A stretch of 64,000 bases of DNA from assembly GCF_027460265.1 (NCBI RefSeq), contig NZ_JAPZBC010000001.1:6085001-6149000 (forward strand), written 5' to 3'. Positions 1 to 64,000 of this stretch are shown piece after piece; the first letter of the stretch is position 1; every line of letters begins with the position of its first letter. The notes under the pieces were generated by a model that worked only from the letters and a program-made list of their open reading frames with translations, had not been told where the DNA came from and ran no database searches. Source of the stretch: Streptomyces sp. WMMC940 (GTDB lineage: Bacteria; Actinomycetota; Actinomycetes; Streptomycetales; Streptomycetaceae). The position numbers and the translations under genes are program-made.

Positions 1-1743
<1,743 letters not shown>

Positions 1744-1852
1744 CAGTTGCTCGCGTCCACTGTGTGGTTCCCGGGTTGCGAACAGTCGCACCGGTCGAAC
1801 CAGATCCACTTGATCAATTGAAAAGTGTGCTTGTTCGCTCGAACCCGATAGG

Positions 1853-1971
1853 GTTTCGGTGGTCATAGCGTTAGGGAAACGCCCGGTTACATTCCGAACC
1901 CGGAAGCTAAGCCTTTCAGCGCCGATGGTACTGCAGGGGGGACCCTGTGGGAGAGTAGGACGCCGCCGAAC
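1853..1971 (+). rRNA. rrf: 5S ribosomal RNA
   Basis: About 119 nt beginning GTTTCGGTGGTCATAGCG, with the conserved CCCGGTTACATTCCGAACCC loop region and the GGGAGAGTAGGACGCCGCCG 3' arm. The ends pair as expected for actinobacterial 5S. It completes the rrn operon in the same direction as the 23S gene and is followed within about 10 nt by a strong terminator. End positions are inferred from pairing and may shift by 1-2 nt. Confidence 0.96.
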
Positions 1972-1979
1972 AATCTTTC

Positions 1980-2029
1980 AGGACCCGTGGTCCCAGCGTT
2001 CAGCTGGGACCACGGGTCCTTTTTGTTTT
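1980..2029 (+). terminator. Intrinsic terminator of the rrn operon
   Basis: Perfect 18-bp inverted repeat, arms 1980-1997 and 2003-2020, with a 5-nt loop (GTTCA) followed by TTTTGTTTT. This is a textbook hairpin plus U-tract immediately after 5S rRNA. U-tracts this good are uncommon in Streptomyces, which fits the need to stop very heavy rRNA transcription before the next gene. Confidence 0.96.
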
Positions 2030-2107
2030 GTGTGCTTTCCCCGAAGCGCGTCGGTCAGCCGGCTGCGCGAGAATTGACTGCGGTACTCGAAGACAGGAGC
2101 CTCACCG

Positions 2108-4039
2108 ATGCCCACCAACTCAGCCGACGATCGTCCTGAGCGCGAGCCGCGTCGCCGAGACGGTGGCGGCGACCGGGGCGGCTATCGCGGGGGCCCACGT
2201 CGGGACGACAGCCGTGGGAGCAGCCACCGTCGCGACGACCGTGGTGGGTTCCGTCGCGACGACCGCGACCGTGGGGGGGCGTTCCCTCGCGACGACCGTG
2301 GCTACGGACGCCGTGACGAGCGGCGTGACGACCGGCGGGACGACAGCCGCGACGGTCGCTTCCCCCGCGACGAACGGGCCCACGGTCGTCGTGATGAGCG
2401 TCGTGACGACCGCGGTGGTTTCCGTCGTGAGGAGCGGCGTGATGATCGTGGTGGTTACGGCGGTCCGCGGCGTGATGATCGTGGTCCGCGCCGCGACGAC
2501 GACCGTGGCGGTTACGGGCGGCGTGATGATCGTGGTCCGCGTCGTGATGACGACCGTGGCGGTTTCCGCCGTGACGACCGGCCGCGTGGTCCGCGTCGTG
2601 ATGACGACCGCGGTGGTTTCCGTCGTGATGAGCGGCGTGATGATCGTGGTGGTTACGGCGGTCCGCGGCGTGATGACCGTGGTCCGCGCCGCGACGACGA
2701 CCGCGGCGGTTACGGGCGGCGTGATGAGCGGCGTGATGATCGTGGTGGTTACGGCGGTCCGCGGCGTGATGACCGTGGTCCGCGCCGCGACGACGACCGC
2801 GGCGGTTACGGGCGGCGTGATGATCGTGGTCCGCGCCGCGACGATGACCGTGGCGGTTTCCGTCGTGATGAGCGGCGTGATGATCGTGGTGGTTACGGCG
2901 GTCCGCGGCGTGATGACCGTGGTCCGCGCCGCGACGACGACCGCGGCGGTTACGGGCGGCGTGATGATCGTGGTCCGCGCCGCGACGACGACCGTGGCGG
3001 TTTCCGCCGTGACGACCGGCCGCGTGGTCCGCGTCGGGACGACCGGCGCGACGACCGGTCCCGTGGGGGCTACCGGGGCCGTGACGACCGTGGGGGGTAC
3101 GGGCGCCGCGACGACCGACGGGACGACCGCGGGCGTGAGCGGGACCGGGAGCCGATCAAGCGGCTGCCGATCCCCGAGGACGTCACCGGTGAGGAGATCG
3201 ACAAGGACGTCCGGCAGGAACTCCAGAGCCTGCCCAAGACACTCGCCGAGGACGTCGCGAGGAACCTGGTCATGGTCGCGCGGCTGATCGACGAGGACGC
3301 GGAGCAGGCATACGGCTACTCGCGGGTGGCGCTGCGGCTCGCGTCCCGGGTGGCAGCGGTGCGTGAGGCCGCCGGCTTCGCCGCGTACGCGACGCAGCGG
3401 TACTCGGAGGCGCTGGCGGAGTTCCGTGCCGCGCGCCGGATGACCGGCGGTGTCGAGCTCTGGCCCGTCATGGCCGACTGCGAGCGTGGCATGGGCCGGC
3501 CCGAGCGGGCACTGGCGATGGCCGGCGAGGCGGAGGTGCAGAGGCTCGACAAGGCGGGTCAGGTCGAGATGCGGCTCGTCGCGGCGGGTGCCCGTCGGGA
3601 CATGGGGCAGCTGGACGCGGCCATCGTGACGCTTCAGAGCCCCGAACTGGCGTCGAACGCGCTGCAGCCGTGGACCGCGCGACTTCGGTACGCCTACGCC
3701 GACGCCCTGCTGGCCGCCGATCGGGAGCCCGAGGCGCGCGAGTGGTTCGCGAAGGCAGTCGAGGCGGACAAGGACGGCTCGACCGACGCCTCCGACCGGC
3801 TCGCCGAGCTGGACGGCGTGGAGTTCGTCGACGCGCTGGTCGACGACACCGACACCGACACCGGAGCCGCGGCGGAGGAGGCCGGAGCCGCGAAGGACGC
3901 CGAGGCGGGCGGTGAGACGGGCGAGGCCCGCCCCGGCGACAGCGCCACCCCCGAGTCCGGGGGAGAGAGCTCCGCACGTGAGAGCTCCGCACGCGGCGAG
4001 AGCGATGTGCACGTCGAGGACGACGGCGACGAGGCCTGA
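2108..4039 (+). CDS. Arg/Asp/Gly-repeat protein with C-terminal helical (TPR-like) domain
   Basis: 643 aa, ATG start with AGGAG 8 nt upstream. Residues 1-347 are almost entirely R, D and G in repeats such as [20 protein letters not shown], an intrinsically disordered, highly charged tract like RNA- or condensate-associated RGG/RD regions. Residues about 355-575 form an Ala/Arg/Glu-rich helical domain that looks like degenerate TPRs (for example [13 protein letters not shown]). Residues 579-643 are an acidic, disordered tail. Similar proteins are annotated as TPR-repeat or hypothetical in Streptomyces; the function is unknown. Its place directly behind an rRNA operon and its charge pattern make an RNA or ribosome role an inference only. 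The gene is monocistronic, with a strong terminator after it. Confidence 0.85.
2400..3060 (+). repeat. In-frame tandem DNA repeats encoding the RD/RGG tract
   Basis: Near-identical blocks starting GAGCGGCGTGATGATCGTGG occur at 2432, 2630, 2726 and 2870. The spacings are 198, 96 and 144 nt, all multiples of 3 and nearly all multiples of 48. The modular unit encodes about 16 residues ([20 protein letters not shown]). The low divergence at nucleotide level implies recent expansion or homogenisation, so copy number probably varies between strains. Confidence 0.9.
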
Positions 4040-4083
4040 TCCGACTGTCGCGCCCCCACGGGTGCGTACGCGGACGACACCGG

Positions 4084-4124
4084 GGCCCGGCCCCCGAGCG
4101 GAACCGCTCGGGGGCCGGGCCTTT
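4084..4124 (+). terminator. Hairpin terminator between convergent genes
   Basis: Perfect 18-bp GC-only inverted repeat, arms 4084-4101 and 4104-4121, with AA at the apex, followed by TTTCG. It lies 45 nt after the stop of the RD-repeat gene and 25 nt before the end of the convergent DUF1015 gene, so it can serve the forward transcript and perhaps both. Confidence 0.85.
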
Positions 4125-4145
4125 CGTGTTCCGGTCCGTGCGTGC

Positions 4146-5426
4146 TCAGTCCAGGCTCAGGCTGCGCAGCACCAGGCCCGTCGCCGGTTTCGGGCCGAAG
4201 GACGTCGACTTGCGGGGCATCGTGACGCCCTGCCGGGCCAGGTCCCGTACGACCTCCTCGCGCACCGGATGCATGAGGACGGCCGTACCTCCCCGGCGTT
4301 CGGCCTGGATGACCGCCGCCTCGGTGTCGTGGATGTAGGTGATCTCCTCGGGCGAGTCCGGGATGTTCCAGATCCGCTCCAGCAGGGTGGCGTGGAGGAC
4401 GGTCGCGTCGAGCCGGCGCCAGGCGTCCGGCCGGTCGGCCGGTACCGTGCGCTCCAGGAGCGCCGGGTCGGGGCGGTCGATCAGATGGAAGCTGCCGTCC
4501 CCGGCGAGGACGAACGCGTTGCCCTCGCCGACGGCCTCCGCCAGGGCGCCGAGCGCGTGCGACAGCCGCCCTTCGATCTCGCGGACGCGGAAGAGGCCGT
4601 CGACGGCCGCGAGCGCGTCCCCGACCGGCAGTCGGTTGAGCAGCCGGTGGATGGCGCGTACCTGCAGGGGATAGCGGGCGGTGTCGATGAGCAGCACCAG
4701 GCCGTAGCTCCAGGCGCCGGGCGCGGCCTGCTCGTCGCGCAGCCGGAGGTAGGTCGCCCAGCGGTGGTGGCCGTCGGCGATGAGGGCCTGCTGGCAGGCG
4801 AGGTCGGATGCGATGTCCGCGAGGTCCCCGGCGTCGGTGACCGACCAGAGGCGGTGGCTGAAGCCGTCCTCGGTCGTCGTCGACAGCAGGGGTTCTTCGT
4901 GGATGACGCGCTCGATGACGGCGCTCGCCCCGTTCGCGGGCCCCTCGCTGCGGTAGGTGAGCAGCAGGGGTTCGAGATTGGCGCCGGTGGTGCGCATCAG
5001 GGCCGTGCGGTCGGCCACCACGTGCGGCATCACGTCCTCGTGGGGGAGGACGACGCCCTCCTCCGGGGCGGACAGCGTCAGCGCCCCGATGATGCCGCGC
5101 TGAAGGATGACGCCCCTGTGCTGTTCGTAGACGTACAGCGCGGGCTGCGGGTCGGGGGCCAGGACGCCCTCGGCGACCCAGCGGTCGAGGGTCTCGGCCG
5201 CCTGCTCGTGGCGTTCGGTGGCGGTCGCCGCCTGGGGGAGGATCAGCCGGACGATGTTGTACGGGTCCGCGGACTCGAGGTGGTGCAGCCCGTCGGGCCG
5301 TACGACGACGTCGTAGGGGGGCGAGGTGACCGCGGCAAGACTGCCGACCCGCTCGGGGACGTATCGCAGTCCACGGAACGGGACCATGTGCAGACCTTCG
5401 GCCGCCCTGCCACCTCGCGCGCTCAT
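4146..5426 (-). CDS. DUF1015 family protein
   Basis: 426 aa from ATG at 5426; an alternative ATG at 5387 (MVPFRGLRYV) has the better ribosome site (GAAGG, 7 nt) and would give 413 aa. The DUF1015 landmarks are present: PFRGLRYVPE near the N-terminus, the TSPPYDVV turn, the ADGHHRWATY motif near residue 214, and a C-terminal MHPVREEVV...PRKSTSFGPK segment. The family is a predicted cytosolic enzyme group, and a related archaeal branch is an ADP-dependent serine kinase; the actinobacterial role is unknown. It is divergent from the HAD phosphatase gene with a 124-bp gap. Confidence 0.88.
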   Translation of the reverse strand: MSARGGRAAEGLHMVPFRGLRYVPERVGSLAAVTSPPYDVVVRPDGLHHLESADPYNIVRLILPQAATATERHEQAAETLDRWVAEGVLAPDPQPALYVYEQHRGVILQRGIIGALTLSAPEEGVVLPHEDVMPHVVADRTALMRTTGANLEPLLLTYRSEGPANGASAVIERVIHEEPLLSTTTEDGFSHRLWSVTDAGDLADIASDLACQQALIADGHHRWATYLRLRDEQAAPGAWSYGLVLLIDTARYPLQVRAIHRLLNRLPVGDALAAVDGLFRVREIEGRLSHALGALAEAVGEGNAFVLAGDGSFHLIDRPDPALLERTVPADRPDAWRRLDATVLHATLLERIWNIPDSPEEITYIHDTEAAVIQAERRGGTAVLMHPVREEVVRDLARQGVTMPRKSTSFGPKPATGLVLRSLSLD

Positions 5427-5550
5427 TGGTGCATCGTATGTGTCCGGCGCGATGCGCGATGATCGGGGGAGTGCGCGGCGATCGCGACGCGCCACCGATC
5501 GACGGCACCGGCCGGGTGGGCCGGGAGCCGGGAGTGAGGAGCGGACCAGC

Positions 5551-6585
5551 ATGGGCGAGCAGGGCAGGACCAGGCCGGGCGGCAGCGCGCGGGCGCTGAA
5601 CGAGGTGTACGACACGGCTCTGCTCGATCTCGACGGAGTGGTGTACGCCGGCGGGGAGGCGGTTGCGCACGCGGTGGAGTCGCTGGAGACCGCGCGTGCC
5701 GGCGGGATGCATCTGGCGTACGTCACGAACAACGCCCTGCGGACGCCGGACGCGGTGGCCCGGCATCTCACCGAGTTGGGCGTGCCTGCGGAGGCGGGGG
5801 ACGTCATCACCTCGGCGCAGGCCGTGGCCCGGCTGATCGCCGAGCAGGTCCCGGCGGGTTCCCGGGTGCTCGTCATCGGTGGCGAGGGGCTGCGGGTGGC
5901 GCTGCGCGAGCGCGGTCTGGAGCCGGTGGACTCGGCCGACGACGATCCGGCCGCCGTGGTCCAGGGGTACGGCGGGCCCGAGCTGGCGTGGGGGAGGCTC
6001 GCGGAGGCGTCGTACGCGGTAGCACGCGGGGTGCCGTGGTTCGCCTCCAACACGGACCTGACGATCCCGAGTGCCCGCGGGATCGCGCCGGGGAACGGCG
6101 CGGCGGTCGAGGTCGTCCGGATCGCGACCGGTGGTGTGCCGCAGGTCGCGGGGAAGCCGCTGCCCCCGATGCACCGGGAGACGATCCTGCGGACGGGCGC
6201 CGAACGGCCGCTGGTGGTGGGCGACCGTCTCGACACCGACATCGAGGGCGCGTTCAACGGAGGGGTGGACTCGCTGCTCGTGCTGACCGGGGTGACGGAC
6301 CCGGCGCAGCTGCTGCGGGCGGAGCCGAGGCACCGTCCGACCTACGTCGACGCGGACCTGCGGGGGCTGCTCACCGGACAGCCCGAGGTGGAGCCCGCCT
6401 CATCGGGGGACGGTCTCGTCTGCGGCGGCTGGACGGCCTCCGTGCGGGACGGCGCGCTCGTGATCGAGGGGGACGGCCAACAGCTGGACGGACTGAGGGC
6501 GTTGTGCGCCGCGGCGTGGACGCACGCGGCGGACGGGGCCGGGTCCCCGGAGGCGGGGAAGGCGCTCGCCCGGCTCGGCTGGTGA
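5551..6585 (+). CDS. HAD-superfamily phosphatase (NagD / 4-nitrophenylphosphatase type)
   Basis: 344 aa, ATG with GAGGAG 9 nt upstream. HAD motif I is DLDGVVYAGG (about residues 24-33; the two Asp are nucleophile and acid/base). Motif II is the T of YVTNNALRTP near 58. The motif III lysine is in GKPLPPMHRET, and motif IV is VVGDRLDTDIEGA near 222. The C2-type cap sits between motifs II and III as in NagD/PGPase proteins, which remove phosphate from small metabolites such as 2-phosphoglycolate or pNPP. The last 60 residues are a lineage-specific tail outside the core fold. The substrate cannot be read from sequence. It is divergent from DUF1015 and upstream of the siderophore importer, with no sign of co-transcription. 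Confidence 0.9.
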   Translation: MGEQGRTRPGGSARALNEVYDTALLDLDGVVYAGGEAVAHAVESLETARAGGMHLAYVTNNALRTPDAVARHLTELGVPAEAGDVITSAQAVARLIAEQVPAGSRVLVIGGEGLRVALRERGLEPVDSADDDPAAVVQGYGGPELAWGRLAEASYAVARGVPWFASNTDLTIPSARGIAPGNGAAVEVVRIATGGVPQVAGKPLPPMHRETILRTGAERPLVVGDRLDTDIEGAFNGGVDSLLVLTGVTDPAQLLRAEPRHRPTYVDADLRGLLTGQPEVEPASSGDGLVCGGWTASVRDGALVIEGDGQQLDGLRALCAAAWTHAADGAGSPEAGKALARLGW

Positions 6586-6663
6586 ACGGCCGCGCGGCGA
6601 AGGGCCGGTGGGCCGGGGTTCCGGCGGCTCCGTGATCGAAGCCGCCCCGATCGAAGCGAATTG

Positions 6664-6682
6664 GGAGGGTAGGCTAACCTAA
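6664..6682 (+). promoter_or_regulatory. Iron box (DmdR/IdeR-type operator) overlapping the -10 of a leaderless promoter
   Basis: The 19-bp window matches the DmdR/IdeR consensus TTAGGTTAGGCTAACCTAA at 16 of 19 positions (GGTAGGCTAACCTAA intact). Inside it TAACCT (6675-6680) fits a -10 hexamer and ends 6 nt before the GTG at 6687, so the transcript should start at or next to the start codon. Fe-bound repressor would cover the -10 directly. The family predicts derepression under iron limitation. Confidence 0.85.
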
Positions 6683-6686
6683 CCGC

Positions 6687-7748
6687 GTGTTGGTCGACAG
6701 TCCCCCCGAACAGAGCGCGGCCCGGACGGCCGCGCCAGCCGCGCCCGAACCGCGCAAGCGCCACGCGCTGCGCGCGGCCGGCCTGCTGCTCGCCGTCGGT
6801 GTCCTGCTGCTGGTCTGTGTCGCGAGCATCGCGACAGGTGCCAAGGCGGTACCGGTCGCCGATGTGTGGCACGGGCTCTTCCAGAACTCCGGCACGGGCA
6901 ACGACGTGGTGATCCGCGACGTCCGGGTGCCGCGCACCGTGCTCGGCCTGCTGGTGGGCGTCGCCCTGGGTCTCGCCGGCGCGGTGATGCAGGCGCTGAC
7001 CCGCAACCCTCTCGCCGAGCCCGGTCTGCTCGGGGTCAACGCGGGCGCGGCCGCCGCGGTCGTCACCGCCATCAGCTTCCTCGGGGTCACCTCGATCACC
7101 GAGTACGTGTGGTTCGCCTTCCTCGGCGCCGGCGTGGTCTCGGTGGTCGTGTACGTGCTCGGCGGCAGCCGCGGCGCCACGCCGGTACGGCTCGCCCTCG
7201 CCGGTACGGCCGCCACGGCCGCGCTGTTCGGCTACGTCAACGCCGTACAACTGCTGGACTCCGCGGCCCTGGACCGGCTGCGCTTCTGGACCGTCGGCTC
7301 GCTCGCCTCGGCCGACCCCGCGACGATCGGGAAGGTGGCGCCCTTCATCGGCGCCGGGGTGGTGCTGGCCCTGCTGATCGCGCGGCCTCTCAACGCACTG
7401 GAGATGGGCGACGACACCGCCCGTGCGCTGGGTGCCCATCTGACCCGGACCAGGGTGCTCGCCATGGTCGCGGTGACCCTGCTGTGCGGGGCGGCGACCG
7501 CCGCCTGCGGGCCCATCGTCTTCATCGGGCTGATGGTCCCTCATCTCGTCCGGGCCATCACCGGCCCCGACATGCGATGGATCCTGCCGTACGCCGCGGT
7601 GCTGTCGCCCGTGCTGCTGCTCGGGTCGGACGTCGTGGGCCGGGTGGTCGCCCGTCCCTCGGAGCTGCAGGTCGGCGTCGTCACCGCGTTCATCGGCGGA
7701 CCCGTGTTCATCCATCTCGTACGGCGCAGGAGGATGGCGCAGCTGTGA
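6687..7748 (+). CDS. Iron-siderophore ABC transporter permease, FecCD family (subunit 1)
   Basis: 353 aa, GTG start 5 nt after the iron box and without a ribosome site, consistent with leaderless translation. A cytoplasmic N-tail of about 30 residues precedes a first membrane helix. The FecCD hallmarks follow: RVPRTVLGLLVGVALGLAGA, MQALTRNPLAEPGLLGVNAG (interface with the ATPase), GALGAHLTRTR-like ALGAHLTRTR, and ACGPIVFIGLMVPHLVRA, with about 9-10 TM segments in all. It forms a heterodimeric permease with the next gene and works with the ATPase after that. No substrate-binding lipoprotein is encoded beside it, so one must be supplied from elsewhere. A GTGA overlap couples it to the second permease. 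Confidence 0.95.
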   Translation: MLVDSPPEQSAARTAAPAAPEPRKRHALRAAGLLLAVGVLLLVCVASIATGAKAVPVADVWHGLFQNSGTGNDVVIRDVRVPRTVLGLLVGVALGLAGAVMQALTRNPLAEPGLLGVNAGAAAAVVTAISFLGVTSITEYVWFAFLGAGVVSVVVYVLGGSRGATPVRLALAGTAATAALFGYVNAVQLLDSAALDRLRFWTVGSLASADPATIGKVAPFIGAGVVLALLIARPLNALEMGDDTARALGAHLTRTRVLAMVAVTLLCGAATAACGPIVFIGLMVPHLVRAITGPDMRWILPYAAVLSPVLLLGSDVVGRVVARPSELQVGVVTAFIGGPVFIHLVRRRRMAQL

Positions 7749-8782
7749 AGGCCGTGAAGGCGATACGCACCCCGGGCGGGCTGTCCGTACGCGTGGACCC
7801 GAGGGCGGCCCTCGTCGTCCTGCTGCTCCTGGCCGCCGCGCTGGCCGTAGCGGTCGTGCTCGTCGGCAGCGGCGACTTCCCGATGACGCCCGGCGAGGTC
7901 GTCGCCACCCTGCTGGGCGACGGCACGCCCGCACAGGAGTTCATCATCCGGGACGTGCGGCTGCCGCGGGTCCTGGTGGCGCTGCTGGTCGGCGCGGCGC
8001 TCGCGGTCGGCGGGGCGCTCTTCCAGTCCATCTCGCGCAATCCGCTGGGCAGTCCGGACGTGCTCGGGTTCGGCCAGGGGTCGACCGTCGGCGCGCTGAC
8101 GGTGATCGTGCTGTTCAAGGGCGACGCCTTCGCCACCGCGGGCGGCGCGATCGTCGGCGGGCTGGTGACCGGCGCCGTCGTCTACCTCCTCGCCTGGAAG
8201 CGGGGTGTCCACGGCTACCGGCTCGTGTTGATCGGCATCGGTATCGCCGCGATGCTCACCGGCGCCATCCACTACCTCATCACCAAGGCCAACCTCGTCG
8301 ACGCCACCCGCGCCGTCGTGTGGATGACGGGCTCGCTCGACGGCCGCGACTGGAGCCAGTTCTGGCCGCTGCTCGCCGTCTGCGCGGTGCTCGTGCCGCT
8401 GTCGCTGGCGTACGGGCGTCCCCTGCGGATGCTGGAGATGGGTGACGACGCGGCGTACGCGCTCGGGATCCGCGTGGAACGGACCCGGGCCGTGCTCATG
8501 GGCTCCGCGGTGCTGCTCACCGCGGTCGCCACGGCGGCGGCCGGTCCGATCGTCTTCGTCGCGCTGAGCGCCCCGCAGCTCGCACGCCGGCTGACGCGCT
8601 CGCCCGGTCCGAACGTCGCTGCGAGCGCGGTGATGGGCGCCGCCCTGCTGGTCGTCGCCGACTGGGTCGCCACCTCGGCGTTCGGCGACCGTCAACTCCC
8701 GGTCGGTGTCGTCACCGGGGTGCTCGGCGGCGTCTACCTGCTCTGGCTGCTCGTCACCGAGCGCAAGGCGGGCCGGATGTGA
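7745..8782 (+). CDS. Iron-siderophore ABC transporter permease, FecCD family (subunit 2)
   Basis: 345 aa, GTG start overlapping the previous stop by 4 nt (GTGA). It carries the same FecCD signatures as subunit 1: RDVRLPRVLVALLVGAALAV, FQSISRNPLGSPDVLGFGQG, ALGIRVERTRAV and AAGPIVFVALSAPQLARRLT, with about 9-10 membrane helices. It is a paralogue rather than a copy of the first subunit, as in FepD/FepG pairs. It should form the translocation pore for ferric siderophores across the cytoplasmic membrane and be controlled from the upstream iron box. Confidence 0.95.
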   Translation: MKAVKAIRTPGGLSVRVDPRAALVVLLLLAAALAVAVVLVGSGDFPMTPGEVVATLLGDGTPAQEFIIRDVRLPRVLVALLVGAALAVGGALFQSISRNPLGSPDVLGFGQGSTVGALTVIVLFKGDAFATAGGAIVGGLVTGAVVYLLAWKRGVHGYRLVLIGIGIAAMLTGAIHYLITKANLVDATRAVVWMTGSLDGRDWSQFWPLLAVCAVLVPLSLAYGRPLRMLEMGDDAAYALGIRVERTRAVLMGSAVLLTAVATAAAGPIVFVALSAPQLARRLTRSPGPNVAASAVMGAALLVVADWVATSAFGDRQLPVGVVTGVLGGVYLLWLLVTERKAGRM

Positions 8783-8847
8783 CGGCCGTCGCCGGGCGTA
8801 CGAGCGCGGACCCGCACCAGACCGAGAACAAGCCCAGGAGTACGTCC

Positions 8848-9702
8848 ATGCAGCGCCTCACCGCGGAATCGGTCACCCTCGCCTACGACCGGCGGGTGAT
8901 CGCCGAGGAACTCTCCGTCGAGATACCCGACAACTCGTTCACGGTCATCGTCGGCCCGAACGCCTGCGGCAAGTCCACGCTGCTGCGGGCGCTCTCGCGG
9001 ATGCTGAGGCCCACTCGGGGCCGGGTGCTGCTGGACGGGCAGACGATCCACTCGATGCCCGCGAAGAAGGTCGCCCGGACGCTCGGCCTGCTGCCCCAGT
9101 CGTCGGTGGCGCCGGACGGCATCACGGTCGGGGACCTGGTGGCCCGCGGCCGGTACCCGCACCAGGGCCTGCTGCGCCAGTGGTCGCCGGAGGACGAGCG
9201 GATCGTCCAGGAGTCGATGGCCGCGACCGGGGTGGCCGAACTCGCGGACCGCTACGTGGACGAACTGTCGGGCGGACAGCGCCAGCGCGTGTGGATCGCG
9301 ATGGCGCTCGCGCAGCAGACGCCGCTGCTGCTGCTCGACGAGCCGACCACCTTCCTCGACATCCAGCACCAGTTGGAGATCCTCGACCTCTGCGCCGAGC
9401 TTCACGAGACCCAGGGCCGCACGCTCGTCGCCGTGCTGCACGACCTCAACCAGGCCACGCGTTACGCGACCCATCTGATCGCGATGCGGGACGGGAGGAT
9501 CGCCGCCGAGGGCGCGCCCGGCGAGGTGGTCACCGCCGAGCTCGTCGAGCGGGTCTTCGGGGTCCGCGCCCAGGTGATCGACGACCCGGAGACGGGTACG
9601 CCGTTGGTGGTGCCGCTGGCCCGGCGCGGCAGGGCCGTCCTGGACGCCTCCCAGCCCTCTGCCTCCGGCGCGGCGCCCGGTGCGACCCCGGCGGCGCCCT
9701 GA
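8848..9702 (+). CDS. Iron-siderophore ABC transporter ATPase (FecE-like)
   Basis: 284 aa from ATG at 8848, chosen because AGGAG lies 7 nt upstream and the protein then begins at the normal FecE N-terminus. A GTG at 8779 overlapping the permease stop (GTGA) would add 23 unlikely residues. Walker A is GPNACGKST (residues 36-44), the Q-loop is LLPQSSVAPDGITV, the ABC signature LSGGQRQRV lies near 138, Walker B is LLLLDEP near 160 and the H-loop is AVLHDLNQATRYA. The C-terminus is a disordered Ala/Pro tail. It powers the two upstream permeases. The next gene is convergent. Confidence 0.95.
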   Translation: MQRLTAESVTLAYDRRVIAEELSVEIPDNSFTVIVGPNACGKSTLLRALSRMLRPTRGRVLLDGQTIHSMPAKKVARTLGLLPQSSVAPDGITVGDLVARGRYPHQGLLRQWSPEDERIVQESMAATGVAELADRYVDELSGGQRQRVWIAMALAQQTPLLLLDEPTTFLDIQHQLEILDLCAELHETQGRTLVAVLHDLNQATRYATHLIAMRDGRIAAEGAPGEVVTAELVERVFGVRAQVIDDPETGTPLVVPLARRGRAVLDASQPSASGAAPGATPAAP

Positions 9703-9741
9703 GACGCCGTGACCGTGACGGGGGGCGTCAGGCCGCCGCCG

Positions 9742-10089
9742 TCACAGCAGCGCCCGCAGGCGCAGCAGATCGCGGAAGCCCGCCTCGAGCCCGACCCGGC
9801 CCGAGGCCCAGGCCTTGGCGAAGTTCAGTTGCCCGTCGACCATCGCCACCAGGTCGTCGCCGGTCATCGCCAGTCGGATGTCGGCCTTCTCCGCCGGGGG
9901 GCCGTCGAGCGTGTCCAGGACCGCGATCCGGCCCGCCGTCAGGCGCCCGGTGAAGGTGACGTCCAGGTCCTTGATGTGGCAGCTCAGGGAACGGTCGAGC
10001 GCGGCCGCGCTGCGCACGTCCCCGTCCGCCTTCGCGAGATTGTCCGAAAGTCTGTCGAGTGCGCCGCGGCACTCCTCTGTCGTCGCCAT
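9742..10089 (-). CDS. SCP2 sterol-binding-domain protein
   Basis: 115 aa, ATG at 10089 with only a weak GGGG upstream. The whole protein is one SCP2-like fold: an N-terminal helix, then the CHIKDLDVTFTGRL strand, DIRLAMTGDDLVAMVDGQLNFAKAWASGRV (typical 'dl..l..G..n...a...grv' SCP2 core) and a short helical tail. SCP2 domains bind hydrophobic ligands; in actinobacteria such stand-alone proteins have no assigned ligand. It is divergent from the 132-aa gene with only 42 bp between starts and convergent with the transporter operon. Confidence 0.85.
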   Translation of the reverse strand: MATTEECRGALDRLSDNLAKADGDVRSAAALDRSLSCHIKDLDVTFTGRLTAGRIAVLDTLDGPPAEKADIRLAMTGDDLVAMVDGQLNFAKAWASGRVGLEAGFRDLLRLRALL

Positions 10090-10131
10090 TGTGATCGACG
10101 GTACCCCAGGGCTTCGCGGTAGCGTCTGGGC

Positions 10132-10530
10132 ATGAGCGACTCGATCGAAGCGTCCCGGACGGCGCACGAGGCGTCCGGGACGGCGCCCGGCGGGCCCGTG
10201 GCGCCGTTCCCGGTTCCCGGCCCGGCGGCGGGGCGCGTGCCCGCCGGCGGCGACGGCGGGCCGGCCGGCGAGGAGGTCACCGGGGCGGCCGTCCCGGCCG
10301 CGGCCGTGGCCGAGGAGCCGTACGACCCGGCCGCCCCCGCACCCCTGGGCGTCGAGCGCGTCCCCACCGGTCACGCGGAGGTCGACGCGCACCTCGAGCG
10401 GCTGGCCGATGCCGACCACCTCCCGGCGGACGGCCATCTGGAGGTGTACGAGGATGTACACCGAGGGCTCCGCTCCACGCTGACCGCGCTGGACGCCCGA
10501 CCGGACGAATCGTACGACCACAGGAGCTGA
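10132..10530 (+). CDS. Small conserved protein upstream of tlyA
   Basis: 132 aa. TAGCGT (10120-10125) lies exactly 6 nt before the ATG and there is no ribosome site, so the gene is probably leaderless. The first 75 residues are Pro/Ala/Gly-rich and disordered. The last 45 (TGHAEVDAHLERLADAD ... VYEDVHRGLRSTLTALD) form a conserved helical segment that recurs upstream of tlyA in actinomycetes. No enzymatic motif is visible. It ends 7 nt before tlyA, and the run tlyA-nadK follows with stop-start overlap, suggesting one transcript. The function is unknown. Confidence 0.8.
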   Translation: MSDSIEASRTAHEASGTAPGGPVAPFPVPGPAAGRVPAGGDGGPAGEEVTGAAVPAAAVAEEPYDPAAPAPLGVERVPTGHAEVDAHLERLADADHLPADGHLEVYEDVHRGLRSTLTALDARPDESYDHRS

Positions 10531-10537
10531 ACCGAAC

Positions 10538-11353
10538 GTGGCAGGAGTGGCACGCCGCCGTCTCGACGCCGAGCTGGTACGCCGCAAGCTCGCCCGCTCG
10601 CGCGAGCACGCGAGCCAGCTGATCGCGGCGGGGCGGGTGACCGTCGGCGGCAACACCGCCGGCAAGCCCGCCACCCAGGTCGAGACCAGTGCCGCCATCG
10701 TCGTCGCCCAGGACGAAGACGACCCCGAGTACGTCTCGCGGGGCGGCCACAAGCTCGCCGGCGCGTTCGCGGCCTTCGTTCCCCAAGGACTGAGGACCGA
10801 GGGACGGCGGGCGCTGGACGCGGGGGCCTCCACCGGCGGTTTCACCGACGTGCTCCTGCGGGCGGGCGCCGCCCATGTCGTCGCCGTCGACGTCGGCTAC
10901 GGCCAGCTCGCCTGGTCTCTCCGGAGCGATGAACGGGTGACGGTCAAGGACCGTACGAATGTGCGCGAGTTGACCCTGGAGGCGATCGACGGAGAGGCGG
11001 TGGACCTGATCGTCGGGGACCTGTCGTTCATTCCGCTGGGCCTGGTGCTGCCCGCGCTGGTGCGCTGCTCGGCCCCCGGTGCCGATCTCGTCCTCATGGT
11101 CAAGCCGCAGTTCGAGGTCGGCAAGGAGCGCCTCGGCAGCGGCGGAGTGGTCCGCAGCCCGGAGCTGCGTGCCGAGGCGGTGCGGACCGTGGCGCGCCGG
11201 GCGGGCGAGCTGGGGCTCGGTGTGCTGGGAGTGACCGCGAGTCCGCTGCCGGGACCCTCGGGCAATGTCGAGTACTTTCTCTGGCTCCGGGCCGGGGCAC
11301 CGGAGCTCGATCCGGTGGATGTCGAGCGCGCAGTGGCGGAGGGGCCGCGTTGA
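10538..11353 (+). CDS. tlyA: TlyA-type rRNA 2'-O-methyltransferase / hemolysin-like
   Basis: 271 aa, GTG with AGGAG 11 nt upstream. The N-terminal S4 RNA-binding domain is RRRLDAELVRRKLARSREHA through about residue 60. It is followed by an FtsJ/RrmJ-like SAM methyltransferase domain with motif I LDAGASTGGFTDVLLRAGA near 93 and the DLIVGDLSFIPL segment. In mycobacteria and streptomycetes TlyA methylates ribose of 16S C1409 and 23S C1920, giving capreomycin sensitivity. It overlaps nadK by 4 nt (TTGA), so the two are translationally coupled. Confidence 0.95.
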   Translation: MAGVARRRLDAELVRRKLARSREHASQLIAAGRVTVGGNTAGKPATQVETSAAIVVAQDEDDPEYVSRGGHKLAGAFAAFVPQGLRTEGRRALDAGASTGGFTDVLLRAGAAHVVAVDVGYGQLAWSLRSDERVTVKDRTNVRELTLEAIDGEAVDLIVGDLSFIPLGLVLPALVRCSAPGADLVLMVKPQFEVGKERLGSGGVVRSPELRAEAVRTVARRAGELGLGVLGVTASPLPGPSGNVEYFLWLRAGAPELDPVDVERAVAEGPR

Positions 11354-12291
11354 CCGATACCAGCCAGACCACCATGGACGCGCGGACACGGACCCGTACC
11401 GTGTTCCTGCTGGCCCACACCGGCCGGCCCGCGGCGATCCGCAGCGCCGAACTCGTCGTCCAGGGCCTGCTGCGCGCGGGGATCGGGGTGCGGGTGCTCG
11501 CCTTCGAGGCCGCCGACCTCCCGCTGCCGCAGTCGGTGGAGACCGTGCCCGAGGCGACGCCGGAGGTGCTCGACGGGTGCGAGCTGCTCATCGTGCTCGG
11601 CGGCGACGGGACGCTGCTGCGCGGGGCCGAGTTCGCCCGTGCCTCGGGGGTCCCGATGCTCGGGGTCAACCTGGGACGGGTCGGGTTCCTCGCGGAGGCG
11701 GAGCGGGACGACCTGGACAAGGTCGTCGACCGGGTCGTGACCCGGGAGTACGAGGTCGAGGAGCGCATGACGATCGACGTGGTCGTCCGCCGCAACGGCG
11801 ACGTCGTGCACCGTGACTGGGCGCTGAACGAGGCGGCCGTGCAGAAGGTTTCGCCGGAGCGGATGCTCGAGGTCGTCCTGGAGATCGACGGTCGGCCGGT
11901 GACCGGCTTCGGCTGTGACGGCATCGTGTGCGCCACGCCGACGGGGTCGACCGCGTACGCGTTCTCGGCGGGCGGGCCGGTGGTGTGGCCAGAGGTCGAG
12001 GCGCTGCTGATGGTGCCGATCAGCGCCCACGCCCTGTTCGCGAAGCCCCTGGTCACGTCACCGTCGTCGGTGCTCGCGGTCGAGGTGCAGCCGAACACTC
12101 CGCACGGTGTGCTGTGGTGTGACGGGCGCCGCGCCGTGGAGCTGCCGGCCGCGGCCCGGGTGGAGGTGCGGCGCGGCGAGGTACCGGTTCGACTGGCCCG
12201 GCTGCACCACGCCTCGTTCACGGACCGGCTGGTGGCGAAGTTCGCGCTGCCGGTCTCGGGCTGGCGGGGCGCCCCGCACGGCGACGCGTGA
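11350..12291 (+). CDS. nadK: NAD kinase
   Basis: 313 aa from TTG at 11350, which overlaps the tlyA stop; an internal ATG at 11374 is possible. The GGDGTLLRGAEFA motif (about 84) and the glycine-rich CATPTGSTAYAFSAGGP motif (about 194) are the NAD-kinase signature. NADGK-type conserved residues NLGRVGFLAE and LNEAAVQK are present. It phosphorylates NAD to NADP in the cytosol. The order tlyA-nadK-recN is conserved in actinobacteria. The last codons and stop lie inside a 53-bp sequence that is repeated downstream (see repeat entry). Confidence 0.97.
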   Translation: MTDTSQTTMDARTRTRTVFLLAHTGRPAAIRSAELVVQGLLRAGIGVRVLAFEAADLPLPQSVETVPEATPEVLDGCELLIVLGGDGTLLRGAEFARASGVPMLGVNLGRVGFLAEAERDDLDKVVDRVVTREYEVEERMTIDVVVRRNGDVVHRDWALNEAAVQKVSPERMLEVVLEIDGRPVTGFGCDGIVCATPTGSTAYAFSAGGPVVWPEVEALLMVPISAHALFAKPLVTSPSSVLAVEVQPNTPHGVLWCDGRRAVELPAAARVEVRRGEVPVRLARLHHASFTDRLVAKFALPVSGWRGAPHGDA

Positions 12292-12411
12292 GGTGAGCAC
12301 GGTGCGGTCGCGCGGCGGTCGGCGGGTGGGCGGCGCTCGGCGCGAGCGCCGTCGTGTGCCGCACGGCGACGCGTGAGGTGAGCACGGTGCGGTCGCGCGG
12401 CGGTCGGCGGG
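12274..12411 (+). repeat. 53-bp direct repeat spanning the nadK stop codon and a downstream copy
   Basis: Copy 1 is 12274-12326 and copy 2 is 12359-12411, identical over 53 nt, offset 85 nt. Copy 1 contains the last five nadK codons (PHGDA) and the stop; copy 2 recreates the same tail and stop outside any gene. The 32 nt between them are GC-rich filler. The rest of 12412-12554 shows nothing besides the recN promoter at its end. It looks like a duplicated gene end, not an operator. Confidence 0.93.
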
Positions 12412-12554
12412 CGCTGTGGTGGCGCGTGGTGGAGCCCGCGGCGGGTGACGCGCGCGGGGCGCCGAGGCCACCCCCACGGGTGATGACGGTCGCGCCGACC
12501 TGCGGCTGAGGACCCGGGAGGCGGGGGCCGTCGCACACCCGGCCCCGGACCTCG

Positions 12555-12560
12555 TAAGGT
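12555..12560 (+). promoter_or_regulatory. -10 element of a leaderless recN promoter
   Basis: TAAGGT fits TANNNT and is followed by 7 nt (CTTCTCC) and the GTG start, the spacing expected when transcription starts at the initiation codon. No convincing -35 hexamer is seen 17-18 nt upstream and no ribosome site precedes GTG. Confidence 0.7.
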
Positions 12561-12567
12561 CTTCTCC

Positions 12568-14298
12568 GTGTTGGAGGAGATGCGGATACGGTCGCTCGGG
12601 GTCATCGACGACGCCGTCGTCGAGCTGTCGCCGGGGTTCACGGCGGTCACCGGTGAGACCGGAGCGGGCAAGACCATGGTCGTCACCAGCCTCGGGCTGC
12701 TGCTCGGCGGGCGCGCCGACCCGGCCCTCGTACGGATCGGCGCGAAGTCGGCGGTCGTGGAGGGGCGGGTCAGCGTGCCCACGGGCGCGCCCGTGGCGGT
12801 ACGGGCCGAGGAGGCCGGCGCCGAACTCGACGACGGCGCGCTGCTGATCAGCCGCACGATCTCCGCGGAGGGCCGCTCCCGGGCGCACCTCGGCGGGCGC
12901 TCGGTGCCGGTCGGCATGCTGACCGAGCTGGCGGACGAGCTCGTCGCCGTGCACGGGCAGACCGACCAGCAGGGGCTTCTCAAGGCCGCTCGCCAGCGGC
13001 AGGCCCTGGACCGGTACGCGGGTGACGCGGTAGCGGGGCCGCACGCCAAGTACGCGGCCGCGTACCGCCGGCTGAAGGCCGTCTCCGCCGAGCTGGCCGA
13101 GCTGACCACCCGCGCCCGTGAGCGCGCCCAGGAAGCCGATCTGCTGCGCTTCGGACTGGACGAGGTCGCGGCCGTCGAGCCGCGGGCCGGCGAGGACGTG
13201 GAGCTGGCCGCCGAGGCCGAGCGGCTCGGACATGCCGAGGCCCTGGCCTCCGCCGCCTCCGTGGCGCACGCGGCGCTCGCCGGGAACCCGGAGGACCCCG
13301 AGGGCGTCGACGCGACCACGCTCGTCGCCGGTGCCGGCCGGGCCCTGGAGGCCGTCCGGTCCCACGACCCGGCGTTGGCCGCGCTCGCCGACCGGATGGG
13401 CGAGATCTCCATCCTGCTCGCCGATGTCGCGGGCGAACTCGCCGGGTACGCCGACAACCTCGACGCCGATCCGCTGCGGCTCGCGGCGGTCGAGGAACGG
13501 CGCGCCGCGCTCGGCGCGCTCACCCGCAAGTACGGCGAGGACGTCAACGCCGTCCTGGCCTGGGCCGAGGAGGGTGCCGGCCGGCTCACCGAGCTGGAGG
13601 GCGACGACGACCGGATCGGCGAGCTGACGGCGGAACGCGACGCGCTGCGCGCCGAACTGTCCGGCCTCGCCCAGGCGCTGACCGACGCCCGTACGGCGGC
13701 GGCGGATCGTTTCGCGGAGGCCGTGACGGCGGAGCTGGCGCATCTCGCCATGCCGCACGCGCGCGTCACGATCGACATCCGGCAGACCGGCGACCCCGAG
13801 GGTGTCGAGGTCAACGGGCGCACGGTGGCGTACACGTCGTCCGGCGCCGACGAGGTCGAGCTGCTGCTCGCCCCGCACCCGGGTGCCCAGCCGCGGCCGA
13901 TCGCCAAGGGCGCGTCCGGCGGAGAGCTCTCGCGCGTGATGCTGGCGGTGGAGGTCGTCTTCGCGGGGACCGACCCGGTGCCGACGTACCTCTTCGACGA
14001 GGTCGACGCGGGCGTCGGCGGCAAGGCCGCGGTGGAGATCGGACGGCGCCTCGCCAAGCTCGCGAGGACCGCGCAGGTGGTCGTGGTGACCCACCTGCCG
14101 CAGGTGGCGGCGTTCGCCGACCGGCAGTTGCTGGTCGAGAAGACCAACGACGGATCGGTGACCCGGTCCGGCGTCACCGTCCTGGAGGGCGAGGACCGGG
14201 TGCGCGAGCTGTCCCGGATGCTCGCCGGGCAGGAGGACTCGGAGACGGCGCGGGCACACGCCGAGGAGCTGCTGGCGACGGCGCGCGCGGAGGTCTGA
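12568..14298 (+). CDS. recN: DNA repair protein RecN
   Basis: 576 aa, GTG start, probably leaderless. It is an SMC-like ATPase of double-strand-break repair. Walker A is GETGAGKTMV (residues about 29-38) with the family-typical LLGGRADPALVRIGAKSAVV. A central coiled-coil region spans about residues 150-380. The signature KGASGGELSRVMLA and Walker B TYLFDEVDAGVGG follow, then the D-loop and HLPQVAAFADRQ. Length and domain order are normal. It follows nadK by 276 bp that include the duplicated nadK tail, so it has its own promoter. Confidence 0.97.
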   Translation: MLEEMRIRSLGVIDDAVVELSPGFTAVTGETGAGKTMVVTSLGLLLGGRADPALVRIGAKSAVVEGRVSVPTGAPVAVRAEEAGAELDDGALLISRTISAEGRSRAHLGGRSVPVGMLTELADELVAVHGQTDQQGLLKAARQRQALDRYAGDAVAGPHAKYAAAYRRLKAVSAELAELTTRARERAQEADLLRFGLDEVAAVEPRAGEDVELAAEAERLGHAEALASAASVAHAALAGNPEDPEGVDATTLVAGAGRALEAVRSHDPALAALADRMGEISILLADVAGELAGYADNLDADPLRLAAVEERRAALGALTRKYGEDVNAVLAWAEEGAGRLTELEGDDDRIGELTAERDALRAELSGLAQALTDARTAAADRFAEAVTAELAHLAMPHARVTIDIRQTGDPEGVEVNGRTVAYTSSGADEVELLLAPHPGAQPRPIAKGASGGELSRVMLAVEVVFAGTDPVPTYLFDEVDAGVGGKAAVEIGRRLAKLARTAQVVVVTHLPQVAAFADRQLLVEKTNDGSVTRSGVTVLEGEDRVRELSRMLAGQEDSETARAHAEELLATARAEV

Positions 14299-14773
14299 GC
14301 GCACGGGCGGGACCGGGCACGTCCGGTGGCTCGTGGCACCGGCGACCGACCGGAGGGGAAGTCGCGCGGCGTGGCTCCGCCGGGCGGCCGTCGCGGCCGT
14401 CGTGCGACTCTCCCCGACCGCGCACGGGTTCCGGGCGGGCCGTGACGGGACCGTGTACGGGTGCCCGGTGCGGACCCGGCTTCTCGCAGGGCGCTGTGGC
14501 CGTCACCCGGGTGGTGTACGGGCGCGTTGCGGGCGCGCGTACGGCGGCGTGCGCGGTGAGAGCACACCAATGACGCCCTACGCACGCCGAGGAGCCCGGG
14601 AGCAACCGTTCCCCGCCCGGCAAACGCAGTCGCCGAGCCGCTTCGGGCGAGCGGACGACCGCCGGTGTGCGCTCACCCGTGTGGGTGATCCGACCGGGGC
14701 TGTTGCGGCCCCGGACACGGGAACGACATCCCGGCGGTGCCGGAACGTGCGTACGGACTGGCATCCTTGGCGC
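14299..14773. other. 475-bp gene-free interval between recN and the glycosyltransferase
   Basis: No ORF with a start site or conserved-looking product is seen. A short inverted repeat TCACCC-GTGT-GGGTGA lies at 14672-14687. CATCCT (14762-14767) sits 6 nt before the GTG of the downstream gene and may be a -10 of a leaderless promoter. Otherwise nothing recognisable. Confidence 0.6.
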
Positions 14774-15862
14774 GTGACACAGCTGCGTACGGTCCAGGTA
14801 CTGGGCGGCGGCAGCGCGGGCAGCAGCGCTCACGTCAGGTCACTGGCCGGGGGCCTGGTGGCGCGGGGAGTGGGGGTGACCGTGTGCGCGCCCGCACCCC
14901 TGGAGCACGAATACGACTTCCTCGGCGCCGGGGCGCACTTCGTGCCCGTGCCGCGCCGCAGCGACCCCGCGTCGGTCGGCGCGCTCCGCACGGTGTGCGC
15001 GGGAGCGGACGTCGTCCACGCGCACGGTCTCGACGCCGCGGTGCGGACCGCCCTGGCGATCAGCGGGCAGCGCGTGCCGTTGGTGGTCACCTGGCACACC
15101 CGGAGCCAGGGCGCGGGCGCGCGCGGCAGGGTGCTGCGCATGCTGGAGCGGAGGGTGGTGAGGGCCGCGGCCGTCGTGCTCGGTACCTCGTCCGAGCTGG
15201 TGGACCGCGCCCGGAGCCGTGGTGCACGCGACGCCCGGCTCGCCCCGGTCGCCCTACCGCCGCCGGGCCCGGACCGGCCCGAGAGCAAGGTGCGGGCCGA
15301 ACTGGGCGCGGTCGAAAGGCCGTTGCTGACGGCCGTCGGCAGGCTCGAACCGGGCCGCGGCCACGGCACCCTGCTCGACGCGTCCCACCGGTGGCTGGGT
15401 CTCGACCCCGTTCCGCTGGTCGCCGTGGCCGGGGAGGGGCGGGAACGTGCCGCGCTGCAGCGGCGCATCGACCGGGAGGGCCTGCCGGTCCGGCTCCTCG
15501 GCAGCCGCGACGACGTCGGCGAACTGCTGGCGGTGTCGGACCTCGCGCTGCTCCCGAGCCGTTGGGAGGCCCGTTCGCTCCTCGCCCAGGAAGCCCTCCG
15601 GCTGGGCGTGCCCCTCGTGGCGACCCGGGTCGGCGGTACGCCCGAGCTCGTGGGCACGGCCGCCGAACTCGTGCCGTACGGCGACGCCGTCGCCCTCGCC
15701 GCCGCGGTCAGCCGGCTGCTGGCGGATCCCGAACGCCGCCGCCTGCTCGCCGCGGCGGGCCGGGCCCAGGCGGCGACCTGGCCGACGGAGGACGAGACCG
15801 TCGCCCAGGTCCTGAGCATCTACGACGAACTCACGCAGCCCCCGGGTCCGCGTACGGTCTGA
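14774..15862 (+). CDS. Glycosyltransferase family 4-type protein
   Basis: 362 aa from GTG at 14774; there is no ribosome site, and a -10-like CATCCT sits 6 nt upstream. GT-B fold: the N-terminal domain begins TVQVLGGGSAGSSAHVRSLAGGL (a Gly-rich donor loop) and includes VVHAHGLDAAVR. The C-terminal Rossmann domain has TAVGRLEPGRGHGTLL, VRLLGSRDDVGELLAVSDLA and the retaining-GT EX7E-like region EARSLLAQEALRLGVPLVAT followed by RVGGTPELV. There is no membrane segment. Donor and acceptor are unknown. Its final codons and stop fall in a sequence repeated 82 bp downstream. Confidence 0.9.
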   Translation: MTQLRTVQVLGGGSAGSSAHVRSLAGGLVARGVGVTVCAPAPLEHEYDFLGAGAHFVPVPRRSDPASVGALRTVCAGADVVHAHGLDAAVRTALAISGQRVPLVVTWHTRSQGAGARGRVLRMLERRVVRAAAVVLGTSSELVDRARSRGARDARLAPVALPPPGPDRPESKVRAELGAVERPLLTAVGRLEPGRGHGTLLDASHRWLGLDPVPLVAVAGEGRERAALQRRIDREGLPVRLLGSRDDVGELLAVSDLALLPSRWEARSLLAQEALRLGVPLVATRVGGTPELVGTAAELVPYGDAVALAAAVSRLLADPERRRLLAAAGRAQAATWPTEDETVAQVLSIYDELTQPPGPRTV

Positions 15863-15954
15863 TCGCGGCCCATGCCCTTCGCGGCAGTGTGGCTGCGCCC
15901 GTGTCCGCAGGCGCACGCAGCCCCCGGGTCCGCGTACGGTCTGACCGCGGCCCA
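15832..15954 (+). repeat. 41-bp direct repeat spanning the glycosyltransferase stop and a downstream copy
   Basis: Copy 1 is 15832-15872 and copy 2 is 15914-15954, 40 of 41 identical (one T/C difference), offset 82 nt. Copy 1 carries the codons for the final QPPGPRTV and TGA. Copy 2 sits in the 150-bp gap before the convergent PucR gene. This is the second gene end in the window duplicated this way. Confidence 0.93.
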
Positions 15955-16015
15955 CGTCCGCTGCCGTGGAGCGCCCGCTCGCCCGGGACCCTCAGGAGCC
16001 GGACCGCGGGGCCCC

Positions 16016-17653
16016 TCACTGCGTGTGGCGGCGGGCACGCAGGGCCAGCGACAGGGCGAGGACGGTCTGCGGGTCGTCCAGATCCGTTCCGAGGAGTTCG
16101 GAGATGCGGGCCAGCCGGTTGTAGAGGGTCTGGCGGTTGAGATGGAGCTCGCGGGCCGTCTCGGCCTTGCGGCCGGCATGGGCGAGGAACGTCTGGAGGG
16201 TGGGCAGCAACGGCGGGCGCGACGTGCGGTCGTGCTCCAGGAGCGGGCCGACCGCGCGGTCCACGAACGCCGCCAGGTCCGGGTGGTCCCGCAGCCGCCA
16301 CAGCAGCAGGTCGATGTCGAGACGACGGGCGTCGTACCACGGCCGGTCGGGCAGTCCCTGCGCCGCCGTCGCAGTCTCCGCAGCGTGCCGCAGTCCGGCC
16401 GAGGCCGCCGCCCAGCCGCCGGGGACGCCCACGACGACGACCGGGGGATGGATCCCGGCCCGGGCAGGGCCCGACATCCCGGCCCGCTCCAGGCCGGCGC
16501 GCAGCGCCCCCGCGACCCGGTCGGCCACCGCCGTCCGCTCCGACTCCGAGCGCAGGCCCAGCAGCAGCGGCACCCGCCCCTCGACGGGCCGCACCCCGAG
16601 GAGCACGGGGACGCCGACGGACGCCAGCTCCTCCAGTACCGCCCGGGCCAGCAGTGCCCAGTTGCCGGACGGCGAGAGCTCGGGCGCGAGCCGCATCACC
16701 ACCGGCAGCAGCGGGCCGTCACCGGGCCGGAAGCCGAGGACCCTCGCCTGGGCGGGCGCGTCCTCCGCCGTGATCCGGCCCTCGGCGAGGTCGGTGAGGA
16801 AGTCGCCGCGGCCGCGCGCCGCCAGTTCCTCCTCCTGCCGGGCCTGCATGAGGACGACCGCGAGCACCCCGGCCGCGCGCTCGGCCGCCATCCGGTGCAC
16901 CGGAAGCAGCGGTCCGGACACGGCCGGCATCACCAGCCGTGCCCGTACCGCCCCGGCCCCGTGCCCGCCGCCGGGCACGTCCACGAGGACCGATCCGGAC
17001 GGCGGCCCCGCCTCCCGCGCCGACCGCTGCCCGCGCAGCCCCTCCCACACCTGGAGCGGATCGGCCGCGGCGGGCCCGGTGCCGGTGCCCGCCGCGTACA
17101 GCAGCCGGCCGTCGGCGGCCTCCAGGAACACCGGGTTGGCGGTGAAGTCGGCCAGGATGCGCAGCACTTGGGGAATGCCGCCGCCTTCGAGGAGGGCCCG
17201 TGTGCACTGCCGGTACACCTCTTCCGCCTGCTGCAGCAGCGCGTAGTGCCCGTTGACGATCTCGGTGTGGACCTCCTCGGTCACCGAGACGAACGGGACC
17301 TCGCGATGGAGCTGGATCAGCGGCAGCCCGGCCGTCCTGGCGGCCTCGACGATGCTGGCGGGCAGCCGGGTGAAGCGGGGACCGAGTTCCACGACCAGCG
17401 CCGCGATCCCGCGTTCCGCGAGCCGGTGCACGAACGCCCGCTGCTCCGCGGGCCGGGTGCCCAGGGCCACGCCCGTCGTCAGCAGCAGTTCGCCGCCCTT
17501 GAGCAGCGAGGCGATGTTGGGTACCTCGCCGGCGTGCACCCAGCGCACGGTGCTGTTCAGCCGGTCCGCCCCGGCGACGACCTCCGGGAGTCCGCCGCGC
17601 AGCGCAGGCAGTTCAAGGGCCTGCTGCACGGTGATCCCGCCCTGTGTTTCCAT
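16016..17653 (-). CDS. PucR-family transcriptional regulator
   Basis: 545 aa, ATG at 17653. The N-terminal PucR domain (residues about 10-130: TVQQALELPALRGGLPEVVAG ... GGELLLTTG) is followed by a GGDEF-like/CdaR middle region and a C-terminal HTH_30 (TLQTFLAHAGRKAETARELH through LARISELLGTDL). The family controls purine, amino-acid or GABA catabolism genes. It lies 40 bp downstream of the FAD-oxidase gene on the same strand, so it may regulate or be co-transcribed with it. The effector is unknown. Confidence 0.92.
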   Translation of the reverse strand: METQGGITVQQALELPALRGGLPEVVAGADRLNSTVRWVHAGEVPNIASLLKGGELLLTTGVALGTRPAEQRAFVHRLAERGIAALVVELGPRFTRLPASIVEAARTAGLPLIQLHREVPFVSVTEEVHTEIVNGHYALLQQAEEVYRQCTRALLEGGGIPQVLRILADFTANPVFLEAADGRLLYAAGTGTGPAAADPLQVWEGLRGQRSAREAGPPSGSVLVDVPGGGHGAGAVRARLVMPAVSGPLLPVHRMAAERAAGVLAVVLMQARQEEELAARGRGDFLTDLAEGRITAEDAPAQARVLGFRPGDGPLLPVVMRLAPELSPSGNWALLARAVLEELASVGVPVLLGVRPVEGRVPLLLGLRSESERTAVADRVAGALRAGLERAGMSGPARAGIHPPVVVVGVPGGWAAASAGLRHAAETATAAQGLPDRPWYDARRLDIDLLLWRLRDHPDLAAFVDRAVGPLLEHDRTSRPPLLPTLQTFLAHAGRKAETARELHLNRQTLYNRLARISELLGTDLDDPQTVLALSLALRARRHTQ

Positions 17654-17693
17654 TGCCGGGACGCTACCTGGGCGAAAGTTCGAAGGACAACCG

Positions 17694-19076
17694 TCAGTCC
17701 GGCTTGATGTTGTGGTTCAGCCGGAACACGTTGTCGGGGTCGTACGCGGCCTTGACGTCGGCGAGCCGCCGGTAGTTCTCGGCCCCGAACCCGGCCACGA
17801 CCCGCTCCCGGCCCTCGTCGCCGATGAAGTTCAGGTACACCTGACCGACGGACCAGGGCTTCACATCGGTCCGGGCGTCGCGCACCCACTGCCGTCCGCG
17901 CTCGTCGTCCGCCGGGTCCTCCCAGATGGCGAAGGGGTGCAGGACCCAGTCCGCGGTGCGCCACGGCAGCGGCCACCCGGAGTCGCCGCGGCGCAGTGCC
18001 CCGCCCATCGGGAACAGGATGTGCTGGGTGTTGGACGGCACGATCATGCTGTCGGCGCGGGCGCAGAAGACGTCCACCGCCGGGTCGGGCAGTGCCCGGA
18101 GGTACTCCGCCGACCAGTAGTTCCGCAGCCCGGGCGGGTCGTCGATCATGCACTGGAGCTCGGCGTACGGGAGCTCCTGCAGGATCTCGGCCTCATGGCC
18201 GAGGCCGAGCAGCGGCGCGGCGGCCTTGCGCAGCTCCGGCTCCGGGCCGGCGTATGTGACCAGCACCAGGGCCACGGCGCGTCCCACCAGGTGCTCGGGC
18301 ATGAAGTCCTCGGGCGGGCCGGTGAGATAGATGAAGCCGCCGCCCATCGCGTCGGGCGCGGACTCCATCAGATCCCGGTACACGGGGAGCACCTCGGCCC
18401 CGCGCTCCGCCGGGAAGAACAGGAACGCCACGGACATGGCGGGCAGCGGGTGCAGCCGCAGCGTCAGCGAGGTGGCGACGCCGAAGTTCCCGCCACCGCC
18501 GTGCAGCGCCCAGAACAGTTCCGGGTTCTCCTCCTCGCTCGCGCGCACCTCGGCGCCGTCGGCCGTCACCAGGTCCACCGCCACGAGGCTGTCGCAGGCG
18601 AGGCCGAACTTCCGCTCCAGCCAGCCCGATCCGCCGCCCAGGGCGAATCCGGCCAGTCCGGTGGTGGAGGCCCGTCCGCCCGTGGTCGCCAGGGCGTACG
18701 GCTGGGTGGCCCGGTCCAGGTCGCTCATGGTGGCTCCGCCGCCGGCGCGGGCGGTCCGGGCATCCGGGTCCACCGTGACGGCGTGCATCCGCCGCAGATC
18801 GACCACGAGGCCGCCGTCGGTGGTCGCCAGCCCCGCGACGCCGTGGCCGCCGCCGCGGACGGCGAGCTCGAGGTCGTGGTCCCGGGCGAACCGGACCGAG
18901 GCGGCGACGTCGGCGGCCGACTCGCACTGGACGATCACCGAGGGCCGCCGGTCGATCATCGCGTTGAAGAGCGCCCGGGCCTCGTCGTAACCGGCGTCGT
19001 CCGGGGTGATGGCCTCACCGGCCAGGGAGTCGCGGAGTCCCGTCAGGGCCGGCTCCGCGAACGGTTGGGGCGCCAT
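17694..19076 (-). CDS. FAD-linked oxidase, berberine-bridge-enzyme-like
   Basis: 460 aa, ATG at 19076 with GGAAGGGGG just upstream. The PCMH FAD-binding domain has VRGGGHGVAG (the His is the expected covalent flavin ligand, near residue 97), the TVDPDARTARAGGGAT strand and GGRASTTGLAGFALGGGSGW. The second flavin-linking Cys of bicovalent enzymes is absent (Ala/Ser there). The C-terminal BBE motif is NYRRLADVKAAYDPDNVF. It oxidises a hydroxyl or amine substrate with O2; the substrate is not deducible. No signal peptide, so it is cytosolic. It is followed on the same strand by the PucR regulator. Confidence 0.92.
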   Translation of the reverse strand: MAPQPFAEPALTGLRDSLAGEAITPDDAGYDEARALFNAMIDRRPSVIVQCESAADVAASVRFARDHDLELAVRGGGHGVAGLATTDGGLVVDLRRMHAVTVDPDARTARAGGGATMSDLDRATQPYALATTGGRASTTGLAGFALGGGSGWLERKFGLACDSLVAVDLVTADGAEVRASEEENPELFWALHGGGGNFGVATSLTLRLHPLPAMSVAFLFFPAERGAEVLPVYRDLMESAPDAMGGGFIYLTGPPEDFMPEHLVGRAVALVLVTYAGPEPELRKAAAPLLGLGHEAEILQELPYAELQCMIDDPPGLRNYWSAEYLRALPDPAVDVFCARADSMIVPSNTQHILFPMGGALRRGDSGWPLPWRTADWVLHPFAIWEDPADDERGRQWVRDARTDVKPWSVGQVYLNFIGDEGRERVVAGFGAENYRRLADVKAAYDPDNVFRLNHNIKPD

Positions 19077-19163
19077 GATGCCCCCTTCCGGGGCGCGAAC
19101 AGGACCTTCTCATCGTAGGTACGAGCGGTCCCGACGCGCACATCCGCGGAAGGGGGCGGGGCG

Positions 19164-20966
19164 TCAGCCGCCGTACGCGCCGGAGGCGGTGAGCCGCAGC
19201 GCCGTGTCGATCAGCGGGACGTGGCTGAACGCCTGCGGGAAGTTGCCCACCTGACGCTGCAGCCTCGGGTCCCACTCCTCGGCGAGCAGGCCGAGGTCGT
19301 TGCGCAGCGACAGCAGCTTCTCGAACAGCCGGCGTGCCTCGTCCACGCGCCCGATCATCGCCAGGTCGTCGGCGAGCCAGAACGAGCAGGCGAGGAACGC
19401 TCCCTCGTCGCCCTCGAGCCCGTCGACGCCGGCCTCGTCGCCCGCCGTCGGGTAGCGCAGCACGAAGCCGTCCGGTGTGGACAGCTCCCGCTGGATCGCC
19501 TCGATGGTGCCGATGACGCGCTTGTCGTCCGGCGGCAGGAAGCCCATCTGCGGGATGAGCAGCAGCGAGGCGTCGAGCTCCTTGGAGCCGTAGGACTGCG
19601 TGAAGGTGTTGCGCTCCTTGTCGTAGCCCTTCTCGCAGACGTCGCGGTGGATCTCGTCGCGCAGCTCGCGCCAGCGCTCCAGCGGGCCGTCCGCGTCGCC
19701 CGACTCGATCAGCTTGATCGTGCGGTCGACGGCGACCCAGGCCATGACCTTGGAGTGCACGAAGTGCCGGCGCGGACCGCGGACCTCCCAGATGCCCTCG
19801 TCGGGCTGGTCCCAGTGGCCCTCCAGGTACCGGATCAGCTTCAGCTGGAGCACCGAGGCGTAGTCGTTGCGGGACAGACCCGTCATATGGGCCAGGTGCA
19901 GGGCCTCGGTGACCTCTCCGTAGACGTCCAGCTGGAGCTGGTTCGCCGCGCCGTTGCCCACCCGTACCGGTGCGGAGCCCTCGTACCCAGGCAGCCAGTC
20001 CAGCTCCGCCTCGCCGAGCTCCCGCTCCCCGGCGATGCCGTACATGATCTGCAGGTTCTCCGGGTCGCCGGCGACGGCGCGCAGCAGCCACTCGCGCCAG
20101 GCCCGGGCCTCTTCGCGGTAGCCGGTGCGCAGCAGCGAGGAGAGGGTGATGGCGGCGTCGCGCAGCCAGGTGTAGCGGTAGTCCCAGTTCCGGACGCCTC
20201 CGATCTCCTCGGGCAGCGAGGTGGTGGGCGCGGCGACGATGCCGCCGGTGGGCGCGTATGTGAGGGCCTTCAGGGTGATCAGGGAGCGGATCACGGACTC
20301 CCGGTAGGGGCCGTGGTACGTGCAGTGCTCGACCCATTCGCGCCAGAAGTCCTCGGTGGCGTCCAGCGACCCCTCGGGGTCGGGCAGCGCGGGTGGCTGG
20401 TGGTGGGACGGCTGCCAGCTGATGGTGAAGGCGAGCCGGTCGCCGGGGGAGACCGTGAAGTCGGAGTAGGTCGTCAGGTCCTGGCCGTAGGTGTCGGCGG
20501 GGGTGTCCAGCCACACCGAGTCGGGGCCCGCGACGGCGACCGTGCGGTTGTCCACCTTGTGCACCCAGGGCACGATCCGGCCGTAGCTGAACCGCATCCG
20601 CAGGGCCGACCGCATGGGCACGCGCCCGCTGACGCCTTCCACGATCCGGATCAGCTGGGGTGCGCCGTCACGGGGCGGCATGAAATCCGTCACGCGGACC
20701 GTGCCGCGTGGCGTGTCCCACTCCGATTCCAGGATCAGCGAGTCGCCCCGGTAGCGGCGGCGGCTGGCCGCGGGCGGCTCGGTGTCGGCCGGGTACGCCG
20801 GCCCGAGGCGCCAGAATCCGTGCTCCTCGGTGCCGAGAAGACCTGCGAAGACGGCATGCGAGTCGAAGCGGGGGAGGCACAGCCAGTCGACGGTGCCGTC
20901 CCGGCAGACCAGGGCAGCGGTCTGCATGTCTCCGATGAGTGCGTAGTCCTCGATGCGCCCGGCCAC
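19164..20966 (-). CDS. Glycoside hydrolase family 15 protein (glucoamylase/trehalase-like)
   Basis: 600 aa from GTG at 20966, chosen because GGAG lies 6 nt upstream and the protein then starts AGRIEDYALIGDMQTAALV, the usual beginning; an ATG at 21008 is also open. The N-terminal beta-sandwich domain (residues about 1-220) precedes an (alpha/alpha)6 barrel with GGVRNWDYRYTWLRDA (catalytic acid region near 275) and LLAEEWDP (catalytic base region) plus VGNFPQAFSHVPLI. Bacterial proteins of this layout include the mycobacterial GH15 trehalase, so trehalose or an alpha-glucan is plausible. There is no signal peptide; it is a cytosolic enzyme. It is divergent from pyrG. Confidence 0.92.
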   Translation of the reverse strand: MAGRIEDYALIGDMQTAALVCRDGTVDWLCLPRFDSHAVFAGLLGTEEHGFWRLGPAYPADTEPPAASRRRYRGDSLILESEWDTPRGTVRVTDFMPPRDGAPQLIRIVEGVSGRVPMRSALRMRFSYGRIVPWVHKVDNRTVAVAGPDSVWLDTPADTYGQDLTTYSDFTVSPGDRLAFTISWQPSHHQPPALPDPEGSLDATEDFWREWVEHCTYHGPYRESVIRSLITLKALTYAPTGGIVAAPTTSLPEEIGGVRNWDYRYTWLRDAAITLSSLLRTGYREEARAWREWLLRAVAGDPENLQIMYGIAGERELGEAELDWLPGYEGSAPVRVGNGAANQLQLDVYGEVTEALHLAHMTGLSRNDYASVLQLKLIRYLEGHWDQPDEGIWEVRGPRRHFVHSKVMAWVAVDRTIKLIESGDADGPLERWRELRDEIHRDVCEKGYDKERNTFTQSYGSKELDASLLLIPQMGFLPPDDKRVIGTIEAIQRELSTPDGFVLRYPTAGDEAGVDGLEGDEGAFLACSFWLADDLAMIGRVDEARRLFEKLLSLRNDLGLLAEEWDPRLQRQVGNFPQAFSHVPLIDTALRLTASGAYGG

Positions 20967-21447
20967 GTGGATCTCCAGTCGAACGGCCACGTCCGCCCAG
21001 CGTGGCACTTACTGCGGTCAAGGGGGTCAATCGGTCGATGACGAGCTCGCTCCGGGAAGGGTGTCCCGCCCAGGCGAAACTGTGAGGGAAGGGCGGGGGT
21101 GGTGCCGTTCACCGGCCTGGCTCGGCAGCGATATTCCGAATCAAGTGTCCGAGCAGGATACGACGCACCCCGGTGATCCGCGCGACGCTCTCGACAATGC
21201 ATCGCGGCCGAACGGGTGAGCGCCTGGTGAACCCCGGTGGAGCCCGCTGAAGGCCATCATGCCCTGTGTGGCCGGAAGCAGTCTCCCCCGGGCGCTGATA
21301 CCCTGGTAGCCCGTGGACCGGTGGTGCCCCCACTAGGGATGGCGGCCCCCGAACCGCAGCGACGGCGCCCCGGGCGATCCCCGGATGTTCCCTGTGGGGC
21401 GCCGTTACGCACGACCACCTCGCGACCACGGGAGCCCCCTCTTGGCC
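20967..21447. other. 481-bp divergent promoter region between the GH15 gene and pyrG
   Basis: It must hold promoters for both genes. On the minus strand two TTGACC hexamers occur near 21013-21033 but no properly spaced -10 was found. On the plus strand TACCCT (21299-21304) is a possible -10 without a good -35. GGGAG at 21430-21434 is the pyrG ribosome site. No coding sequence or riboswitch-like fold was recognised. Confidence 0.5.
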
Positions 21448-23133
21448 ATGCCGGCTCGATCCTCGACATCTACGACGACCAAGCACATCTTCGTCACCGG
21501 GGGTGTCGCCTCCTCCCTCGGCAAGGGCCTGACCGCCTCCAGCCTGGGCGCGCTCCTGAAGGCGCGGGGCCTGCGGGTCACCATGCAGAAGCTCGACCCG
21601 TACCTGAACGTCGACCCGGGGACGATGAACCCGTTCCAGCACGGTGAGGTGTTCGTCACCAACGACGGCGCCGAGACCGACCTGGACATCGGTCACTACG
21701 AGCGTTTCCTCGACGTGGACCTCGACGGCTCCGCGAACGTCACCACCGGTCAGGTGTACTCGACCGTGATCGCCAAGGAGCGGCGCGGCGAGTACCTGGG
21801 CGACACGGTCCAGGTGATCCCGCACATCACCAACGAGATCAAGCACCGCATCCGCCGTATGGCCACCGACGACGTCGACGTCGTGATCACCGAGGTCGGC
21901 GGCACCGTCGGCGACATCGAGTCGCTGCCGTTCCTGGAGACCGTCCGGCAGGTCCGCCACGAGGTCGGCCGGGACAACGTCTTCGTCGTGCACATCTCGC
22001 TGCTTCCCTACATCGGGCCGTCCGGGGAGCTGAAGACCAAGCCGACCCAGCACTCGGTCGCCGCGCTGCGGAACATCGGTATCCAGCCGGACGCGATCGT
22101 GCTGCGCGCCGACCGCGAGGTCCCCACCGCCATCAAGCGCAAGATCTCGCTGATGTGCGACGTCGACGAGGCGGCCGTGGTCGCCGCCATCGACGCCAAG
22201 TCGATCTACGACATCCCGAAGGTGCTGCACACCGAGGGCCTGGACGCCTACGTCGTGCGCAAGCTCGACCTTCCGTTCCGCGACGTGGACTGGACGGTCT
22301 GGGACGACCTGCTGGACCGAGTGCACAACCCCGACCATGAGGTCAGTGTCGCGCTCGTCGGCAAGTACATCGACCTGCCGGACGCCTATCTGTCGGTGAC
22401 CGAGGCCATGCGGGCCGGCGGTTTCGCGAACAAGGCCCGGGTCAAGGTGAAGTGGGTCACGTCCGACGACTGCCGTACGCCGGCCGGCGCGCAGAAGCAG
22501 CTCGGCGACGTGGACGCGATCCTGATCCCGGGCGGCTTCGGCGAGCGCGGCGTCGACGGCAAGGTCGGCGCGATCCAGTACGCCCGCGAGAACAGGATCC
22601 CGCTGCTGGGCCTCTGCCTCGGCCTGCAGTGCATCGTGATCGAGGCCGCCCGCAACCTGGCCGAGATCCCCGACGCGAACTCCACGGAGTTCGACGCGGG
22701 CACCGCCCACCCCGTCATCTCCACGATGGAGGAGCAGCTGGCGTACGTGGAGGGCGCGGGCGACCTCGGCGGAACGATGCGCCTCGGTCTCTACCCGGCG
22801 AAGCTCGCCGAGGGCTCCATCGTCCGCGAGGTCTACGCGAACGAGCCGTACGTCGAGGAGCGCCACCGGCACCGCTACGAGGTGAACAACGCCTACCGTG
22901 CGGAGCTGGAGAAGAAGGCGGGCATCGTCTTCTCCGGAACCTCCCCGGACAACAAGCTGGTGGAGTACGTCGAGTACCCGCGTGAGGTGCACCCGTACCT
23001 GGTCGCGACCCAGGCCCACCCGGAGCTCCGCTCCCGCCCGACCCGTCCGCACCCGCTCTTCGCCGGCCTGGTGAAGGCGGCCGTGGAGCGGAGGACCGCG
23101 GGTCCGGGCGCAGGGCACAAGACGGGCAAGTAA
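21448..23133 (+). CDS. pyrG: CTP synthase
   Basis: 561 aa from ATG at 21448. The GGGAG site is 13 nt away; a TTG at 21442 (7 nt spacing) would add two residues, so the exact start is open. The synthase domain opens [20 protein letters not shown] (P-loop) and contains [20 protein letters not shown] and [14 protein letters not shown]. The C-terminal class-I glutaminase domain has GLCLGLQ with nucleophile Cys390 and the late His/Glu in AHPEL. It makes CTP from UTP, ATP and glutamine in the cytosol. It is followed by the Nudix gene, 79 bp away. Confidence 0.98.
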
Positions 23134-23212
23134 GGCAAAGGCGTTACGGTGGGCCGGGGCACGGAACGGGACAGGTTCCGCGGCCCCGGTTCCGGCGTTT
23201 GGGAGGACGCGC

Positions 23213-23839
23213 ATGACCATCAAGGACACCCCCGCGGAGTGGCGGGTCACCGCGACCGCGACGCCGTTCAGGGGCAACAAGACGAGTGTCCGCACCGACG
23301 ACGTGGTCATGCCCGACGGCTCGGTCGTGCGCCGTGACTACCAGGTGCACCCGGGATCGGTGGCGGTCCTGGCGCTCGACGAGGACGGCCGGGTCCTGGT
23401 GCTGCGCCAGTACCGGCACCCGGTGCGGCAGAAGCTCTGGGAGATCCCGGCCGGGCTGCTCGACGTCCCCGGCGAGAATCCGCTGACCGCGGCCCAGCGC
23501 GAACTGTACGAGGAAGCACACGTCAAGGCGGTCGACTGGCGGGTCCTCGCGGACGTCTACACCACGCCGGGCGGCTGCGACGAGGCCGTACGGATCTTCC
23601 TGGCCCGTGATCTGTCCGAGGCGGAGGGCGAGCGCTTCCAGGTCTCCGAGGAGGAGGCGGACATGGAGCTGGCGCGCGTTCCGCTCCAGGACCTGGTGCG
23701 TGGCGTACTCGCCGGCGATCTGCACAACAACTGCCTGGTGGTGGGGGTCCTCTCGCTCACGGCCGCCCTCGCCGGCGACGGCCTGGACTCCCTCCGCCCC
23801 GCCGAGGCCCCCTGGCCCGCCCGCCCGTTCGAGGCGTAG
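23213..23839 (+). CDS. Nudix hydrolase, ADP-ribose pyrophosphatase-like
   Basis: 208 aa, ATG with GGGAGG 6 nt upstream. The overall layout matches the NudF/ADP-ribose pyrophosphatase family, with VLVLRQYRHPVRQKLWEIPA before the box. The Nudix box (81-104) reads GLLDVPGENPL...REL YEEAHV: six instead of five residues separate the first Gly from Glu, and the late Gly is His. The catalytic REXXEE core is intact, so hydrolase activity is likely. The product of action is expected to be ribose-5-phosphate plus AMP. It is co-directional with pyrG and may share its transcript. Confidence 0.9.
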   Translation: MTIKDTPAEWRVTATATPFRGNKTSVRTDDVVMPDGSVVRRDYQVHPGSVAVLALDEDGRVLVLRQYRHPVRQKLWEIPAGLLDVPGENPLTAAQRELYEEAHVKAVDWRVLADVYTTPGGCDEAVRIFLARDLSEAEGERFQVSEEEADMELARVPLQDLVRGVLAGDLHNNCLVVGVLSLTAALAGDGLDSLRPAEAPWPARPFEA

Positions 23840-24076
23840 GCACCGCACGGTCGGGGCGGCGCTCCCGGGCAGGGGAGTGCCGCCGTGGCCTCCGGCCCCT
23901 CGCGCGACCGCGCACAGGGGTGGTGTGACCATCCGCTCATCCGATCGAGGGATCCTCCCGCCGCGTGCCGCCGCGCTCTCCCCGTTTCGGCGAGATGCCT
24001 GAATTACGCTCGGAGCGCCCCGCCCGGGCACCCGGCGCGGGTTCGGCTCGACGGTGGCGGACTGGGAGCGTGGCCC

Positions 24077-26176
24077 GTGACGGATCAGGCGGTGGACTTC
24101 GAGGAACCCTCGTCCGAGAACCGCCCGTCGCAGGCAGGGCCCCTGTCCGGGGAGCGGCACGGTCATGGGACCGTTGGCCCTGTGGGTGGGCAATTCATCG
24201 GGCGCCAGCGGGAATTGAAGGCGCTGCGGGCCGACATCGAACGGGCCGGTCTCGACACGATCTCCGGGCGCAAGGCGCCTCGCGCCCGGGTGCTGCTCGT
24301 CGCCGGGCGGCCCGGCTCGGGGAGGACCGCGCTCGCCGCGGAACTGACGCGGCGGCTGGCGGACGAGTACCCGGACGGGGTGCTGTGGGCGAGGCTCAGC
24401 GAGCCCGGCGGCGAACCGGTCCCCACCGATCGCACCGCCCGCGGACTGCTGGACACGCTCGGCGTCGGAGCACCGGCCGGCGCCGAAGAGGACCTGCTCA
24501 CCGAGATGGTCCGCGAGGCCCTCGCGGTGCGGCGGTGCGTGCTCGTGCTGGACGACGCCGCCGACGCGGAACAGGTGGACCCGCTGCTGCCCGACAACCC
24601 CGAGTGCCTGGTCGTCGCCGTCTCCCAGGGGCCGCTCACCGGGATCCCGGACGTGCGGCCGTGCACCATCGGCGGCATGGACGCCAAGTCGGCGATCGAG
24701 TTGCTGAGCCGTTTCACCGGCTCGGTGCGGGTCACCGTCGACCCGCAGGCCGCCGAGTCGCTGGTCGAGCAGTGCGGCGGGCAGCCCGCCGCGATGCTGC
24801 TGGTCGGCGGCTGGCTCGCGGCCCGCCCCAAGGCCTCCGTCGCCGACGCGACCAAGCAGCTGAAGGGACTGCCCGACGACCCCGAGGAGCCCGTCGGCGC
24901 CCGGCCGCTGGCCCGGGCCTTCCGGCTCGTGCACGACTCGCTCCCGCAGTCCGCGGCGAGGCTGCTGCGGCTGCTCGCCCTCGCCCCCGCCGGGCGGGCG
25001 GACGCGCACACCGCCTCCGCGCTGGCCGGCTGCTCGGTCTCGGCGGCCGGATCGACCCTGGAGGACTTCGCCGCGCTCGGGCTGCTGCACGCGCCCGCCG
25101 GTGCGGATGAGGCGGTCGAGCCGGAGGGGAGCGAGCAGTACGAGGTGCCGGCCTGCCTCGCCCCGCTGCTGCACGCGCTGGTGACCGAGGAGGAGCGGCC
25201 CGCCGAGGTGCAGCTCGCCCGGGCCCGGATGCTGGAGCGGACCGTACGGCTGCTGCAGTCCTGCCACGCCGTCACGGAACCGGAGGGATCCTCGGCCCGC
25301 AAGAAGCTCGCCGGACTGCCGCGCGCCCTGCGCTTCTCCGGCCCCGGGGCCGCCGCGGCCTGGCTGGAGGAGCGCCGGCCCGCGCTGCTCGGGGCCGCCC
25401 GGATCGCGGTGGCCGACGGAGAGCTGGACACGCTGGCCCGGCGGCTGATCGCCGCGCTGGTCCGGGCGCTGGTCGCGCACCGCGGCACCGAGTCGGCCGC
25501 CCCTGAGCTCTACGGGCTCCATCAGCTCGTACTGGACGTGGCCGTACGGCGTGAACTGCACCGGGAGCAGGCCGCCGCGCTGCTGAACCTGGCCGACCTG
25601 GATGCCGGGACGGGCCGGACGGAGGAGGCGCTGGTGCGGTACCGGGCGGCTCTGGACGCGGGACGCCGCGGAAACGACCCGTACGCCACCGCCAGGGCGA
25701 TGGAATCCGTAGGCGGTGCCTACCAGGAGCTCGGGGACTGGGAGCGGGCGGCGGACTGGTACGGGCGAGCCCTCGCCCAGCGCCTCGCCCGGGGCGAGCG
25801 CGCCGACGAGGCCCGGCTGTACGGCCGGCTGGGCGGTGTGCACACCTACGCCGGGCGGTACGGGGAGGCGCTGCGCAGCTGGCGCGCGGCGGCGGCCGGA
25901 TACCGGCGCCTCGGCGATCTGCCCGGCCATGCGCGGGCGTTGAGCGAGGCGGCCCGGGTCCAGGAGTACGCGGGACGCCCGGAGGAGGCGCTGCGCACCT
26001 GCGAGGAGGCCGTGGCCTGGGCTCGCAGGGCCGGGGACCTGCGGCTCCAGGCCGCACTCCAGCTGCGGCTGGCCGACACACTGGACCGCCTCGGCGACTC
26101 CGCCGCGGCCGGACTGCACCGTTCCGCCGCCGAGCGACTGCTGGGAGGCGATGTTTCCGGCCTACGAAATCCGTAG
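24077..26176 (+). CDS. STAND-like ATPase with C-terminal tetratricopeptide repeats
   Basis: 699 aa, GTG with GGGAG 8 nt upstream. Residues 1-45 are disordered. An NB-ARC-like module starts FIGRQRELKALR (typical entry to AfsR-type ATPases). The P-loop is GRPGSGRTAL (77-86) with Arg replacing the Walker A Lys, and Walker B is CVLVLDDAADAEQV near 154. A winged-helix/helical region follows. From about residue 480 to 690 come six or so TPRs (TGRTEEALVRYRAAL, LGDWERAADWYGRAL, AGRYGEALRSWRAAA, AGRPEEALRTCEEAV). There is no SARP DNA-binding domain. It is probably a signalling scaffold; target unknown. A 237-bp upstream gap has no other feature. Confidence 0.85.
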   Translation: MTDQAVDFEEPSSENRPSQAGPLSGERHGHGTVGPVGGQFIGRQRELKALRADIERAGLDTISGRKAPRARVLLVAGRPGSGRTALAAELTRRLADEYPDGVLWARLSEPGGEPVPTDRTARGLLDTLGVGAPAGAEEDLLTEMVREALAVRRCVLVLDDAADAEQVDPLLPDNPECLVVAVSQGPLTGIPDVRPCTIGGMDAKSAIELLSRFTGSVRVTVDPQAAESLVEQCGGQPAAMLLVGGWLAARPKASVADATKQLKGLPDDPEEPVGARPLARAFRLVHDSLPQSAARLLRLLALAPAGRADAHTASALAGCSVSAAGSTLEDFAALGLLHAPAGADEAVEPEGSEQYEVPACLAPLLHALVTEEERPAEVQLARARMLERTVRLLQSCHAVTEPEGSSARKKLAGLPRALRFSGPGAAAAWLEERRPALLGAARIAVADGELDTLARRLIAALVRALVAHRGTESAAPELYGLHQLVLDVAVRRELHREQAAALLNLADLDAGTGRTEEALVRYRAALDAGRRGNDPYATARAMESVGGAYQELGDWERAADWYGRALAQRLARGERADEARLYGRLGGVHTYAGRYGEALRSWRAAAAGYRRLGDLPGHARALSEAARVQEYAGRPEEALRTCEEAVAWARRAGDLRLQAALQLRLADTLDRLGDSAAAGLHRSAAERLLGGDVSGLRNP

Positions 26177-26208
26177 TGTTGTCCTCGGAGAAATTTGCTT
26201 TGCAAGGC

Positions 26209-26236
26209 TAGACAGCTGGAAGTCCTTCATTAGACT
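26209..26236 (+). promoter_or_regulatory. Promoter of ald
   Basis: TAGACA (26209-26214, one mismatch to TTGACA), 16-nt spacer, TAGACT (26231-26236) fits a principal-sigma promoter. It lies in an unusually AT-rich 60-bp stretch. Transcription would start near 26243, giving a 5' leader of about 95 nt. Confidence 0.65.
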
Positions 26237-26337
26237 GGCTCTGCCGGGTGTCGCCCCGGTCCATCCGATACGCCCGGCGTATCCGGGTAAGTATGGAACT
26301 GCACCAGAATCCCCCTGAGCCAAGGACCGTGATCGAC

Positions 26338-27453
26338 GTGAAGGTCGGCATCCCCCGCGAGGTCAAGAACAACGAGTTCCGGGTGGCGATCACCCCCGCC
26401 GGCGTGCACGAGCTCGTGCGCAACGGCCACCAGGTCTTCATCGAGGCGAACGCCGGTGTCGGCTCCTCGATCACGGACGAGGAGTTCGTCGCCGCGGGCG
26501 GGCAGATCCTGCCCACCGCCGACGAGGTCTGGGCCACCGCGGACATGGTGCTCAAGGTCAAGGAGCCCATCGCGGAGGAGTACCACCGCATGCGCAAGGA
26601 CCAGGTCCTCTTCACCTACCTGCACCTTGCCGCCTCCAAGGAGTGCACGGACGCCCTGATCGAGTCCGGCACCACCGCCATCGCCTACGAGACGGTCGAG
26701 CTCCCCAACCGCTCCCTGCCGCTCCTCGCCCCGATGTCCGAGGTCGCGGGGCGGCTGGCCCCGCAGGTCGGGGCCTACCACCTGATGCGCCCGGCCGGCG
26801 GCCGGGGCGTGCTGCCCGGCGGGGTTCCCGGCGTGACCCCGGCCAAGGCCGTCGTCATCGGCGGCGGTGTCTCCGGCTGGAACGCCACGCAGATCGCCGT
26901 CGGCATGGGCTTCGAGGTGACGCTGCTGGACCGCGACATCAACAAGCTGCGCGAGGCCGACAGGATCTTCGGCACGAAGGTCAAGGCCGTCATGTCCAAC
27001 TCCTTCGAGCTGGAGAAGGCCGTCCTCGACGCCGACCTCGTCATCGGCGCGGTGCTCATCCCCGGCGCCAAGGCGCCGAAGCTGGTCACCAACGAGCTCG
27101 TCTCCCGGATGAAGCCGGGAAGTGTCCTTGTCGACATCGCGATCGACCAGGGCGGCTGCTTCGAGGACTCCCGTCCGACCACGCACGCCGAGCCGACCTT
27201 CCGGGTCCACAACTCGGTCTTCTACTGCGTCGCCAACATGCCCGGCGCCGTTCCGAACACCTCCACCAACGCGCTCACCAACGCCACGCTCCCCTACGTC
27301 GTGTCGCTGGCGAACAACGGCTGGGTCGAGGCGCTCCGCCGCGACCCGGCGCTGGCCAGGGGCCTCAACGTCCATGAGGGCCAGGTCGTTTACAAGGAGG
27401 TCGCCGAGGCGCACGGCCTCGAGACCGTCGAGCTGAACACGCTGCTCGGCTGA
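26338..27453 (+). CDS. ald: Alanine dehydrogenase
   Basis: 371 aa from GTG at 26338 ([20 protein letters not shown]), the normal family start, with AAGGA 11 nt upstream. A GTG at 26329 would add three residues but has no room for a ribosome site. Substrate-binding residues lie in [16 protein letters not shown] and [11 protein letters not shown] (Lys/His pair). The NAD fold has [20 protein letters not shown] near 172-190, and the catalytic Asp segment is [16 protein letters not shown]. It reversibly deaminates alanine to pyruvate and ammonia with NAD. It is monocistronic with its own promoter and a downstream hairpin. Confidence 0.97.
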
Positions 27454-27504
27454 CACGCGTCGACAACCGACCGCCCTGTCAACCGGGGTCGTCAACATCA
27501 CGTA

Positions 27505-27539
27505 TCCGGCCGGACCTTGAGGAGCAGGGTCCGGCCGGA
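27505..27539 (+). terminator. Hairpin terminator after ald
   Basis: Perfect 12-bp inverted repeat TCCGGCCGGACC / GGTCCGGCCGGA with an 11-nt loop, 51 nt after the ald stop. There is no U-tract, as is common in Streptomyces. A third partial copy of the arm (TCCGGCCGG) follows at 27546. Confidence 0.75.
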
Positions 27540-27696
27540 CGCGTGTCCGGCCGGCGCGGGGCACTCGCTCAACTCGCCTTGAACGTAACCCTTCAACCGA
27601 TTCGCACACCGTCGAAAGGCGCGGAACGGTCGCTGTGCACCCTTGACAGCGGGGTGTTCGGTTGCCGACACATCGGGCCGGGTCCGGCGGATTGTG

Positions 27697-27726
27697 TTGC
27701 TGCGGACCGGGGACACGCCATAGAGT
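27697..27726 (+). promoter_or_regulatory. Promoter of the parA-family gene
   Basis: TTGCTG (27697-27702), 18-nt spacer, TAGAGT (27721-27726). It gives a leader of about 70 nt ending in an AAGGAGG ribosome site (27784-27790). A separate TTGACA at 27643 has no -10 at the right distance. The 348-bp gap 27454-27801 holds only the ald terminator and this promoter. Confidence 0.65.
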
Positions 27727-27801
27727 CGCCAACCGTCGGCATGGTGCCACGCTGACCTATCGATAAGTTTCCTGGTCACGTCCAAGGAGGTAAGACGACT
27801 T

Positions 27802-29007
27802 GTGAATGAGTCGACATTTTCTCCCGGGGGCGGCCGCCCAGGAATGCTCCCGGTGCGCCCCATGGGCGTGGAGGTACCCCCGACGCCGGGCCAGGCGCCC
27901 GCGTCCGGGCCCGAAGCTGTCGGCTCCGTCGCTGTCCGTACCTTCGCGACTCATCAGCACATGACGACGACAGCCCACACGATGAAGATGATGGACGGCC
28001 AACACGTGAACGCCATGGCCGGCAACGAGAGTGGCCGAGAGTCCACCCACTTCGCCGACTACGACGAGGTGCCCGAGGGGCACTTCTACGACCCCGACGC
28101 CGAGTACGAGCCCGATCCGGAGTACGCGGCCACGCTCGCGCCCGACGCGGCCCGCCAGCGCCGCGAGCGCATCGGCCCGACCGGGCGCCCGCTGCCGTAC
28201 TTCCCGATTCCCGGCCCGCTCACCGACCACGGCCCCGCGAAGATCATCGCGATGTGCAACCAGAAGGGCGGCGTCGGCAAGACGACGTCGACCATCAACC
28301 TGGGCGCCGCGCTCGCGGAGTACGGACGCCGGGTGCTGCTCGTCGACTTCGACCCGCAGGGAGCCCTGTCGGTCGGTCTCGGCGTGAACCCGATGGAGCT
28401 CGACCTCACCGTCTACAACCTGCTCATGGAGCGGGGCATGTCCGCGGACGAGGTCCTGCTGAAGACCGCCGTGCCCAACATGGACCTGCTGCCGAGCAAC
28501 ATCGACCTCTCGGCGGCCGAGGTCCAGCTCGTGAGCGAGGTCGCCCGCGAGTCGACGCTGCAGCGCGCCCTGAAGCCGCTGATGCAGGACTACGACTACA
28601 TCGTGATCGACTGTCAGCCGTCGCTCGGCCTGCTGACGGTGAACGCCCTGACGGCGGCTCACAAGGTGATCGTGCCACTGGAGTGCGAGTTCTTCGCGCT
28701 GCGCGGCGTCGCCCTGCTCACCGAGACGATCGAGAAGGTCCAGGAGCGACTCAACCCGGACCTGGAACTCGACGGCATCCTCGCCACGATGTACGACTCG
28801 CGCACGGTGCACAGCCGCGAGGTGCTGGCGCGGGTGGTCGAGGCGTTCGACGACCACGTCTACCACACGGTCATCGGGCGCACGGTGCGCTTCCCGGAGA
28901 CGACCGTCGCCGGCGAGCCCATCACGACGTACGCGTCCAACTCCGTCGGTGCCGCCGCCTACCGCCAGCTCGCCAGGGAGGTGCTCGCCCGGTGTCACGC
29001 CGAGTGA
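27802..29007 (+). CDS. ParA/Soj-family chromosome-partitioning ATPase
   Basis: 401 aa, GTG with AAGGAGG 11 nt upstream. Residues 1-140 are a disordered, Met/His/Pro-rich extension with an acidic patch (DYDEVPEGHFYDPDAEYEPD). The ParA core then starts KIIAMCNQKGGVGKTTSTIN with the deviant Walker A KGGVGKTT (155-162), VLLVDFDPQGALS (Walker A'), and DYDYIVIDCQPSLGLLTVNAL (Walker B region). It overlaps the following small gene and heads a run parA-like, small partner, scpA, scpB, rluB. That is the second ParA locus of Streptomyces, distinct from oriC parAB. A role in segregation or condensin function is inferred. Confidence 0.93.
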   Translation: MNESTFSPGGGRPGMLPVRPMGVEVPPTPGQAPASGPEAVGSVAVRTFATHQHMTTTAHTMKMMDGQHVNAMAGNESGRESTHFADYDEVPEGHFYDPDAEYEPDPEYAATLAPDAARQRRERIGPTGRPLPYFPIPGPLTDHGPAKIIAMCNQKGGVGKTTSTINLGAALAEYGRRVLLVDFDPQGALSVGLGVNPMELDLTVYNLLMERGMSADEVLLKTAVPNMDLLPSNIDLSAAEVQLVSEVARESTLQRALKPLMQDYDYIVIDCQPSLGLLTVNALTAAHKVIVPLECEFFALRGVALLTETIEKVQERLNPDLELDGILATMYDSRTVHSREVLARVVEAFDDHVYHTVIGRTVRFPETTVAGEPITTYASNSVGAAAYRQLAREVLARCHAE

Positions 29008-29567
29008 GTCTGCCCGGAGCCGACGAGCTGTTCCGTACGACCGGGGGCATGGGGCTGCAGTCCTCGTCCCCGAGGCGGGGTCAGGCGGGGGCGAACGGCG
29101 AGGCTCGGGTTCCGGCGCCCGCCGGTGAGAGCGACCCGGTCGAGTCGCCTCCGGCCGCGTCGCCCCCACCGCCGGCGTCGTCCGGAGCGGGCGCCCCGGC
29201 GGCCTCGGAGGAGCACTCCTCGGCCGGTGAGGCGGAAGCCGCGGAGCCGCGGAGCCGCGCGGCGGACGGCGACCAGCCGGCCGCGCCGAAGGGGCGCCGC
29301 CCGCAGGAGGCCGCCGCCCCGCGTCGCCGGGGGCGCGCGGCGAGCCGCCGGCCCAGCGGCCGGGAACGGCACGACGAGAAGATCACGGTCTATGTCTCGG
29401 CCGAGGAACTCATGGACCTCGAGCACGCGCGGCTGGTGCTGCGCGGTGAGCACGGACTGGCCGTGGACCGCGGGCGCATCGTCCGCGAAGCGGTGGCGGT
29501 CGTCCTGGCGGACCTCGAGTCCCGGGGCGACGCGAGCATCCTGGTGCGGCGCCTGCGCGGTCGCTGA
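28992..29567 (+). CDS. Putative DNA-binding partner of the ParA-like ATPase
   Basis: 191 aa from GTG at 28992, favoured by AGGGAGG ending 10 nt upstream inside the ATPase gene; a GTG at 29004 overlapping the stop (GTGA) is the alternative. Residues 1-120 are disordered and Pro/Ser/Ala-rich, then a basic segment GRRPQEAAAPRRRGRAASRR. The C-terminal 65 residues (HDEKITVYVSAEELMDLEHA, then GRIVREAVAVVLADLESRGD) read as a beta-strand followed by two helices, like a ribbon-helix-helix fold. RHH proteins act as centromere binders beside ParA in several plasmid systems, so a partition role is a reasonable inference. No characterised homologue was recognised. Confidence 0.75.
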   Translation: MSRRVSLPGADELFRTTGGMGLQSSSPRRGQAGANGEARVPAPAGESDPVESPPAASPPPPASSGAGAPAASEEHSSAGEAEAAEPRSRAADGDQPAAPKGRRPQEAAAPRRRGRAASRRPSGRERHDEKITVYVSAEELMDLEHARLVLRGEHGLAVDRGRIVREAVAVVLADLESRGDASILVRRLRGR

Positions 29568-29611
29568 CCGGGTAGCCTGCGCGCGACGTTCCTTCCGCTC
29601 ACTGGACCACG

Positions 29612-31369
29612 ATGCCGCCGAACGACCCCGCCGCACCCCGGCCTCCGGCCCGCCCGCCCCGTCGCACCCTGGGCCGCGGCCCGGGGACGGCACCCGCGCC
29701 GTCGGCGGACCCCGCACCGGAACCCGGCGTCGCCCACGAGCGGCCCACGGAGGCCGAGCCGGACCCCCGGGCGCCCGGCGCCGGTCCGGGCCGCGCAGAC
29801 GGCCCTGGAAGGGCGCCTTCCGGCCCGGGACGGGCCCCGGGGGCCCCTCACGGGGGTGCGGTCGGCGACGAGGGACCCGGGGCGGCGTCCTCCGCCCCCG
29901 GGCCGGGCCGCGAGCCGGGGCACGGCCCCGTTTCCGGGCGCGACGGCTCCATTACCGCGTCGACCCACGAGCCCGCTGCGGTTCGTGCCTCCGCTCCGCC
30001 TCACGCTCCCGTTCCCGATGACGGTGCCGCCGGGCCGGCGGCGTCCGACGAGGACGCCGATGCTGCTGGTACCCCCTCGACCGGCCCCGATGGCGCCGCG
30101 GGCCCGCGCGGGGGCGCGCCGAAGGCGCCCGCGCCGGGTGGGCCGGTCTCCGGGAACGATCCCCCTGTCCCGGCCACCGGTCGGGCCGATGGGGGAGAGT
30201 CCCCGGGGCCGGGCCGCGACCCCGCTGCACCGGCCCCGGAAGGCGCCGCCCAGGGCTCCGAGTACGGCCCGGGCCGGCTGCGGGAGGGCACTGCCGGGGC
30301 GGGCGGCGAGCCGGGAACCCGCATCCCGGTGTCCGCCCCGGCGCGGGCCGAGGCCGACCGCGGCGCCGGCCTTCCGGCAGACCCCGCACGCCCCGCAGGC
30401 GCAGACGGCCGGGACGCGGGTCCGCCCCCCGGCGCCCGCGCGTCGGCCGGATCCGGGGCCGGCGCTTCCATGGCCGTCCTCGCCGACCCGGTCCACGACC
30501 CCGCCGCCGCGCCGGCCGGGGCCGCCGAGCCCGACGCGCCGACGGCGGAGACCGTCGCGGAGCCCGTCGACGACGGGCGGTTCACGGTGCGGCTCGCGAA
30601 CTTCGAGGGACCGTTCGACCTGCTGCTGCAGCTGATCTCGAAGCACAAGCTCGATGTCACCGAGGTCGCCCTCTCCAAGGTCACCGACGAGTTCATGGCG
30701 CACATCCGCGCCATGGGACCCGACTGGGACCTCGACCAGACCACCGAGTTCCTGGTCGTCGCCGCGACCCTGCTGGACCTGAAGGCCGCCCGGCTGCTGC
30801 CGGCCGCCGAGGTGGAGGACGAGGCGGACCTCGCGCTCCTGGAGGCGCGGGACCTGCTCTTCGCCCGGCTGCTCCAGTACCGCGCGTACAAGCAGGTCGC
30901 GGAGATCTTCAGCGGCAGGCTCGACGAGGAGTCGCGGCGGTACCCCCGTACCGTCGGCCTGGAGGACCACCACGCCGAGCTGCTTCCCGACGTCGTCATC
31001 AGCATCGGCGCGGAGGGCTTCGCCAAGCTCGCGGTCAAGGCGATGCAGCCCAGGCCGAAGCCGCAGGTGTACGTGGACCACATCCACGCACCGCTCGTGA
31101 GCGTGCGCGAGCAGGCCGAGGTCGTCGTCGGCCTGCTGCGCGAGCGCGGCAGGGCGAGCTTCCGGGAGTTGACCGACGGGGTGACGGACACCCTCACCGT
31201 GGTCGCCCGGTTCCTCGCGCTGCTGGAGCTCTATCGTGAGAGGGCCGTCGTCCTGGACCAGGAGGACGCCCTGGGGGAACTGGTGATCACCTGGGCCGGC
31301 GGCGAGGCCGGCGCGCACGTCACGGACGAGTTCGACCGGACCCCCGAGAGCATGGAGGACAAGGCGTGA
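29612..31369 (+). CDS. scpA: Segregation and condensation protein A (ScpA) with a very long disordered N-terminus
   Basis: 585 aa from ATG at 29612; a -10-like TAGCCT lies at 29573-29578. Residues 1-323 are Pro/Ala/Gly-rich, low complexity. The kleisin domain starts FTVRLANFEGPFDLLLQLIS (324) and runs to RERAVVLDQEDALGELVITW, so it is of normal length (about 250 aa). An ATG at 30470 would give a compact 299-aa protein but has no ribosome site. ScpA bridges SMC heads with ScpB in the condensin complex. A GTGA overlap couples it to scpB. The extent of the N-terminus is the main uncertainty. Confidence 0.9.
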   Translation: MPPNDPAAPRPPARPPRRTLGRGPGTAPAPSADPAPEPGVAHERPTEAEPDPRAPGAGPGRADGPGRAPSGPGRAPGAPHGGAVGDEGPGAASSAPGPGREPGHGPVSGRDGSITASTHEPAAVRASAPPHAPVPDDGAAGPAASDEDADAAGTPSTGPDGAAGPRGGAPKAPAPGGPVSGNDPPVPATGRADGGESPGPGRDPAAPAPEGAAQGSEYGPGRLREGTAGAGGEPGTRIPVSAPARAEADRGAGLPADPARPAGADGRDAGPPPGARASAGSGAGASMAVLADPVHDPAAAPAGAAEPDAPTAETVAEPVDDGRFTVRLANFEGPFDLLLQLISKHKLDVTEVALSKVTDEFMAHIRAMGPDWDLDQTTEFLVVAATLLDLKAARLLPAAEVEDEADLALLEARDLLFARLLQYRAYKQVAEIFSGRLDEESRRYPRTVGLEDHHAELLPDVVISIGAEGFAKLAVKAMQPRPKPQVYVDHIHAPLVSVREQAEVVVGLLRERGRASFRELTDGVTDTLTVVARFLALLELYRERAVVLDQEDALGELVITWAGGEAGAHVTDEFDRTPESMEDKA

Positions 31370-32055
31370 GCGACGCCCTCGAACAGCCCGCCGCGCCCGG
31401 GACCCGTACCCCCGCCGCGCCCGGGGACGGGGACGCGTCGGCGGACCGGCCTGCCGTGAAGCCGGCACTCGAGGCCGTTCTCATGGTCGTCGACGAGCCG
31501 GCCACCGAGGAGCACCTCGCCAAGGTCCTCGAGCAGCCGCGCCGTGCCGTCGCGGACGCCCTGCGCGAGCTCGCGGACGAGTACACGATCCAGGGCCGCG
31601 GCTTCGAACTGCGACTCGTCGCCGGCGGCTGGCGCTTCTACACCCGTCCCGAGCACTCCGCCGCCGTCGAGCGCTTCGTCCTCGACGGTCAGCAGGCCCG
31701 GCTCACGCAGGCCGCCCTGGAGACGCTGGCCGTCGTCGCGTACCGGCAGCCCGTCAGCCGCTCCCGGGTCTCGGCGGTGCGCGGAGTGAACTGCGACGGC
31801 GTCATGCGGACCCTCCTCCAGCGCGGTCTGGTCGAGGAGGCGGGCGCGGAACCCGAAACAGGTGCGATCCTGTACAGGACGACGAACTACTTCCTGGAGC
31901 GGATGGGCCTGCGCGGTCTGGACGAGCTCCCCGAGCTCGCGCCGTTCCTCCCCGAGGCGGAGGCGATCGAGGCCGAGACCCAGGAGGGTGTCCCGTCGTT
32001 CGATCCGGACGCCCCGGACACAGACGCAGACGACACGACGACGACGGAACTTTGA
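31366..32055 (+). CDS. scpB: Segregation and condensation protein B (ScpB)
   Basis: 229 aa, GTG overlapping the scpA stop (GTGA). Residues 1-30 are disordered. Two winged-helix domains follow: ALEAVLMVVDEPATEEHLAK ... RGFELRLVAGGWRFYTRPE, then RLTQAALETLAVVAYRQPVS (the most conserved ScpB motif) with VSAVRGVNCDGVMRTLLQRG and GAILYRTTNYFLERMGLRGL. The acidic C-tail ends in a Thr run. It dimerises and binds ScpA in the SMC-ScpAB condensin. Confidence 0.97.
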   Translation: MSDALEQPAAPGTRTPAAPGDGDASADRPAVKPALEAVLMVVDEPATEEHLAKVLEQPRRAVADALRELADEYTIQGRGFELRLVAGGWRFYTRPEHSAAVERFVLDGQQARLTQAALETLAVVAYRQPVSRSRVSAVRGVNCDGVMRTLLQRGLVEEAGAEPETGAILYRTTNYFLERMGLRGLDELPELAPFLPEAEAIEAETQEGVPSFDPDAPDTDADDTTTTEL

Positions 32056-33137
32056 TGCGAAGCAGCGGCAGGAACAGCAGCGGACGCGGCGACTACCGGG
32101 GTACCGGTGGGGGCGCCGCCCGGTCGAGGAGCGGGGGACAGCGCGACGACAAGCCGAAGCGCGCGGGCAAGCCCCGTCCCGAGGAGCGCCGCTACGACGT
32201 CGGGGGCTCGGCGTCCGAGGGCCCGAAGAAGGGCCGCGGCGCGGCCGCCCGGGGCGGCGCCAAGGGAGGTCCGAAGCAGTCCCCGCAGCGCGGTGGCGGG
32301 CGTACGGCCCCCGCCCGTTCCCGTGAGTACGAGGCCCGTGCCGAGGAGCGCAACCGCGAGCGCTACGCGAACAAGCCCCGGACCGGCACGCCCAAGACGT
32401 TTCCGGGCGCCGAGCAGGAGGGCGAGAGGCTGCAGAAGGTGCTCGCCCGCGCCGGCTACGGTTCGCGGCGCGCCTGCGAGGAACTGATCGACATGGCCCG
32501 TGTCGAGGTCAACGGCGAGATCGTGACCGAGCAGGGGCTGCGCGTCGACCCGGCCAAGGACGAGATCAAGGTCGACGGCCTGACGGTCGCCACGCAGTCG
32601 TACCAGTTCTTCGCGCTCAACAAGCCGGCCGGAGTCGTCTCCACGATGGAGGACCCGGACGGCCGCCAGTGCCTCGGGGACTACGTCACCAACCGCGAGA
32701 CCCGTCTGTTCCACGTCGGGCGGCTCGACACCGAGACCGAGGGCATCATCCTGCTCACCAACCACGGCGAGCTGGCGCACCGGCTGACGCACCCCAAGTA
32801 CGGCGTGCAGAAGACCTACCTCGCCGCGGTCCAGGGCCCCCTCCCGCGCGAGGTCGGCAAGCGCCTCAGGGAAGGCATCCAGCTGGAGGACGGGTACGCC
32901 CGCGCGGACCACTTCCGGGTCGTGGAGCAGATCGGCAAGAACTACCTCGTCGAGGTCGTGCTGCACGAGGGCCGCAAGCACATCGTCCGCCGCATGCTGG
33001 CCGAGGCGGGTTTCCCGGTCGACAAGCTCGTACGGACCGCTTTCGGCCCGATCGCGCTCGGCGACCAGAAGTCCGGCTGGCTGCGGCGGCTGAGCAACAC
33101 CGAGGTCGGCATGCTGATGAAGGAAGTCGGGCTCTGA
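32055..33137 (+). CDS. rluB: 23S rRNA pseudouridine synthase, RluB/RsuA family
   Basis: 360 aa from ATG at 32055, which shares its A with the scpB stop (TGATG). Residues 1-115 are basic and disordered. The S4 domain is RLQKVLARAGYGSRRACEEL (about 120-180). The catalytic domain has NKPAGVVSTMEDPDGR, the family motif GRLDTETEGIILLTN with the catalytic Asp, and VLHEGRKHIVRRMLAEAGFP. RluB modifies 23S U2605 (E. coli numbering). The order scpA-scpB-rluB is widespread in Gram-positive bacteria. Confidence 0.95.
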   Translation: MRSSGRNSSGRGDYRGTGGGAARSRSGGQRDDKPKRAGKPRPEERRYDVGGSASEGPKKGRGAAARGGAKGGPKQSPQRGGGRTAPARSREYEARAEERNRERYANKPRTGTPKTFPGAEQEGERLQKVLARAGYGSRRACEELIDMARVEVNGEIVTEQGLRVDPAKDEIKVDGLTVATQSYQFFALNKPAGVVSTMEDPDGRQCLGDYVTNRETRLFHVGRLDTETEGIILLTNHGELAHRLTHPKYGVQKTYLAAVQGPLPREVGKRLREGIQLEDGYARADHFRVVEQIGKNYLVEVVLHEGRKHIVRRMLAEAGFPVDKLVRTAFGPIALGDQKSGWLRRLSNTEVGMLMKEVGL

Positions 33138-33145
33138 CACCTGCC

Positions 33146-33174
33146 GTTCCCCGGCGGGTGAGTGCCGGGAACGC
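33146..33174 (+). terminator. Hairpin between convergent rluB and the PLP-enzyme gene
   Basis: Arms 33146-33156 and 33165-33174 pair over 10 bp (CGTTCCCGGC type) with one bulged C and an 8-nt loop, followed by CCTTTCC. It starts 9 nt after the rluB stop. Confidence 0.65.
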
Positions 33175-33290
33175 CTTTCCGCCGTTCTCCGGCAGGCGGT
33201 GAGCGGCGGCGGGCGGCCGGCCCGGCGCCCGGATCCCGGGCGTCCGCCCGCCGTCCCGCGCGATGGGCACCGGCTGCCCCGCCCCGCGGA

Positions 33291-34298
33291 TCAGGCGCTG
33301 TCCCGGGGGCCGTGGGTCTGGAGGAACAGCACGGGCCCGCCGCCGAACCGGCCGCCTTCGGCCAGGTCCAGCAGGGCGCCCAACGCCTTGGCCGTGTAGA
33401 CGGGTTCGAGATCCAGCCCCGTTTCCGCGGCCAGGCGCCGGGCCTCCAGTGCCCGCGGGGTCGGATGCCCGTAGCCGGGGCCCAGCCAGTCCCGTACCAG
33501 CGTCACGTCGCCGGGTGCGACCATGTCGCGGGGCGGGTCCGCTCCCCGTGCGCGCAGCAGCCTTTCCGTCCGCCCGGCCAGGGCGGCGACGGCGCGGGTG
33601 TCGAGCCGGAGGGTGTCGTTGACGACCACGCCGACGACCCGGGTGCGCTCCAGGCCGGCGAGCCGGAGGCCGAGGGCGAGCCCGGCCGCGGTCCCTCCCG
33701 AGCCGACGGCGGTCACGAGGTGGGACGGCTCGGGGAGGGCGCCCGCGGCGACCTGCTCCGCGAGTTCGAGGGCCGCCTCCACACAGCCCAGGGTGCCGAC
33801 CGGGGACGAGCCGCCGGCGGGCAGGAAGTACGGCAGGTGCCCGCGCGTCGAATGGCGCAGGAAGAGCCAGGGTGCGGCGGCGATCGTCCGGGCCTTCGTG
33901 CGGGTGAAGTGGAGGGCGGCACCGGAGCGGCGCAGCCGCTCGAGCTGCCGCCGGACATGGTCGTCGGCGGGCTGGTCGATCAGGGCGAGGGCCGTCCGCA
34001 GCCCCCGTTCCCTCGCGTAGAGGGCCGTGGCCAGGCCCCAGTTGGTGCCCGTGCCGCCCACCGTGAGGATCGTGCGGGCTCCGCGGCGGCGCACGTCGGG
34101 GAGGATCCACTCCAGCTTGCGGACCTTGTTGCCGCCCCAGCCCCCGGAGCCGTACCCGCTCTCGTCCTTGCACCACAGAGGGACCGGGCCGGTGAGACCG
34201 GTCAGTTCGCGCACGGGCGTCGGCCCGTCGCCGAGCTGCTCACGGCGCAGTGTCCCGGACAGCTCGGGGAGGAGCCGGTGCAGCAACGGCCCGTTCAT
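33291..34298 (-). CDS. PLP-dependent enzyme of the ACC deaminase / D-cysteine desulfhydrase family
   Basis: 335 aa from ATG at 34298 (MNGPLLHRLLPE), with GAAGGGA about 10 nt upstream. A further-upstream ATG at 34355 gives only low-complexity sequence. Fold-type II PLP signatures: the Schiff-base lysine in GGWGGNKVRKLEW (near residue 60), the TVGGTGTNWGLA phosphate-binding turn, TAVGSGGTAAGLALGLRLAG, and the PVYTAKALGALL C-terminal segment. Members deaminate 1-aminocyclopropane-1-carboxylate or D-cysteine; which applies here is not readable. It shares a 142-bp divergent region with the NAD-salvage operon. Confidence 0.88.
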   Translation of the reverse strand: MNGPLLHRLLPELSGTLRREQLGDGPTPVRELTGLTGPVPLWCKDESGYGSGGWGGNKVRKLEWILPDVRRRGARTILTVGGTGTNWGLATALYARERGLRTALALIDQPADDHVRRQLERLRRSGAALHFTRTKARTIAAAPWLFLRHSTRGHLPYFLPAGGSSPVGTLGCVEAALELAEQVAAGALPEPSHLVTAVGSGGTAAGLALGLRLAGLERTRVVGVVVNDTLRLDTRAVAALAGRTERLLRARGADPPRDMVAPGDVTLVRDWLGPGYGHPTPRALEARRLAAETGLDLEPVYTAKALGALLDLAEGGRFGGGPVLFLQTHGPRDSA

Positions 34299-34381
34299 TC
34301 CAGCCTGTTCCCTTCGCCGGTGTGCCGCCCGTGCGGCGGTGCCCGCGCCGGACACCGCCGCCCAGCCTTCCGTCGTTGTGC

Positions 34382-34424
34382 TTGTCGGACCACCCCTTCC
34401 CCCTTTATAGTCATAGTGACTCTA
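34382..34424 (+). promoter_or_regulatory. Promoter and palindromic operator of the NAD-salvage operon
   Basis: TTGTCG (34382-34387), 18-nt spacer, TATAGT (34406-34411). A 19-bp imperfect palindrome TATAGTCATAGTGACTCTA occupies 34406-34424, thus covering the -10 and the predicted start point. The AGTC-N5-GACT core resembles NrtR sites described for NAD operons, and an NrtR gene is third in this operon, so autoregulation by ADP-ribose-sensing NrtR is likely. A GAAGGGGG ribosome site follows before the GTG at 34441. Confidence 0.8.
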
Positions 34425-34440
34425 AAAGAAGGGGGCGGTC

Positions 34441-35127
34441 GTGAGCCTCTCGGACGTACTCGCACCGCTCCAGCAGCCGCTGTTCACGCTGCTCGGCACG
34501 CCGGTCAGTTGGACCGAGGTCCTCGGCTTCGGCAGCGGGGCCCTGTGCGTCTGGCTCGTCGCCCGGCAGCACATCGCCAACTGGCCCGTCGGCATCGCCA
34601 ACAACGTCCTCTTCGTCCTGCTCTTCACCCAGGCCGGCCTGTACGCCGACGCGGGGCTGCAGGTCGTCTTCATCACCCTCGCCGTGTACGGCTGGCGGAC
34701 CTGGACCCACGGGGGTGGACCAGGCTCCGACGCCCTCCCGGTGCGCCGCACCACGCGCACCGAGTGGGCCTGGCTGCTCGCGGCGGGGGTGGTGGGGACA
34801 GTCGCGCTGACGCTGTTCCTGGACCGCGCCACCGACTCGGACGTCCCGTTCTGGGACGCGCTGACCACCGCGCTGTCCCTGACGGCGACGTACGGACAGT
34901 GCCGCAAGCGGCTGGAGTCCTGGTGGCTGTGGATCGCGGCGGACGTGGTCTACGTGCCCCTGTACGCGTACAAGCAGCTGTATCTCACCGCGCTGCTGTA
35001 CATCGGCTTCATGACGCTCTGCGTCCTCGGGCTGCGCCACTGGTCGCGTGATCCGGTGGCGCGTCGCCCGCTGCCGGTGCCCACCGGTGGAGCGAGGCAG
35101 GACGTGACCGCGGAGGCGACGACGTGA
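34441..35127 (+). CDS. pnuC: Nicotinamide riboside transporter PnuC
   Basis: 228 aa, GTG after GAAGGGGGCGGTC. Seven or so membrane helices with the PnuC hallmarks NWPVGIANNVLFVLLFTQAG (helix 2, ligand site), ADAGLQVVFITLAVYGWRTW, and the repeat ESWWLWIAADVVYVPLYAYK plus LTALLYIGFM. PnuC proteins carry nicotinamide riboside by facilitated diffusion; trapping depends on phosphorylation by the kinase encoded next. It overlaps that gene by GTGA. Confidence 0.93.
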   Translation: MSLSDVLAPLQQPLFTLLGTPVSWTEVLGFGSGALCVWLVARQHIANWPVGIANNVLFVLLFTQAGLYADAGLQVVFITLAVYGWRTWTHGGGPGSDALPVRRTTRTEWAWLLAAGVVGTVALTLFLDRATDSDVPFWDALTTALSLTATYGQCRKRLESWWLWIAADVVYVPLYAYKQLYLTALLYIGFMTLCVLGLRHWSRDPVARRPLPVPTGGARQDVTAEATT

Positions 35128-36230
35128 AGCGCTACCGGCACGGGCTGGTCCTCGGCAAGTTCTATCCGCCGCACGCGGGCCACCACCACCTCGTACGGAC
35201 CGCCCGCGACCGCTGCGACCGGCTGACCGTCCTCGTCTGCGCCGCGTCCGTGGAGTCGATCCCGCTCGACGCGCGGGTGGCGTGGATGAGCGAGGTGCAC
35301 CCGGACGTCCGGGTCGTCGGCGCGATCGACGACCACCCCGTCGACATCACCGACCCGGCGGTCTGGGACGCGCACATGGCGGTCTTCCGTGCGGCCGTCC
35401 CCGGGCGGGTGGACGCCGTCTTCACCTCCGAGGCCTACGGCGACGAACTGGCCCGCAGGTTCCGCGCCGACTCGATCTGCGTCGACCCGGGGCGCACGGT
35501 CTTCCCCGTCTCCGGCACGGCCGTGCGCAAGGACCCCGTCGCCTGCTGGGACTTCCTGGAGCCGCCCGTGCGGGCCGCTCTCGCCCGGCGCGTGGTCGTC
35601 CTCGGCGCGGAGTCCACCGGCACCACCACCCTCGCCGAGGCGCTGGCCGCGCACTACCGGGCACGCGGCGGGGTGTGGTCGCGCACCGCCGCCGTGCCCG
35701 AGTACGGCAGGGAGTTCAGCGAGCGGAAACTGGCCGCCCTGCGGGCCGAACGGCCCGGTGCCACCTGGTCGGACGTGCGCTTCGACGGCGACGACTTCCC
35801 ACTGATCGCCCGGCGCCAGACCGAACTGGAGAACGCCGCCGCCCGGATCGGCTCCCCGGTCCTGATCTGTGACACGGACGCCTTCGCCACCACCGTCTGG
35901 CACGAGCGCTACCTGGGGGGCCGGCACGAGGAGGTCGCCCGGATCGCCGCCGCCGGCCAGGGCGACCTCTGGCTGCTCACCGACCACGAGGGAGTGCCCT
36001 TCGAGGACGACGGGCTGCGCGACGGCGAACATCTGCGGCCCTGGATGACCGCCCGGTTCGCGGAGGAACTCACCCGTACCGGACGGCGGTTCGTCACCGT
36101 CACCGGCCCGCACGAGCAGCGGCTCGCCACGGCCGTCGCCGCCGTCGACGAACTGCTCGCCGAGGGCCGGCACTTCGCCGACCCCCTGCCCACCCGGGGC
36201 GGGGACGCCCCCGTGCCGGAGCTCCGATGA
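35124..36230 (+). CDS. NadR-like bifunctional NMN adenylyltransferase / ribosylnicotinamide kinase
   Basis: 368 aa, GTG overlapping the pnuC stop. The N-terminal nucleotidyltransferase domain has GKFYPPHAGHHHLVRTA with HAGH (17-20) and the PVSGTAVRKDP motif (SGTXXR type) near 133. The C-terminal kinase domain starts RRVVVLGAESTGTTTLAEAL. Its Walker A reads GAESTGTT, so the lysine expected near residue 167 is Thr. The lid and acceptor segments AVPEYGREFSE and LICDTDAFATTVWHERYLG match NadR kinases. Expected reactions are NR to NMN and NMN to NAD. The lost Lys raises the question whether the kinase step works. There is no N-terminal repressor HTH; regulation is by the next gene. Confidence 0.88.
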   Translation: MKRYRHGLVLGKFYPPHAGHHHLVRTARDRCDRLTVLVCAASVESIPLDARVAWMSEVHPDVRVVGAIDDHPVDITDPAVWDAHMAVFRAAVPGRVDAVFTSEAYGDELARRFRADSICVDPGRTVFPVSGTAVRKDPVACWDFLEPPVRAALARRVVVLGAESTGTTTLAEALAAHYRARGGVWSRTAAVPEYGREFSERKLAALRAERPGATWSDVRFDGDDFPLIARRQTELENAAARIGSPVLICDTDAFATTVWHERYLGGRHEEVARIAAAGQGDLWLLTDHEGVPFEDDGLRDGEHLRPWMTARFAEELTRTGRRFVTVTGPHEQRLATAVAAVDELLAEGRHFADPLPTRGGDAPVPELR

Positions 36231-36955
36231 GCGTCGAGGGATACGACCCGAGGGCCTTCCCGCCCTTCGCCGTCACCGTCGACCTCGCCGTCTTCACGGT
36301 CCGCGACGGCGAACTGCACGTCCTGCTGATCGAGCGCGGTGCCGAGCCGTACAAGGGCGCCTGGGCGCTGCCCGGCGGCTTCATCCTCCCGCGCGAGTCC
36401 GCCGAGCAGGCCGCCCGCCGCGAACTCGCCGAGGAGACCGGCCTGTCGGTGAGCACCGTCGCCGGCCTCCACCTGGAGCAGCTGCGCACCTACAGCGACC
36501 CCGACCGCGACCCGCGGATGCGCGTCGTGTCGGTCGCGTACACCGCCCTCGTGCCCGATCTGCCCGAGCCGCGCGGCGGGGGCGACGCCGCGCACGCCCG
36601 GTGGGTGCCCCACGGCAGCCAGGGCCGCCTCGCCTTCGACCACGAGCGCATCCTCGCCGACGCCCACGAACGCGTCGGCGCCAAGCTCGAGTACACCGGC
36701 CTCGCCACCGCCTTCTGCCCCGCCGAGTTCACCCTCGGCGAGCTGCGGCAGGTGTACGAGACCGTCTGGGGCGTCGAGCTCGACCGCCCCAACTTCCGGC
36801 GCAAGGTCCTCACCACGCCCGGCTTCGTGGAAGCCGTCGAAGGAGGCGCGCGCCTGACCGGCGGCCGGGGAAAACCGGCCGCGCTCTACCGCGCGGGGCC
36901 GGCGAACGCCCTGCACCCCCCGCTACTGCGACCGGAAGGACGGCATTCGACATGA
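36227..36955 (+). CDS. nrtR: NrtR-type Nudix-related regulator of NAD metabolism
   Basis: 242 aa, ATG overlapping the previous stop (ATGA). The N-terminal Nudix domain is AVTVDLAVFTVRDGELHVLL through about 150, with box GGFILPRESAEQAARRELAEETGL truncated here to its core: GX5E, X7, REL, AEETGL, which is intact. The C-terminal winged helix is TLGELRQVYETVWGVELDRP and FRRKVLTTPGFVE, diagnostic of NrtR. NrtR binds ADP-ribose through the Nudix pocket and leaves its operator. The operator upstream of pnuC fits autoregulation. The intact catalytic box leaves room for residual hydrolase activity. Confidence 0.9.
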   Translation: MSVEGYDPRAFPPFAVTVDLAVFTVRDGELHVLLIERGAEPYKGAWALPGGFILPRESAEQAARRELAEETGLSVSTVAGLHLEQLRTYSDPDRDPRMRVVSVAYTALVPDLPEPRGGGDAAHARWVPHGSQGRLAFDHERILADAHERVGAKLEYTGLATAFCPAEFTLGELRQVYETVWGVELDRPNFRRKVLTTPGFVEAVEGGARLTGGRGKPAALYRAGPANALHPPLLRPEGRHST

Positions 36956-37992
36956 CGGACACGACCGACCTGGCGGCCACGCGGACCGCCACCAAGCAGG
37001 CCGCCACCGGCACCCTCGTCGGGCTGGCGCTCGGCGACGCGCTCGGCTTCCCCACCGAGTTCAAGGACGTGCCGTCGATCCTCGCGACGTTCGGGCCCTG
37101 GCGCGAGATGGACCTGCCGAGGCCCGCGGTCGTCACCGACGACACCCAGATGACGCTGGCCCTCGCCCGCGGCATCCGTACGGCCACGGACCGGGGACTC
37201 CTCGCCCCGCTGCGGCTGACCCGGCCGGTGCGCGAGGAGTTCGTGGACTGGTACCACTCGCCCGACAACAACCGCGCACCCGGCCGCACCTGCCTGGTCG
37301 CCTGCCACAAGCTCGACAGCGACATGCCCTGGCAGGAGGCCAGCCAGATCGCGTCCAAGGGATGCGGGGCCAACATGCGGGTCGCACCCGTCGGGCTCGT
37401 GCCCGGCCTCAGCGACGGACAGCGCGCCGGAGCCGCCCAGCTCCAGGCCGCGCTCACCCACGGCCAACCGACCGCGCTGGCCGCCTCCGACCTCACGGCG
37501 CGGGCCGTGTACCTGCTCGCCCGCGGCACGGAACCGCTCGGACTCGTCGGCCGGCTCCGGTCCTACGCGTACGAGAACCGCTCCCGCTACCACCGCGACT
37601 GGCTCGGCGACCTCTGGACGTACGCCCACGACGCCACGCCCGAGGCGTTCATCGAGCGCGGCTGGGACGAATGCCTGACGGTGCTGGAGCGACTGGCCGC
37701 CGCCCTGCGCGACGCCGACCCGGAGACCGATCCGTGCCTCGCCACCGGGGACGGCTGGATCGCGGAGGAGGCCCTCGCGACCGCCCTGCACTGCTTCCTG
37801 CTCTTCCCCGAGCAGCCACTGACGGCGCTGCGCCGGGCCGCCTGCACCCGGGGCGACTCCGACTCGATCGCCTGCCTCGCCGGCGCCTTCGCCGGGGCCC
37901 ACCTCGGCGCCCGGGCCTGGCCCAAGGAGTGGGAGGAGCGCATCGAGTACCGGAGCGAACTGCTGACGCTGGGCGCCCTCTGGGACGCTTGA
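36952..37992 (+). CDS. ADP-ribosylglycohydrolase (DraG family)
   Basis: 346 aa, ATG overlapping the nrtR stop (ATGA), with GGAAGGA 12 nt upstream. ARH signatures: GTLVGLALGDALGFPTEF, VVTDDTQMTLALARG (metal-binding Asp pair), SKGCGANMRVAPVGL, and RGDSDSIACLAGAFAGAHLG (second metal site). It removes ADP-ribose from proteins or small molecules and would raise free ADP-ribose, the presumed NrtR effector. It is last in the operon; a nucleotidyltransferase remnant follows in the same reading frame directly after its stop. Confidence 0.92.
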   Translation: MTDTTDLAATRTATKQAATGTLVGLALGDALGFPTEFKDVPSILATFGPWREMDLPRPAVVTDDTQMTLALARGIRTATDRGLLAPLRLTRPVREEFVDWYHSPDNNRAPGRTCLVACHKLDSDMPWQEASQIASKGCGANMRVAPVGLVPGLSDGQRAGAAQLQAALTHGQPTALAASDLTARAVYLLARGTEPLGLVGRLRSYAYENRSRYHRDWLGDLWTYAHDATPEAFIERGWDECLTVLERLAAALRDADPETDPCLATGDGWIAEEALATALHCFLLFPEQPLTALRRAACTRGDSDSIACLAGAFAGAHLGARAWPKEWEERIEYRSELLTLGALWDA

Positions 37993-38288
37993 GACACGAC
38001 GCTGGCCCTTCACCCCGCCGAACTCGCCCCCGTGGTGCTGACCACGCACCGCGCCCTCCACTACCGGGGCTTCGCGAGCACCCAGTGGCTGCTGTTCGAG
38101 AAGGCAGGTGAGCTGAAGTGAAGCCCCTGCTCTACACCTACCGGGCGCTGCTCACCGGCATCCCTCTGATGCGCTCCGGTGTGGTCGTCGCCCATCTCCC
38201 CACGCTGCCGGGCGAGATGGCGGCGCCGACCCGGCTGCCCGAGCTGATCGCGGCGAAGACCGAGGCCAACGCCCGCGGCACCGCCGCC
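37993..38288 (+). pseudogene. Nucleotidyltransferase (COG3541/YcgL-like) C-terminal fragment, 5'-truncated and frameshifted
   Basis: Reading 37993-38119 gives [20 protein letters not shown] then [12 protein letters not shown] and a stop; shifting frame at 38118 continues [20 protein letters not shown] and [15 protein letters not shown]. Joined, they match the C-terminal half of the predicted nucleotidyltransferase family, whose usual text is ...TQWRLFEKTGELKPLLYTFR. The break is caused by a tandem duplication of TGAAG (38113-38122), which adds 5 nt. The catalytic N-terminal half is missing: only the glycohydrolase gene lies upstream. The 3' boundary is where similarity stops, near 38288. Confidence 0.82.
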
Positions 38289-38289
38289 C

Positions 38290-38738
38290 GTGGACGCTGT
38301 CGAGGATCTGACGGAGCGGGCTCGGGTACCGGTGCCGATTCCGGGCCCGTCCGGGCCGCCGGGTCCGCAGGGCGAGCCGGGCAAGGCAGGTCCGAGCGGT
38401 TCGCCGGGCGCGTCGGGGGCGCCCGGACCCGCTGTGACGGGGCCGTCCGGCGCGCAGGGTGTGCAGGGCCCGCAGGGTCCGGCCGGCCCGGAAGGGCCCG
38501 CGGGACCGCAGGGCGAGCAGGGGCCGCAGGCGAGCGCGGCCCGGCCGGTCCGCAGGGTCCGCCCGGCGAGGCCGGGCAGGGGCAGGGCTGCCCGTCGGGC
38601 TACTCGTGGCAGCCGCGGCGCGGCGACCCGGATGTACTCGAATGCCGACGCAACGGCGCTACGCCGCCGGACGATCCGCCCGCCGACGGCGGGCTGCTCT
38701 CGACGGGCCTCGATCCGGCCCGCCGTCAGTATGTGTGA
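38290..38738 (+). pseudogene. Collagen-like repeat protein, frameshifted and probably 5'-truncated
   Basis: Frame 1 from 38290 reads [19 protein letters not shown] and further Gly-X-Y triplets until about 38530. Beyond that only frame 2 keeps the pattern ([18 protein letters not shown]), ending [20 protein letters not shown] ... RRQYV and TGA at 38738. Loss of one G in the run CCGCAGGCGAG near 38528-38533 restores continuity. The C-terminal Cys-containing module is of the type found on collagen-like tails of phage and Streptomyces proteins. No ribosome site precedes the GTG at 38290, which directly abuts the nucleotidyltransferase remnant. A real frameshift and a sequencing error cannot be told apart here. 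Confidence 0.72.
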
Positions 38739-38742
38739 CGAC

Positions 38743-38778
38743 GCCCCCTGTCTGGTCCTCCGGGACCGGGCAGGGGGC
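38743..38778 (+). terminator. Hairpin terminator after the collagen-like gene
   Basis: Outer arms GCCCCCTG (38743-38750) and CAGGGGGC (38771-38778), inner arms GGTCC/GGACC, followed by GCTTTCGTCG. It begins 5 nt after the stop codon at 38738. Confidence 0.75.
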
Positions 38779-38880
38779 GCTTTCGTCGTTCCCGGGCGGG
38801 CCCGCGCTCCCGAACCTCGTTCCCTCGCAGGGGACTACGCCCGTACCCTGACCGAAACGGCACAGAGAAGGGGCCCGACC

Positions 38881-40113
38881 GTGGACATCCCCGACGAGCT
38901 GACGATCGGCGAACGAATCCGGCTGCTGCGCGAGTCCCGCGGCATGACCCGCGAGGTACTCGCAAGCATGTGCGGCCGCGGCGTCGACTGGCTAAAGAAG
39001 ATCGAGACCGGCGAGCGTGAGCTGAGGAGCAACACGCTGATCATGCGGCTCGCCGCCGTGCTGCAGATCTCGGACGCCTCGATCATCACCGGCGCCTCGG
39101 GCACGACACAGACCGTCCCGACCGGCCGCCTGCACCATCCCGGAATGCCCGCGATCTGGGATGCAGTGATGAACCGCCGACTCACCTCGTCGAGGCCCGA
39201 CGGCCCGGTCGACGTCGCCGCGCTGCAGGGCCGTGTCGACCAGACGTGGGCGCTGTGGCACAGCAGCGACCACAACCGCACCGAGGTCGCCCGGCTGCTG
39301 CCGAACCTCATCCGCGACGCCGAGGCGGCCGGCCGCGGACTCGACGGCGCCGAGAGGCGGGCCGCGCTCGTCGCACTGTCGGACGTGTACCGGCTCACCG
39401 GGCAGGCGACCGCGTACGTCGCACCCGCCGAACTCGCGTGGGTCGTGGCCGACCGGGCGTTCGCGGCGGCGCAGGACGCCGACGATCCGGCCGCGATCGC
39501 CGCGGCGGCGTGGAACATGGGCAACATCCTGCGGGAGACGTCCTATCCCGAGGAAGCGCTGCGCGTCGTGACCGAGGCCGCCGACCTGATCCGCCCGCAC
39601 CTCGACGCCGCCCCCGAGGACTGGCGCGGCGTGTACGGCGCGCTGCAGTTGCACGCAGCGGTGACCGTCGCCCGCGAGGGCCGGTCCGGCGATGCGTGGC
39701 GCTACTGGGGTGCGGGCGACCAGGTCGCGAAGAGCCTCCCCGCCGCGTACGTCCACCCCAGTACGGTTTTCGGCCGGGCAAATGTCGACTTTCACGCCGT
39801 GTCCGTGGCGACCGATCTGCGCACCTCGGGCAAGGCGTTGACCCTCGCCGACGATCTCGACCCGGACGCGATGCCTTCCGTCGAGCGCCGGGCCCGGCTG
39901 TGGGTCGAGGTCGCCCGCGGACACCTGCAGCGCGGCGACCGCACGGCGGCGCTGCACGTGATGCAGCTCGCCCACAAGATCGGCGCCGAGACGGTCGAGT
40001 TCACCCCGTCGGCCCGGTCGGCGGTCGCCGAGCTGTGGCGTGACGCCCCGCGTGCGTTGCGCCCCGAGGCTGCCCGGCTCGCCGAGCGCATCGGGCTGCG
40101 CGAGGTCGGATAG
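38881..40113 (+). CDS. XRE-type HTH regulator with TPR-like C-terminal domain
   Basis: 410 aa, GTG with AAGGGG 7 nt upstream; TACCCT at 38844 is a possible -10. The HTH lies at residues 6-65 ([39 protein letters not shown]). The rest is an Ala-rich helical-repeat domain (residues about 110-405) with pairs such as [20 protein letters not shown] and [20 protein letters not shown]. This is the layout of Streptomyces regulators that sit next to small-protein cassettes (WhiJ/AbaA-like neighbourhoods) and of peptide-sensing Rgg/PlcR-like proteins. It heads the accessory cassette and probably controls it together with the small XRE at the other end. Confidence 0.88.
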
Positions 40114-40114
40114 A

Positions 40115-40148
40115 GGGACAGCTCGGGACAGGGGGACAGTCCGTCCCC
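40115..40148 (+). promoter_or_regulatory. Triple GGGACAG repeat and short hairpin upstream of the small-protein genes
   Basis: GGGACAG occurs at 40115, 40125 and 40133. The last copy also forms a 6-bp stem GGGGAC/GTCCCC (40132-40137, 40143-40148). It lies just after the regulator stop and about 70 bp upstream of the ATG at 40214; TACTGT (40170-40175) could be the -10 of the cassette genes. It is either a regulator-binding region or an attenuator-like hairpin. Confidence 0.45.
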
Positions 40149-40213
40149 GTTACTCGCCGGTACTCCACTTACTGTGACGGTCCGTAAACGGCCGCACACG
40201 CAAGGGGAGTCCG

Positions 40214-40441
40214 ATGCTCACGCCCTCGCACGCCTCGCCGCGCCCCGGCGTAGCGCCTACCGGCGACCCGAGCACGGGCGAGATACGCGTGCCGCTGGAG
40301 CTCTTCGCCCTCGACCACTCTGTCGGCACCGTCGACCTGGTGCTGTCCCGCGTCGAGGCGGAACACCTGCACGCCGCGCTCACCCGCCAGATGAACCGCG
40401 CCGAGCGCACCCTCGGCTACGTCACCCCGCAGGCGGTGTGA
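40214..40441 (+). CDS. Small cassette protein, 75 aa
   Basis: ATG with GGGGAG 4 nt upstream. No family recognised with confidence. The first 25 residues are Pro/Ser-rich; the rest (VPLELFALDHSVGTVDLVLS, RVEAEHLHAALTRQMNRAER) looks like one strand plus two amphipathic helices. The stop overlaps the next start (ATGA), so the two are coupled. Small proteins of this size often sit between XRE-TPR regulators and their targets in Streptomyces accessory loci. Confidence 0.72.
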   Translation: MLTPSHASPRPGVAPTGDPSTGEIRVPLELFALDHSVGTVDLVLSRVEAEHLHAALTRQMNRAERTLGYVTPQAV

Positions 40442-40656
40442 TGACGCAGCGCACCACCCGCCCCGTAACCCCGCCGCCGATCGGCACGCTGACACAGCGG
40501 CAGCAGCGCGGCGTCGAGTGCGCGTTCTGCGCGATCGTGCTCACCCCCGCGACGGCGGTCAACTTCGAGGGTGAGCATTACTTCCGCCGGGCCGGGATGC
40601 GGTTCCGCTGGTATCCCCGGCACTGCCGGACATGCCAGAAGGGCGGCCGCTCGTGA
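40441..40656 (+). CDS. Small Cys4 (zinc-ribbon-like) cassette protein, 71 aa
   Basis: ATG overlapping the previous stop. It contains VECAFCAIVL (CxxC) and, 30 residues later, HCRTCQKGG (CxxC), a spacing that suggests a structural zinc knuckle, with basic and aromatic residues between (HYFRRAGMRFRWYPRH). The N-terminus is Pro/Thr-rich. It could be a nucleic-acid or partner-binding adaptor. No characterised homologue was recognised. It is followed by about 100 nt before the short peptide gene. Confidence 0.72.
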   Translation: MTQRTTRPVTPPPIGTLTQRQQRGVECAFCAIVLTPATAVNFEGEHYFRRAGMRFRWYPRHCRTCQKGGRS

Positions 40657-40757
40657 GACTCCCCGCCCGCCGGACTACGGCGGACCGTGCGGGCGGGGCA
40701 CACTGCACCACATCCGCCGACCCGCGTACGCCCCCACCACTACAGGAGGTCAGGATC

Positions 40758-40868
40758 CTGAGCGACAGCGGCAAGCACGCCGGGCAGCCGAGCGACAAGC
40801 CGTGGACGCCGCCGCCGACCCCGCCGTCGCCCGACGGCAGCGGTCCGGGCAAGGTCACGGAAGGCTGA
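40758..40868 (+). CDS. Short Pro/Gly-rich peptide with probable CTG start; candidate RiPP precursor
   Basis: 36 aa if read from CTG at 40758. A perfect AGGAGGT (40744-40750) lies 7 nt upstream and no ATG, GTG or TTG is available in this frame at that distance. The peptide is hydrophilic: Asp at positions 3, 13 and 26, a central KPWTPPPTPPSP stretch, then DGSGPGK and an acidic end. Asp26 is followed by Gly, the dipeptide most prone to aspartimide formation. The stop is 4 nt before the methyltransferase gene, whose ribosome site GGAAGG lies in the peptide's last codons, so the two are coupled. Substrate status for the methyltransferase is inference. It could instead be a remnant reading frame. 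Confidence 0.5.
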   Translation: MSDSGKHAGQPSDKPWTPPPTPPSPDGSGPGKVTEG

Positions 40869-40872
40869 CGTC

Positions 40873-41985
40873 GTGACGACTGCTCAACTGGGCGGGCACG
40901 CCGCGCTCGTGCAGAACCTGCACGGGCGCGGGCTGCTCGACGACACATGGCGCCGCGTGTGGGACGCCGTACCGCGCATACCGTTCATCCCCGCCCGCGC
41001 GTGGCGGCAGGACCCCGACGGCTGCACGCTGCTCGCCTCGCCGGCCGAACGGCGCGCGCTCATCCACTCCGACGAGCCGGTCGTGATCCAGCTCGACGAC
41101 GGCGCCGAGAACGGGCCCGGCATCGCGACGTCGTCGAACTCTCAGCCGAGCATGGTCGCCCGGTCGCTCGGGCTGCTGCAGGTCGAGGACGACGCCCGCG
41201 TGCTGGAGATCGGCACCGCATCCGGGTACGTCGCGGCGCTGCTGTCCGAGCGGCTCGGTGAAGAGCGGGTGTTCAGCATCGAGCTCGACCCGGCGCTCGC
41301 CGCGCACGCCGAGGCGGCGCTGCACGCCGCCGACTACCGGCCGAACCTGCGCTGCGGAGACGGCGAGCCGGGATGGCCCGAGGCGGCACCGTTCGACCGG
41401 CTGCTCGCGACCTGCGCACTGCGCCGCGTACCGCAGGCGTACGTCGACCAGGTGCGGCCGGGCGGCCTGATCGTCGCCCCGCTCGCCCGCGAGTTCTGGT
41501 CGGGCGCCCTGGTGCAGTTCACCGTGCAGGGCGACGGGACCGCGACGGGCCGGTTCCATGGCGGCGCGTCGTACATGCCGATGCGCTCGCACCGCGTCGT
41601 CGACGGCGCGCCGGTCGACAGCGGCACGGCCCGCAACCGTCAGACCCGCCTCGGCACGGCCGCGGTGCTGCACCTCGCGTTCGCGCTGTGGGCCGGTACC
41701 CGGCTGCCGGGCGTGCGGCTGTGGCACAGCGACGGGCCGGCGGGCGTGCAGGTGTGGGCGCAGCACCCGGACGGCTCGGCGGCGACCGCGGTCGCGGGTG
41801 ACGTGTGGGAGTACGGGCCGCGCGAGCTGTGGGCGGAGATCGAGCGGGCGCACCGCGACTATGTCGACCTCGGCTCGCCAGCGGCCGAGGGGTTTGGGCT
41901 CACTGCGAGCCCCGAGGGCGAGTACCTGTGGCTGCACGGCCCCGGGAATGTGCTCGCTCCGGTGCTGGAGCCCGCCGGGCGGTAG
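40873..41985 (+). CDS. Protein-L-isoaspartate methyltransferase-like (RiPP-type PIMT) enzyme
   Basis: 370 aa, GTG with GGAAGG 8 nt upstream. Residues about 60-200 are a PCMT fold: the entry IQLDDGAENGPGIATSSNSQ, the PSMVARSLGLLQVEDDARVL helix, SAM motif I VLEIGTASGYVAALL near 110-124, IELDPALAAHAEAAL, and RVPQAYVDQVRPGGLIVAPL. About 170 further residues (WSGALVQFTVQGDGTATGRF onward, ending GEYLWLHGPGNVLAP) form the C-terminal extension typical of PIMT homologues in lanthipeptide, graspetide and FxLD systems, not of housekeeping Pcm (about 210 aa). Those enzymes methylate Asp and drive aspartimide formation. The adjacent coupled short peptide is the obvious substrate candidate. Confidence 0.85.
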   Translation: MTTAQLGGHAALVQNLHGRGLLDDTWRRVWDAVPRIPFIPARAWRQDPDGCTLLASPAERRALIHSDEPVVIQLDDGAENGPGIATSSNSQPSMVARSLGLLQVEDDARVLEIGTASGYVAALLSERLGEERVFSIELDPALAAHAEAALHAADYRPNLRCGDGEPGWPEAAPFDRLLATCALRRVPQAYVDQVRPGGLIVAPLAREFWSGALVQFTVQGDGTATGRFHGGASYMPMRSHRVVDGAPVDSGTARNRQTRLGTAAVLHLAFALWAGTRLPGVRLWHSDGPAGVQVWAQHPDGSAATAVAGDVWEYGPRELWAEIERAHRDYVDLGSPAAEGFGLTASPEGEYLWLHGPGNVLAPVLEPAGR

Positions 41986-42040
41986 GCGCCCCCTCTACGG
42001 CCCCGGCCGGCCCGCGCCCCCCGTCGCGGACCGTCCGGGG

Positions 42041-42277
42041 TCACGTCGTTACGAGATCGGCGATCGTGACGTCGAGGGCGGCGGCTATCCGCAGCAGGGT
42101 GTCGATCCGGGTCGCGACGTGCCCCTGCTCGATCCTGTTGATCGTCTGCCGGTCGGTCCCGGACAGTTCGGCGAGGCGTTCCTGTGAGAGGCGGGCGGCG
42201 CGGCGTAGCTCTCGGATGTGCACGCCGATGGCCCGACGTTGGGTGAGGACCCACTCGGGCTGTTCTGTCGGCGGCAC
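42041..42277 (-). CDS. Small XRE-family HTH protein
   Basis: 78 aa, GTG at 42277. Residues about 18-74 are one Cro/CI-type HTH: GVHIRELRRAARLSQERLAE, LSGTDRQTINRIEQGHVATR, then LLRIAAALDVTIADLV. No other domain. Convergent with the methyltransferase gene (55 bp between stops), closing the accessory cassette on its right side. It is probably a local repressor; its operator is not identified. Confidence 0.88.
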   Translation of the reverse strand: MPPTEQPEWVLTQRRAIGVHIRELRRAARLSQERLAELSGTDRQTINRIEQGHVATRIDTLLRIAAALDVTIADLVTT

Positions 42278-42353
42278 GGATTGGCACTGACCGCCGCATG
42301 ATCATTTGTCTGTATCAGCGACGGGCCGGGGCGCCCCGTACGCGCCCGACCGC

Positions 42354-42746
42354 CTACTGCGGCCGCGACGCGAGCTGGATGAGGTTGCCGCAGGTGTCGT
42401 CGAGGACCGCGGTGGTGACGGGTCCCATCTCCACCGGCTGCTGGGTGAAGCGGACGCCCAGGGCGCTCAGCCGCTCGTACTCCTCCTCCACGTCGTCGAC
42501 GGCGAACTGGGCGAGCGGAATGCCGTCCTCGACGAGCGTGTCGCGGTAGGTCCTGGCGGCCGGGTGGCGGGCGGGCTCCAGGAGGAGCTCGGTGCCGCCG
42601 GGCTCGTCGGGGGAGACGACGGTCAGCCACCGGTCCTGCTCGCCGACCGGGACGTCGTGCTTCTTCACGAAGCCGAGGACCTCGGTGTAGAAGTGCAGGG
42701 CCTTGGCCTGGTCGTCGACGAAGACGCTGGTCAGATGGATCTTCAT
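42354..42746 (-). CDS. VOC-family (glyoxalase/bleomycin-resistance-like) protein
   Basis: 130 aa, ATG at 42746 overlapping the ArsR stop (ATGA). Two beta-alpha-beta-beta-beta modules: KIHLTSVFVDDQAKALHFYT ... LGF, and IPLAQFAVDDVEEEYERLSA ... DDTCGNLIQLASRP. Candidate metal ligands are His3-region, Glu of GGTELLLEP and the late Asn/Gln. Proteins of this sort modify or bind small electrophiles. Co-transcription with an ArsR regulator implies response to a small molecule. Confidence 0.9.
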   Translation of the reverse strand: MKIHLTSVFVDDQAKALHFYTEVLGFVKKHDVPVGEQDRWLTVVSPDEPGGTELLLEPARHPAARTYRDTLVEDGIPLAQFAVDDVEEEYERLSALGVRFTQQPVEMGPVTTAVLDDTCGNLIQLASRPQ

Positions 42747-43045
42747 GGGGTGCCGTCCTCCGGGTCCGGTGCGTCGGGTACGAGCCATCGCTCGGCGATG
42801 TGCCGCAGCGGGGCCGTGTTCAGGTCGTGGAACTTGCAGCGGCCCTCCCGCCTGGTCTCGACGAGCCCGGCGGCCTCCAGCACGGCGAGGTGCTGGGAGA
42901 CCCCCTGGCGCGAGATGCCGAGCCCGTGCCTGATGCCCAGTCGCGCGCAGATCTCGAACAGCGTCTGTCCGGACCTCTCCGTGAGCTCGTCGAGGATGGC
43001 GCGGCGGGTGGGGTCGGCCAGGGCTCTGAAAAGGTCGTCGGCCAC
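42743..43045 (-). CDS. ArsR-family transcriptional regulator
   Basis: 100 aa, GTG at 43045. The winged helix occupies almost all of it: MADDLFRALADPTRRAILDE, FEICARLGIRHGLGISRQG, VSQHLAVLEAAGLVETRREG, RCKFHDLNTAPLRHIAERWL. It lacks the CxC metal-binding motif of ArsR/SmtB metal sensors, so it resembles the SdpR/DUF-type group that senses organic ligands. The gene is leaderless, driven by a promoter embedded in a 26-bp palindrome, most likely its own operator. Confidence 0.93.
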   Translation of the reverse strand: MADDLFRALADPTRRAILDELTERSGQTLFEICARLGIRHGLGISRQGVSQHLAVLEAAGLVETRREGRCKFHDLNTAPLRHIAERWLVPDAPDPEDGTP

Positions 43046-43051
43046 GACTGC

Positions 43052-43081
43052 AGGATAGGCAAGTGTTCACTTGCCTATCAA
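43052..43081 (-). promoter_or_regulatory. Leaderless promoter with a perfect 26-bp palindromic operator
   Basis: On the minus strand TTGATA (43076-43081), 18-nt spacer, TATCCT (43052-43057), then 6 nt to the GTG start. The palindrome at 43054-43079 has 12-bp arms (GATAGGCAAGTG and its complement) around TT, spanning the spacer and entering both hexamers. Repressor and polymerase binding would be mutually exclusive. The remaining upstream sequence to 43321 (about 240 bp) shows nothing further. Confidence 0.88.
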
Positions 43082-43321
43082 GTCGGTGGCGCCGCGGACC
43101 GGAGCCGGCGGGCGCGCCCCGGACGTCCTCGCCCCCGGCCGTCCACGCCGGCGGGCATGGCGCGAGTGCCCCGCACGGTCGCGCCGCGCCGCGGACGTTC
43201 CCGGCAGTCCGGCGGCACCCACGGCGGGCCGGACAAGGGGGCCGTCGGTCGCGGCACCGGGCCGGGTCCGGTGCATCCCGCCCGGCGCGCCGGGCGGACG
43301 GCGCCGTGTCTCGGACACCGC

Positions 43322-43843
43322 CTAGACGAGCCGGATCTCGCCCCCGGACACGGCGATCCGCTTCTCCCCCAGCGGCCGGGTCGCGGGACCCTTCACCACC
43401 GCACCGTCCTCGGCAGCGAACTCGCTGCCGTGGCAGGGGCAGTCGATGGTCCCGTTCTCGACCTTGTCGACGAGACAGCCCTGATGGGTGCAGACCGCGG
43501 AGAACGCCTTGAACTCCCCCGCCGCGGGCTGGGTCACCACGACCTTCTGGGCCTTGAAGACCTTCCCGCCGCCCTCCGGCACCTCGGACGTGCTGCCGAG
43601 CCGCGCGCCCGCGTCCGCCGGCGGCGGCGTCGCACCGCCGGTCCCCTCCGGCGTGGGCGGCGGGGACGTCCCGCCGCCGGTCTCCTCGCCGTACCGGCTG
43701 CAGCCCGCCGCCGTCACCGCCAGGGCCCCCGCCGCCCCGGCCCGTACCACCGTCCGCCGGGCCACGCCCTCCCCTCCGGTGGGGCGGGTCGCACCTCCGG
43801 CCGTCCCGCCGCCGTGTCCGCCGTCCGCTCTGCCGTCCGTCAT
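43322..43843 (-). CDS. Rieske [2Fe-2S] protein, Tat-exported lipoprotein
   Basis: 173 aa, ATG at 43843 overlapping the upstream stop (ATGA). The N-terminus has ARRTVVRAGAAGALAVTAAG ending in Cys, a twin-arginine signal with a lipobox. A Pro/Gly/Thr linker leads to the Rieske domain with CTHQGC and CPCHGSEF, the four cluster ligands, and GPATRPLGEKRI after. It is a small periplasm-side electron carrier, not a bc1 subunit (no TM anchor triplet). The operon context with a DUF6529 membrane protein suggests a membrane redox module. Confidence 0.92.
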   Translation of the reverse strand: MTDGRADGGHGGGTAGGATRPTGGEGVARRTVVRAGAAGALAVTAAGCSRYGEETGGGTSPPPTPEGTGGATPPPADAGARLGSTSEVPEGGGKVFKAQKVVVTQPAAGEFKAFSAVCTHQGCLVDKVENGTIDCPCHGSEFAAEDGAVVKGPATRPLGEKRIAVSGGEIRLV

Positions 43844-44436
43844 GTCGTCACTCCGAAGGTGCGGAAGAACCACAGCGCCGAGGTGAGCCACAGGACCGCG
43901 AGCACGGCGAAGACCAGTCCGCCGACGACGGGCAGCAGCCACCCGGGCAGCCGCTCCATGCGCAACAGCAGCATCTTCGCGCTGAACGCGCCGAAGAAGA
44001 AGCACCCGAGCAACGAGTGCCAGGCGGCGCGGGCGCTCTGCGTCTGGTAGCCCAGGGCGTACAGGCAGTGCACCGCCACCGGCACCGCGAGGAAGAAGGC
44101 CACCCGGCCCGACCAGCGGTGCAGTACCGGCGTCCAGGAGGCAGGCCGTACGCCGGGCAGCCTGCCGTACATCGCGAGCGCCGACACGAGCTGCACCAGT
44201 CCGAACGCGAGGGCCGCCGTCGCCAGCCACGACTTCACCGCGCCGGTGCTGCTGAAGCCGGCGAGGTTGAACGCGGTCCCCGCCGGGTCGTGGAATCTGC
44301 CGTACACCCCGAGGACCACCGCCACCGCGGCTCCGACCAGCACCGGGACGGCCCAGCGCGCCGCGCCGCCCAGGTTCCGGCCGTCCGGCCCGCCGGGCGG
44401 GAGGTCCTGGGTCCGTGCGTTGGGGTCCACGCTCAT
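43840..44436 (-). CDS. DUF6529-type membrane protein
   Basis: 198 aa, ATG at 44436. Five predicted membrane helices: AVPVLVGAAVAVVLGVYG, WLATAALAFGLVQLVSALA, VAFFLAVPVAVHCLYALGY, WHSLLGCFFFGAFSAKMLLL and LVFAVLAVLWLTSALWFF. Conserved His residues in HRWSGRVAF, VHCLYALGY and WHSLLGC resemble b-type haem ligand pairs of cytochrome b561-like proteins. It may pass electrons to or from the Rieske lipoprotein encoded next. Gene names in databases give only a DUF; the redox role is inference. Confidence 0.85.
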   Translation of the reverse strand: MSVDPNARTQDLPPGGPDGRNLGGAARWAVPVLVGAAVAVVLGVYGRFHDPAGTAFNLAGFSSTGAVKSWLATAALAFGLVQLVSALAMYGRLPGVRPASWTPVLHRWSGRVAFFLAVPVAVHCLYALGYQTQSARAAWHSLLGCFFFGAFSAKMLLLRMERLPGWLLPVVGGLVFAVLAVLWLTSALWFFRTFGVTT

Positions 44437-44455
44437 GGATGCACCTCGGAAACGC

Positions 44456-45136
44456 TCAGGGGGTGACGGGGCGGGCGGTGATCTGCTCGCCGTCGATGGT
44501 GACGGCGCCCGTCCCGGGGTCGATCGGGGGAGCGGCGGCGGGCTCGCCGCCGCGGTTGACGATGCCGACCTGACGGCCGTTCTGCAGGACGATCCACCCG
44601 CCGTCGACCTTGGTCCCGCGCACCTCTGTGGTGGCGCGGTAGACACCCGCGGGCTTGGCCGCACGGGCGGCGGTGAACGGATGGCCGGCGCTCTCGACCG
44701 TCACCGTCCCGTCGACCCGGTCCTCGTTCACGGTCCCGTCGAGCGTCGCCCCGGTCTTGCTCTTCAGCCGCATGCTCCCGTCCGCGGCCACGTCGCCGCG
44801 CAGCCACGCCTCCTGCGTACGGCCGTCGCAGTAGTAGGCGACCGCCTTCCCCTTGCGCAGGGTGATGGCGACGGAGGCCCGGTCGTCCTGGGTGCGCCCC
44901 GCGTACTTGGCGTCCGGGGGCGGCGTCGGGGACGGCGACCGGACCGCGGGCACCCTGGGCTGCACGGGAGCGCTGGCGGCCGGGCTCGTCGGCGGAGCCG
45001 GGCTCGCGGGCGGGCTCGCGGTCGAGCGGTCGAGCGAGGTGGGAGCCGGTTCGCCGGTGGTGGCGTTGAACGACAGCATGAACAGGCCGAGCAGCAGTCC
45101 GGCCACCAGCGTGATCAGCGGCCCTGCGCGCTTCAT
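44456..45136 (-). CDS. Secreted or membrane-anchored protein of unknown function
   Basis: 226 aa, ATG at 45136 with GGGAGG 5 nt upstream. One N-terminal hydrophobic helix (LITLVAGLLLGLFMLSF), a 60-residue Pro/Ser/Ala/Thr linker, then a beta-rich domain (SVAITLRKGKAVAYYCDGRT through FTAARAAKPAGVYRATTEVR) and a terminal IDGEQITARPV strand. It is first in the three-gene operon with the DUF6529 and Rieske genes (19-bp gap, then ATGA overlap), so it is probably an extracytoplasmic partner of that module. No family recognised. Confidence 0.8.
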   Translation of the reverse strand: MKRAGPLITLVAGLLLGLFMLSFNATTGEPAPTSLDRSTASPPASPAPPTSPAASAPVQPRVPAVRSPSPTPPPDAKYAGRTQDDRASVAITLRKGKAVAYYCDGRTQEAWLRGDVAADGSMRLKSKTGATLDGTVNEDRVDGTVTVESAGHPFTAARAAKPAGVYRATTEVRGTKVDGGWIVLQNGRQVGIVNRGGEPAAAPPIDPGTGAVTIDGEQITARPVTP

Positions 45137-45299
45137 CGGCGCCTCCCGCGGGACGACCGGGCAGTGGGATGTCCATGCAAGCCGAGGCCACGCCCCGTGT
45201 CCAACCGGGCCACGCTCGGTGATAGCCCGAGTGGCGGCAGGCGTCGCCGTGGGTGACATTGACCGTTGTCCACCATTTCCCGGCGCGAAAGGCAGGATC

Positions 45300-45752
45300 A
45301 TGGCCGGTAACGATCTCGGCGGCCTCCTGGGCGGTCTCCTCGGCGGCGGACAGGGCGGGTCCTCCGGCGGGAACGTCCTGGGCGCGCTCATCGGCGCGCT
45401 CGCCGGCGGCGCCAAGGCCGGAACGACGGGAGCGGCCGGAGCCGCCGGCAGCGGGGCCGACGGCAATCCGCTCGGCGCGCTGCTCGACGTGCTCGCCCGG
45501 TCGGGTCTCGCGGACCAGGCGCAGTCCTGGATAGGCACGGGGCAGAACCAGCAGGTCAGCGGTGGGCAGATCGCCCAGGCGCTGCCGAACGGGACTCTCG
45601 ACAAGGTCGCCCGGGACACCGGGGTGACACCTCGGCAGGCGGCCGACCAGATCGCACGGTCCCTGCCGCAGGCCGTCGACAAGCTGACCCCGTCCGGGCA
45701 GCTGCCGCAGGGCGCCTCGCTGGAGGAGATCGTCCGGCAGCAGCGGATCTGA
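45300..45752 (+). CDS. DUF937 (YidB-like) protein
   Basis: 150 aa, ATG at 45300. The first 65 residues are Gly/Ala-rich (GGLLGGLLGGGQGGSSGG). The DUF937 part follows: NPLGALLDVLARSGLADQAQ, SWIGTGQNQQVSGGQIAQAL, VARDTGVTPRQAADQIARSL, PQAVDKLTPSGQLP. It is cytosolic, small and helical. The E. coli homologue YidB has no firmly assigned role. Divergent from the Rieske operon, with its own terminator downstream. Confidence 0.88.
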   Translation: MAGNDLGGLLGGLLGGGQGGSSGGNVLGALIGALAGGAKAGTTGAAGAAGSGADGNPLGALLDVLARSGLADQAQSWIGTGQNQQVSGGQIAQALPNGTLDKVARDTGVTPRQAADQIARSLPQAVDKLTPSGQLPQGASLEEIVRQQRI

Positions 45753-45844
45753 CGCGGCGGAGCCCCCTGACCGGTCCGCGGCGTACGGCCCGCGTCTCGC
45801 GGGCCGGTCGCCACGGCCCCGTGCACGGGGGCCGACGGTGCCGC

Positions 45845-45870
45845 GTCCGCCGGGGTTCGCCCCGGCGGAC
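45845..45870 (+). terminator. Hairpin terminator after the DUF937 gene
   Basis: 11-bp perfect stem GTCCGCCGGGG / CCCCGGCGGAC with a TTCG tetraloop. No U-tract. It lies about 90 nt downstream of the stop and upstream of aroH. Confidence 0.75.
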
Positions 45871-45949
45871 CCCGCCCGACGCGGCACTAGGCTGATCGGA
45901 GCATCCGCGGGTCTGTGGCCGCGGAGTCGAGGCCGAGGAGGAGCACGAG

Positions 45950-46312
45950 GTGGCGGTACGAGCCGTCCGGGGAGCCGTCCAGCTGGAACGGGACGAGGCC
46001 GGGCACATGGACGAGCAGGTCGGTGAACTGCTCTCCGCCATCCTGGAGCGCAACGGGCTCACGGCGGACGACCTGATCAGCATCTGGTTCACGGCCACAC
46101 CGGACCTGCACAGTGACTTCCCGGCCGCCGCCGCGCGCGGCCTCGGCATCGTCGACGTGCCCCTCATCTGCGCCCAGGAGCTCGACATCGCCGGAGCGAT
46201 GCCCCGCGTCGTGCGCATACTCGCCCACATCGAGTCCGACCTGCCCAAGTCCCGGATCGCGCACGTCTACCTCGGTGCCGCCGCCGCCCTTCGCAAGGAC
46301 ATCGCCCAGTGA
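45950..46312 (+). CDS. aroH: Chorismate mutase, AroH class
   Basis: 120 aa, GTG with GAGGAGGAG about 7 nt upstream. The trimeric AroH fold is seen throughout: VRAVRGAVQLERDEAGHMDE (active-site Arg7), LISIWFTATPDLHSDFPAAA, VPLICAQELDIAGAMPRVVR (catalytic Glu and Arg) and RIAHVYLGAAAALRKDI. It converts chorismate to prephenate. A GTGA overlap with the prephenate dehydrogenase gene puts two consecutive steps of tyrosine synthesis on one transcript. Confidence 0.95.
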   Translation: MAVRAVRGAVQLERDEAGHMDEQVGELLSAILERNGLTADDLISIWFTATPDLHSDFPAAAARGLGIVDVPLICAQELDIAGAMPRVVRILAHIESDLPKSRIAHVYLGAAAALRKDIAQ

Positions 46313-47394
46313 GAACCGCCCTCGTCATCGGAACCGGCCTGATCGGCACCTCGGCGGCCCTCGCGCTCGCCGGGCGCGGGGTCACCGTCCACCTCATGGA
46401 CCACGACCCCGCCCGGGCGAGGACCGCGGCCGCGCTCGGCGCCGGCACCGACGAGACCCCCGAGGGCCCCGTCGACCTCGCGGTCGTCGCCGTGCCGCCC
46501 GCCCACGTGCCCGCGACGCTCGCCGAGGCGATGCGCGCCGGGACCGCGCGCGGCTACCTCGACGTGGCCAGTGTCAAGGGCGGGCCGCGGCGCGAGCTGG
46601 AGGCGCTGGGCGTCGACATGTCGGCGTACATCGGCACGCACCCCATGTCGGGCAAGGAACGTTCCGGGCCGCTGGCGGCCACCGCCGATCTCTTCGAAGG
46701 GCGGCCCTGGGTGCTCACGCCGACCCGGGACACCGACACCGAGGTGCTGAACCTGGCGCTGGAGCTGGTCGCGCTCTGCCGCGCCGTCCCCGTCGTGATG
46801 GACGCCGACGCCCACGACCGCGCGGTCGCTCTGGTCTCGCACACGCCCCAGCTGATCTCGTCCATGGTCGCGGCGCGGCTGGCCGACGCGGACGAGACGG
46901 CCGTACGGCTGTGCGGGCAGGGCATCCGCGACGTGACCCGGATCGCGGCCTCCGACCCCCGGATGTGGATCGACATCCTCGCCGCCAACCCCGGCCCCGT
47001 CGCCGACGTCCTCGCGGGCGTCGCCGCGGACCTGGACGAGACGGTGCGCGCACTGCGCGCCCTGCAGTCCGCCGACGAGGACAAGCGGCGCGAGGGGGCA
47101 GGCGGGGTCGAGGACGTACTGCGCCGCGGCAACGCGGGCCGCGAACGCGTCCCCGGCAAGCACGGCGCCGCCCCGGCCGTGTACGAGACCGTCGCCGTCC
47201 TCATCGGCGACCGGCCGGGCGAGCTCGCCCGCATCTTCGCCGACGCGGGCGGCGCGGGCGTCAACATCGAGGACGTCCGTATCGAGCACGCCACCGGACA
47301 GCAGGCGGGTCTGGTCCAGCTCATGGTGGAGCCCTCGGCCGCCCCCGTGCTGGCGGCGGCGCTGCGGGAACGGGGCTGGGCGCTGCGCCAGTGA
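46309..47394 (+). CDS. tyrA: Prephenate dehydrogenase with C-terminal ACT domain
   Basis: 361 aa, GTG overlapping the aroH stop. N-terminal Rossmann motif VIGTGLIGTSAALALAGRG; the catalytic region has SVKGGPR, GTHPMSGKERSGP and DAHDRAVALVSHTPQLISS; the C-terminal ACT domain (YETVAVLIGDRPGELARIFA ... GVNIEDVRIEH) probably binds tyrosine for feedback control. It oxidatively decarboxylates prephenate to 4-hydroxyphenylpyruvate with NAD(P). Confidence 0.96.
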   Translation: MRTALVIGTGLIGTSAALALAGRGVTVHLMDHDPARARTAAALGAGTDETPEGPVDLAVVAVPPAHVPATLAEAMRAGTARGYLDVASVKGGPRRELEALGVDMSAYIGTHPMSGKERSGPLAATADLFEGRPWVLTPTRDTDTEVLNLALELVALCRAVPVVMDADAHDRAVALVSHTPQLISSMVAARLADADETAVRLCGQGIRDVTRIAASDPRMWIDILAANPGPVADVLAGVAADLDETVRALRALQSADEDKRREGAGGVEDVLRRGNAGRERVPGKHGAAPAVYETVAVLIGDRPGELARIFADAGGAGVNIEDVRIEHATGQQAGLVQLMVEPSAAPVLAAALRERGWALRQ

Positions 47395-47407
47395 CCCCCG
47401 GGCGGCT

Positions 47408-47441
47408 GCTTCCCGGGGCCCTGCCGGCCGGTCCGGGAAGC
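47408..47441 (+). terminator. Hairpin after tyrA
   Basis: 9-bp arms GCTTCCCGG (47408-47416) and CCGGGAAGC (47433-47441), loop 16 nt containing a further GC palindrome. It starts 13 nt past the tyrA stop and precedes TAACCT (47469-47474), a possible -10 for cmk. Confidence 0.55.
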
Positions 47442-47537
47442 GGTGCATGGGCCCCGTCGCGCACTCGGTAACCTTGTGCAGGGCACCTTGGCATTCCGGC
47501 CCGCCCGCACACCAGCTTCAGGAAGGTCTCCGACACC

Positions 47538-48218
47538 GTGGAATCCGTGATCGTCGCCATCGACGGCCCCTCCGGCACGGGCAAGTCGAGCACCTCCAAG
47601 GCGGTCGCCGCAGAGCTGGGTCTCAGCTACCTGGACACCGGCGCCCAGTACCGGGCGATCACCTGGTGGATGCTGACCAACGGCGTCGACGTGGACGACC
47701 CGGCGGCCGTTGCCACCGTCTGCGACAAGCCGGTGATCGAGTCCGGCACGGATCCGCTCGCCCCGACGATCAGCGTCGACGGCGCGGACGCCTCCGGCCC
47801 GATCCGTACCCAGGACGTGACCTCCAAGGTGAGCGCCGTCAGCGCCGTCCCCGAGGTGCGCGCCCGGATCACCGAGCTGCAGCGGACCATCGCCGGGGCG
47901 GCCGAGAAGGGCATCGTCGTCGAGGGCCGGGACATCGGCACCACCGTCCTCCCCGGCGCCGATGTGAAGATCTTCCTCACTGCCTCCCCGGAGGCCCGCG
48001 CGGCCCGCCGCAGCGGGGAGCTGAAGGGCAAGGAGGCGAGTGATGTGGCGTCCACCCGCGAGGCGCTGATCAAGCGGGACGCCGCGGACTCCAGCCGGAA
48101 GACCTCTCCGCTGGCCAAGGCGGACGACGCCGTCGAGGTCGACACCACCGATCTCACGCTCAAGCAGGTCATCGAGTGTGTCGTCGCTCTCGTTGAGGAG
48201 AAGCGGGCCGCGAAGTGA
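47538..48218 (+). CDS. cmk: Cytidylate kinase
   Basis: 226 aa, GTG with GGAAGG about 11 nt upstream. P-loop IDGPSGTGKSSTSKAVAAEL, CMP-binding LGLSYLDTGAQYRAITW (usual YLDTGAMYR), KGIVVEGRDIGTTVLPGAD, and the lid KDAAD-type IKRDAADSSRKTSPLAKADD. Length is normal. It phosphorylates CMP/dCMP. It overlaps plsC by GTGA; cmk-plsC-der is a conserved actinobacterial order. Confidence 0.97.
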   Translation: MESVIVAIDGPSGTGKSSTSKAVAAELGLSYLDTGAQYRAITWWMLTNGVDVDDPAAVATVCDKPVIESGTDPLAPTISVDGADASGPIRTQDVTSKVSAVSAVPEVRARITELQRTIAGAAEKGIVVEGRDIGTTVLPGADVKIFLTASPEARAARRSGELKGKEASDVASTREALIKRDAADSSRKTSPLAKADDAVEVDTTDLTLKQVIECVVALVEEKRAAK

Positions 48219-48859
48219 CCGTTCCGTCCGCGAGGGGCGCCGCCGTCGGCCGGGCCATCGGCATCGGCCTCATGAACACGTTGTGGAGGCCGCGGGTGCT
48301 GGGCGCGTGGCAGGTGCCGGCCACCGGGCCCGTCATCCTCGCCGTCAACCACGCCCACAACATCGACGGTCCGATGCTCATGGGCACGGCGCCCAGGCCG
48401 GTGCACTTCCTCATCAAGAAGGAGGCGTTCGTCGGACCCCTCGACCCCTTCCTGACCGGGATCGGGCAGCTCAAGGTGGACCGTTCGAGCACGGACCGGG
48501 CGGCCGTGACCAACGCCCTCGGCGTGCTGGAGCACGGCGGCGTCCTCGGGATCTTCCCCGAGGGAACCCGAGGCGGCGGCGACTTCACCTCCATCCGCGC
48601 CGGGCTCGCGTACTTCGCCGTGCGCTCCGGGGCCCCGGTAGTCCCGGTCGCCGTGCTGGGAGGCGGAGAACGCGGAGGACGGTTGATACCGGCGCTGCCC
48701 CCGCTGCGCAGCCGCTTCGACATCGTCTTCGGCGAGCCCTTCGAGCCCGGCGACGGCAGCGGGCGGCGCACCCGCAAGGCGCTCGACGAGGCGACCGTAC
48801 GCATCCAGGAACGGCTCACCGCCCACCTGGAAAACGCCAAGCGCCTCAGCGGGCGCTGA
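48215..48859 (+). CDS. plsC: 1-acyl-sn-glycerol-3-phosphate acyltransferase (PlsC family)
   Basis: 214 aa, GTG overlapping the cmk stop. The acyltransferase HX4D motif is in [14 protein letters not shown], the second block is [20 protein letters not shown], the third is [20 protein letters not shown], and the fourth is [14 protein letters not shown]. It probably makes phosphatidic acid from lysophosphatidic acid; peripheral membrane enzyme. It is followed 74 nt later by der. Confidence 0.93.
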
Positions 48860-48932
48860 GCGAGACTCCAGTAGTGGGCCGCGGCCGCACGGGCCCGGTC
48901 CACCGACCACGAATGAACGAGGAACGGACTTC

Positions 48933-50381
48933 ATGAACGACCAGCACGACCACGGGGCACTCGGCGACACCGAGTACACGGAGTTCATGGAGCTCGCCGC
49001 GGAGGAGGGCTTCGACCTCGAGGACGTCGAAGGCGCCATCGAGGAGGCCGGCCACGGCCCGCTGCCCGTCCTCGCCGTCGTCGGCCGCCCCAATGTCGGC
49101 AAGTCGACCCTGGTGAACCGCTTCATCGGGCGCCGCGAGGCCGTCGTCGAGGACAAGCCCGGGGTCACCCGTGACCGGGTCACGTACGAGGCCGAGTGGG
49201 CGGGCCGCCGCTTCAAGGTCGTCGACACCGGCGGCTGGGAGCAGGACGTCCTCGGCATCGACGCCTCCGTGGCCGCCCAGGCCGAGTTCGCCATCGAGGC
49301 CGCCGACGCCGTCGTCTTCGTCGTGGACGCCACCGTCGGCGCCACCGACACCGACGAGGCCGTCGTGAAACTGCTGCGCCGTGCGGGGAAGCCCGTCGTG
49401 CTGGCTGCCAACAAGGTCGACGGCCCGTCCGCCGAGGCCGATGCCGCCATGCTCTGGTCCCTGGGTCTGGGCGAGCCGTTCCCGGTGTCCGCGCTGCACG
49501 GCCGTGGCACCGGCGACCTGCTCGACGAGGTCCTCAAGGCCCTTCCCGACGCCCCCGCCCAGACCTTCGGCACCGCCGTCGGCGGCCCGCGCCGTATCGC
49601 CCTCATCGGCCGTCCGAACGTGGGGAAGTCGTCGCTGCTGAACAAGGTGGCGGGCGAGGAGCGGGTCGTCGTCGACGAGATGGCCGGCACCACCCGCGAC
49701 CCGGTCGACGAACTCATCGAACTCGGTGGCACGACCTGGAAGTTCGTGGACACCGCGGGCATCCGCAAGAAGGTGCACCTCCAGGAGGGCGCGGACTACT
49801 ACGCCTCGCTGCGCACCGCGGCGGCCGTCGAGAAGGCCGAGGTCGCCGTCGTACTGATCGACACCAGCGAGTCCATCTCGGTCCAGGACCAGCGGATCAT
49901 CACCATGGCCGTCGAGGCGGGCCGTGCGCTCGTCATCGCGTACAACAAGTGGGACACGCTCGACGAGGAGCGCCGCTACTACCTGGAGCGCGAGATCGAG
50001 ACCGAGATGCAGCAGGTCTCCTGGGCGCCGCGGGTGAACGTCTCGGCCGCGACCGGCCGGCACATGGAGAAGCTGGTCCCGGCGATCGAGACGGCGCTGG
50101 CGGGCTGGGAGACCCGGGTGCCGACCGGCCGGCTCAACGCCTTCCTCGGCGAGCTGGTCTCCGCCCACCCCCACCCCATCCGCGGCGGCAAGCAGCCCCG
50201 GATCCTGTTCGGCACCCAGGCCGGTACCAAGCCGCCGCGCTTCGTGCTCTTCGCCTCCGGCTTCCTGGAGCACGGCTACCGCCGCTTCGTGGAGCGCAGG
50301 CTGCGCGAGGAGTTCGGCTTCGAGGGCACCCCGATCCACATCTCCGTGCGGGTCCGGGAGAAGCGGTCCAAGAAGAAGTGA
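48933..50381 (+). CDS. der: Ribosome-associated GTPase Der (EngA)
   Basis: 482 aa, ATG. An acidic N-terminal extension of about 40 residues ([20 protein letters not shown]) is typical for actinobacteria. Two tandem G domains: [20 protein letters not shown] with G3 DTGGW and NKVD, then [20 protein letters not shown] with DTAGIRKK and NKWD. The C-terminal KH-like domain ends [18 protein letters not shown]. It acts in 50S subunit assembly. It is the last gene of the run, followed by a hairpin. Confidence 0.97.
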
Positions 50382-50509
50382 CCCGCGGGAGCGCGCCGCG
50401 CGCAAGGCACGGCGGGCGCGCACCGCGCCGCCCCCTCGCCGCCCGGACGGTCCGGAGCGGCGCGCACTCCACCGCTCCCGCTCCAACGCGGGACACACGG
50501 CACACACGC

Positions 50510-50544
50510 CGAACGGCCGGGACGGATACCGTCCCGGCCGTTCG
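50510..50544 (+). terminator. Hairpin terminator between der and the convergent small gene
   Basis: 16-bp perfect stem, arms 50510-50525 and 50529-50544, ATA loop, no U-tract. It lies 15 bp before the end of the minus-strand gene, so it may work in both directions. The rest of 50382-50509 shows no feature. Confidence 0.85.
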
Positions 50545-50558
50545 CGTTCCGCCGCCCG

Positions 50559-50852
50559 TCACAGCCCCCTGCGAGGCGCCGGCGGCAGCGCGCGGGCGTG
50601 GAGCCCTGTTGCGTGCTGCCGGATCCCGGCCGGCCAGGGGCTGAGCCGGCCGCCGACGACGGCGCCGAGACCGGCGCCGTTGCCTTGCCGGCCGGTGCCG
50701 AAGCCCCGGAAGGCGAGATCCTCCTCGCCCGTACGGTCACCGGGCAGTGTCCGGAAGGCCCTTCGGTACTCGGAGTACAGCGCGTCGTAGATCGGGGTGG
50801 CCGAAGCGTTCCGGCTCTCGTACGGCCGGCGGGTGGGGTCGTCTGTGTGCAC
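50559..50852 (-). CDS. Small uncharacterised protein, about 97 aa
   Basis: GTG at 50852 is the only suitable start close to the conserved-looking part. The N-terminal half HTDDPTRRPYESRNASATPI, YDALYSEYRRAFRTLPGDRT, GEEDLAFRGFGTG is rich in aromatic and charged residues and resembles small conserved Streptomyces proteins. The C-terminal half is low complexity. No ribosome site is clear. It is transcribed towards der and ends next to der's terminator. The function is unknown. Confidence 0.6.
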   Translation of the reverse strand: MHTDDPTRRPYESRNASATPIYDALYSEYRRAFRTLPGDRTGEEDLAFRGFGTGRQGNGAGLGAVVGGRLSPWPAGIRQHATGLHARALPPAPRRGL

Positions 50853-50968
50853 ATAGGAGCCAACGACCCCGATGCCCGTCGGATGCGGGCCCGTCCCGGA
50901 AAACGCAGTTCGGCGGGGGTGCGGGGGGCGCACGCCCCGGTCCGCGTCCGGCACGGGGCCGGCGGCCC

Positions 50969-51802
50969 TCAGGTGCCCGCGAGCGGCATCGCCGCGGCGA
51001 CCAGCCGGCCGTTCGCCGCGGCCTTGTCGAGCGCGTCGCGGAGCAGGTCCTCGCGCGGCTGCTGGCCGATCGAACCGACCGGGGCGGCGAAGACGAGGAC
51101 CTTGTGCGTCTTGTTGGCGGCGGTGCGCCAGCCGTCCGTCACCTGCAGCGGCTGGTGGGCCTGCCACCAGGCGGCCTGGCCGCTCCCGCCGCTGCCCGGC
51201 TGGAGCACGGCGTGCAGCTGCCCCATCGCGAGCAGTACCGACCAGCCGTGCAGCACGGGGGGCAGCTGGTCGACCGTGGAGACCGGCAGGAAGCCCTGCT
51301 CGATCAGCAGCGGCAGGAAGTCGTCGCCGCCCTCGCCGAGGCTGCCGGGGCGGGCGATGGGTGCGGTCGGCTCCACGACGAGCGCGGGGTGCAGCTCGTC
51401 GCCGATCAGGACCAGGCCGCTGGTCACGCCGAGCACCGCCTGTTCCTGCGGCGCGGCCGGCACGCCGTGCCCGGAGTGGTGGCCCGGGTGGACCGCCTGC
51501 GGGCGGTGGGCGACCGGGGCCGCGGCCTCGCCGGTGATGGAGCGGACGGCGCCCTTGAGCTGTTCCTCGGCGACCTGGACGACCTGGGAGGGGATGCAGC
51601 TGGCATGGGCGAAGGCGAGGACGGCGGTCTCCTCACCGACGAACAGCACGGTGCTGGTCCGCTCCTGCTCGGAGTCGCCCGGGGTGCGGCAGGAGGTGCA
51701 GTCGTAGCTGCCCGGGGCGTTCTCGCCGGCGAGCAGCCGGTCGGCTTCTTCGTCGCCGATCTCGGCGCGTACGTCCTCGCTGACGTCGAGCATGCGCGGC
51801 AC
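50969..51802 (-). CDS. Uncharacterised protein, 277 aa, with a CxxC near the N-terminus
   Basis: GTG at 51802 with GGAG 6 nt upstream; an ATG at 51793 is less well placed. The N-terminal part has EEADRLLAGENAPGSYDCTS followed by CRTPGD, a possible CxxC metal site. The central part alternates short hydrophobic strands (VLFVGEETAVLAFAHASCIP, LGVTSGLVLIGDELHPALVV). The C-terminal third is mixed alpha/beta (HKVLVFAAPVGSIGQQPRED). No membrane segment or signal peptide. No family recognised. It is divergent from the glycosyltransferase operon. Confidence 0.78.
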   Translation of the reverse strand: MPRMLDVSEDVRAEIGDEEADRLLAGENAPGSYDCTSCRTPGDSEQERTSTVLFVGEETAVLAFAHASCIPSQVVQVAEEQLKGAVRSITGEAAAPVAHRPQAVHPGHHSGHGVPAAPQEQAVLGVTSGLVLIGDELHPALVVEPTAPIARPGSLGEGGDDFLPLLIEQGFLPVSTVDQLPPVLHGWSVLLAMGQLHAVLQPGSGGSGQAAWWQAHQPLQVTDGWRTAANKTHKVLVFAAPVGSIGQQPREDLLRDALDKAAANGRLVAAAMPLAGT

Positions 51803-52145
51803 GGGTTGCTCCTCGGACTCGGTGCGTGGTGGTGCGCCGGGCGGTTCCCGGCTCGCAACGAGCACAACGGGAGACTCGGGGCAAGAGTCACGCGACAGGG
51901 TCCTCCGGCCGACAGATCGCCACATGGACACATCGACAAATCGTGAACGACCGCCGCCCGGGCGGCGACACGCCGGTCCGTACCGACCGTTACGCACGGC
52001 CACGGCATGCCGACAGGACGGGAGCGGCCGGATCGCCCACAGTAGGGACCGGACGGGGAACCCGAGTCCCCCGGCCACCCTCCGGATCCCCGGGCCCGGC
52101 GAAGTCCCGTCCGGGCCACCACATCGCCAGGGGGAGCGGCACCGC
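51803..52145. other. 343-bp divergent intergenic region
   Basis: It separates the minus-strand 277-aa gene from the plus-strand glycosyltransferase. The less GC-rich part around 51920-51945 (ACATGGACACATCGACAAAT) is the likeliest promoter zone, but no hexamer pair with correct spacing was found. No coding signal. Confidence 0.5.
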
Positions 52146-53429
52146 ATGCACATCTCGTTCCTGCTCCACAACGCCTACGGAATCGGCGGGACGATCCGCA
52201 CGACGTTCACCCTCGCGGCCACCCTGGCCGAGCGGCACGACGTGGAGATCGTGTCGGTCTTCCGCCACCGCGAGGAGCCGACCCTGGGCGCGCCGCCGGG
52301 CGTGACCATGCGTCACCTCCTCGACCTGCGTCAGGGCAGCCCCACGTACGACGGCACCGACCCCGACTACACCCGCCCCGCCCGGGTGTTCCCCCGGGGC
52401 GACGGGCGCTGGAGGCAGTACAGCCGCCTCACGGACGCTCGCATCGCCGCGTACCTGAGGTCCCTGCAGGCCGACGTCGTCGTCGGCACCCGCCCCGGGC
52501 TCAACGTCCACATCACCCGTCAGGCCCCCCGCGGCCCGGTCCGCGTGGGCCAGGAGCACCTGACCCTGGACAGCCACGACTACCGGCTGCGCCGCGAGAT
52601 CGCCCACCGCTACGCCCTGCTCGACGCGGTCACCACCGTCACGGAGGCCGACGCCCGGGCCTACCGGACGCGTCTGCGGCTGCCGGACGTCCGGATCGAG
52701 GCCGTGCCCAACAGCGTGCCGACGCCGGCCGTGGCCCCCGCGGACGGGGACGGCACCTGGGTCGTCACGGCCGGCCGGCTGCTCAAGGTCAAGCGCTACG
52801 ACCTGCTCGTCAAGGCCTTCTCCAAGGTCGTCGCCGCGCGCCCCGACTGGCGGCTGCGGATCTACGGCGGGGGCGACGCCACCGGCAACGAACGCGAGGC
52901 GCTGCTGGCCCTGATCGCCCGGCGCGGTCTGCACAACCACGTCTTCCTCATGGGGCCGGTCCACCCGCTGGAGCCGGAGTGGGTCAAGGGCTCCATCGCC
53001 GCGGTGACCTCGGACAGGGAGTCGTTCGGCATGACGATCGTCGAGGCGATGCGCTGCGGACTGCCCGTCGTCTCCACCGACTGCCCGCACGGCCCGCGCG
53101 AGATCATCGAGGACGGCGTCGACGGGCTCCTCGTGCCCGTGGGCGACGAGGACGCGGTCGCCGACGCCCTGCTCGCCCTGATCGACGACGACGACCTGCG
53201 GCGCAGGGCCGGGGCGGCGGCGCTGGAGGCTTCCGGGCGGTTCGACCCGGCGCGGATCGCCGAGCGGCACGAGGCGCTGTTCGCCGAGCTGGTCGCCCGG
53301 GGCGCGCGCGTCCGCTCCCGCTCCGCGCTCCGGGACGTCGTGCACCGCTCGCGCGGTGCCGTGCTGGACGCGGCGTACGCACTGCGGTACCGGGCCGCCG
53401 ACGCCGTCCGCAAGGGGAGGTCGGCATGA
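52146..53429 (+). CDS. Glycosyltransferase family 4 protein
   Basis: 427 aa, ATG with AGGGGGAG 9 nt upstream. GT-B fold: N-terminal HISFLLHNAYGIGGTIRTTF (glycine-rich loop), C-terminal WVVTAGRLLKVKRYDLLVKA, and the donor-site EX7E motif in DRESFGMTIVEAMRCGLPVV followed by STDCPHGPREIIEDGVDGLL. It resembles teichoic-acid or cell-surface glycan enzymes of the poly(glycerol) alpha-GT group. It overlaps the next gene (ATGA). There is no TM segment; it probably acts at the inner membrane face. Confidence 0.92.
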   Translation: MHISFLLHNAYGIGGTIRTTFTLAATLAERHDVEIVSVFRHREEPTLGAPPGVTMRHLLDLRQGSPTYDGTDPDYTRPARVFPRGDGRWRQYSRLTDARIAAYLRSLQADVVVGTRPGLNVHITRQAPRGPVRVGQEHLTLDSHDYRLRREIAHRYALLDAVTTVTEADARAYRTRLRLPDVRIEAVPNSVPTPAVAPADGDGTWVVTAGRLLKVKRYDLLVKAFSKVVAARPDWRLRIYGGGDATGNEREALLALIARRGLHNHVFLMGPVHPLEPEWVKGSIAAVTSDRESFGMTIVEAMRCGLPVVSTDCPHGPREIIEDGVDGLLVPVGDEDAVADALLALIDDDDLRRRAGAAALEASGRFDPARIAERHEALFAELVARGARVRSRSALRDVVHRSRGAVLDAAYALRYRAADAVRKGRSA

Positions 53430-54229
53430 CCGCGCCCACCGGGGGAGGGGCGGCGCCGCGCGCCGACTGCATCGCCGACACGGCGGGCGGAGTCACCTTC
53501 GACATCACCGGCCCCGGCGCCCCGGACGCCTCGCTCGTCCTGCGCCGGCGCGGCGGCGGCGCCGCCGACACCGTCCGGCTCCCGCTCACCCCGGTGGGCG
53601 GCAGCCACTCCCGGGCCGTGCTGCCCAGCACCGTCGATCTCGCCGAGGGGCACTGGGACGCGTACACGGACGACGGTTCGGCCGTCGCGCCCGGCATCCG
53701 CGATCTGCGGGCCCTGGTCGGCCGGGTCCCGGAGGCCGGCCGGATCACGGCCCGGGTCCCGTACCCGACCGCCGACGGACGGCTCGCGGTGCGCTGCTGG
53801 CTGCGCCAACCGCACGCCGAGGCGGGGGACATCGGCGTGGCACAGGGGGCCTGCACGATCGAGGGCGTGCTGTACGGCGCCGTGCTCGGCGCGGGGGCCG
53901 TGGGGGAGGCCCGGCTGGGTGGGGCAGTCCACCGGGTGCCGGCGGCCGTCGGTGGGGGCGGACGCTTCGCCCTCACGCTGCCGTACGCGACGCTCGCGGG
54001 GCCCGGCGTGGACGGGGAGCGGTCGTGGACCCTGTGGCTGCGGCCCTCGGAGTGCGCGGAGCCGGTGCGGATCTCCCGCATCCTCGACGACCTCTGGGAC
54101 CGGCGGAACGTCTTCGTGTATCCGGCCCACGAGGGGGAGGGCTACCGGGCGGCGCCCTGCTACACCGGTGGCAACGACCTGTGCGTACGGCTGACGCCCC
54201 GGACACGACCGGGACCGCGCCATCCGTGA
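53426..54229 (+). CDS. Beta-rich partner protein of the glycosyltransferase
   Basis: 267 aa, ATG overlapping the previous stop, with GGGGAGG 5 nt upstream. The sequence alternates short strands (VTFDITGPGAPDASLVLRRR, LAVRCWLRQPHAEAGD, RFALTLPYATLAGP, SWTLWLRPSECAEPVRISRI), suggesting two beta-sandwich repeats. Similar proteins accompany GT4 genes of surface-glycan synthesis in Streptomyces. No catalytic motif and no signal peptide are seen. The function is unknown. Confidence 0.82.
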   Translation: MTAPTGGGAAPRADCIADTAGGVTFDITGPGAPDASLVLRRRGGGAADTVRLPLTPVGGSHSRAVLPSTVDLAEGHWDAYTDDGSAVAPGIRDLRALVGRVPEAGRITARVPYPTADGRLAVRCWLRQPHAEAGDIGVAQGACTIEGVLYGAVLGAGAVGEARLGGAVHRVPAAVGGGGRFALTLPYATLAGPGVDGERSWTLWLRPSECAEPVRISRILDDLWDRRNVFVYPAHEGEGYRAAPCYTGGNDLCVRLTPRTRPGPRHP

Positions 54230-54280
54230 AGTCCCTTGTCAGGACTGCGGATGTCCGCGACGGGCGGCAGAATCGCCCGC

Positions 54281-55246
54281 ATGCTGGAGACCTCGGCGCG
54301 ACTTCTGCGCCTGCTGTCCTTGTTGCAGGCCCACCGTGAATGGTCCGGGGCCGAACTCGCCGACCGGTTGGGCGTCACCGCGCGCACCGTGCGCCGGGAC
54401 GTCGACCGACTGCGCGAACTCGGTTACCCGGTCAACGCCAGCCCCGGCACCGGCGGTGGCTACCAGCTCGGCGCCGGTGCCGAACTGCCGCCCCTGCTGC
54501 TCGACGACGAGGAGGCCGTCGCCGTCGCCGTCGGGCTGCGCACCGCGGCGGGGAACGGCGTCGAGGGCATCGGGGAGGCGTCCGTACGCGCCCTGGCCAA
54601 GCTCGAACAGGTGCTGCCCCACCGGCTGCGCCGCCGGGTGGGCGCGCTCAACGCCTTCACGGTGCCGATGCTGCGCGCGCCGCGGGACCAGGCGGACCCC
54701 TCCGTCCTGACCGAGCTGGCGAACGCCTGCCGCGACGGCGAGCGGCTGCGCTTCGTGTACCGCGACCACAACGGCTCGACGAGCCGCCGGACCGTCGACC
54801 CCCACCGGCTCGTCTGCACCGAGCGCCGCTGGTACCTCGTCGCCTGGGACGTCGACCGCGAGGACTGGCGTACCTTCCGCGTCGACCGGGTCACCCCGAA
54901 ACCGCCGCACGGGCCGCGCGTCCCGCCGCGCAACCCGCCCGCCGAGGACCTCGCCGCCTACGTGGCCCGGGGGGTGTCGACGGCGACGTACGCGGAGACG
55001 GCGGTGATCAGGCTGCTGGTACCCGTCGAGCGCGCGGCCGCGGTCGTGTCGCCCTCCACAGGGGTACTGGAGGCCGAGGGGCCCGGCAGCTGTCTGCTGC
55101 GCACCGGTGCCGGCAGCCTGGACGTGATGGTCGTTCACGTGGTGCTGATGGGCTTCGACTTCGAGGTGGTCGAGCCGGTGGAGCTGACCGAGCACATCAG
55201 GACCGTCCGGGACCGTCTGGGCCGGGCTCTGGACGCCGCCGGCTGA
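54281..55246 (+). CDS. WYL-domain transcriptional regulator (YafY family)
   Basis: 321 aa from ATG at 54281, with -10-like CAGAAT (54268-54273) 7 nt upstream and no ribosome site, so probably leaderless. Residues 1-60 are an HTH_11 ([40 protein letters not shown]). The WYL domain is at about 150-225 ([40 protein letters not shown]), and the WCX domain ends the protein. Such proteins sense nucleic-acid or nucleotide ligands. Its 3' end overlaps the convergent ctaD end by 50 bp. Confidence 0.93.
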
Positions 55247-56921
55247 CGTCGTCGTGCGGGGACTCCGGCACGGCCGGACGCAGTGGCGCGAACTCCGGGT
55301 GGTGCAGGTCGAACGCGGGTGACTCGGAGCGCACGCGGGGGATGGTGGTGAAGTTGTGCCTCGGCGGCGGGCAGGACGTCGCCCACTCCAACGACCGGCC
55401 GAACCCCCATGGGTCGTCGACGGTGACCTTCTCGGCGTACTTCTGGGTCTTCCAGACGTTGTAGAGGAACGGCAGCGTGGACGCCCCGAGCAGGAAGGCG
55501 CCGATGGTGGAGACGGTGTTCAGCGCGGTGAAGCCGTCGGCGGCCAGGTAGTCGGAGTACCGGCGGGGCATGCCCTCCGCACCCAGCCAGTGCTGGACCA
55601 GGAAGGTGATCTGGAAGCCGAGGAAGAGCGTCCAGAAGTGGATCTTCCCGAGGCGCTCGTCGAGGAGCCTGCCGGTGAACTTCGGCCACCAGAAGTAGAA
55701 GCCGGCGAACATCGCGAAGACGACCGTGCCGAAGACCGTGTAGTGGAAGTGGGCCACGATGAAGTACGAGTCGGTCACGTGGAAGTCCATCGGCGGCGAG
55801 GCGATGATGACTCCGGTCAGCCCGCCCAGGAGGAACGAGACCAGGAAGCCGACCGCCCACAGCATGGGCGTCTCGAACGACAGCGAGCCCTTGAGCATCG
55901 TGCCGCTCCAGTTGAAGAACTTCACCCCGGTCGGCACGGCGATCAGGAACGACAGCAGCGAGAAGAAGGGCAGCAGTACGGCGCCGGTGGCGAACATGTG
56001 GTGGGCCCACACCACCACCGAGAGCCCGGTGATCGCCATCGTGGCCCCGACGAGGGTCAGATAGCCGAAGATCGGCTTCCTGGAGAACACCGGGATGATC
56101 TCCGTGATGATGCCGAAGAACGGCAGCGCGATGATGTAGACCTCGGGATGGCCGAAGAACCAGAACAGGTGCTGCCACAGCAGCGCGCCGCCGTTCCCCG
56201 CCTCGAAGACCACCGAGCCGAAGCGCCGGTCCGACTCCAGCACCAGCAGCGCCGCCGCCAGGACCGGGAAGGCCACCAGCACCAGGATCGTCGTGAACAG
56301 GATGTTCCAGGTGAAGATCGGCATCCGGAACATCGTCATCCCCGGCGCCCGCATCCCGATGATCGTCGCCAGGAAGTTCACGGAGGTGAGGATCGTGCCG
56401 AAGCCGGAGAGGGCGAGACCCATGATCCACAGGTCGATGCCGGCGCCGGGGGAGCGTTCCAGGCTGTTGAGCGGCGCGTAGGCGGTCCAGCCGAAGGCGG
56501 CGGGGCCGGTCGGCACCAGCAGCGAGCCGAGCACCATCAGCCCGCCGAAGAGGAACAGCCAGTACGAGAGCATGTTCAGCCGCGGGAAGGCCACGTCCGG
56601 CGCGCCGATCTGCAGCGGCACGATCTCGTTGGCGAAGCCCGCGAAGGTCGGCGTCGCGAAGAGCAGCAGCATGATCGTGCCGTGCAGGGTGAACGCCTGG
56701 TTGAACGTCTGGTTGGTGACCAGCTGGAGCCCGGGGCGGGCCAGCTCCGCCCGCATCAGCATCGCCATCAGCCCGGCGATCAGGAAGAAGACGAACGACG
56801 TGACCAGATAGAGGTGCCCGATCTTCTTGTGGTCGGTGGTCGTCAGCCAGTCCACGACCACCCGGCCCCGCCGGCGCACCGGCGCCGGTGAGGCGGCGGC
56901 CTCGGCGGTGTCCGTGCCCAT
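55197..56921 (-). CDS. ctaD: Cytochrome c oxidase subunit I (orphan locus)
   Basis: 574 aa, ATG at 56921. Twelve TM helices. Haem ligands: His in [20 protein letters not shown] and [19 protein letters not shown]; CuB/Tyr motif [18 protein letters not shown]; the His pair in [11 protein letters not shown]. The K-channel region [13 protein letters not shown] is present. It is of aa3 type and length is normal, but no ctaC, ctaE or ctaF lies beside it, so it is likely an extra copy of the main-cluster subunit. The C-terminus carries about 35 charged, disordered residues that run antisense into the WYL gene. Confidence 0.96.
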
Positions 56922-57376
56922 GGGCCGATGCTAGCCACGGGGCTCCGTATGAGCCGGTGGGACACGGAACGGGGCGCGGTGCGATACGCGTACGGGTGAG
57001 CGACCGGTTCGTCCGGGGCCGTCACCTATTCGTCCGGAAGCATCACCGGTTCGTCCAGAAGTAGGACGTGCGTAAAACGCGAAGAATTCGTGCCGCGTGG
57101 ACGGCCGGGGGAAAGTCCGCGACGGACGTAATTCACGGCCCGGGCGGACGGTGGGGCAACGGTTCGGGAATTCCGGGGGAATTCCTGTGCGAACGGATCG
57201 AATTAGCCGCACTGATGATCGACACCGGGTCAAACGTATGTCGTGAACCTGTGACAGAAGTGTGACCAGTGGGGTACGTGGGGCGGGAGGTGAGTGCGGC
57301 ACCGCCCTTCCCTACCGCATTTCGCCGGTCGCCGACAGGCCTTCCGTCACCGTCCACTGCCGCCTACGGTGATTCC
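56922..57376. other. 455-bp regulatory region between ctaD and the I78 gene, with two repeat motifs
   Basis: Three 21-bp direct repeats with TTCGTCC at 57008, 57029 and 57050 (exactly two helical turns apart) lie 87-135 bp upstream of ctaD. Further on, TGTGAC recurs 11 bp apart at 57250 and 57261 beside GTGAAC (57243-57248). Read on the minus strand these are GTCAC/GTTCAC units like a PHO box. TACGGT (57365-57370) is a -10, 6 nt before the I78 ATG. No coding sequence is convincing. Confidence 0.65.
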
Positions 57377-57592
57377 ATGGCACCGACACCGACCCCCTCA
57401 GGACAGCCGGACGACGCCCCGGAGTCCTATGTCGGCCTCGACGCCGACAGTGCGGAGCGGCGCGCCCGCGGCCGCGGCTGGACCACCGTCAGATCGCTTC
57501 CGCCCGGCTCCGTCATCACCATGGAGTACCTCGAGGGCCGGCTGAACTTCGAGGTCGACGACGGCACCGTCCGCCGCTGCTGGAAGGGCTGA
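57377..57592 (+). CDS. I78-family peptidase-inhibitor-like protein
   Basis: 71 aa, ATG at 57377, leaderless (TACGGT ends 6 nt before ATG). A 20-residue polar N-terminus is followed by SAERRARGRGWTTVRSLPPG and SVITMEYLEGRLNFEVDDGT, VRRCWKG, the compact I78 pattern (PGS, hydrophobic strand, RLN, D-G). There is no signal peptide, so it is presumably cytosolic; the protease target is unknown. Confidence 0.85.
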   Translation: MAPTPTPSGQPDDAPESYVGLDADSAERRARGRGWTTVRSLPPGSVITMEYLEGRLNFEVDDGTVRRCWKG

Positions 57593-57655
57593 CCACGCGG
57601 ACCCGGGCGTGCCGCGGGCGGGCTCACGGCAAGAACCCGGACACGGCCCGGCGGA

Positions 57656-57695
57656 CACGGCGAAGGCCCCGACCGAGGTCGGGGCCTTCGCCGTG
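57656..57695. terminator. Bidirectional hairpin between the I78 and PAP2 genes
   Basis: 18-bp perfect stem CACGGCGAAGGCCCCGAC and complement, 4-nt loop CGAG. It lies 63 nt after the I78 stop and 30 nt before the end of the convergent PAP2 gene. Confidence 0.88.
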
Positions 57696-57725
57696 GGAAC
57701 TCTCCGCGCACGCCGCCGCAGGCCG

Positions 57726-58805
57726 TCAGCCGCCCACCGGGCGCGACCGGGGTGGGCGCCGGCTCCCGGCCGGGGCCGTGGTCCAGGGCGTGTGCGGCGG
57801 ATGCGGCGAGCGCCCCACCGCGTGCGTGCGGGCCTGCCCGTGCCGGGCGGCCGCGGTGACGCCGGAGGTGGCCGGCGCTCCGGTCTGCTGCTTCTGCCCG
57901 GCGGCCGGCAGCGCGACGCTGCCGACGGTGCTCCTGGTGCCCGCCGTACGGGCGGCGCTCGTCGCCCCCACCGGGCGGCGCACCGGTTCCCCGCCGTCCT
58001 CGGCCGGGATCCGCTGCGGGTACACGGCCGGCCGCGGGCCGCCGGAGGCGACGGGCAGCGACGGCAGCGGCAGCCGACGGGCGCGCAGCCGGTTCCGCAG
58101 CGAGAGGATCGCGTCCTCGACGCGTGCGATGAGCGGCTCGCACCACGGCAGGGCGAGCAGGATCAACAGACCGGCGGCCCAGCCCAGCAGCACGTCGCTG
58201 AGCCAGTGCGTACCGAGGTAGACGGTCGTCAGCCCGACGCCCAGGGCGACCACGGCGGACAGCGCCGACAGATATCGCCTGGCCCGCGGCGTGGTGGCCA
58301 GATAGGCGAGGATTCCCCAGGTCACGACGGCATTGGCGGTGTGGCCCGAAGGAAATATATCGCCGCCGGCGAAGAGTTCGGCGGAGCCGATCTGCGTCGC
58401 GTAGTGCGGGCCCAGCCGGCCCAGGCCCAGCTTGACCGCTCCCACCGTCGCGTTCAGCAGCAGCAGCGAGGCCCCCAGCACCAGCAGCGGACGCAGCGTG
58501 TGCTGCCGCCATGAGCGCCAGCCGAGCCAGGCGGCGACCATCACGGCCGTCGGTCCGCGCTGGCCGAGCACCACGAAGTAGTCCAGGAACGCGTGCAGTT
58601 CGGGCCACTGCTGATACGGCCGGAAGAGCATGACCTTCCAGTCGACGATCACCAGCCAGGACGAGATGAGCACGGCGACGACGATCGCGAGATAGAACGC
58701 CGAAGTCCCGCCGAAGAGGGCGAGACGGGTGCGGCTCATCCGCGGGATCTCTATCTTCGGCGGCTCCGGCTCCCGGTCCAGACGGGCAAAGATGTCGGTA
58801 CGCAC
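57726..58805 (-). CDS. PAP2-superfamily membrane phosphatase
   Basis: 359 aa, GTG at 58805; TAACGT lies about 9 nt upstream. Six TM helices occupy residues about 25-235. Phosphatase motifs: KLGLGRLGP (degenerate C1, usual KX6RP), PSGHTANAVV (C2) and YLGTHWLSDVLLG (C3 with His and Asp). Residues 240-359 form a basic, disordered cytoplasmic tail. Family members dephosphorylate lipid phosphates such as undecaprenyl-PP or phosphatidate on the outer face. Confidence 0.9.
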   Translation of the reverse strand: MRTDIFARLDREPEPPKIEIPRMSRTRLALFGGTSAFYLAIVVAVLISSWLVIVDWKVMLFRPYQQWPELHAFLDYFVVLGQRGPTAVMVAAWLGWRSWRQHTLRPLLVLGASLLLLNATVGAVKLGLGRLGPHYATQIGSAELFAGGDIFPSGHTANAVVTWGILAYLATTPRARRYLSALSAVVALGVGLTTVYLGTHWLSDVLLGWAAGLLILLALPWCEPLIARVEDAILSLRNRLRARRLPLPSLPVASGGPRPAVYPQRIPAEDGGEPVRRPVGATSAARTAGTRSTVGSVALPAAGQKQQTGAPATSGVTAAARHGQARTHAVGRSPHPPHTPWTTAPAGSRRPPRSRPVGG

Positions 58806-59218
58806 CCAATCGACGTTACAGCGAGTGAGTGTCCGACCAGGCCCATCCAGGCTCTTCGTGATGACGATGTGATGTGGACTATGTCTCAGCGGCGCATTGA
58901 AAGACGCCGACGGCTAAATCAGGCGGACCGCGATCCCTATTGCACGCACCGGTTCTCCGTAAGTGTGTTTGCAGGCGGCGGTAACACTTCACGGGATTGC
59001 CGCGCCGAATTCCGGGACCGTTCGGGGGTGATCGCGCGGCCGCGTCGGCGTGGCGTACGCCACACCCGCCCCGCCGCCCGGGTGAGAGGTGCACCACGCG
59101 CCGCCGTCCGGGACTCGCGTACTCTGGCTGATCACTCGCCCGTCGATGCCGGGCCGCCCCCACCGGGCCAAGCCCCCGGCCGGGCCCACCGACGCGAGAC
59201 CCAGCAGGAGGTACGTAG
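58806..59218. other. 413-bp divergent region between the PAP2 and MFS genes
   Basis: Noticeably less GC-rich than its surroundings around 58850-58990, as promoters are. AGGAGGT (59206-59212) is the MFS ribosome site. No palindrome strong enough to call an operator and no regulator gene is present. Confidence 0.5.
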
Positions 59219-60946
59219 ATGTTCGGGAGGACCACGGCCGGAGCACGCCCGCGTGCCGCCGGCGGCGGTGCCAACCGCTGGGTCGTCCTGCTCGTCCTCT
59301 GCGTGAGCCTGCTCCTGGTCGCGCTGGACGCGACCGTGCTGCACGTCGCCGTGCCCGCCGTCACGGAGGACCTCCGCCCGTCCGGGGTCGAACTCCTGTG
59401 GATCGTCGACGCCTACCCCCTGGTGTGCGCCTCGCTGCTGATCCTCTTCGGCACCCTCGGCGACCGGGTCGGGCGCCGGCGCGTCCTGCTGCTCGGCTAC
59501 GCGCTCTTCGGCGTCGCCTCGGCCGTCGCCGCGCTGGCCACCACGCCCGAGGTGCTCATCGGCGCCAGGGCGCTGCTCGGCGTCGGCGGTGCGATGATCA
59601 TGCCGGCGACGCTCTCCATACTCCGGGCCGTCTTCCCGGACCGGCGCGAGCGCGCCACCGCCATCGGCATCTGGACCGCCGTCGCCGCGGTCGGCGCCGC
59701 CACCGGTCCCGTCCTGGGCGGCTTCCTCGTCCAGCACTTCTGGTGGGGCTCGGTCTTCCTGATCAACATCCCGCTGATGCTGCTGATCCTGCCGGTCGGC
59801 CGCTGGTTGCTCCCCGAGTCCCGGGGCGACCGCGGGGGTCCGTGGGACGTCCTCGGGGCACTCATGGCCGCCGCCGGAGTGCTCGGCGTCGTCCTCGGCG
59901 TGAAGCGGCTCGGCGCCGGCGACGCGCTGCTGGACCTCGGCACGGCCGGCCCGCTGCTCGCCGGGGCCGTGCTCCTCGTCCTCTTCGTCCGCCGCCAGAA
60001 GCGCCGCAGGCATCCGCTGATCGACATGCGGATGTTCGCCCGGGCGACCTTCTCCACCTCGGTCGGCTGCATCGTCCTCGCCATGCTGGCGCTCGTCGGC
60101 CTGGAGCTGATCGCCGTCCAGTACCTCCAGCTCGTGCTCGGGCTGAGTCCGCTGGAGACCGGTCTGCGCCTGCTGCCGCTCACCTTCGCCGCGATGGCCG
60201 CCGGAGCCACCGGTTCCCTCACCCTCCGCCGCCTCGGCCCCCGGCGGATGGTCGGCTGGGGCTTCGTGCTCACGGCCGCCGCCGTGGTGCTGCTGACCCT
60301 GATGGGGCAGCACGACCGGCCGCTGCTGCTCACCGCCGGATTCGTCCTCCTCGGCTTCGGGCTGCAGACCACGCTCTTCGGCGCGTACGAGTCGATGCTC
60401 AGCGAGGCCCCGCCCGAGCAGGCGGGCGGCGCCGCCGCCATCGGGGAGACCTCCTACCAGCTGGGCGCCGGCATGGGCATCGCGCTGCTCGGCAGTGTCA
60501 TGAACGCCGCCTACGCCCCCGGGCTCGACGACGCCGCGAGCGCTCCGCCCGCGGCACGCAGCGCCGCCGCACACTCGCTCGGCGAGGCGTACCAGGTGGC
60601 CCTCCAGCTGGGCGGCCCCGCCGGGGACGCGCTGCGGACCGCCGCCCGGCACGCCTTCGTCCACGGACTGCACGTCACGCTCTTCGTCAGCGCGGGGCTG
60701 CTGCTGCTCGGCGCGCTGGCCGCACTCCGGCTGCCGAAGGTCATGGAGTGCGCCGAGCCCGACGACCTCACGGGCCTCCACGACGGGCGGCGGGCCCCGG
60801 ACACCCGGTCCGGGCCTCCCGCGCCGGAGCCCGCACTGCCGGGCGCCCCGCTCCGGGACCACCTACGGCCGGAGTCCGCGGTCCCCGCGCGCCGTGCGCC
60901 CGCGGAGGCGGGCGGTCCGGCACGCACTGGACGCACGGCACACTGA
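59219..60946 (+). CDS. MFS exporter, DHA2 (14-TM) family
   Basis: 575 aa, ATG with AGGAGGT 6 nt upstream. Motif D1-like LDATVLHVAVPAV in TM1, motif A GTLGDRVGRRRVLLLG between TM2 and TM3, ALLGVGGAMIMPATLSILRA, and antiporter motif C GAATGPVLGGFLVQHFWW in TM5. Fourteen helices end near residue 510; the rest is a Pro/Ala tail. DHA2 proteins pump drugs or pigments by proton antiport (EmrB/QacA type). The substrate is not deducible. A terminator follows. Confidence 0.93.
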   Translation: MFGRTTAGARPRAAGGGANRWVVLLVLCVSLLLVALDATVLHVAVPAVTEDLRPSGVELLWIVDAYPLVCASLLILFGTLGDRVGRRRVLLLGYALFGVASAVAALATTPEVLIGARALLGVGGAMIMPATLSILRAVFPDRRERATAIGIWTAVAAVGAATGPVLGGFLVQHFWWGSVFLINIPLMLLILPVGRWLLPESRGDRGGPWDVLGALMAAAGVLGVVLGVKRLGAGDALLDLGTAGPLLAGAVLLVLFVRRQKRRRHPLIDMRMFARATFSTSVGCIVLAMLALVGLELIAVQYLQLVLGLSPLETGLRLLPLTFAAMAAGATGSLTLRRLGPRRMVGWGFVLTAAAVVLLTLMGQHDRPLLLTAGFVLLGFGLQTTLFGAYESMLSEAPPEQAGGAAAIGETSYQLGAGMGIALLGSVMNAAYAPGLDDAASAPPAARSAAAHSLGEAYQVALQLGGPAGDALRTAARHAFVHGLHVTLFVSAGLLLLGALAALRLPKVMECAEPDDLTGLHDGRRAPDTRSGPPAPEPALPGAPLRDHLRPESAVPARRAPAEAGGPARTGRTAH

Positions 60947-60989
60947 GCCGTAACGTCAGCGCCGAGCATCGAATACCACTGCTGGCCAG

Positions 60990-61035
60990 TGCCGTGGCCG
61001 GAGAGGTCCACCGGCAGACCTCTCCGGCCACGGCA
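60990..61035 (+). terminator. Terminator hairpin after the MFS gene
   Basis: 19-bp perfect stem, arms 60990-61008 and 61017-61035, 8-nt loop, then CCGGTTTTCC. It is one of the strongest hairpins in the window, 44 nt after the MFS stop and 71 nt before the gcdH start. Confidence 0.9.
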
Positions 61036-61105
61036 CCGGTTTTCCAGGACACCGGCTGCCGTCCGAGACCCGGACAGCGCCGAGCGAGCCGCCGGAGGCA
61101 CCCTC

Positions 61106-62296
61106 ATGTCCGCACCCTCGAAGCTGCCCCCCTTCGACCCCGCCGACCCCCTCGGCATCGACGACCTGCTGGAGCCGGAGGACCTCGCTGTCCGCGACAC
61201 GGTCCGCTCCTGGGCCGCCGGCCGCGTGCTGCCGCACATCGCCCAGTGGTACGAGAGCGGTGAACTCCCCGCCATCCGCGAACTGGCCCGGGAGCTCGGC
61301 TCGATCGGCGCGCTCGGGATGTCGCTGACCGGCTACGGCTGCGCCGGCGCCACCTCCGTCCAGTACGGACTCGCCTGCCTGGAGCTGGAGGCCGCCGACT
61401 CCGGTATCCGCTCGCTCGTCTCCGTCCAGGGCTCGCTCGCGATGTACGCGATCTGGAAGTACGGCTCCGAGGAGCAGAAGCAGCGGTGGCTGCCGTCCAT
61501 GGCGGCCGGCGAGACCATCGGCTGCTTCGGGCTCACCGAGCCCGACCACGGCTCCGACCCGGCGGGAATGCGCACCTACGCCAAGCGCGACGGCTCCGAC
61601 TGGGTGCTCAACGGGCGCAAGATGTGGATCACCAACGGCTCCGTCGCCGGCGTCGCCGTCGTCTGGGCCCGGACCGACGACGGCATCCGGGGCTTCGCCG
61701 TCCCCACCGACGCACCGGGCTTCTCGGCCCCCGAGATCCGGCACAAGTGGTCGCTGCGGGCCTCCGTCACCAGCGAACTCGTCCTGGACGAGGTGCGGCT
61801 GCCGGAGGACGCCGTCCTCCCGGGCGTGACGGGACTCAAGGGACCGCTCAGCTGCCTGTCGCACGCCCGATACGGCATCGTCTGGGGTGCGATGGGCGCG
61901 GCGCGCTCCAGCTTCGAGGCGGCGCTGGACTACGCGAGGACGCGGGAGCAGTTCGGAAAGCCCATCGGGGGCTTCCAGCTCACCCAGGCCAAGCTCGCCG
62001 ACATGGCGCTCGAACTGCACAAGGGAATCCTGCTCGCCCACCATCTCGGGCGGCGGATGGACGCCGGGACGCTCCGCCCGGAGCAGGTCAGTTTCGGGAA
62101 GCTGAACAACGTACGGGAGGCGATCGAGATCTGCCGCACCGCGCGTACGATCCTCGGCGCCAACGGGATCTCGCTCGAGTACCCCGTGATGCGGCACGCC
62201 ACCAACCTCGAGTCGGTGCTCACCTACGAGGGCACCGTCGAGATGCACCAGCTCGTGCTGGGCAAGGCGCTCACCGGCCTCGACGCGTTCCGGTAG
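61106..62296 (+). CDS. gcdH: Acyl-CoA dehydrogenase, glutaryl-CoA dehydrogenase type
   Basis: 396 aa, ATG with GGAGG 7 nt upstream. Acyl-CoA dehydrogenase domains in order: N-helical, CFGLTEPDHGSDPAGMRTYA (FAD site), KMWITNG strand domain, and C-helical. Glutaryl-CoA dehydrogenase features: SGIRSLVSVQGSLAMYAIWK near the start, FSLRAS-like WSLRASVTSELVLDEV, and the catalytic Glu in NLESVLTYEGTVEMHQLVLG. The reaction is glutaryl-CoA to crotonyl-CoA in lysine and tryptophan breakdown. It is monocistronic and convergent with sflA, 39 bp apart. Confidence 0.9.
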   Translation: MSAPSKLPPFDPADPLGIDDLLEPEDLAVRDTVRSWAAGRVLPHIAQWYESGELPAIRELARELGSIGALGMSLTGYGCAGATSVQYGLACLELEAADSGIRSLVSVQGSLAMYAIWKYGSEEQKQRWLPSMAAGETIGCFGLTEPDHGSDPAGMRTYAKRDGSDWVLNGRKMWITNGSVAGVAVVWARTDDGIRGFAVPTDAPGFSAPEIRHKWSLRASVTSELVLDEVRLPEDAVLPGVTGLKGPLSCLSHARYGIVWGAMGAARSSFEAALDYARTREQFGKPIGGFQLTQAKLADMALELHKGILLAHHLGRRMDAGTLRPEQVSFGKLNNVREAIEICRTARTILGANGISLEYPVMRHATNLESVLTYEGTVEMHQLVLGKALTGLDAFR

Positions 62297-62335
62297 GCCG
62301 ACCGTCCCGTTGCGGCCGGCCGGCGAGCGCCCCGC

Positions 62336-62770
62336 TCAGCTCTGGTTGAAGAAGCCGTCGCCCGGGCGGCCCGCGGACTCCCCGCTGACGATCTCCGTGT
62401 CGGCGGGGGTCAGCAGGAAGACCCGGGTCGCCACGCGCTCGATGGAGCCGCGCAGTCCGAAGGTCAGCCCGGCCGCGAAGTCCACCACGCGCTTGGCGTC
62501 CGAGGGCTCCATGGAGGTCAGGTTGACGATGACGGGAACGCCCTCGCGGAAGTGCTCGCCGATGCCGCGCGCGTCCCGGAAGCTGTCGGGGGAGACGGTG
62601 GCGATCCGGCGGCCCTGCTCCTCGGCCGTCTCGGAGGCCACCCGGACGCGGGGGTCGGTCACCCACTGGTCGCCGGCCCCCGTACCCTCGGCGTACTCGT
62701 CGTCGTAGTAGCGCTCGTCGTTGTCCTCGACGAGACCGAGCCATGCACTCGCCTTGCGCACCGATCCCAT
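62336..62770 (-). CDS. sflA: SepF-like cell-division protein
   Basis: 144 aa, ATG at 62770 with AAAGGAGG 5 nt upstream. The N-terminus [20 protein letters not shown] matches the SepF membrane-targeting helix and acidic linker. The SepF core is [72 protein letters not shown]. The canonical sepF sits in the dcw cluster; this isolated copy next to gcdH corresponds to the paralogue described in S. coelicolor as SflA, which influences FtsZ placement in sporulation. The symbol is assigned by context and is less certain than the family. Confidence 0.88.
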
Positions 62771-62804
62771 GGACGCCTCCTTTCGACCGCGGTCACTTGT
62801 GGTT

Positions 62805-62835
62805 CCGCATATCCCTATGGTCGTCCATAATGCGG
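62805..62835. promoter_or_regulatory. Nested inverted repeats upstream of sflA
   Basis: CCGCAT (62805-62810) and ATGCGG (62830-62835) enclose TATGG-TCGT-CCATA (62816-62829). It is the most AT-rich point of the 289-bp divergent gap and lies 35 bp upstream of the sflA start. A regulator-binding site is possible; no known consensus was matched. Confidence 0.45.
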
Positions 62836-63059
62836 ATCGCGCGCCAAGTGGATAGTCGCCGCGCAGGGGATTCGTGACGGTACTGGTGCAGAACATGTGG
62901 CGGTTCGTCAAGATTGTTCCAGCGTAGGGGCCCTGAAGGGGCTCATATCGAAGCAAAATATGAATGCCTCGGCAGACGGGTGAGCGTCGGAGCGTCCGGG
63001 TGAACGGGCGGGCCGGATACGATGCGGCCGCACACTCGAACGACACCCGGGGGAACGTC

Positions 63060-64000
63060 GTGTTCGGAATCGTCCGGCCCTGTACCCATCGCCTCACCGA
63101 CGGGCTCAAGGCGGAGTGGACGGCCCATCTCTGCGGGCTCTGCCTGGCACTTCGCGCGGACCACGGGCAGTTCGCCAGGGTCGTCACGAACTACGACGGG
63201 CTCATCGTCTCGGTTCTGACGGAGGCTCAGACCGGACGGACCCCCGCGCATCGGCGCACGGCCGGGCCCTGCCCCCTCCGCGCCATGCGCACCGCGCCCG
63301 TCGCCCGGGGCGAGGGCGCCCGGCTGGCCGCCGCCGTCTCGCTCGTCCTCGCCTCGGCCAAGGTCCGCGACCACGTGGCCGACCGGGACGGGGTGCTGGC
63401 CCGCAGGCCGGTGGCCGCGGCCGCGCGGCGGATCGCGACGGGCTGGGACCGTGCCGGCGCCCGTGCCGGCGCGGCACTGGGTTTCGACACGGCGGTGCTG
63501 GTCGACGCGGTGGACCGGCAGACCGGGATCGAATCGCTGACCGGCCCCGGCACGCCGCTGCTGGTGGTGACCGAGCCCACGGAGACGGCGACCGCGGCCG
63601 CCTTCGCGCACACCGCGGTCCTCGCCGGCCGCCCCGGCAATGCCGCGCCGCTCGCCGAGGCCGGCCGGCTCTTCGGACGGCTGGCGCACCTGCTGGACGC
63701 CGTGGAGGACCGGGAGGCCGACGCCGCGTCGGGTGCCTGGAACCCGCTCACGGCCACCGGCACGAGCCTCACCGAGGCCCGCCGTCTCGCCGACGACGCC
63801 CTCCACGGCATCAGGCTCGCCCTGCGGGACGCGGAGTTCGTCGACGACCGGCTGCTGCACATGCTCCTCGCACACGAACTGCGGAGGTCCGTGGACCGGG
63901 CCTTCGGCTCGGCGGCCTGCGTGCACCAGGGACACGGCGGCCGGCCCCCGCAGGGAGGCGGTCCGTACGGCGGCCCCCACGGGGGAGGGGCAGGACCGTA
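63060..64000 (+). CDS. DUF5685 family protein (3' end outside window)
   Basis: At least 313 aa, GTG at 63060 with GGGGGAA 4 nt upstream. It opens [20 protein letters not shown] followed by [15 protein letters not shown], the conserved Cys cluster of this actinobacterial family, and continues with an all-helical region ([60 protein letters not shown]). The last residues before the window edge are Gly/His/Pro-rich ([20 protein letters not shown]). Metal binding through the Cys residues is plausible. The function is unknown. Confidence 0.85.

Follow-up and report, generated by a model that had tools for sequence, protein, structure and literature searches.

A very probable type I pamtide (imiditide) operon with a tryptophan-bearing precursor next to an XRE-TPR regulator gene in Streptomyces

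A methyltransferase gene that follows a very short reading frame and lies downstream of a helix-turn-helix regulator raises the questions of what the enzyme modifies and how the unit is controlled. We addressed these questions for a 64,000-nt stretch of the Streptomyces sp. WMMC940 genome (the window), in which a first-pass annotation had proposed a RiPP pathway with a methyltransferase as its only enzyme. The six reading frames which that annotation described are all present where it placed them (Table 1). The five on the same strand were said to overlap or to be separated by very short gaps, which holds for the 75- and 71-aa frames (1-nt overlap) and for the peptide and the methyltransferase (4 nt apart) but not for the 100 nt that follow the regulator or the 101 nt that precede the peptide. 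Pfam searches identified HTH_31 in the regulator (4.3e-11; TPR_2 reached only 0.016), PCMT in the methyltransferase (1.3e-30) and HTH_3 in the small XRE protein, while the 75-aa, 71-aa and precursor frames had no Pfam match and the first two had no NCBIfam match either. The gene called broken in the first-pass annotation corresponds to collagen-like Gly-X-Y frames at about 38118-38738 that look frame-shifted. As argued below, the locus is very probably a type I pamtide (imiditide) operon.

Table 1. Features of the locus, in window coordinates.
Feature	Position	Strand	Description or basis
XRE-TPR regulator	38881..40113	+	410 aa, C-terminal TPR superhelix; HTH_31, AF2 model
Candidate operator	40115..40147	.	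between regulator and operon; GGGACAG repeats and inverted GTCCC
75-aa protein	40214..40441	+	accompanies the same subtype of XRE-TPR regulator; no family match
71-aa CxxC...CxxC protein	40441..40656	+	zinc-ribbon-like by reading; no family match
Precursor RBS AGGAGG	40744..40749	+	sequence
Precursor peptide, 36 aa, CTG start	40758..40868	+	homologous short frames upstream of enzyme; codon-position entropy
Asp26 codon (SPDG), predicted modified residue	40833..40835	+	only acidic residue kept across variants
Peptide aspartyl O-methyltransferase (PAMT/PIMT homologue with C-terminal domain), 370 aa	40873..41985	+	
Small convergent XRE protein, 78 aa	42041..42277	-	HTH_3 1.2e-15

As a check of the model, it had been suggested to look for a conserved association between the methyltransferase and a short Asp-Gly frame; this association was observed in 72 of the 80 enzyme relatives kept from a genome scan. 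A short frame with the conserved Trp and Asp-Gly was found by rule just upstream of the enzyme in 70 of them, and two more were recognized by eye (L032, where the rule detected neither an ATG nor a GTG start, and L095, where the tail is altered). Two further loci carry a damaged frame (apparently internal loss and frame change in L057 and a stop replacing the Trp in L101), five have a short frame of another kind (L104 and L106-L109, with an apparent frame change in L106 and an in-frame stop in L109), and L084 is the sole relative without any. The distance between the two genes lies between -11 and +14 nt in 53 of 71 measured cases, and in 19 of these the genes overlap by 4 nt, as is usual for coupled genes; the remaining 18 gaps hinge on the start chosen by the gene caller. 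The pair also occurs on an S. anulatus plasmid. A plasmid search with a 48-aa stretch returned no match even so, and we regard it as uninformative because low-complexity filtering is its probable cause.

The window precursor has the core GKHAGQPSDKPWTPPPTPPSPDGSGP, to be compared with the family consensus GKHxGxPSDKPWTPP...SPDGSxP. Since the aligned relatives begin there, its start is most likely the CTG at 40758, 8 nt behind the AGGAGG; a 78-aa frame from 40632 is merely a mechanical ORF. Among 72 rule-found peptides, the window included, the start codon is ATG in 58, GTG in 11, CTG in two and TTG in one, and the median length is 43 aa. Entropy at codon positions 1, 2 and 3 was 0.26, 0.35 and 0.85 for 53 distinct sequences and 0.23, 0.25 and 1.28 for 35, a pattern of synonymous change beyond chance which indicates that selection acts on the peptide at the protein level. 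The finding rule itself required PW and PD, so their invariance is partly built in, and the independent evidence consists of the surrounding conservation and of the loci read by hand. The Lys-His near the N-terminal end is conserved (the L085 peptide lacks the GKH start), and the C-terminal end is variable, with the typical charged residues not seen there. In some branches the first Asp is lost and that of PDG kept, and PSD is replaced by PAPI; Asp26 is the sole acidic residue common to the PSDKPW and PAPI[KR]PW variants, and it is matched by a DG in the phage-type precursors described below. The PDG Asp, Asp26 in the window, is thus the likely modified residue. Tight coupling, the 4-nt overlaps and the CTG start of the window would also suit a short frame that is no substrate and serves as a leader or coupling device in translating the methyltransferase, the enzyme then repairing or modifying other proteins. 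We consider this extremely improbable, as GKHxG, PW and PDG are kept with synonymous third-position change, which would be unexpected for mere coupling, and as phage-type enzymes keep a peptide of different sequence with GKHGG or NKHGG and, in most, an Asp-Gly near its end.

The first-pass annotation had called the 370-aa enzyme PIMT-like with a C-terminal extension, and its structural model agrees, as both the predicted fold and the predicted C-terminal domain match 1DL5, a PIMT having such a domain, and the length is that of a PAMT (>300 aa). Homologues at E<=1e-60 occur in 11 of 150 relatives, its own included, an accessory distribution. The motif WXXXGXP, described in the C-terminal domain of lassimiditide, graspimiditide and imiditide enzymes (PMC13001092), reads by eye YVDLGSP in the window enzyme; in a pattern count over the PSDKPW group, 45 of 51 rows have YxxxGxP and none has the W. 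Because LihM tolerates loss of that W, whereas TceM does not (PMC13001092), we read YxxxGxP as a variant and not as an exclusion. In the enzyme tree, the Trp-type sequences fall into one supported group of 66 rows. Peptide type tracks this tree, with 7 changes compared with 26.1 after shuffling.

The best NCBIfam match of the enzyme is TIGR04188, the methyltransferase of ATP-grasp systems (291.3 bits, below the curated cut-off of 380). Taken with the XRE-TPR genes that also precede ATP-grasp/PAMT clusters (L144, L151 and L168), this could point to an orphaned graspetide tailoring step, in which a TgmC-type methyltransferase acts on a peptide first macrocyclised by an ATP-grasp partner encoded elsewhere. 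We think this very improbable. With three tblastn queries, ATP-grasp genes were matched in only one of 82 neighbourhoods, some of which end at contig ends, and that one (L098) is part of another cluster, some 5 kb away, which has its own second methyltransferase. A TIGR04188 score is no graspetide marker, because phage-type enzymes score 330-337 although the annotation of the phage stretches names no neighbouring ATP-grasp gene. In the tree, graspetide-type enzymes fall into a supported group of their own (its long branches are flagged), and where the ATP-grasp proteins pass the TIGR04187 cut-off (L144 and L168), the presumed graspetide precursors are 87 aa long. A Pfam scan of eleven proteins flanking the cassette in the window likewise detected no LanB, LanC, radical SAM or ATP-grasp protein. 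The methyltransferase-only model is therefore supported by the conservation of the pair and the scarcity of ATP-grasp genes; it is not new, being that of the pamtide/imiditide class.

The product might instead be secreted and act as an antibiotic or on membranes, with export and immunity encoded at unlinked sites, and membrane action has been suggested for strongly positive imiditides (PMC13001092). The peptides considered here are near neutral (net charge -1 in the window, median 0 over 67 unique peptides), no leader-like or secretion-like segment was seen on reading the 36-aa precursor, and Pfam searches of ten flanking proteins and the ADP-ribosylglycohydrolase frame found no peptidase and a single transporter, for NMN, in an NAD-linked gene group. 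A role of this kind thus appears unlikely.

As to control, XRE-type helix-turn-helix genes are frequent within 4 kb upstream of the enzyme (40 of 71 loci) and less so downstream (11 of 74). These regulators are exchangeable, other loci having XRE proteins of different types or none found, and in 32 of 39 sampled XRE-TPR genes no such enzyme lies within the stretch fetched. The window XRE-TPR protein is the sole match in its own genome at E<=1e-10. Its AF2 model has a mean pLDDT of 90.7 and, between about 105 and 409, helices that resemble those of TPR proteins. The first four Foldseek matches are Rap receptors of phage Phi3T (E 3e-4 to 6e-4), although other TPR proteins fit the fold as well as Rap, AimR or NprR, or better. 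Two XRE proteins had been said to frame the cassette. This is true in the window, but small XRE homologues downstream of XRE-TPR genes (L035, L141, L149 and L167) also follow ones without a methyltransferase (L141, L149 and L167), which suggests that the small XRE protein is a component of the regulator module rather than a partner of the peptide. In L141 and L144, XRE-TPR genes are followed by homologues of the 75-aa protein, and the 71-aa protein belongs to a cluster (C20) of seven members in seven neighbourhoods, the window included.

A candidate operator lies just behind the regulator, with GGGACAG at 40115, 40125 and 40133 and an inverted GTCCC ending at 40147; the window reads GGGACAGTCCGTCCC and the equivalent place in L085 reads GGGACAGTCTGTCCC. 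None of 100 shuffles reached the window repeat count, whereas as a simple inverted repeat the segment was equalled by 18 of 60 single-base shuffles and does not exceed chance. Inverted repeats behind the regulator were reached by at most 3 of 60 shuffles in 13 of 23 loci, and repeated 7-mers exceeded chance (at most 2 of 100 shuffles) only in the window and three other loci of the 23. These results weaken the operator claim for 40115-40147, and such repeats could also be terminators. A search of 38600-42400 revealed no sigma-70-like promoter.

Five named Streptomyces phages carry a sister of this pair, with GKHGG and DGSGP in common, flanked by integrase/repressor genes on one side and lysis genes on the other. 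The phage-type enzyme is also encoded in 26 of 295 Streptomyces genomes. Around ten genomic loci with this enzyme, the phage lysis and tail genes searched for were found only at L223, and an XRE-TPR homologue at four. Trp-type enzymes were found on five IMG/VR contigs, with a Trp-type peptide upstream in four; at L181 the filter left only a frame with a terminal PPPPSPDGGGP stretch. Because four of these five matches are no farther than about 5 kb from the end of their contig, they may represent host flank. A phage origin of the window copy is not supported, since none of 12 phage records held an enzyme with at least 60% identity to it. Literature searches for the core string KPWTPP or for phage-encoded RiPPs gave no match, and those combining phage, RiPP and methyltransferase or aspartimide and phage gave nothing on point among the matches listed. 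The phage members suggest how such cassettes could move.

We propose that a promoter immediately downstream of the XRE-TPR gene is under the control of that gene's product, and that the operon yields two small accessory proteins, the 36-aa precursor and the methyltransferase. By analogy with known pairs, the enzyme would methylate the Asp26 side chain of the linear precursor, the ester would cyclise with the amide of the next glycine to form an aspartimide, and the aspartimide would then open, mostly to isoaspartate. It is conceivable, if distinctly unlikely, that the XRE-TPR protein binds the methylated peptide as its ligand in an arbitrium-like or self-timing switch of Streptomyces and their phages; an aspartimide hydrolysing over hours would then set the state of the TPR regulator, and the phage version would be used in the lysis-lysogeny choice. 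The biological function of aspartimide RiPPs is an open problem according to a 2026 review (PMC13001092). The XRE linkage, the candidate operator and the temperate-phage pairs offer a tractable entry to it, through S. venezuelae lysogens that carry or lack the cassette and through regulator-peptide binding. With a pair recurring in many Streptomyces and a sister in phages, a poorly understood peptide family thus gains a testable regulatory and phage context.

Compared with known systems, the window version is a Trp-bearing, near-neutral variant of the type I pamtides or imiditides (PMC10787088; PMC13001092). Like SpaA-SpaM of S. sparsogenes and NmaA-NmaM of Nonomuraea maritima, it is a two-gene unit of a short Pro/Gly/Asp-rich precursor, with a conserved Asp beside Pro/Gly, and a PIMT homologue with a C-terminal domain, and it has no other RiPP enzyme. 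IsoAsp has been shown for FcaM/FcaA; SpaM/SpaA gave the same mass shifts and hydrazine trapping, with isoAsp not directly confirmed (PMC10787088). Type I precursors have about 45 aa with 17.3% Gly, 16.8% Pro and 10.2% Asp (PMC10787088), against 11.6, 24.4 and 8.2% in 67 unique peptides and 16.7, 25.0 and 8.3% in the window precursor. Set beside SpaA and NmaA as described, the window family differs in its PSDKPWTPP Trp core, near-neutral charge, variable C-terminus and YxxxGxP in place of WXXXGXP; conserved acidic or basic residues at both ends are stated for "most" type I precursors, not for all (PMC10787088; PMC13001092). The review counts 1,414 type I members (PMC13001092), and the Trp subfamily may already be among those catalogued (PMC10787088, supplementary list). 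The words XRE, helix-turn-helix, tetratricopeptide, phage and bacteriophage are absent from the main texts of both papers, and neither the upstream XRE linkage nor the phage sister pair was found there.

Graspimiditides (group 13 graspetides, TgmA/B/C) have the enzyme family in common with the window and, at some loci, the same type of XRE-TPR regulator, but the window locus has no ATP-grasp gene and its precursor is short. Type II pamtides or cysimiditides are also methyltransferase-only, but the window precursor contains no Cys and hence neither of the two CxxCxGxG motifs around the Asp that make up the tetracysteine zinc motif, the Cys pairs here lying in the separate 71-aa protein. With housekeeping PIMT (Pcm) the window enzyme has the catalytic domain and SAM site in common, and it differs in its extra C-terminal domain, its accessory distribution and its link to a peptide. 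Finally, RRNPP receptors (Rap, AimR and NprR; 250-500 aa with TPR) resemble the window regulator in size, in the TPR-type superhelix predicted by its model and in having a receptor-like helical fold together with an XRE-type HTH and a small peptide gene nearby, on chromosomes as well as in phages. Here, however, two genes separate the peptide gene from the receptor gene, and the peptides, of 36-48 aa and without a secretion signal seen by reading, are linked to an enzyme.

By its anatomy, the cassette in the window is predicted to be a pamtide/imiditide cluster, with a short precursor frame placed directly 5' of the gene for a PIMT-like methyltransferase (PAMT). The 36-aa precursor ends 4 nt before the methyltransferase gene. 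Although its mechanical reading frame begins far upstream, we placed its start at CTG 40758, behind AGGAGG, because this position matches the start site of most relatives, which lies behind a Shine-Dalgarno-like site shortly 5' of GKH. One flank of the cassette is NAD-linked (NMN transporter, NrtR-type Nudix and ADP-ribosylglycohydrolase), and the other carries glyoxalase-type, ArsR-type, Rieske and DUF6529 proteins. The broken-looking collagen-like sequence listed in the table continues across different frames.

Genes of the cassette and a neighboring coding sequence in the window
Feature	Position	Strand	Basis
Collagen-like Gly-X-Y coding sequence	38118-38738
XRE-TPR gene (regulator, 410 aa)	38881-40113	+	reading frame
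75-aa frame	40214-40441	+	reading frame
71-aa frame	40441-40656	+	reading frame
PIMT homologue, 370 aa	40873-41985	+	reading frame
78-aa XRE gene	42041-42277	-	reading frame

A genome-collection scan with an alignment of nine enzymes as the query matched 155 stretches; relatives were encoded in 107, and we kept the 80 best. Under a rule requiring PW and then PD[GD] within 16 residues, a precursor was found in 70 of these 80 (best 80 of 107), or in 72 of 82 once locus L001 on an S. anulatus plasmid and the window itself were added. By eye, a precursor is also present in L032, where the rule found neither an ATG nor a GTG start, and in L095, with an altered tail; it is damaged in L057 and L101, short frames of another kind occur in L104 and L106-L109 (damaged-looking in L106 and L109), and no short precursor frame lies upstream of the enzyme in L084. 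The invariance of PW and PD is partly built in by the rule; among the residues around them that are free of it, Lys is conserved in 65, His in 64, Gly in 66 and Pro in 66 of 67 unique peptides. Third codon positions of the precursor are roughly two to six times more variable than first and second positions. PAPI[KR]PW replaces PSDKPW in nine unique peptides whose enzymes fall at three separate places in the tree, which argues that the first Asp is dispensable and that the Asp of PDG is the retained one; L088 is the sole locus with PDD. The relative L098 (9364-16078) holds two aspartimide-type clusters in tandem: behind a PAPIRPW-type pair come an XRE-TPR gene, small frames, a TIGR04187 ATP-grasp maturase and another PAMT. 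In L158 (8948-13001), a 33-aa frame, MGKHGDGKGGEEGDKEQSPKESDGQWNKPVPPK, precedes a protein that begins with a PAMT domain and is 1313 aa or longer, its frame reaching the limit of the stretch.

A sister pair occurs in phages. By tblastn, the enzyme was matched at 34-35% identity in 8 of 50,697 records, representing five named Streptomyces phages (Austintatiousvirus where taxonomy was seen): PapayaSalad, Alderaan, Bioscum and Austintatious, which carry the pair, and Ididsumtinwong, where the enzyme match comes from the search only. In the four fetched phages, a 46-48-aa frame (annotated longer in two) ends 8 nt before the enzyme and reads MSGKHGGGSGSGSGGSQQDD...GGNSSDGSGP[SA]K, sharing GKHGG and DGSGP with the precursors of the Trp type (PSDKPW or PAPI[KR]PW, then PDG). 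The pair has a divergent HTH gene to one side and the lysis genes to the other, and apparently constitutes a phage-borne RiPP cassette. Gly/Ser-rich precursors paired with a PAMT were seen in L184 (4843-6182), L185-L187 and L188-L191. Four IMG/VR contigs (L188-L191) also hold the pair; L188 and L190 are probably the same phages as Austintatious and Ididsumtinwong, leaving L189 and L191 as the additions. The HTH protein of PapayaSalad (407 aa; HTH_3, 1.8e-12) gave no hit to a TPR model, and in one single comparison it aligned with the window XRE-TPR protein at 27% identity over the whole length (E 3e-11); in the other three phages this gene is annotated at 243-269 aa. In L191 the gene order of the window recurs: a 403-aa XRE protein (HTH_3; weak TPR_MalT) comes first as the regulator, then two small genes, the precursor and the enzyme. 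A serine recombinase lies before the XRE protein, and a GH25 endolysin, encoded on the opposite strand, follows the enzyme. At E<=1e-100, 26 of the 295 genomes in the window's genus have the phage-type enzyme, and a related precursor was present in all 12 loci examined out of 31 places.

Regulators recur near the pair. With our own gene calling and clustering, 25 of the 80 neighborhoods with a called enzyme gene had a homologue of the window's XRE-TPR regulator no more than 8 genes away from it. When loci with enough sequence were searched with an HTH profile, an XRE protein lay upstream, at most 4 kb away, in 40 of 71, against 11 of 74 for the downstream side; since the seeds were drawn partly from these same upstream genes, the contrast between the two sides, rather than the absolute number, is the evidence. 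In eight loci lacking XRE-TPR (L001, L033, L034, L037, L054, L066, L073 and L080), the pair is preceded by an XRE protein (cluster C3), a DUF6879-type protein (C4) and a short protein (C6), a set that we take to be WhiJ-like.

The window XRE-TPR protein is the single match in its own genome at E<=1e-10, and homologues at E<=1e-60 occur in only 35 of 199 genomes of the genus, its own included. Among the 39 loci fetched (all 40 hits minus its own), a PAMT lay within the stretch in seven, always downstream on the same strand: two of the Trp type (one of them, L140, being the same place as L085), three with ATP-grasp and two other. This regulator type thus seems to serve several PAMT peptide systems as well as PAMT-free operons. 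Downstream of XRE-TPR in L141 and L167 are small frames, often with a Cys pair, and a convergent small XRE gene without any PAMT; the regulator/small-protein module can stand alone.

The regulator, modeled with AF2 from 21 sequences (pLDDT 90.7, pTM 0.78), is predicted to form a TPR-type superhelix. Its top four Foldseek matches, with modest E-values, were to the phage peptide receptor Phi3T Rap; VIA listed Rap, AimR and NprR amid general TPR proteins, and the strongest of these outscore them. Against solved structures, nearly all of the best 60 of 98 sequence-profile matches were to HTH parts, a kinesin-light-chain-like TPR being the main exception. RRNPP features used for comparison were drawn from parts of PMC10075063. 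Among the papers listed on pamtides/imiditides, aspartimides and phage RiPPs, including the main texts of PMC10787088 and PMC13001092, we found no published report of such pairs being linked to XRE regulators or carried by phages. The class and its chemistry are already published (PMC10787088 and PMC13001092), the latter being the source of the WXXXGXP motif. The survey counts more than 1,500 clusters of this kind and describes several conservation patterns within type I (PMC10787088), so the Trp pattern may be among those already cataloged.
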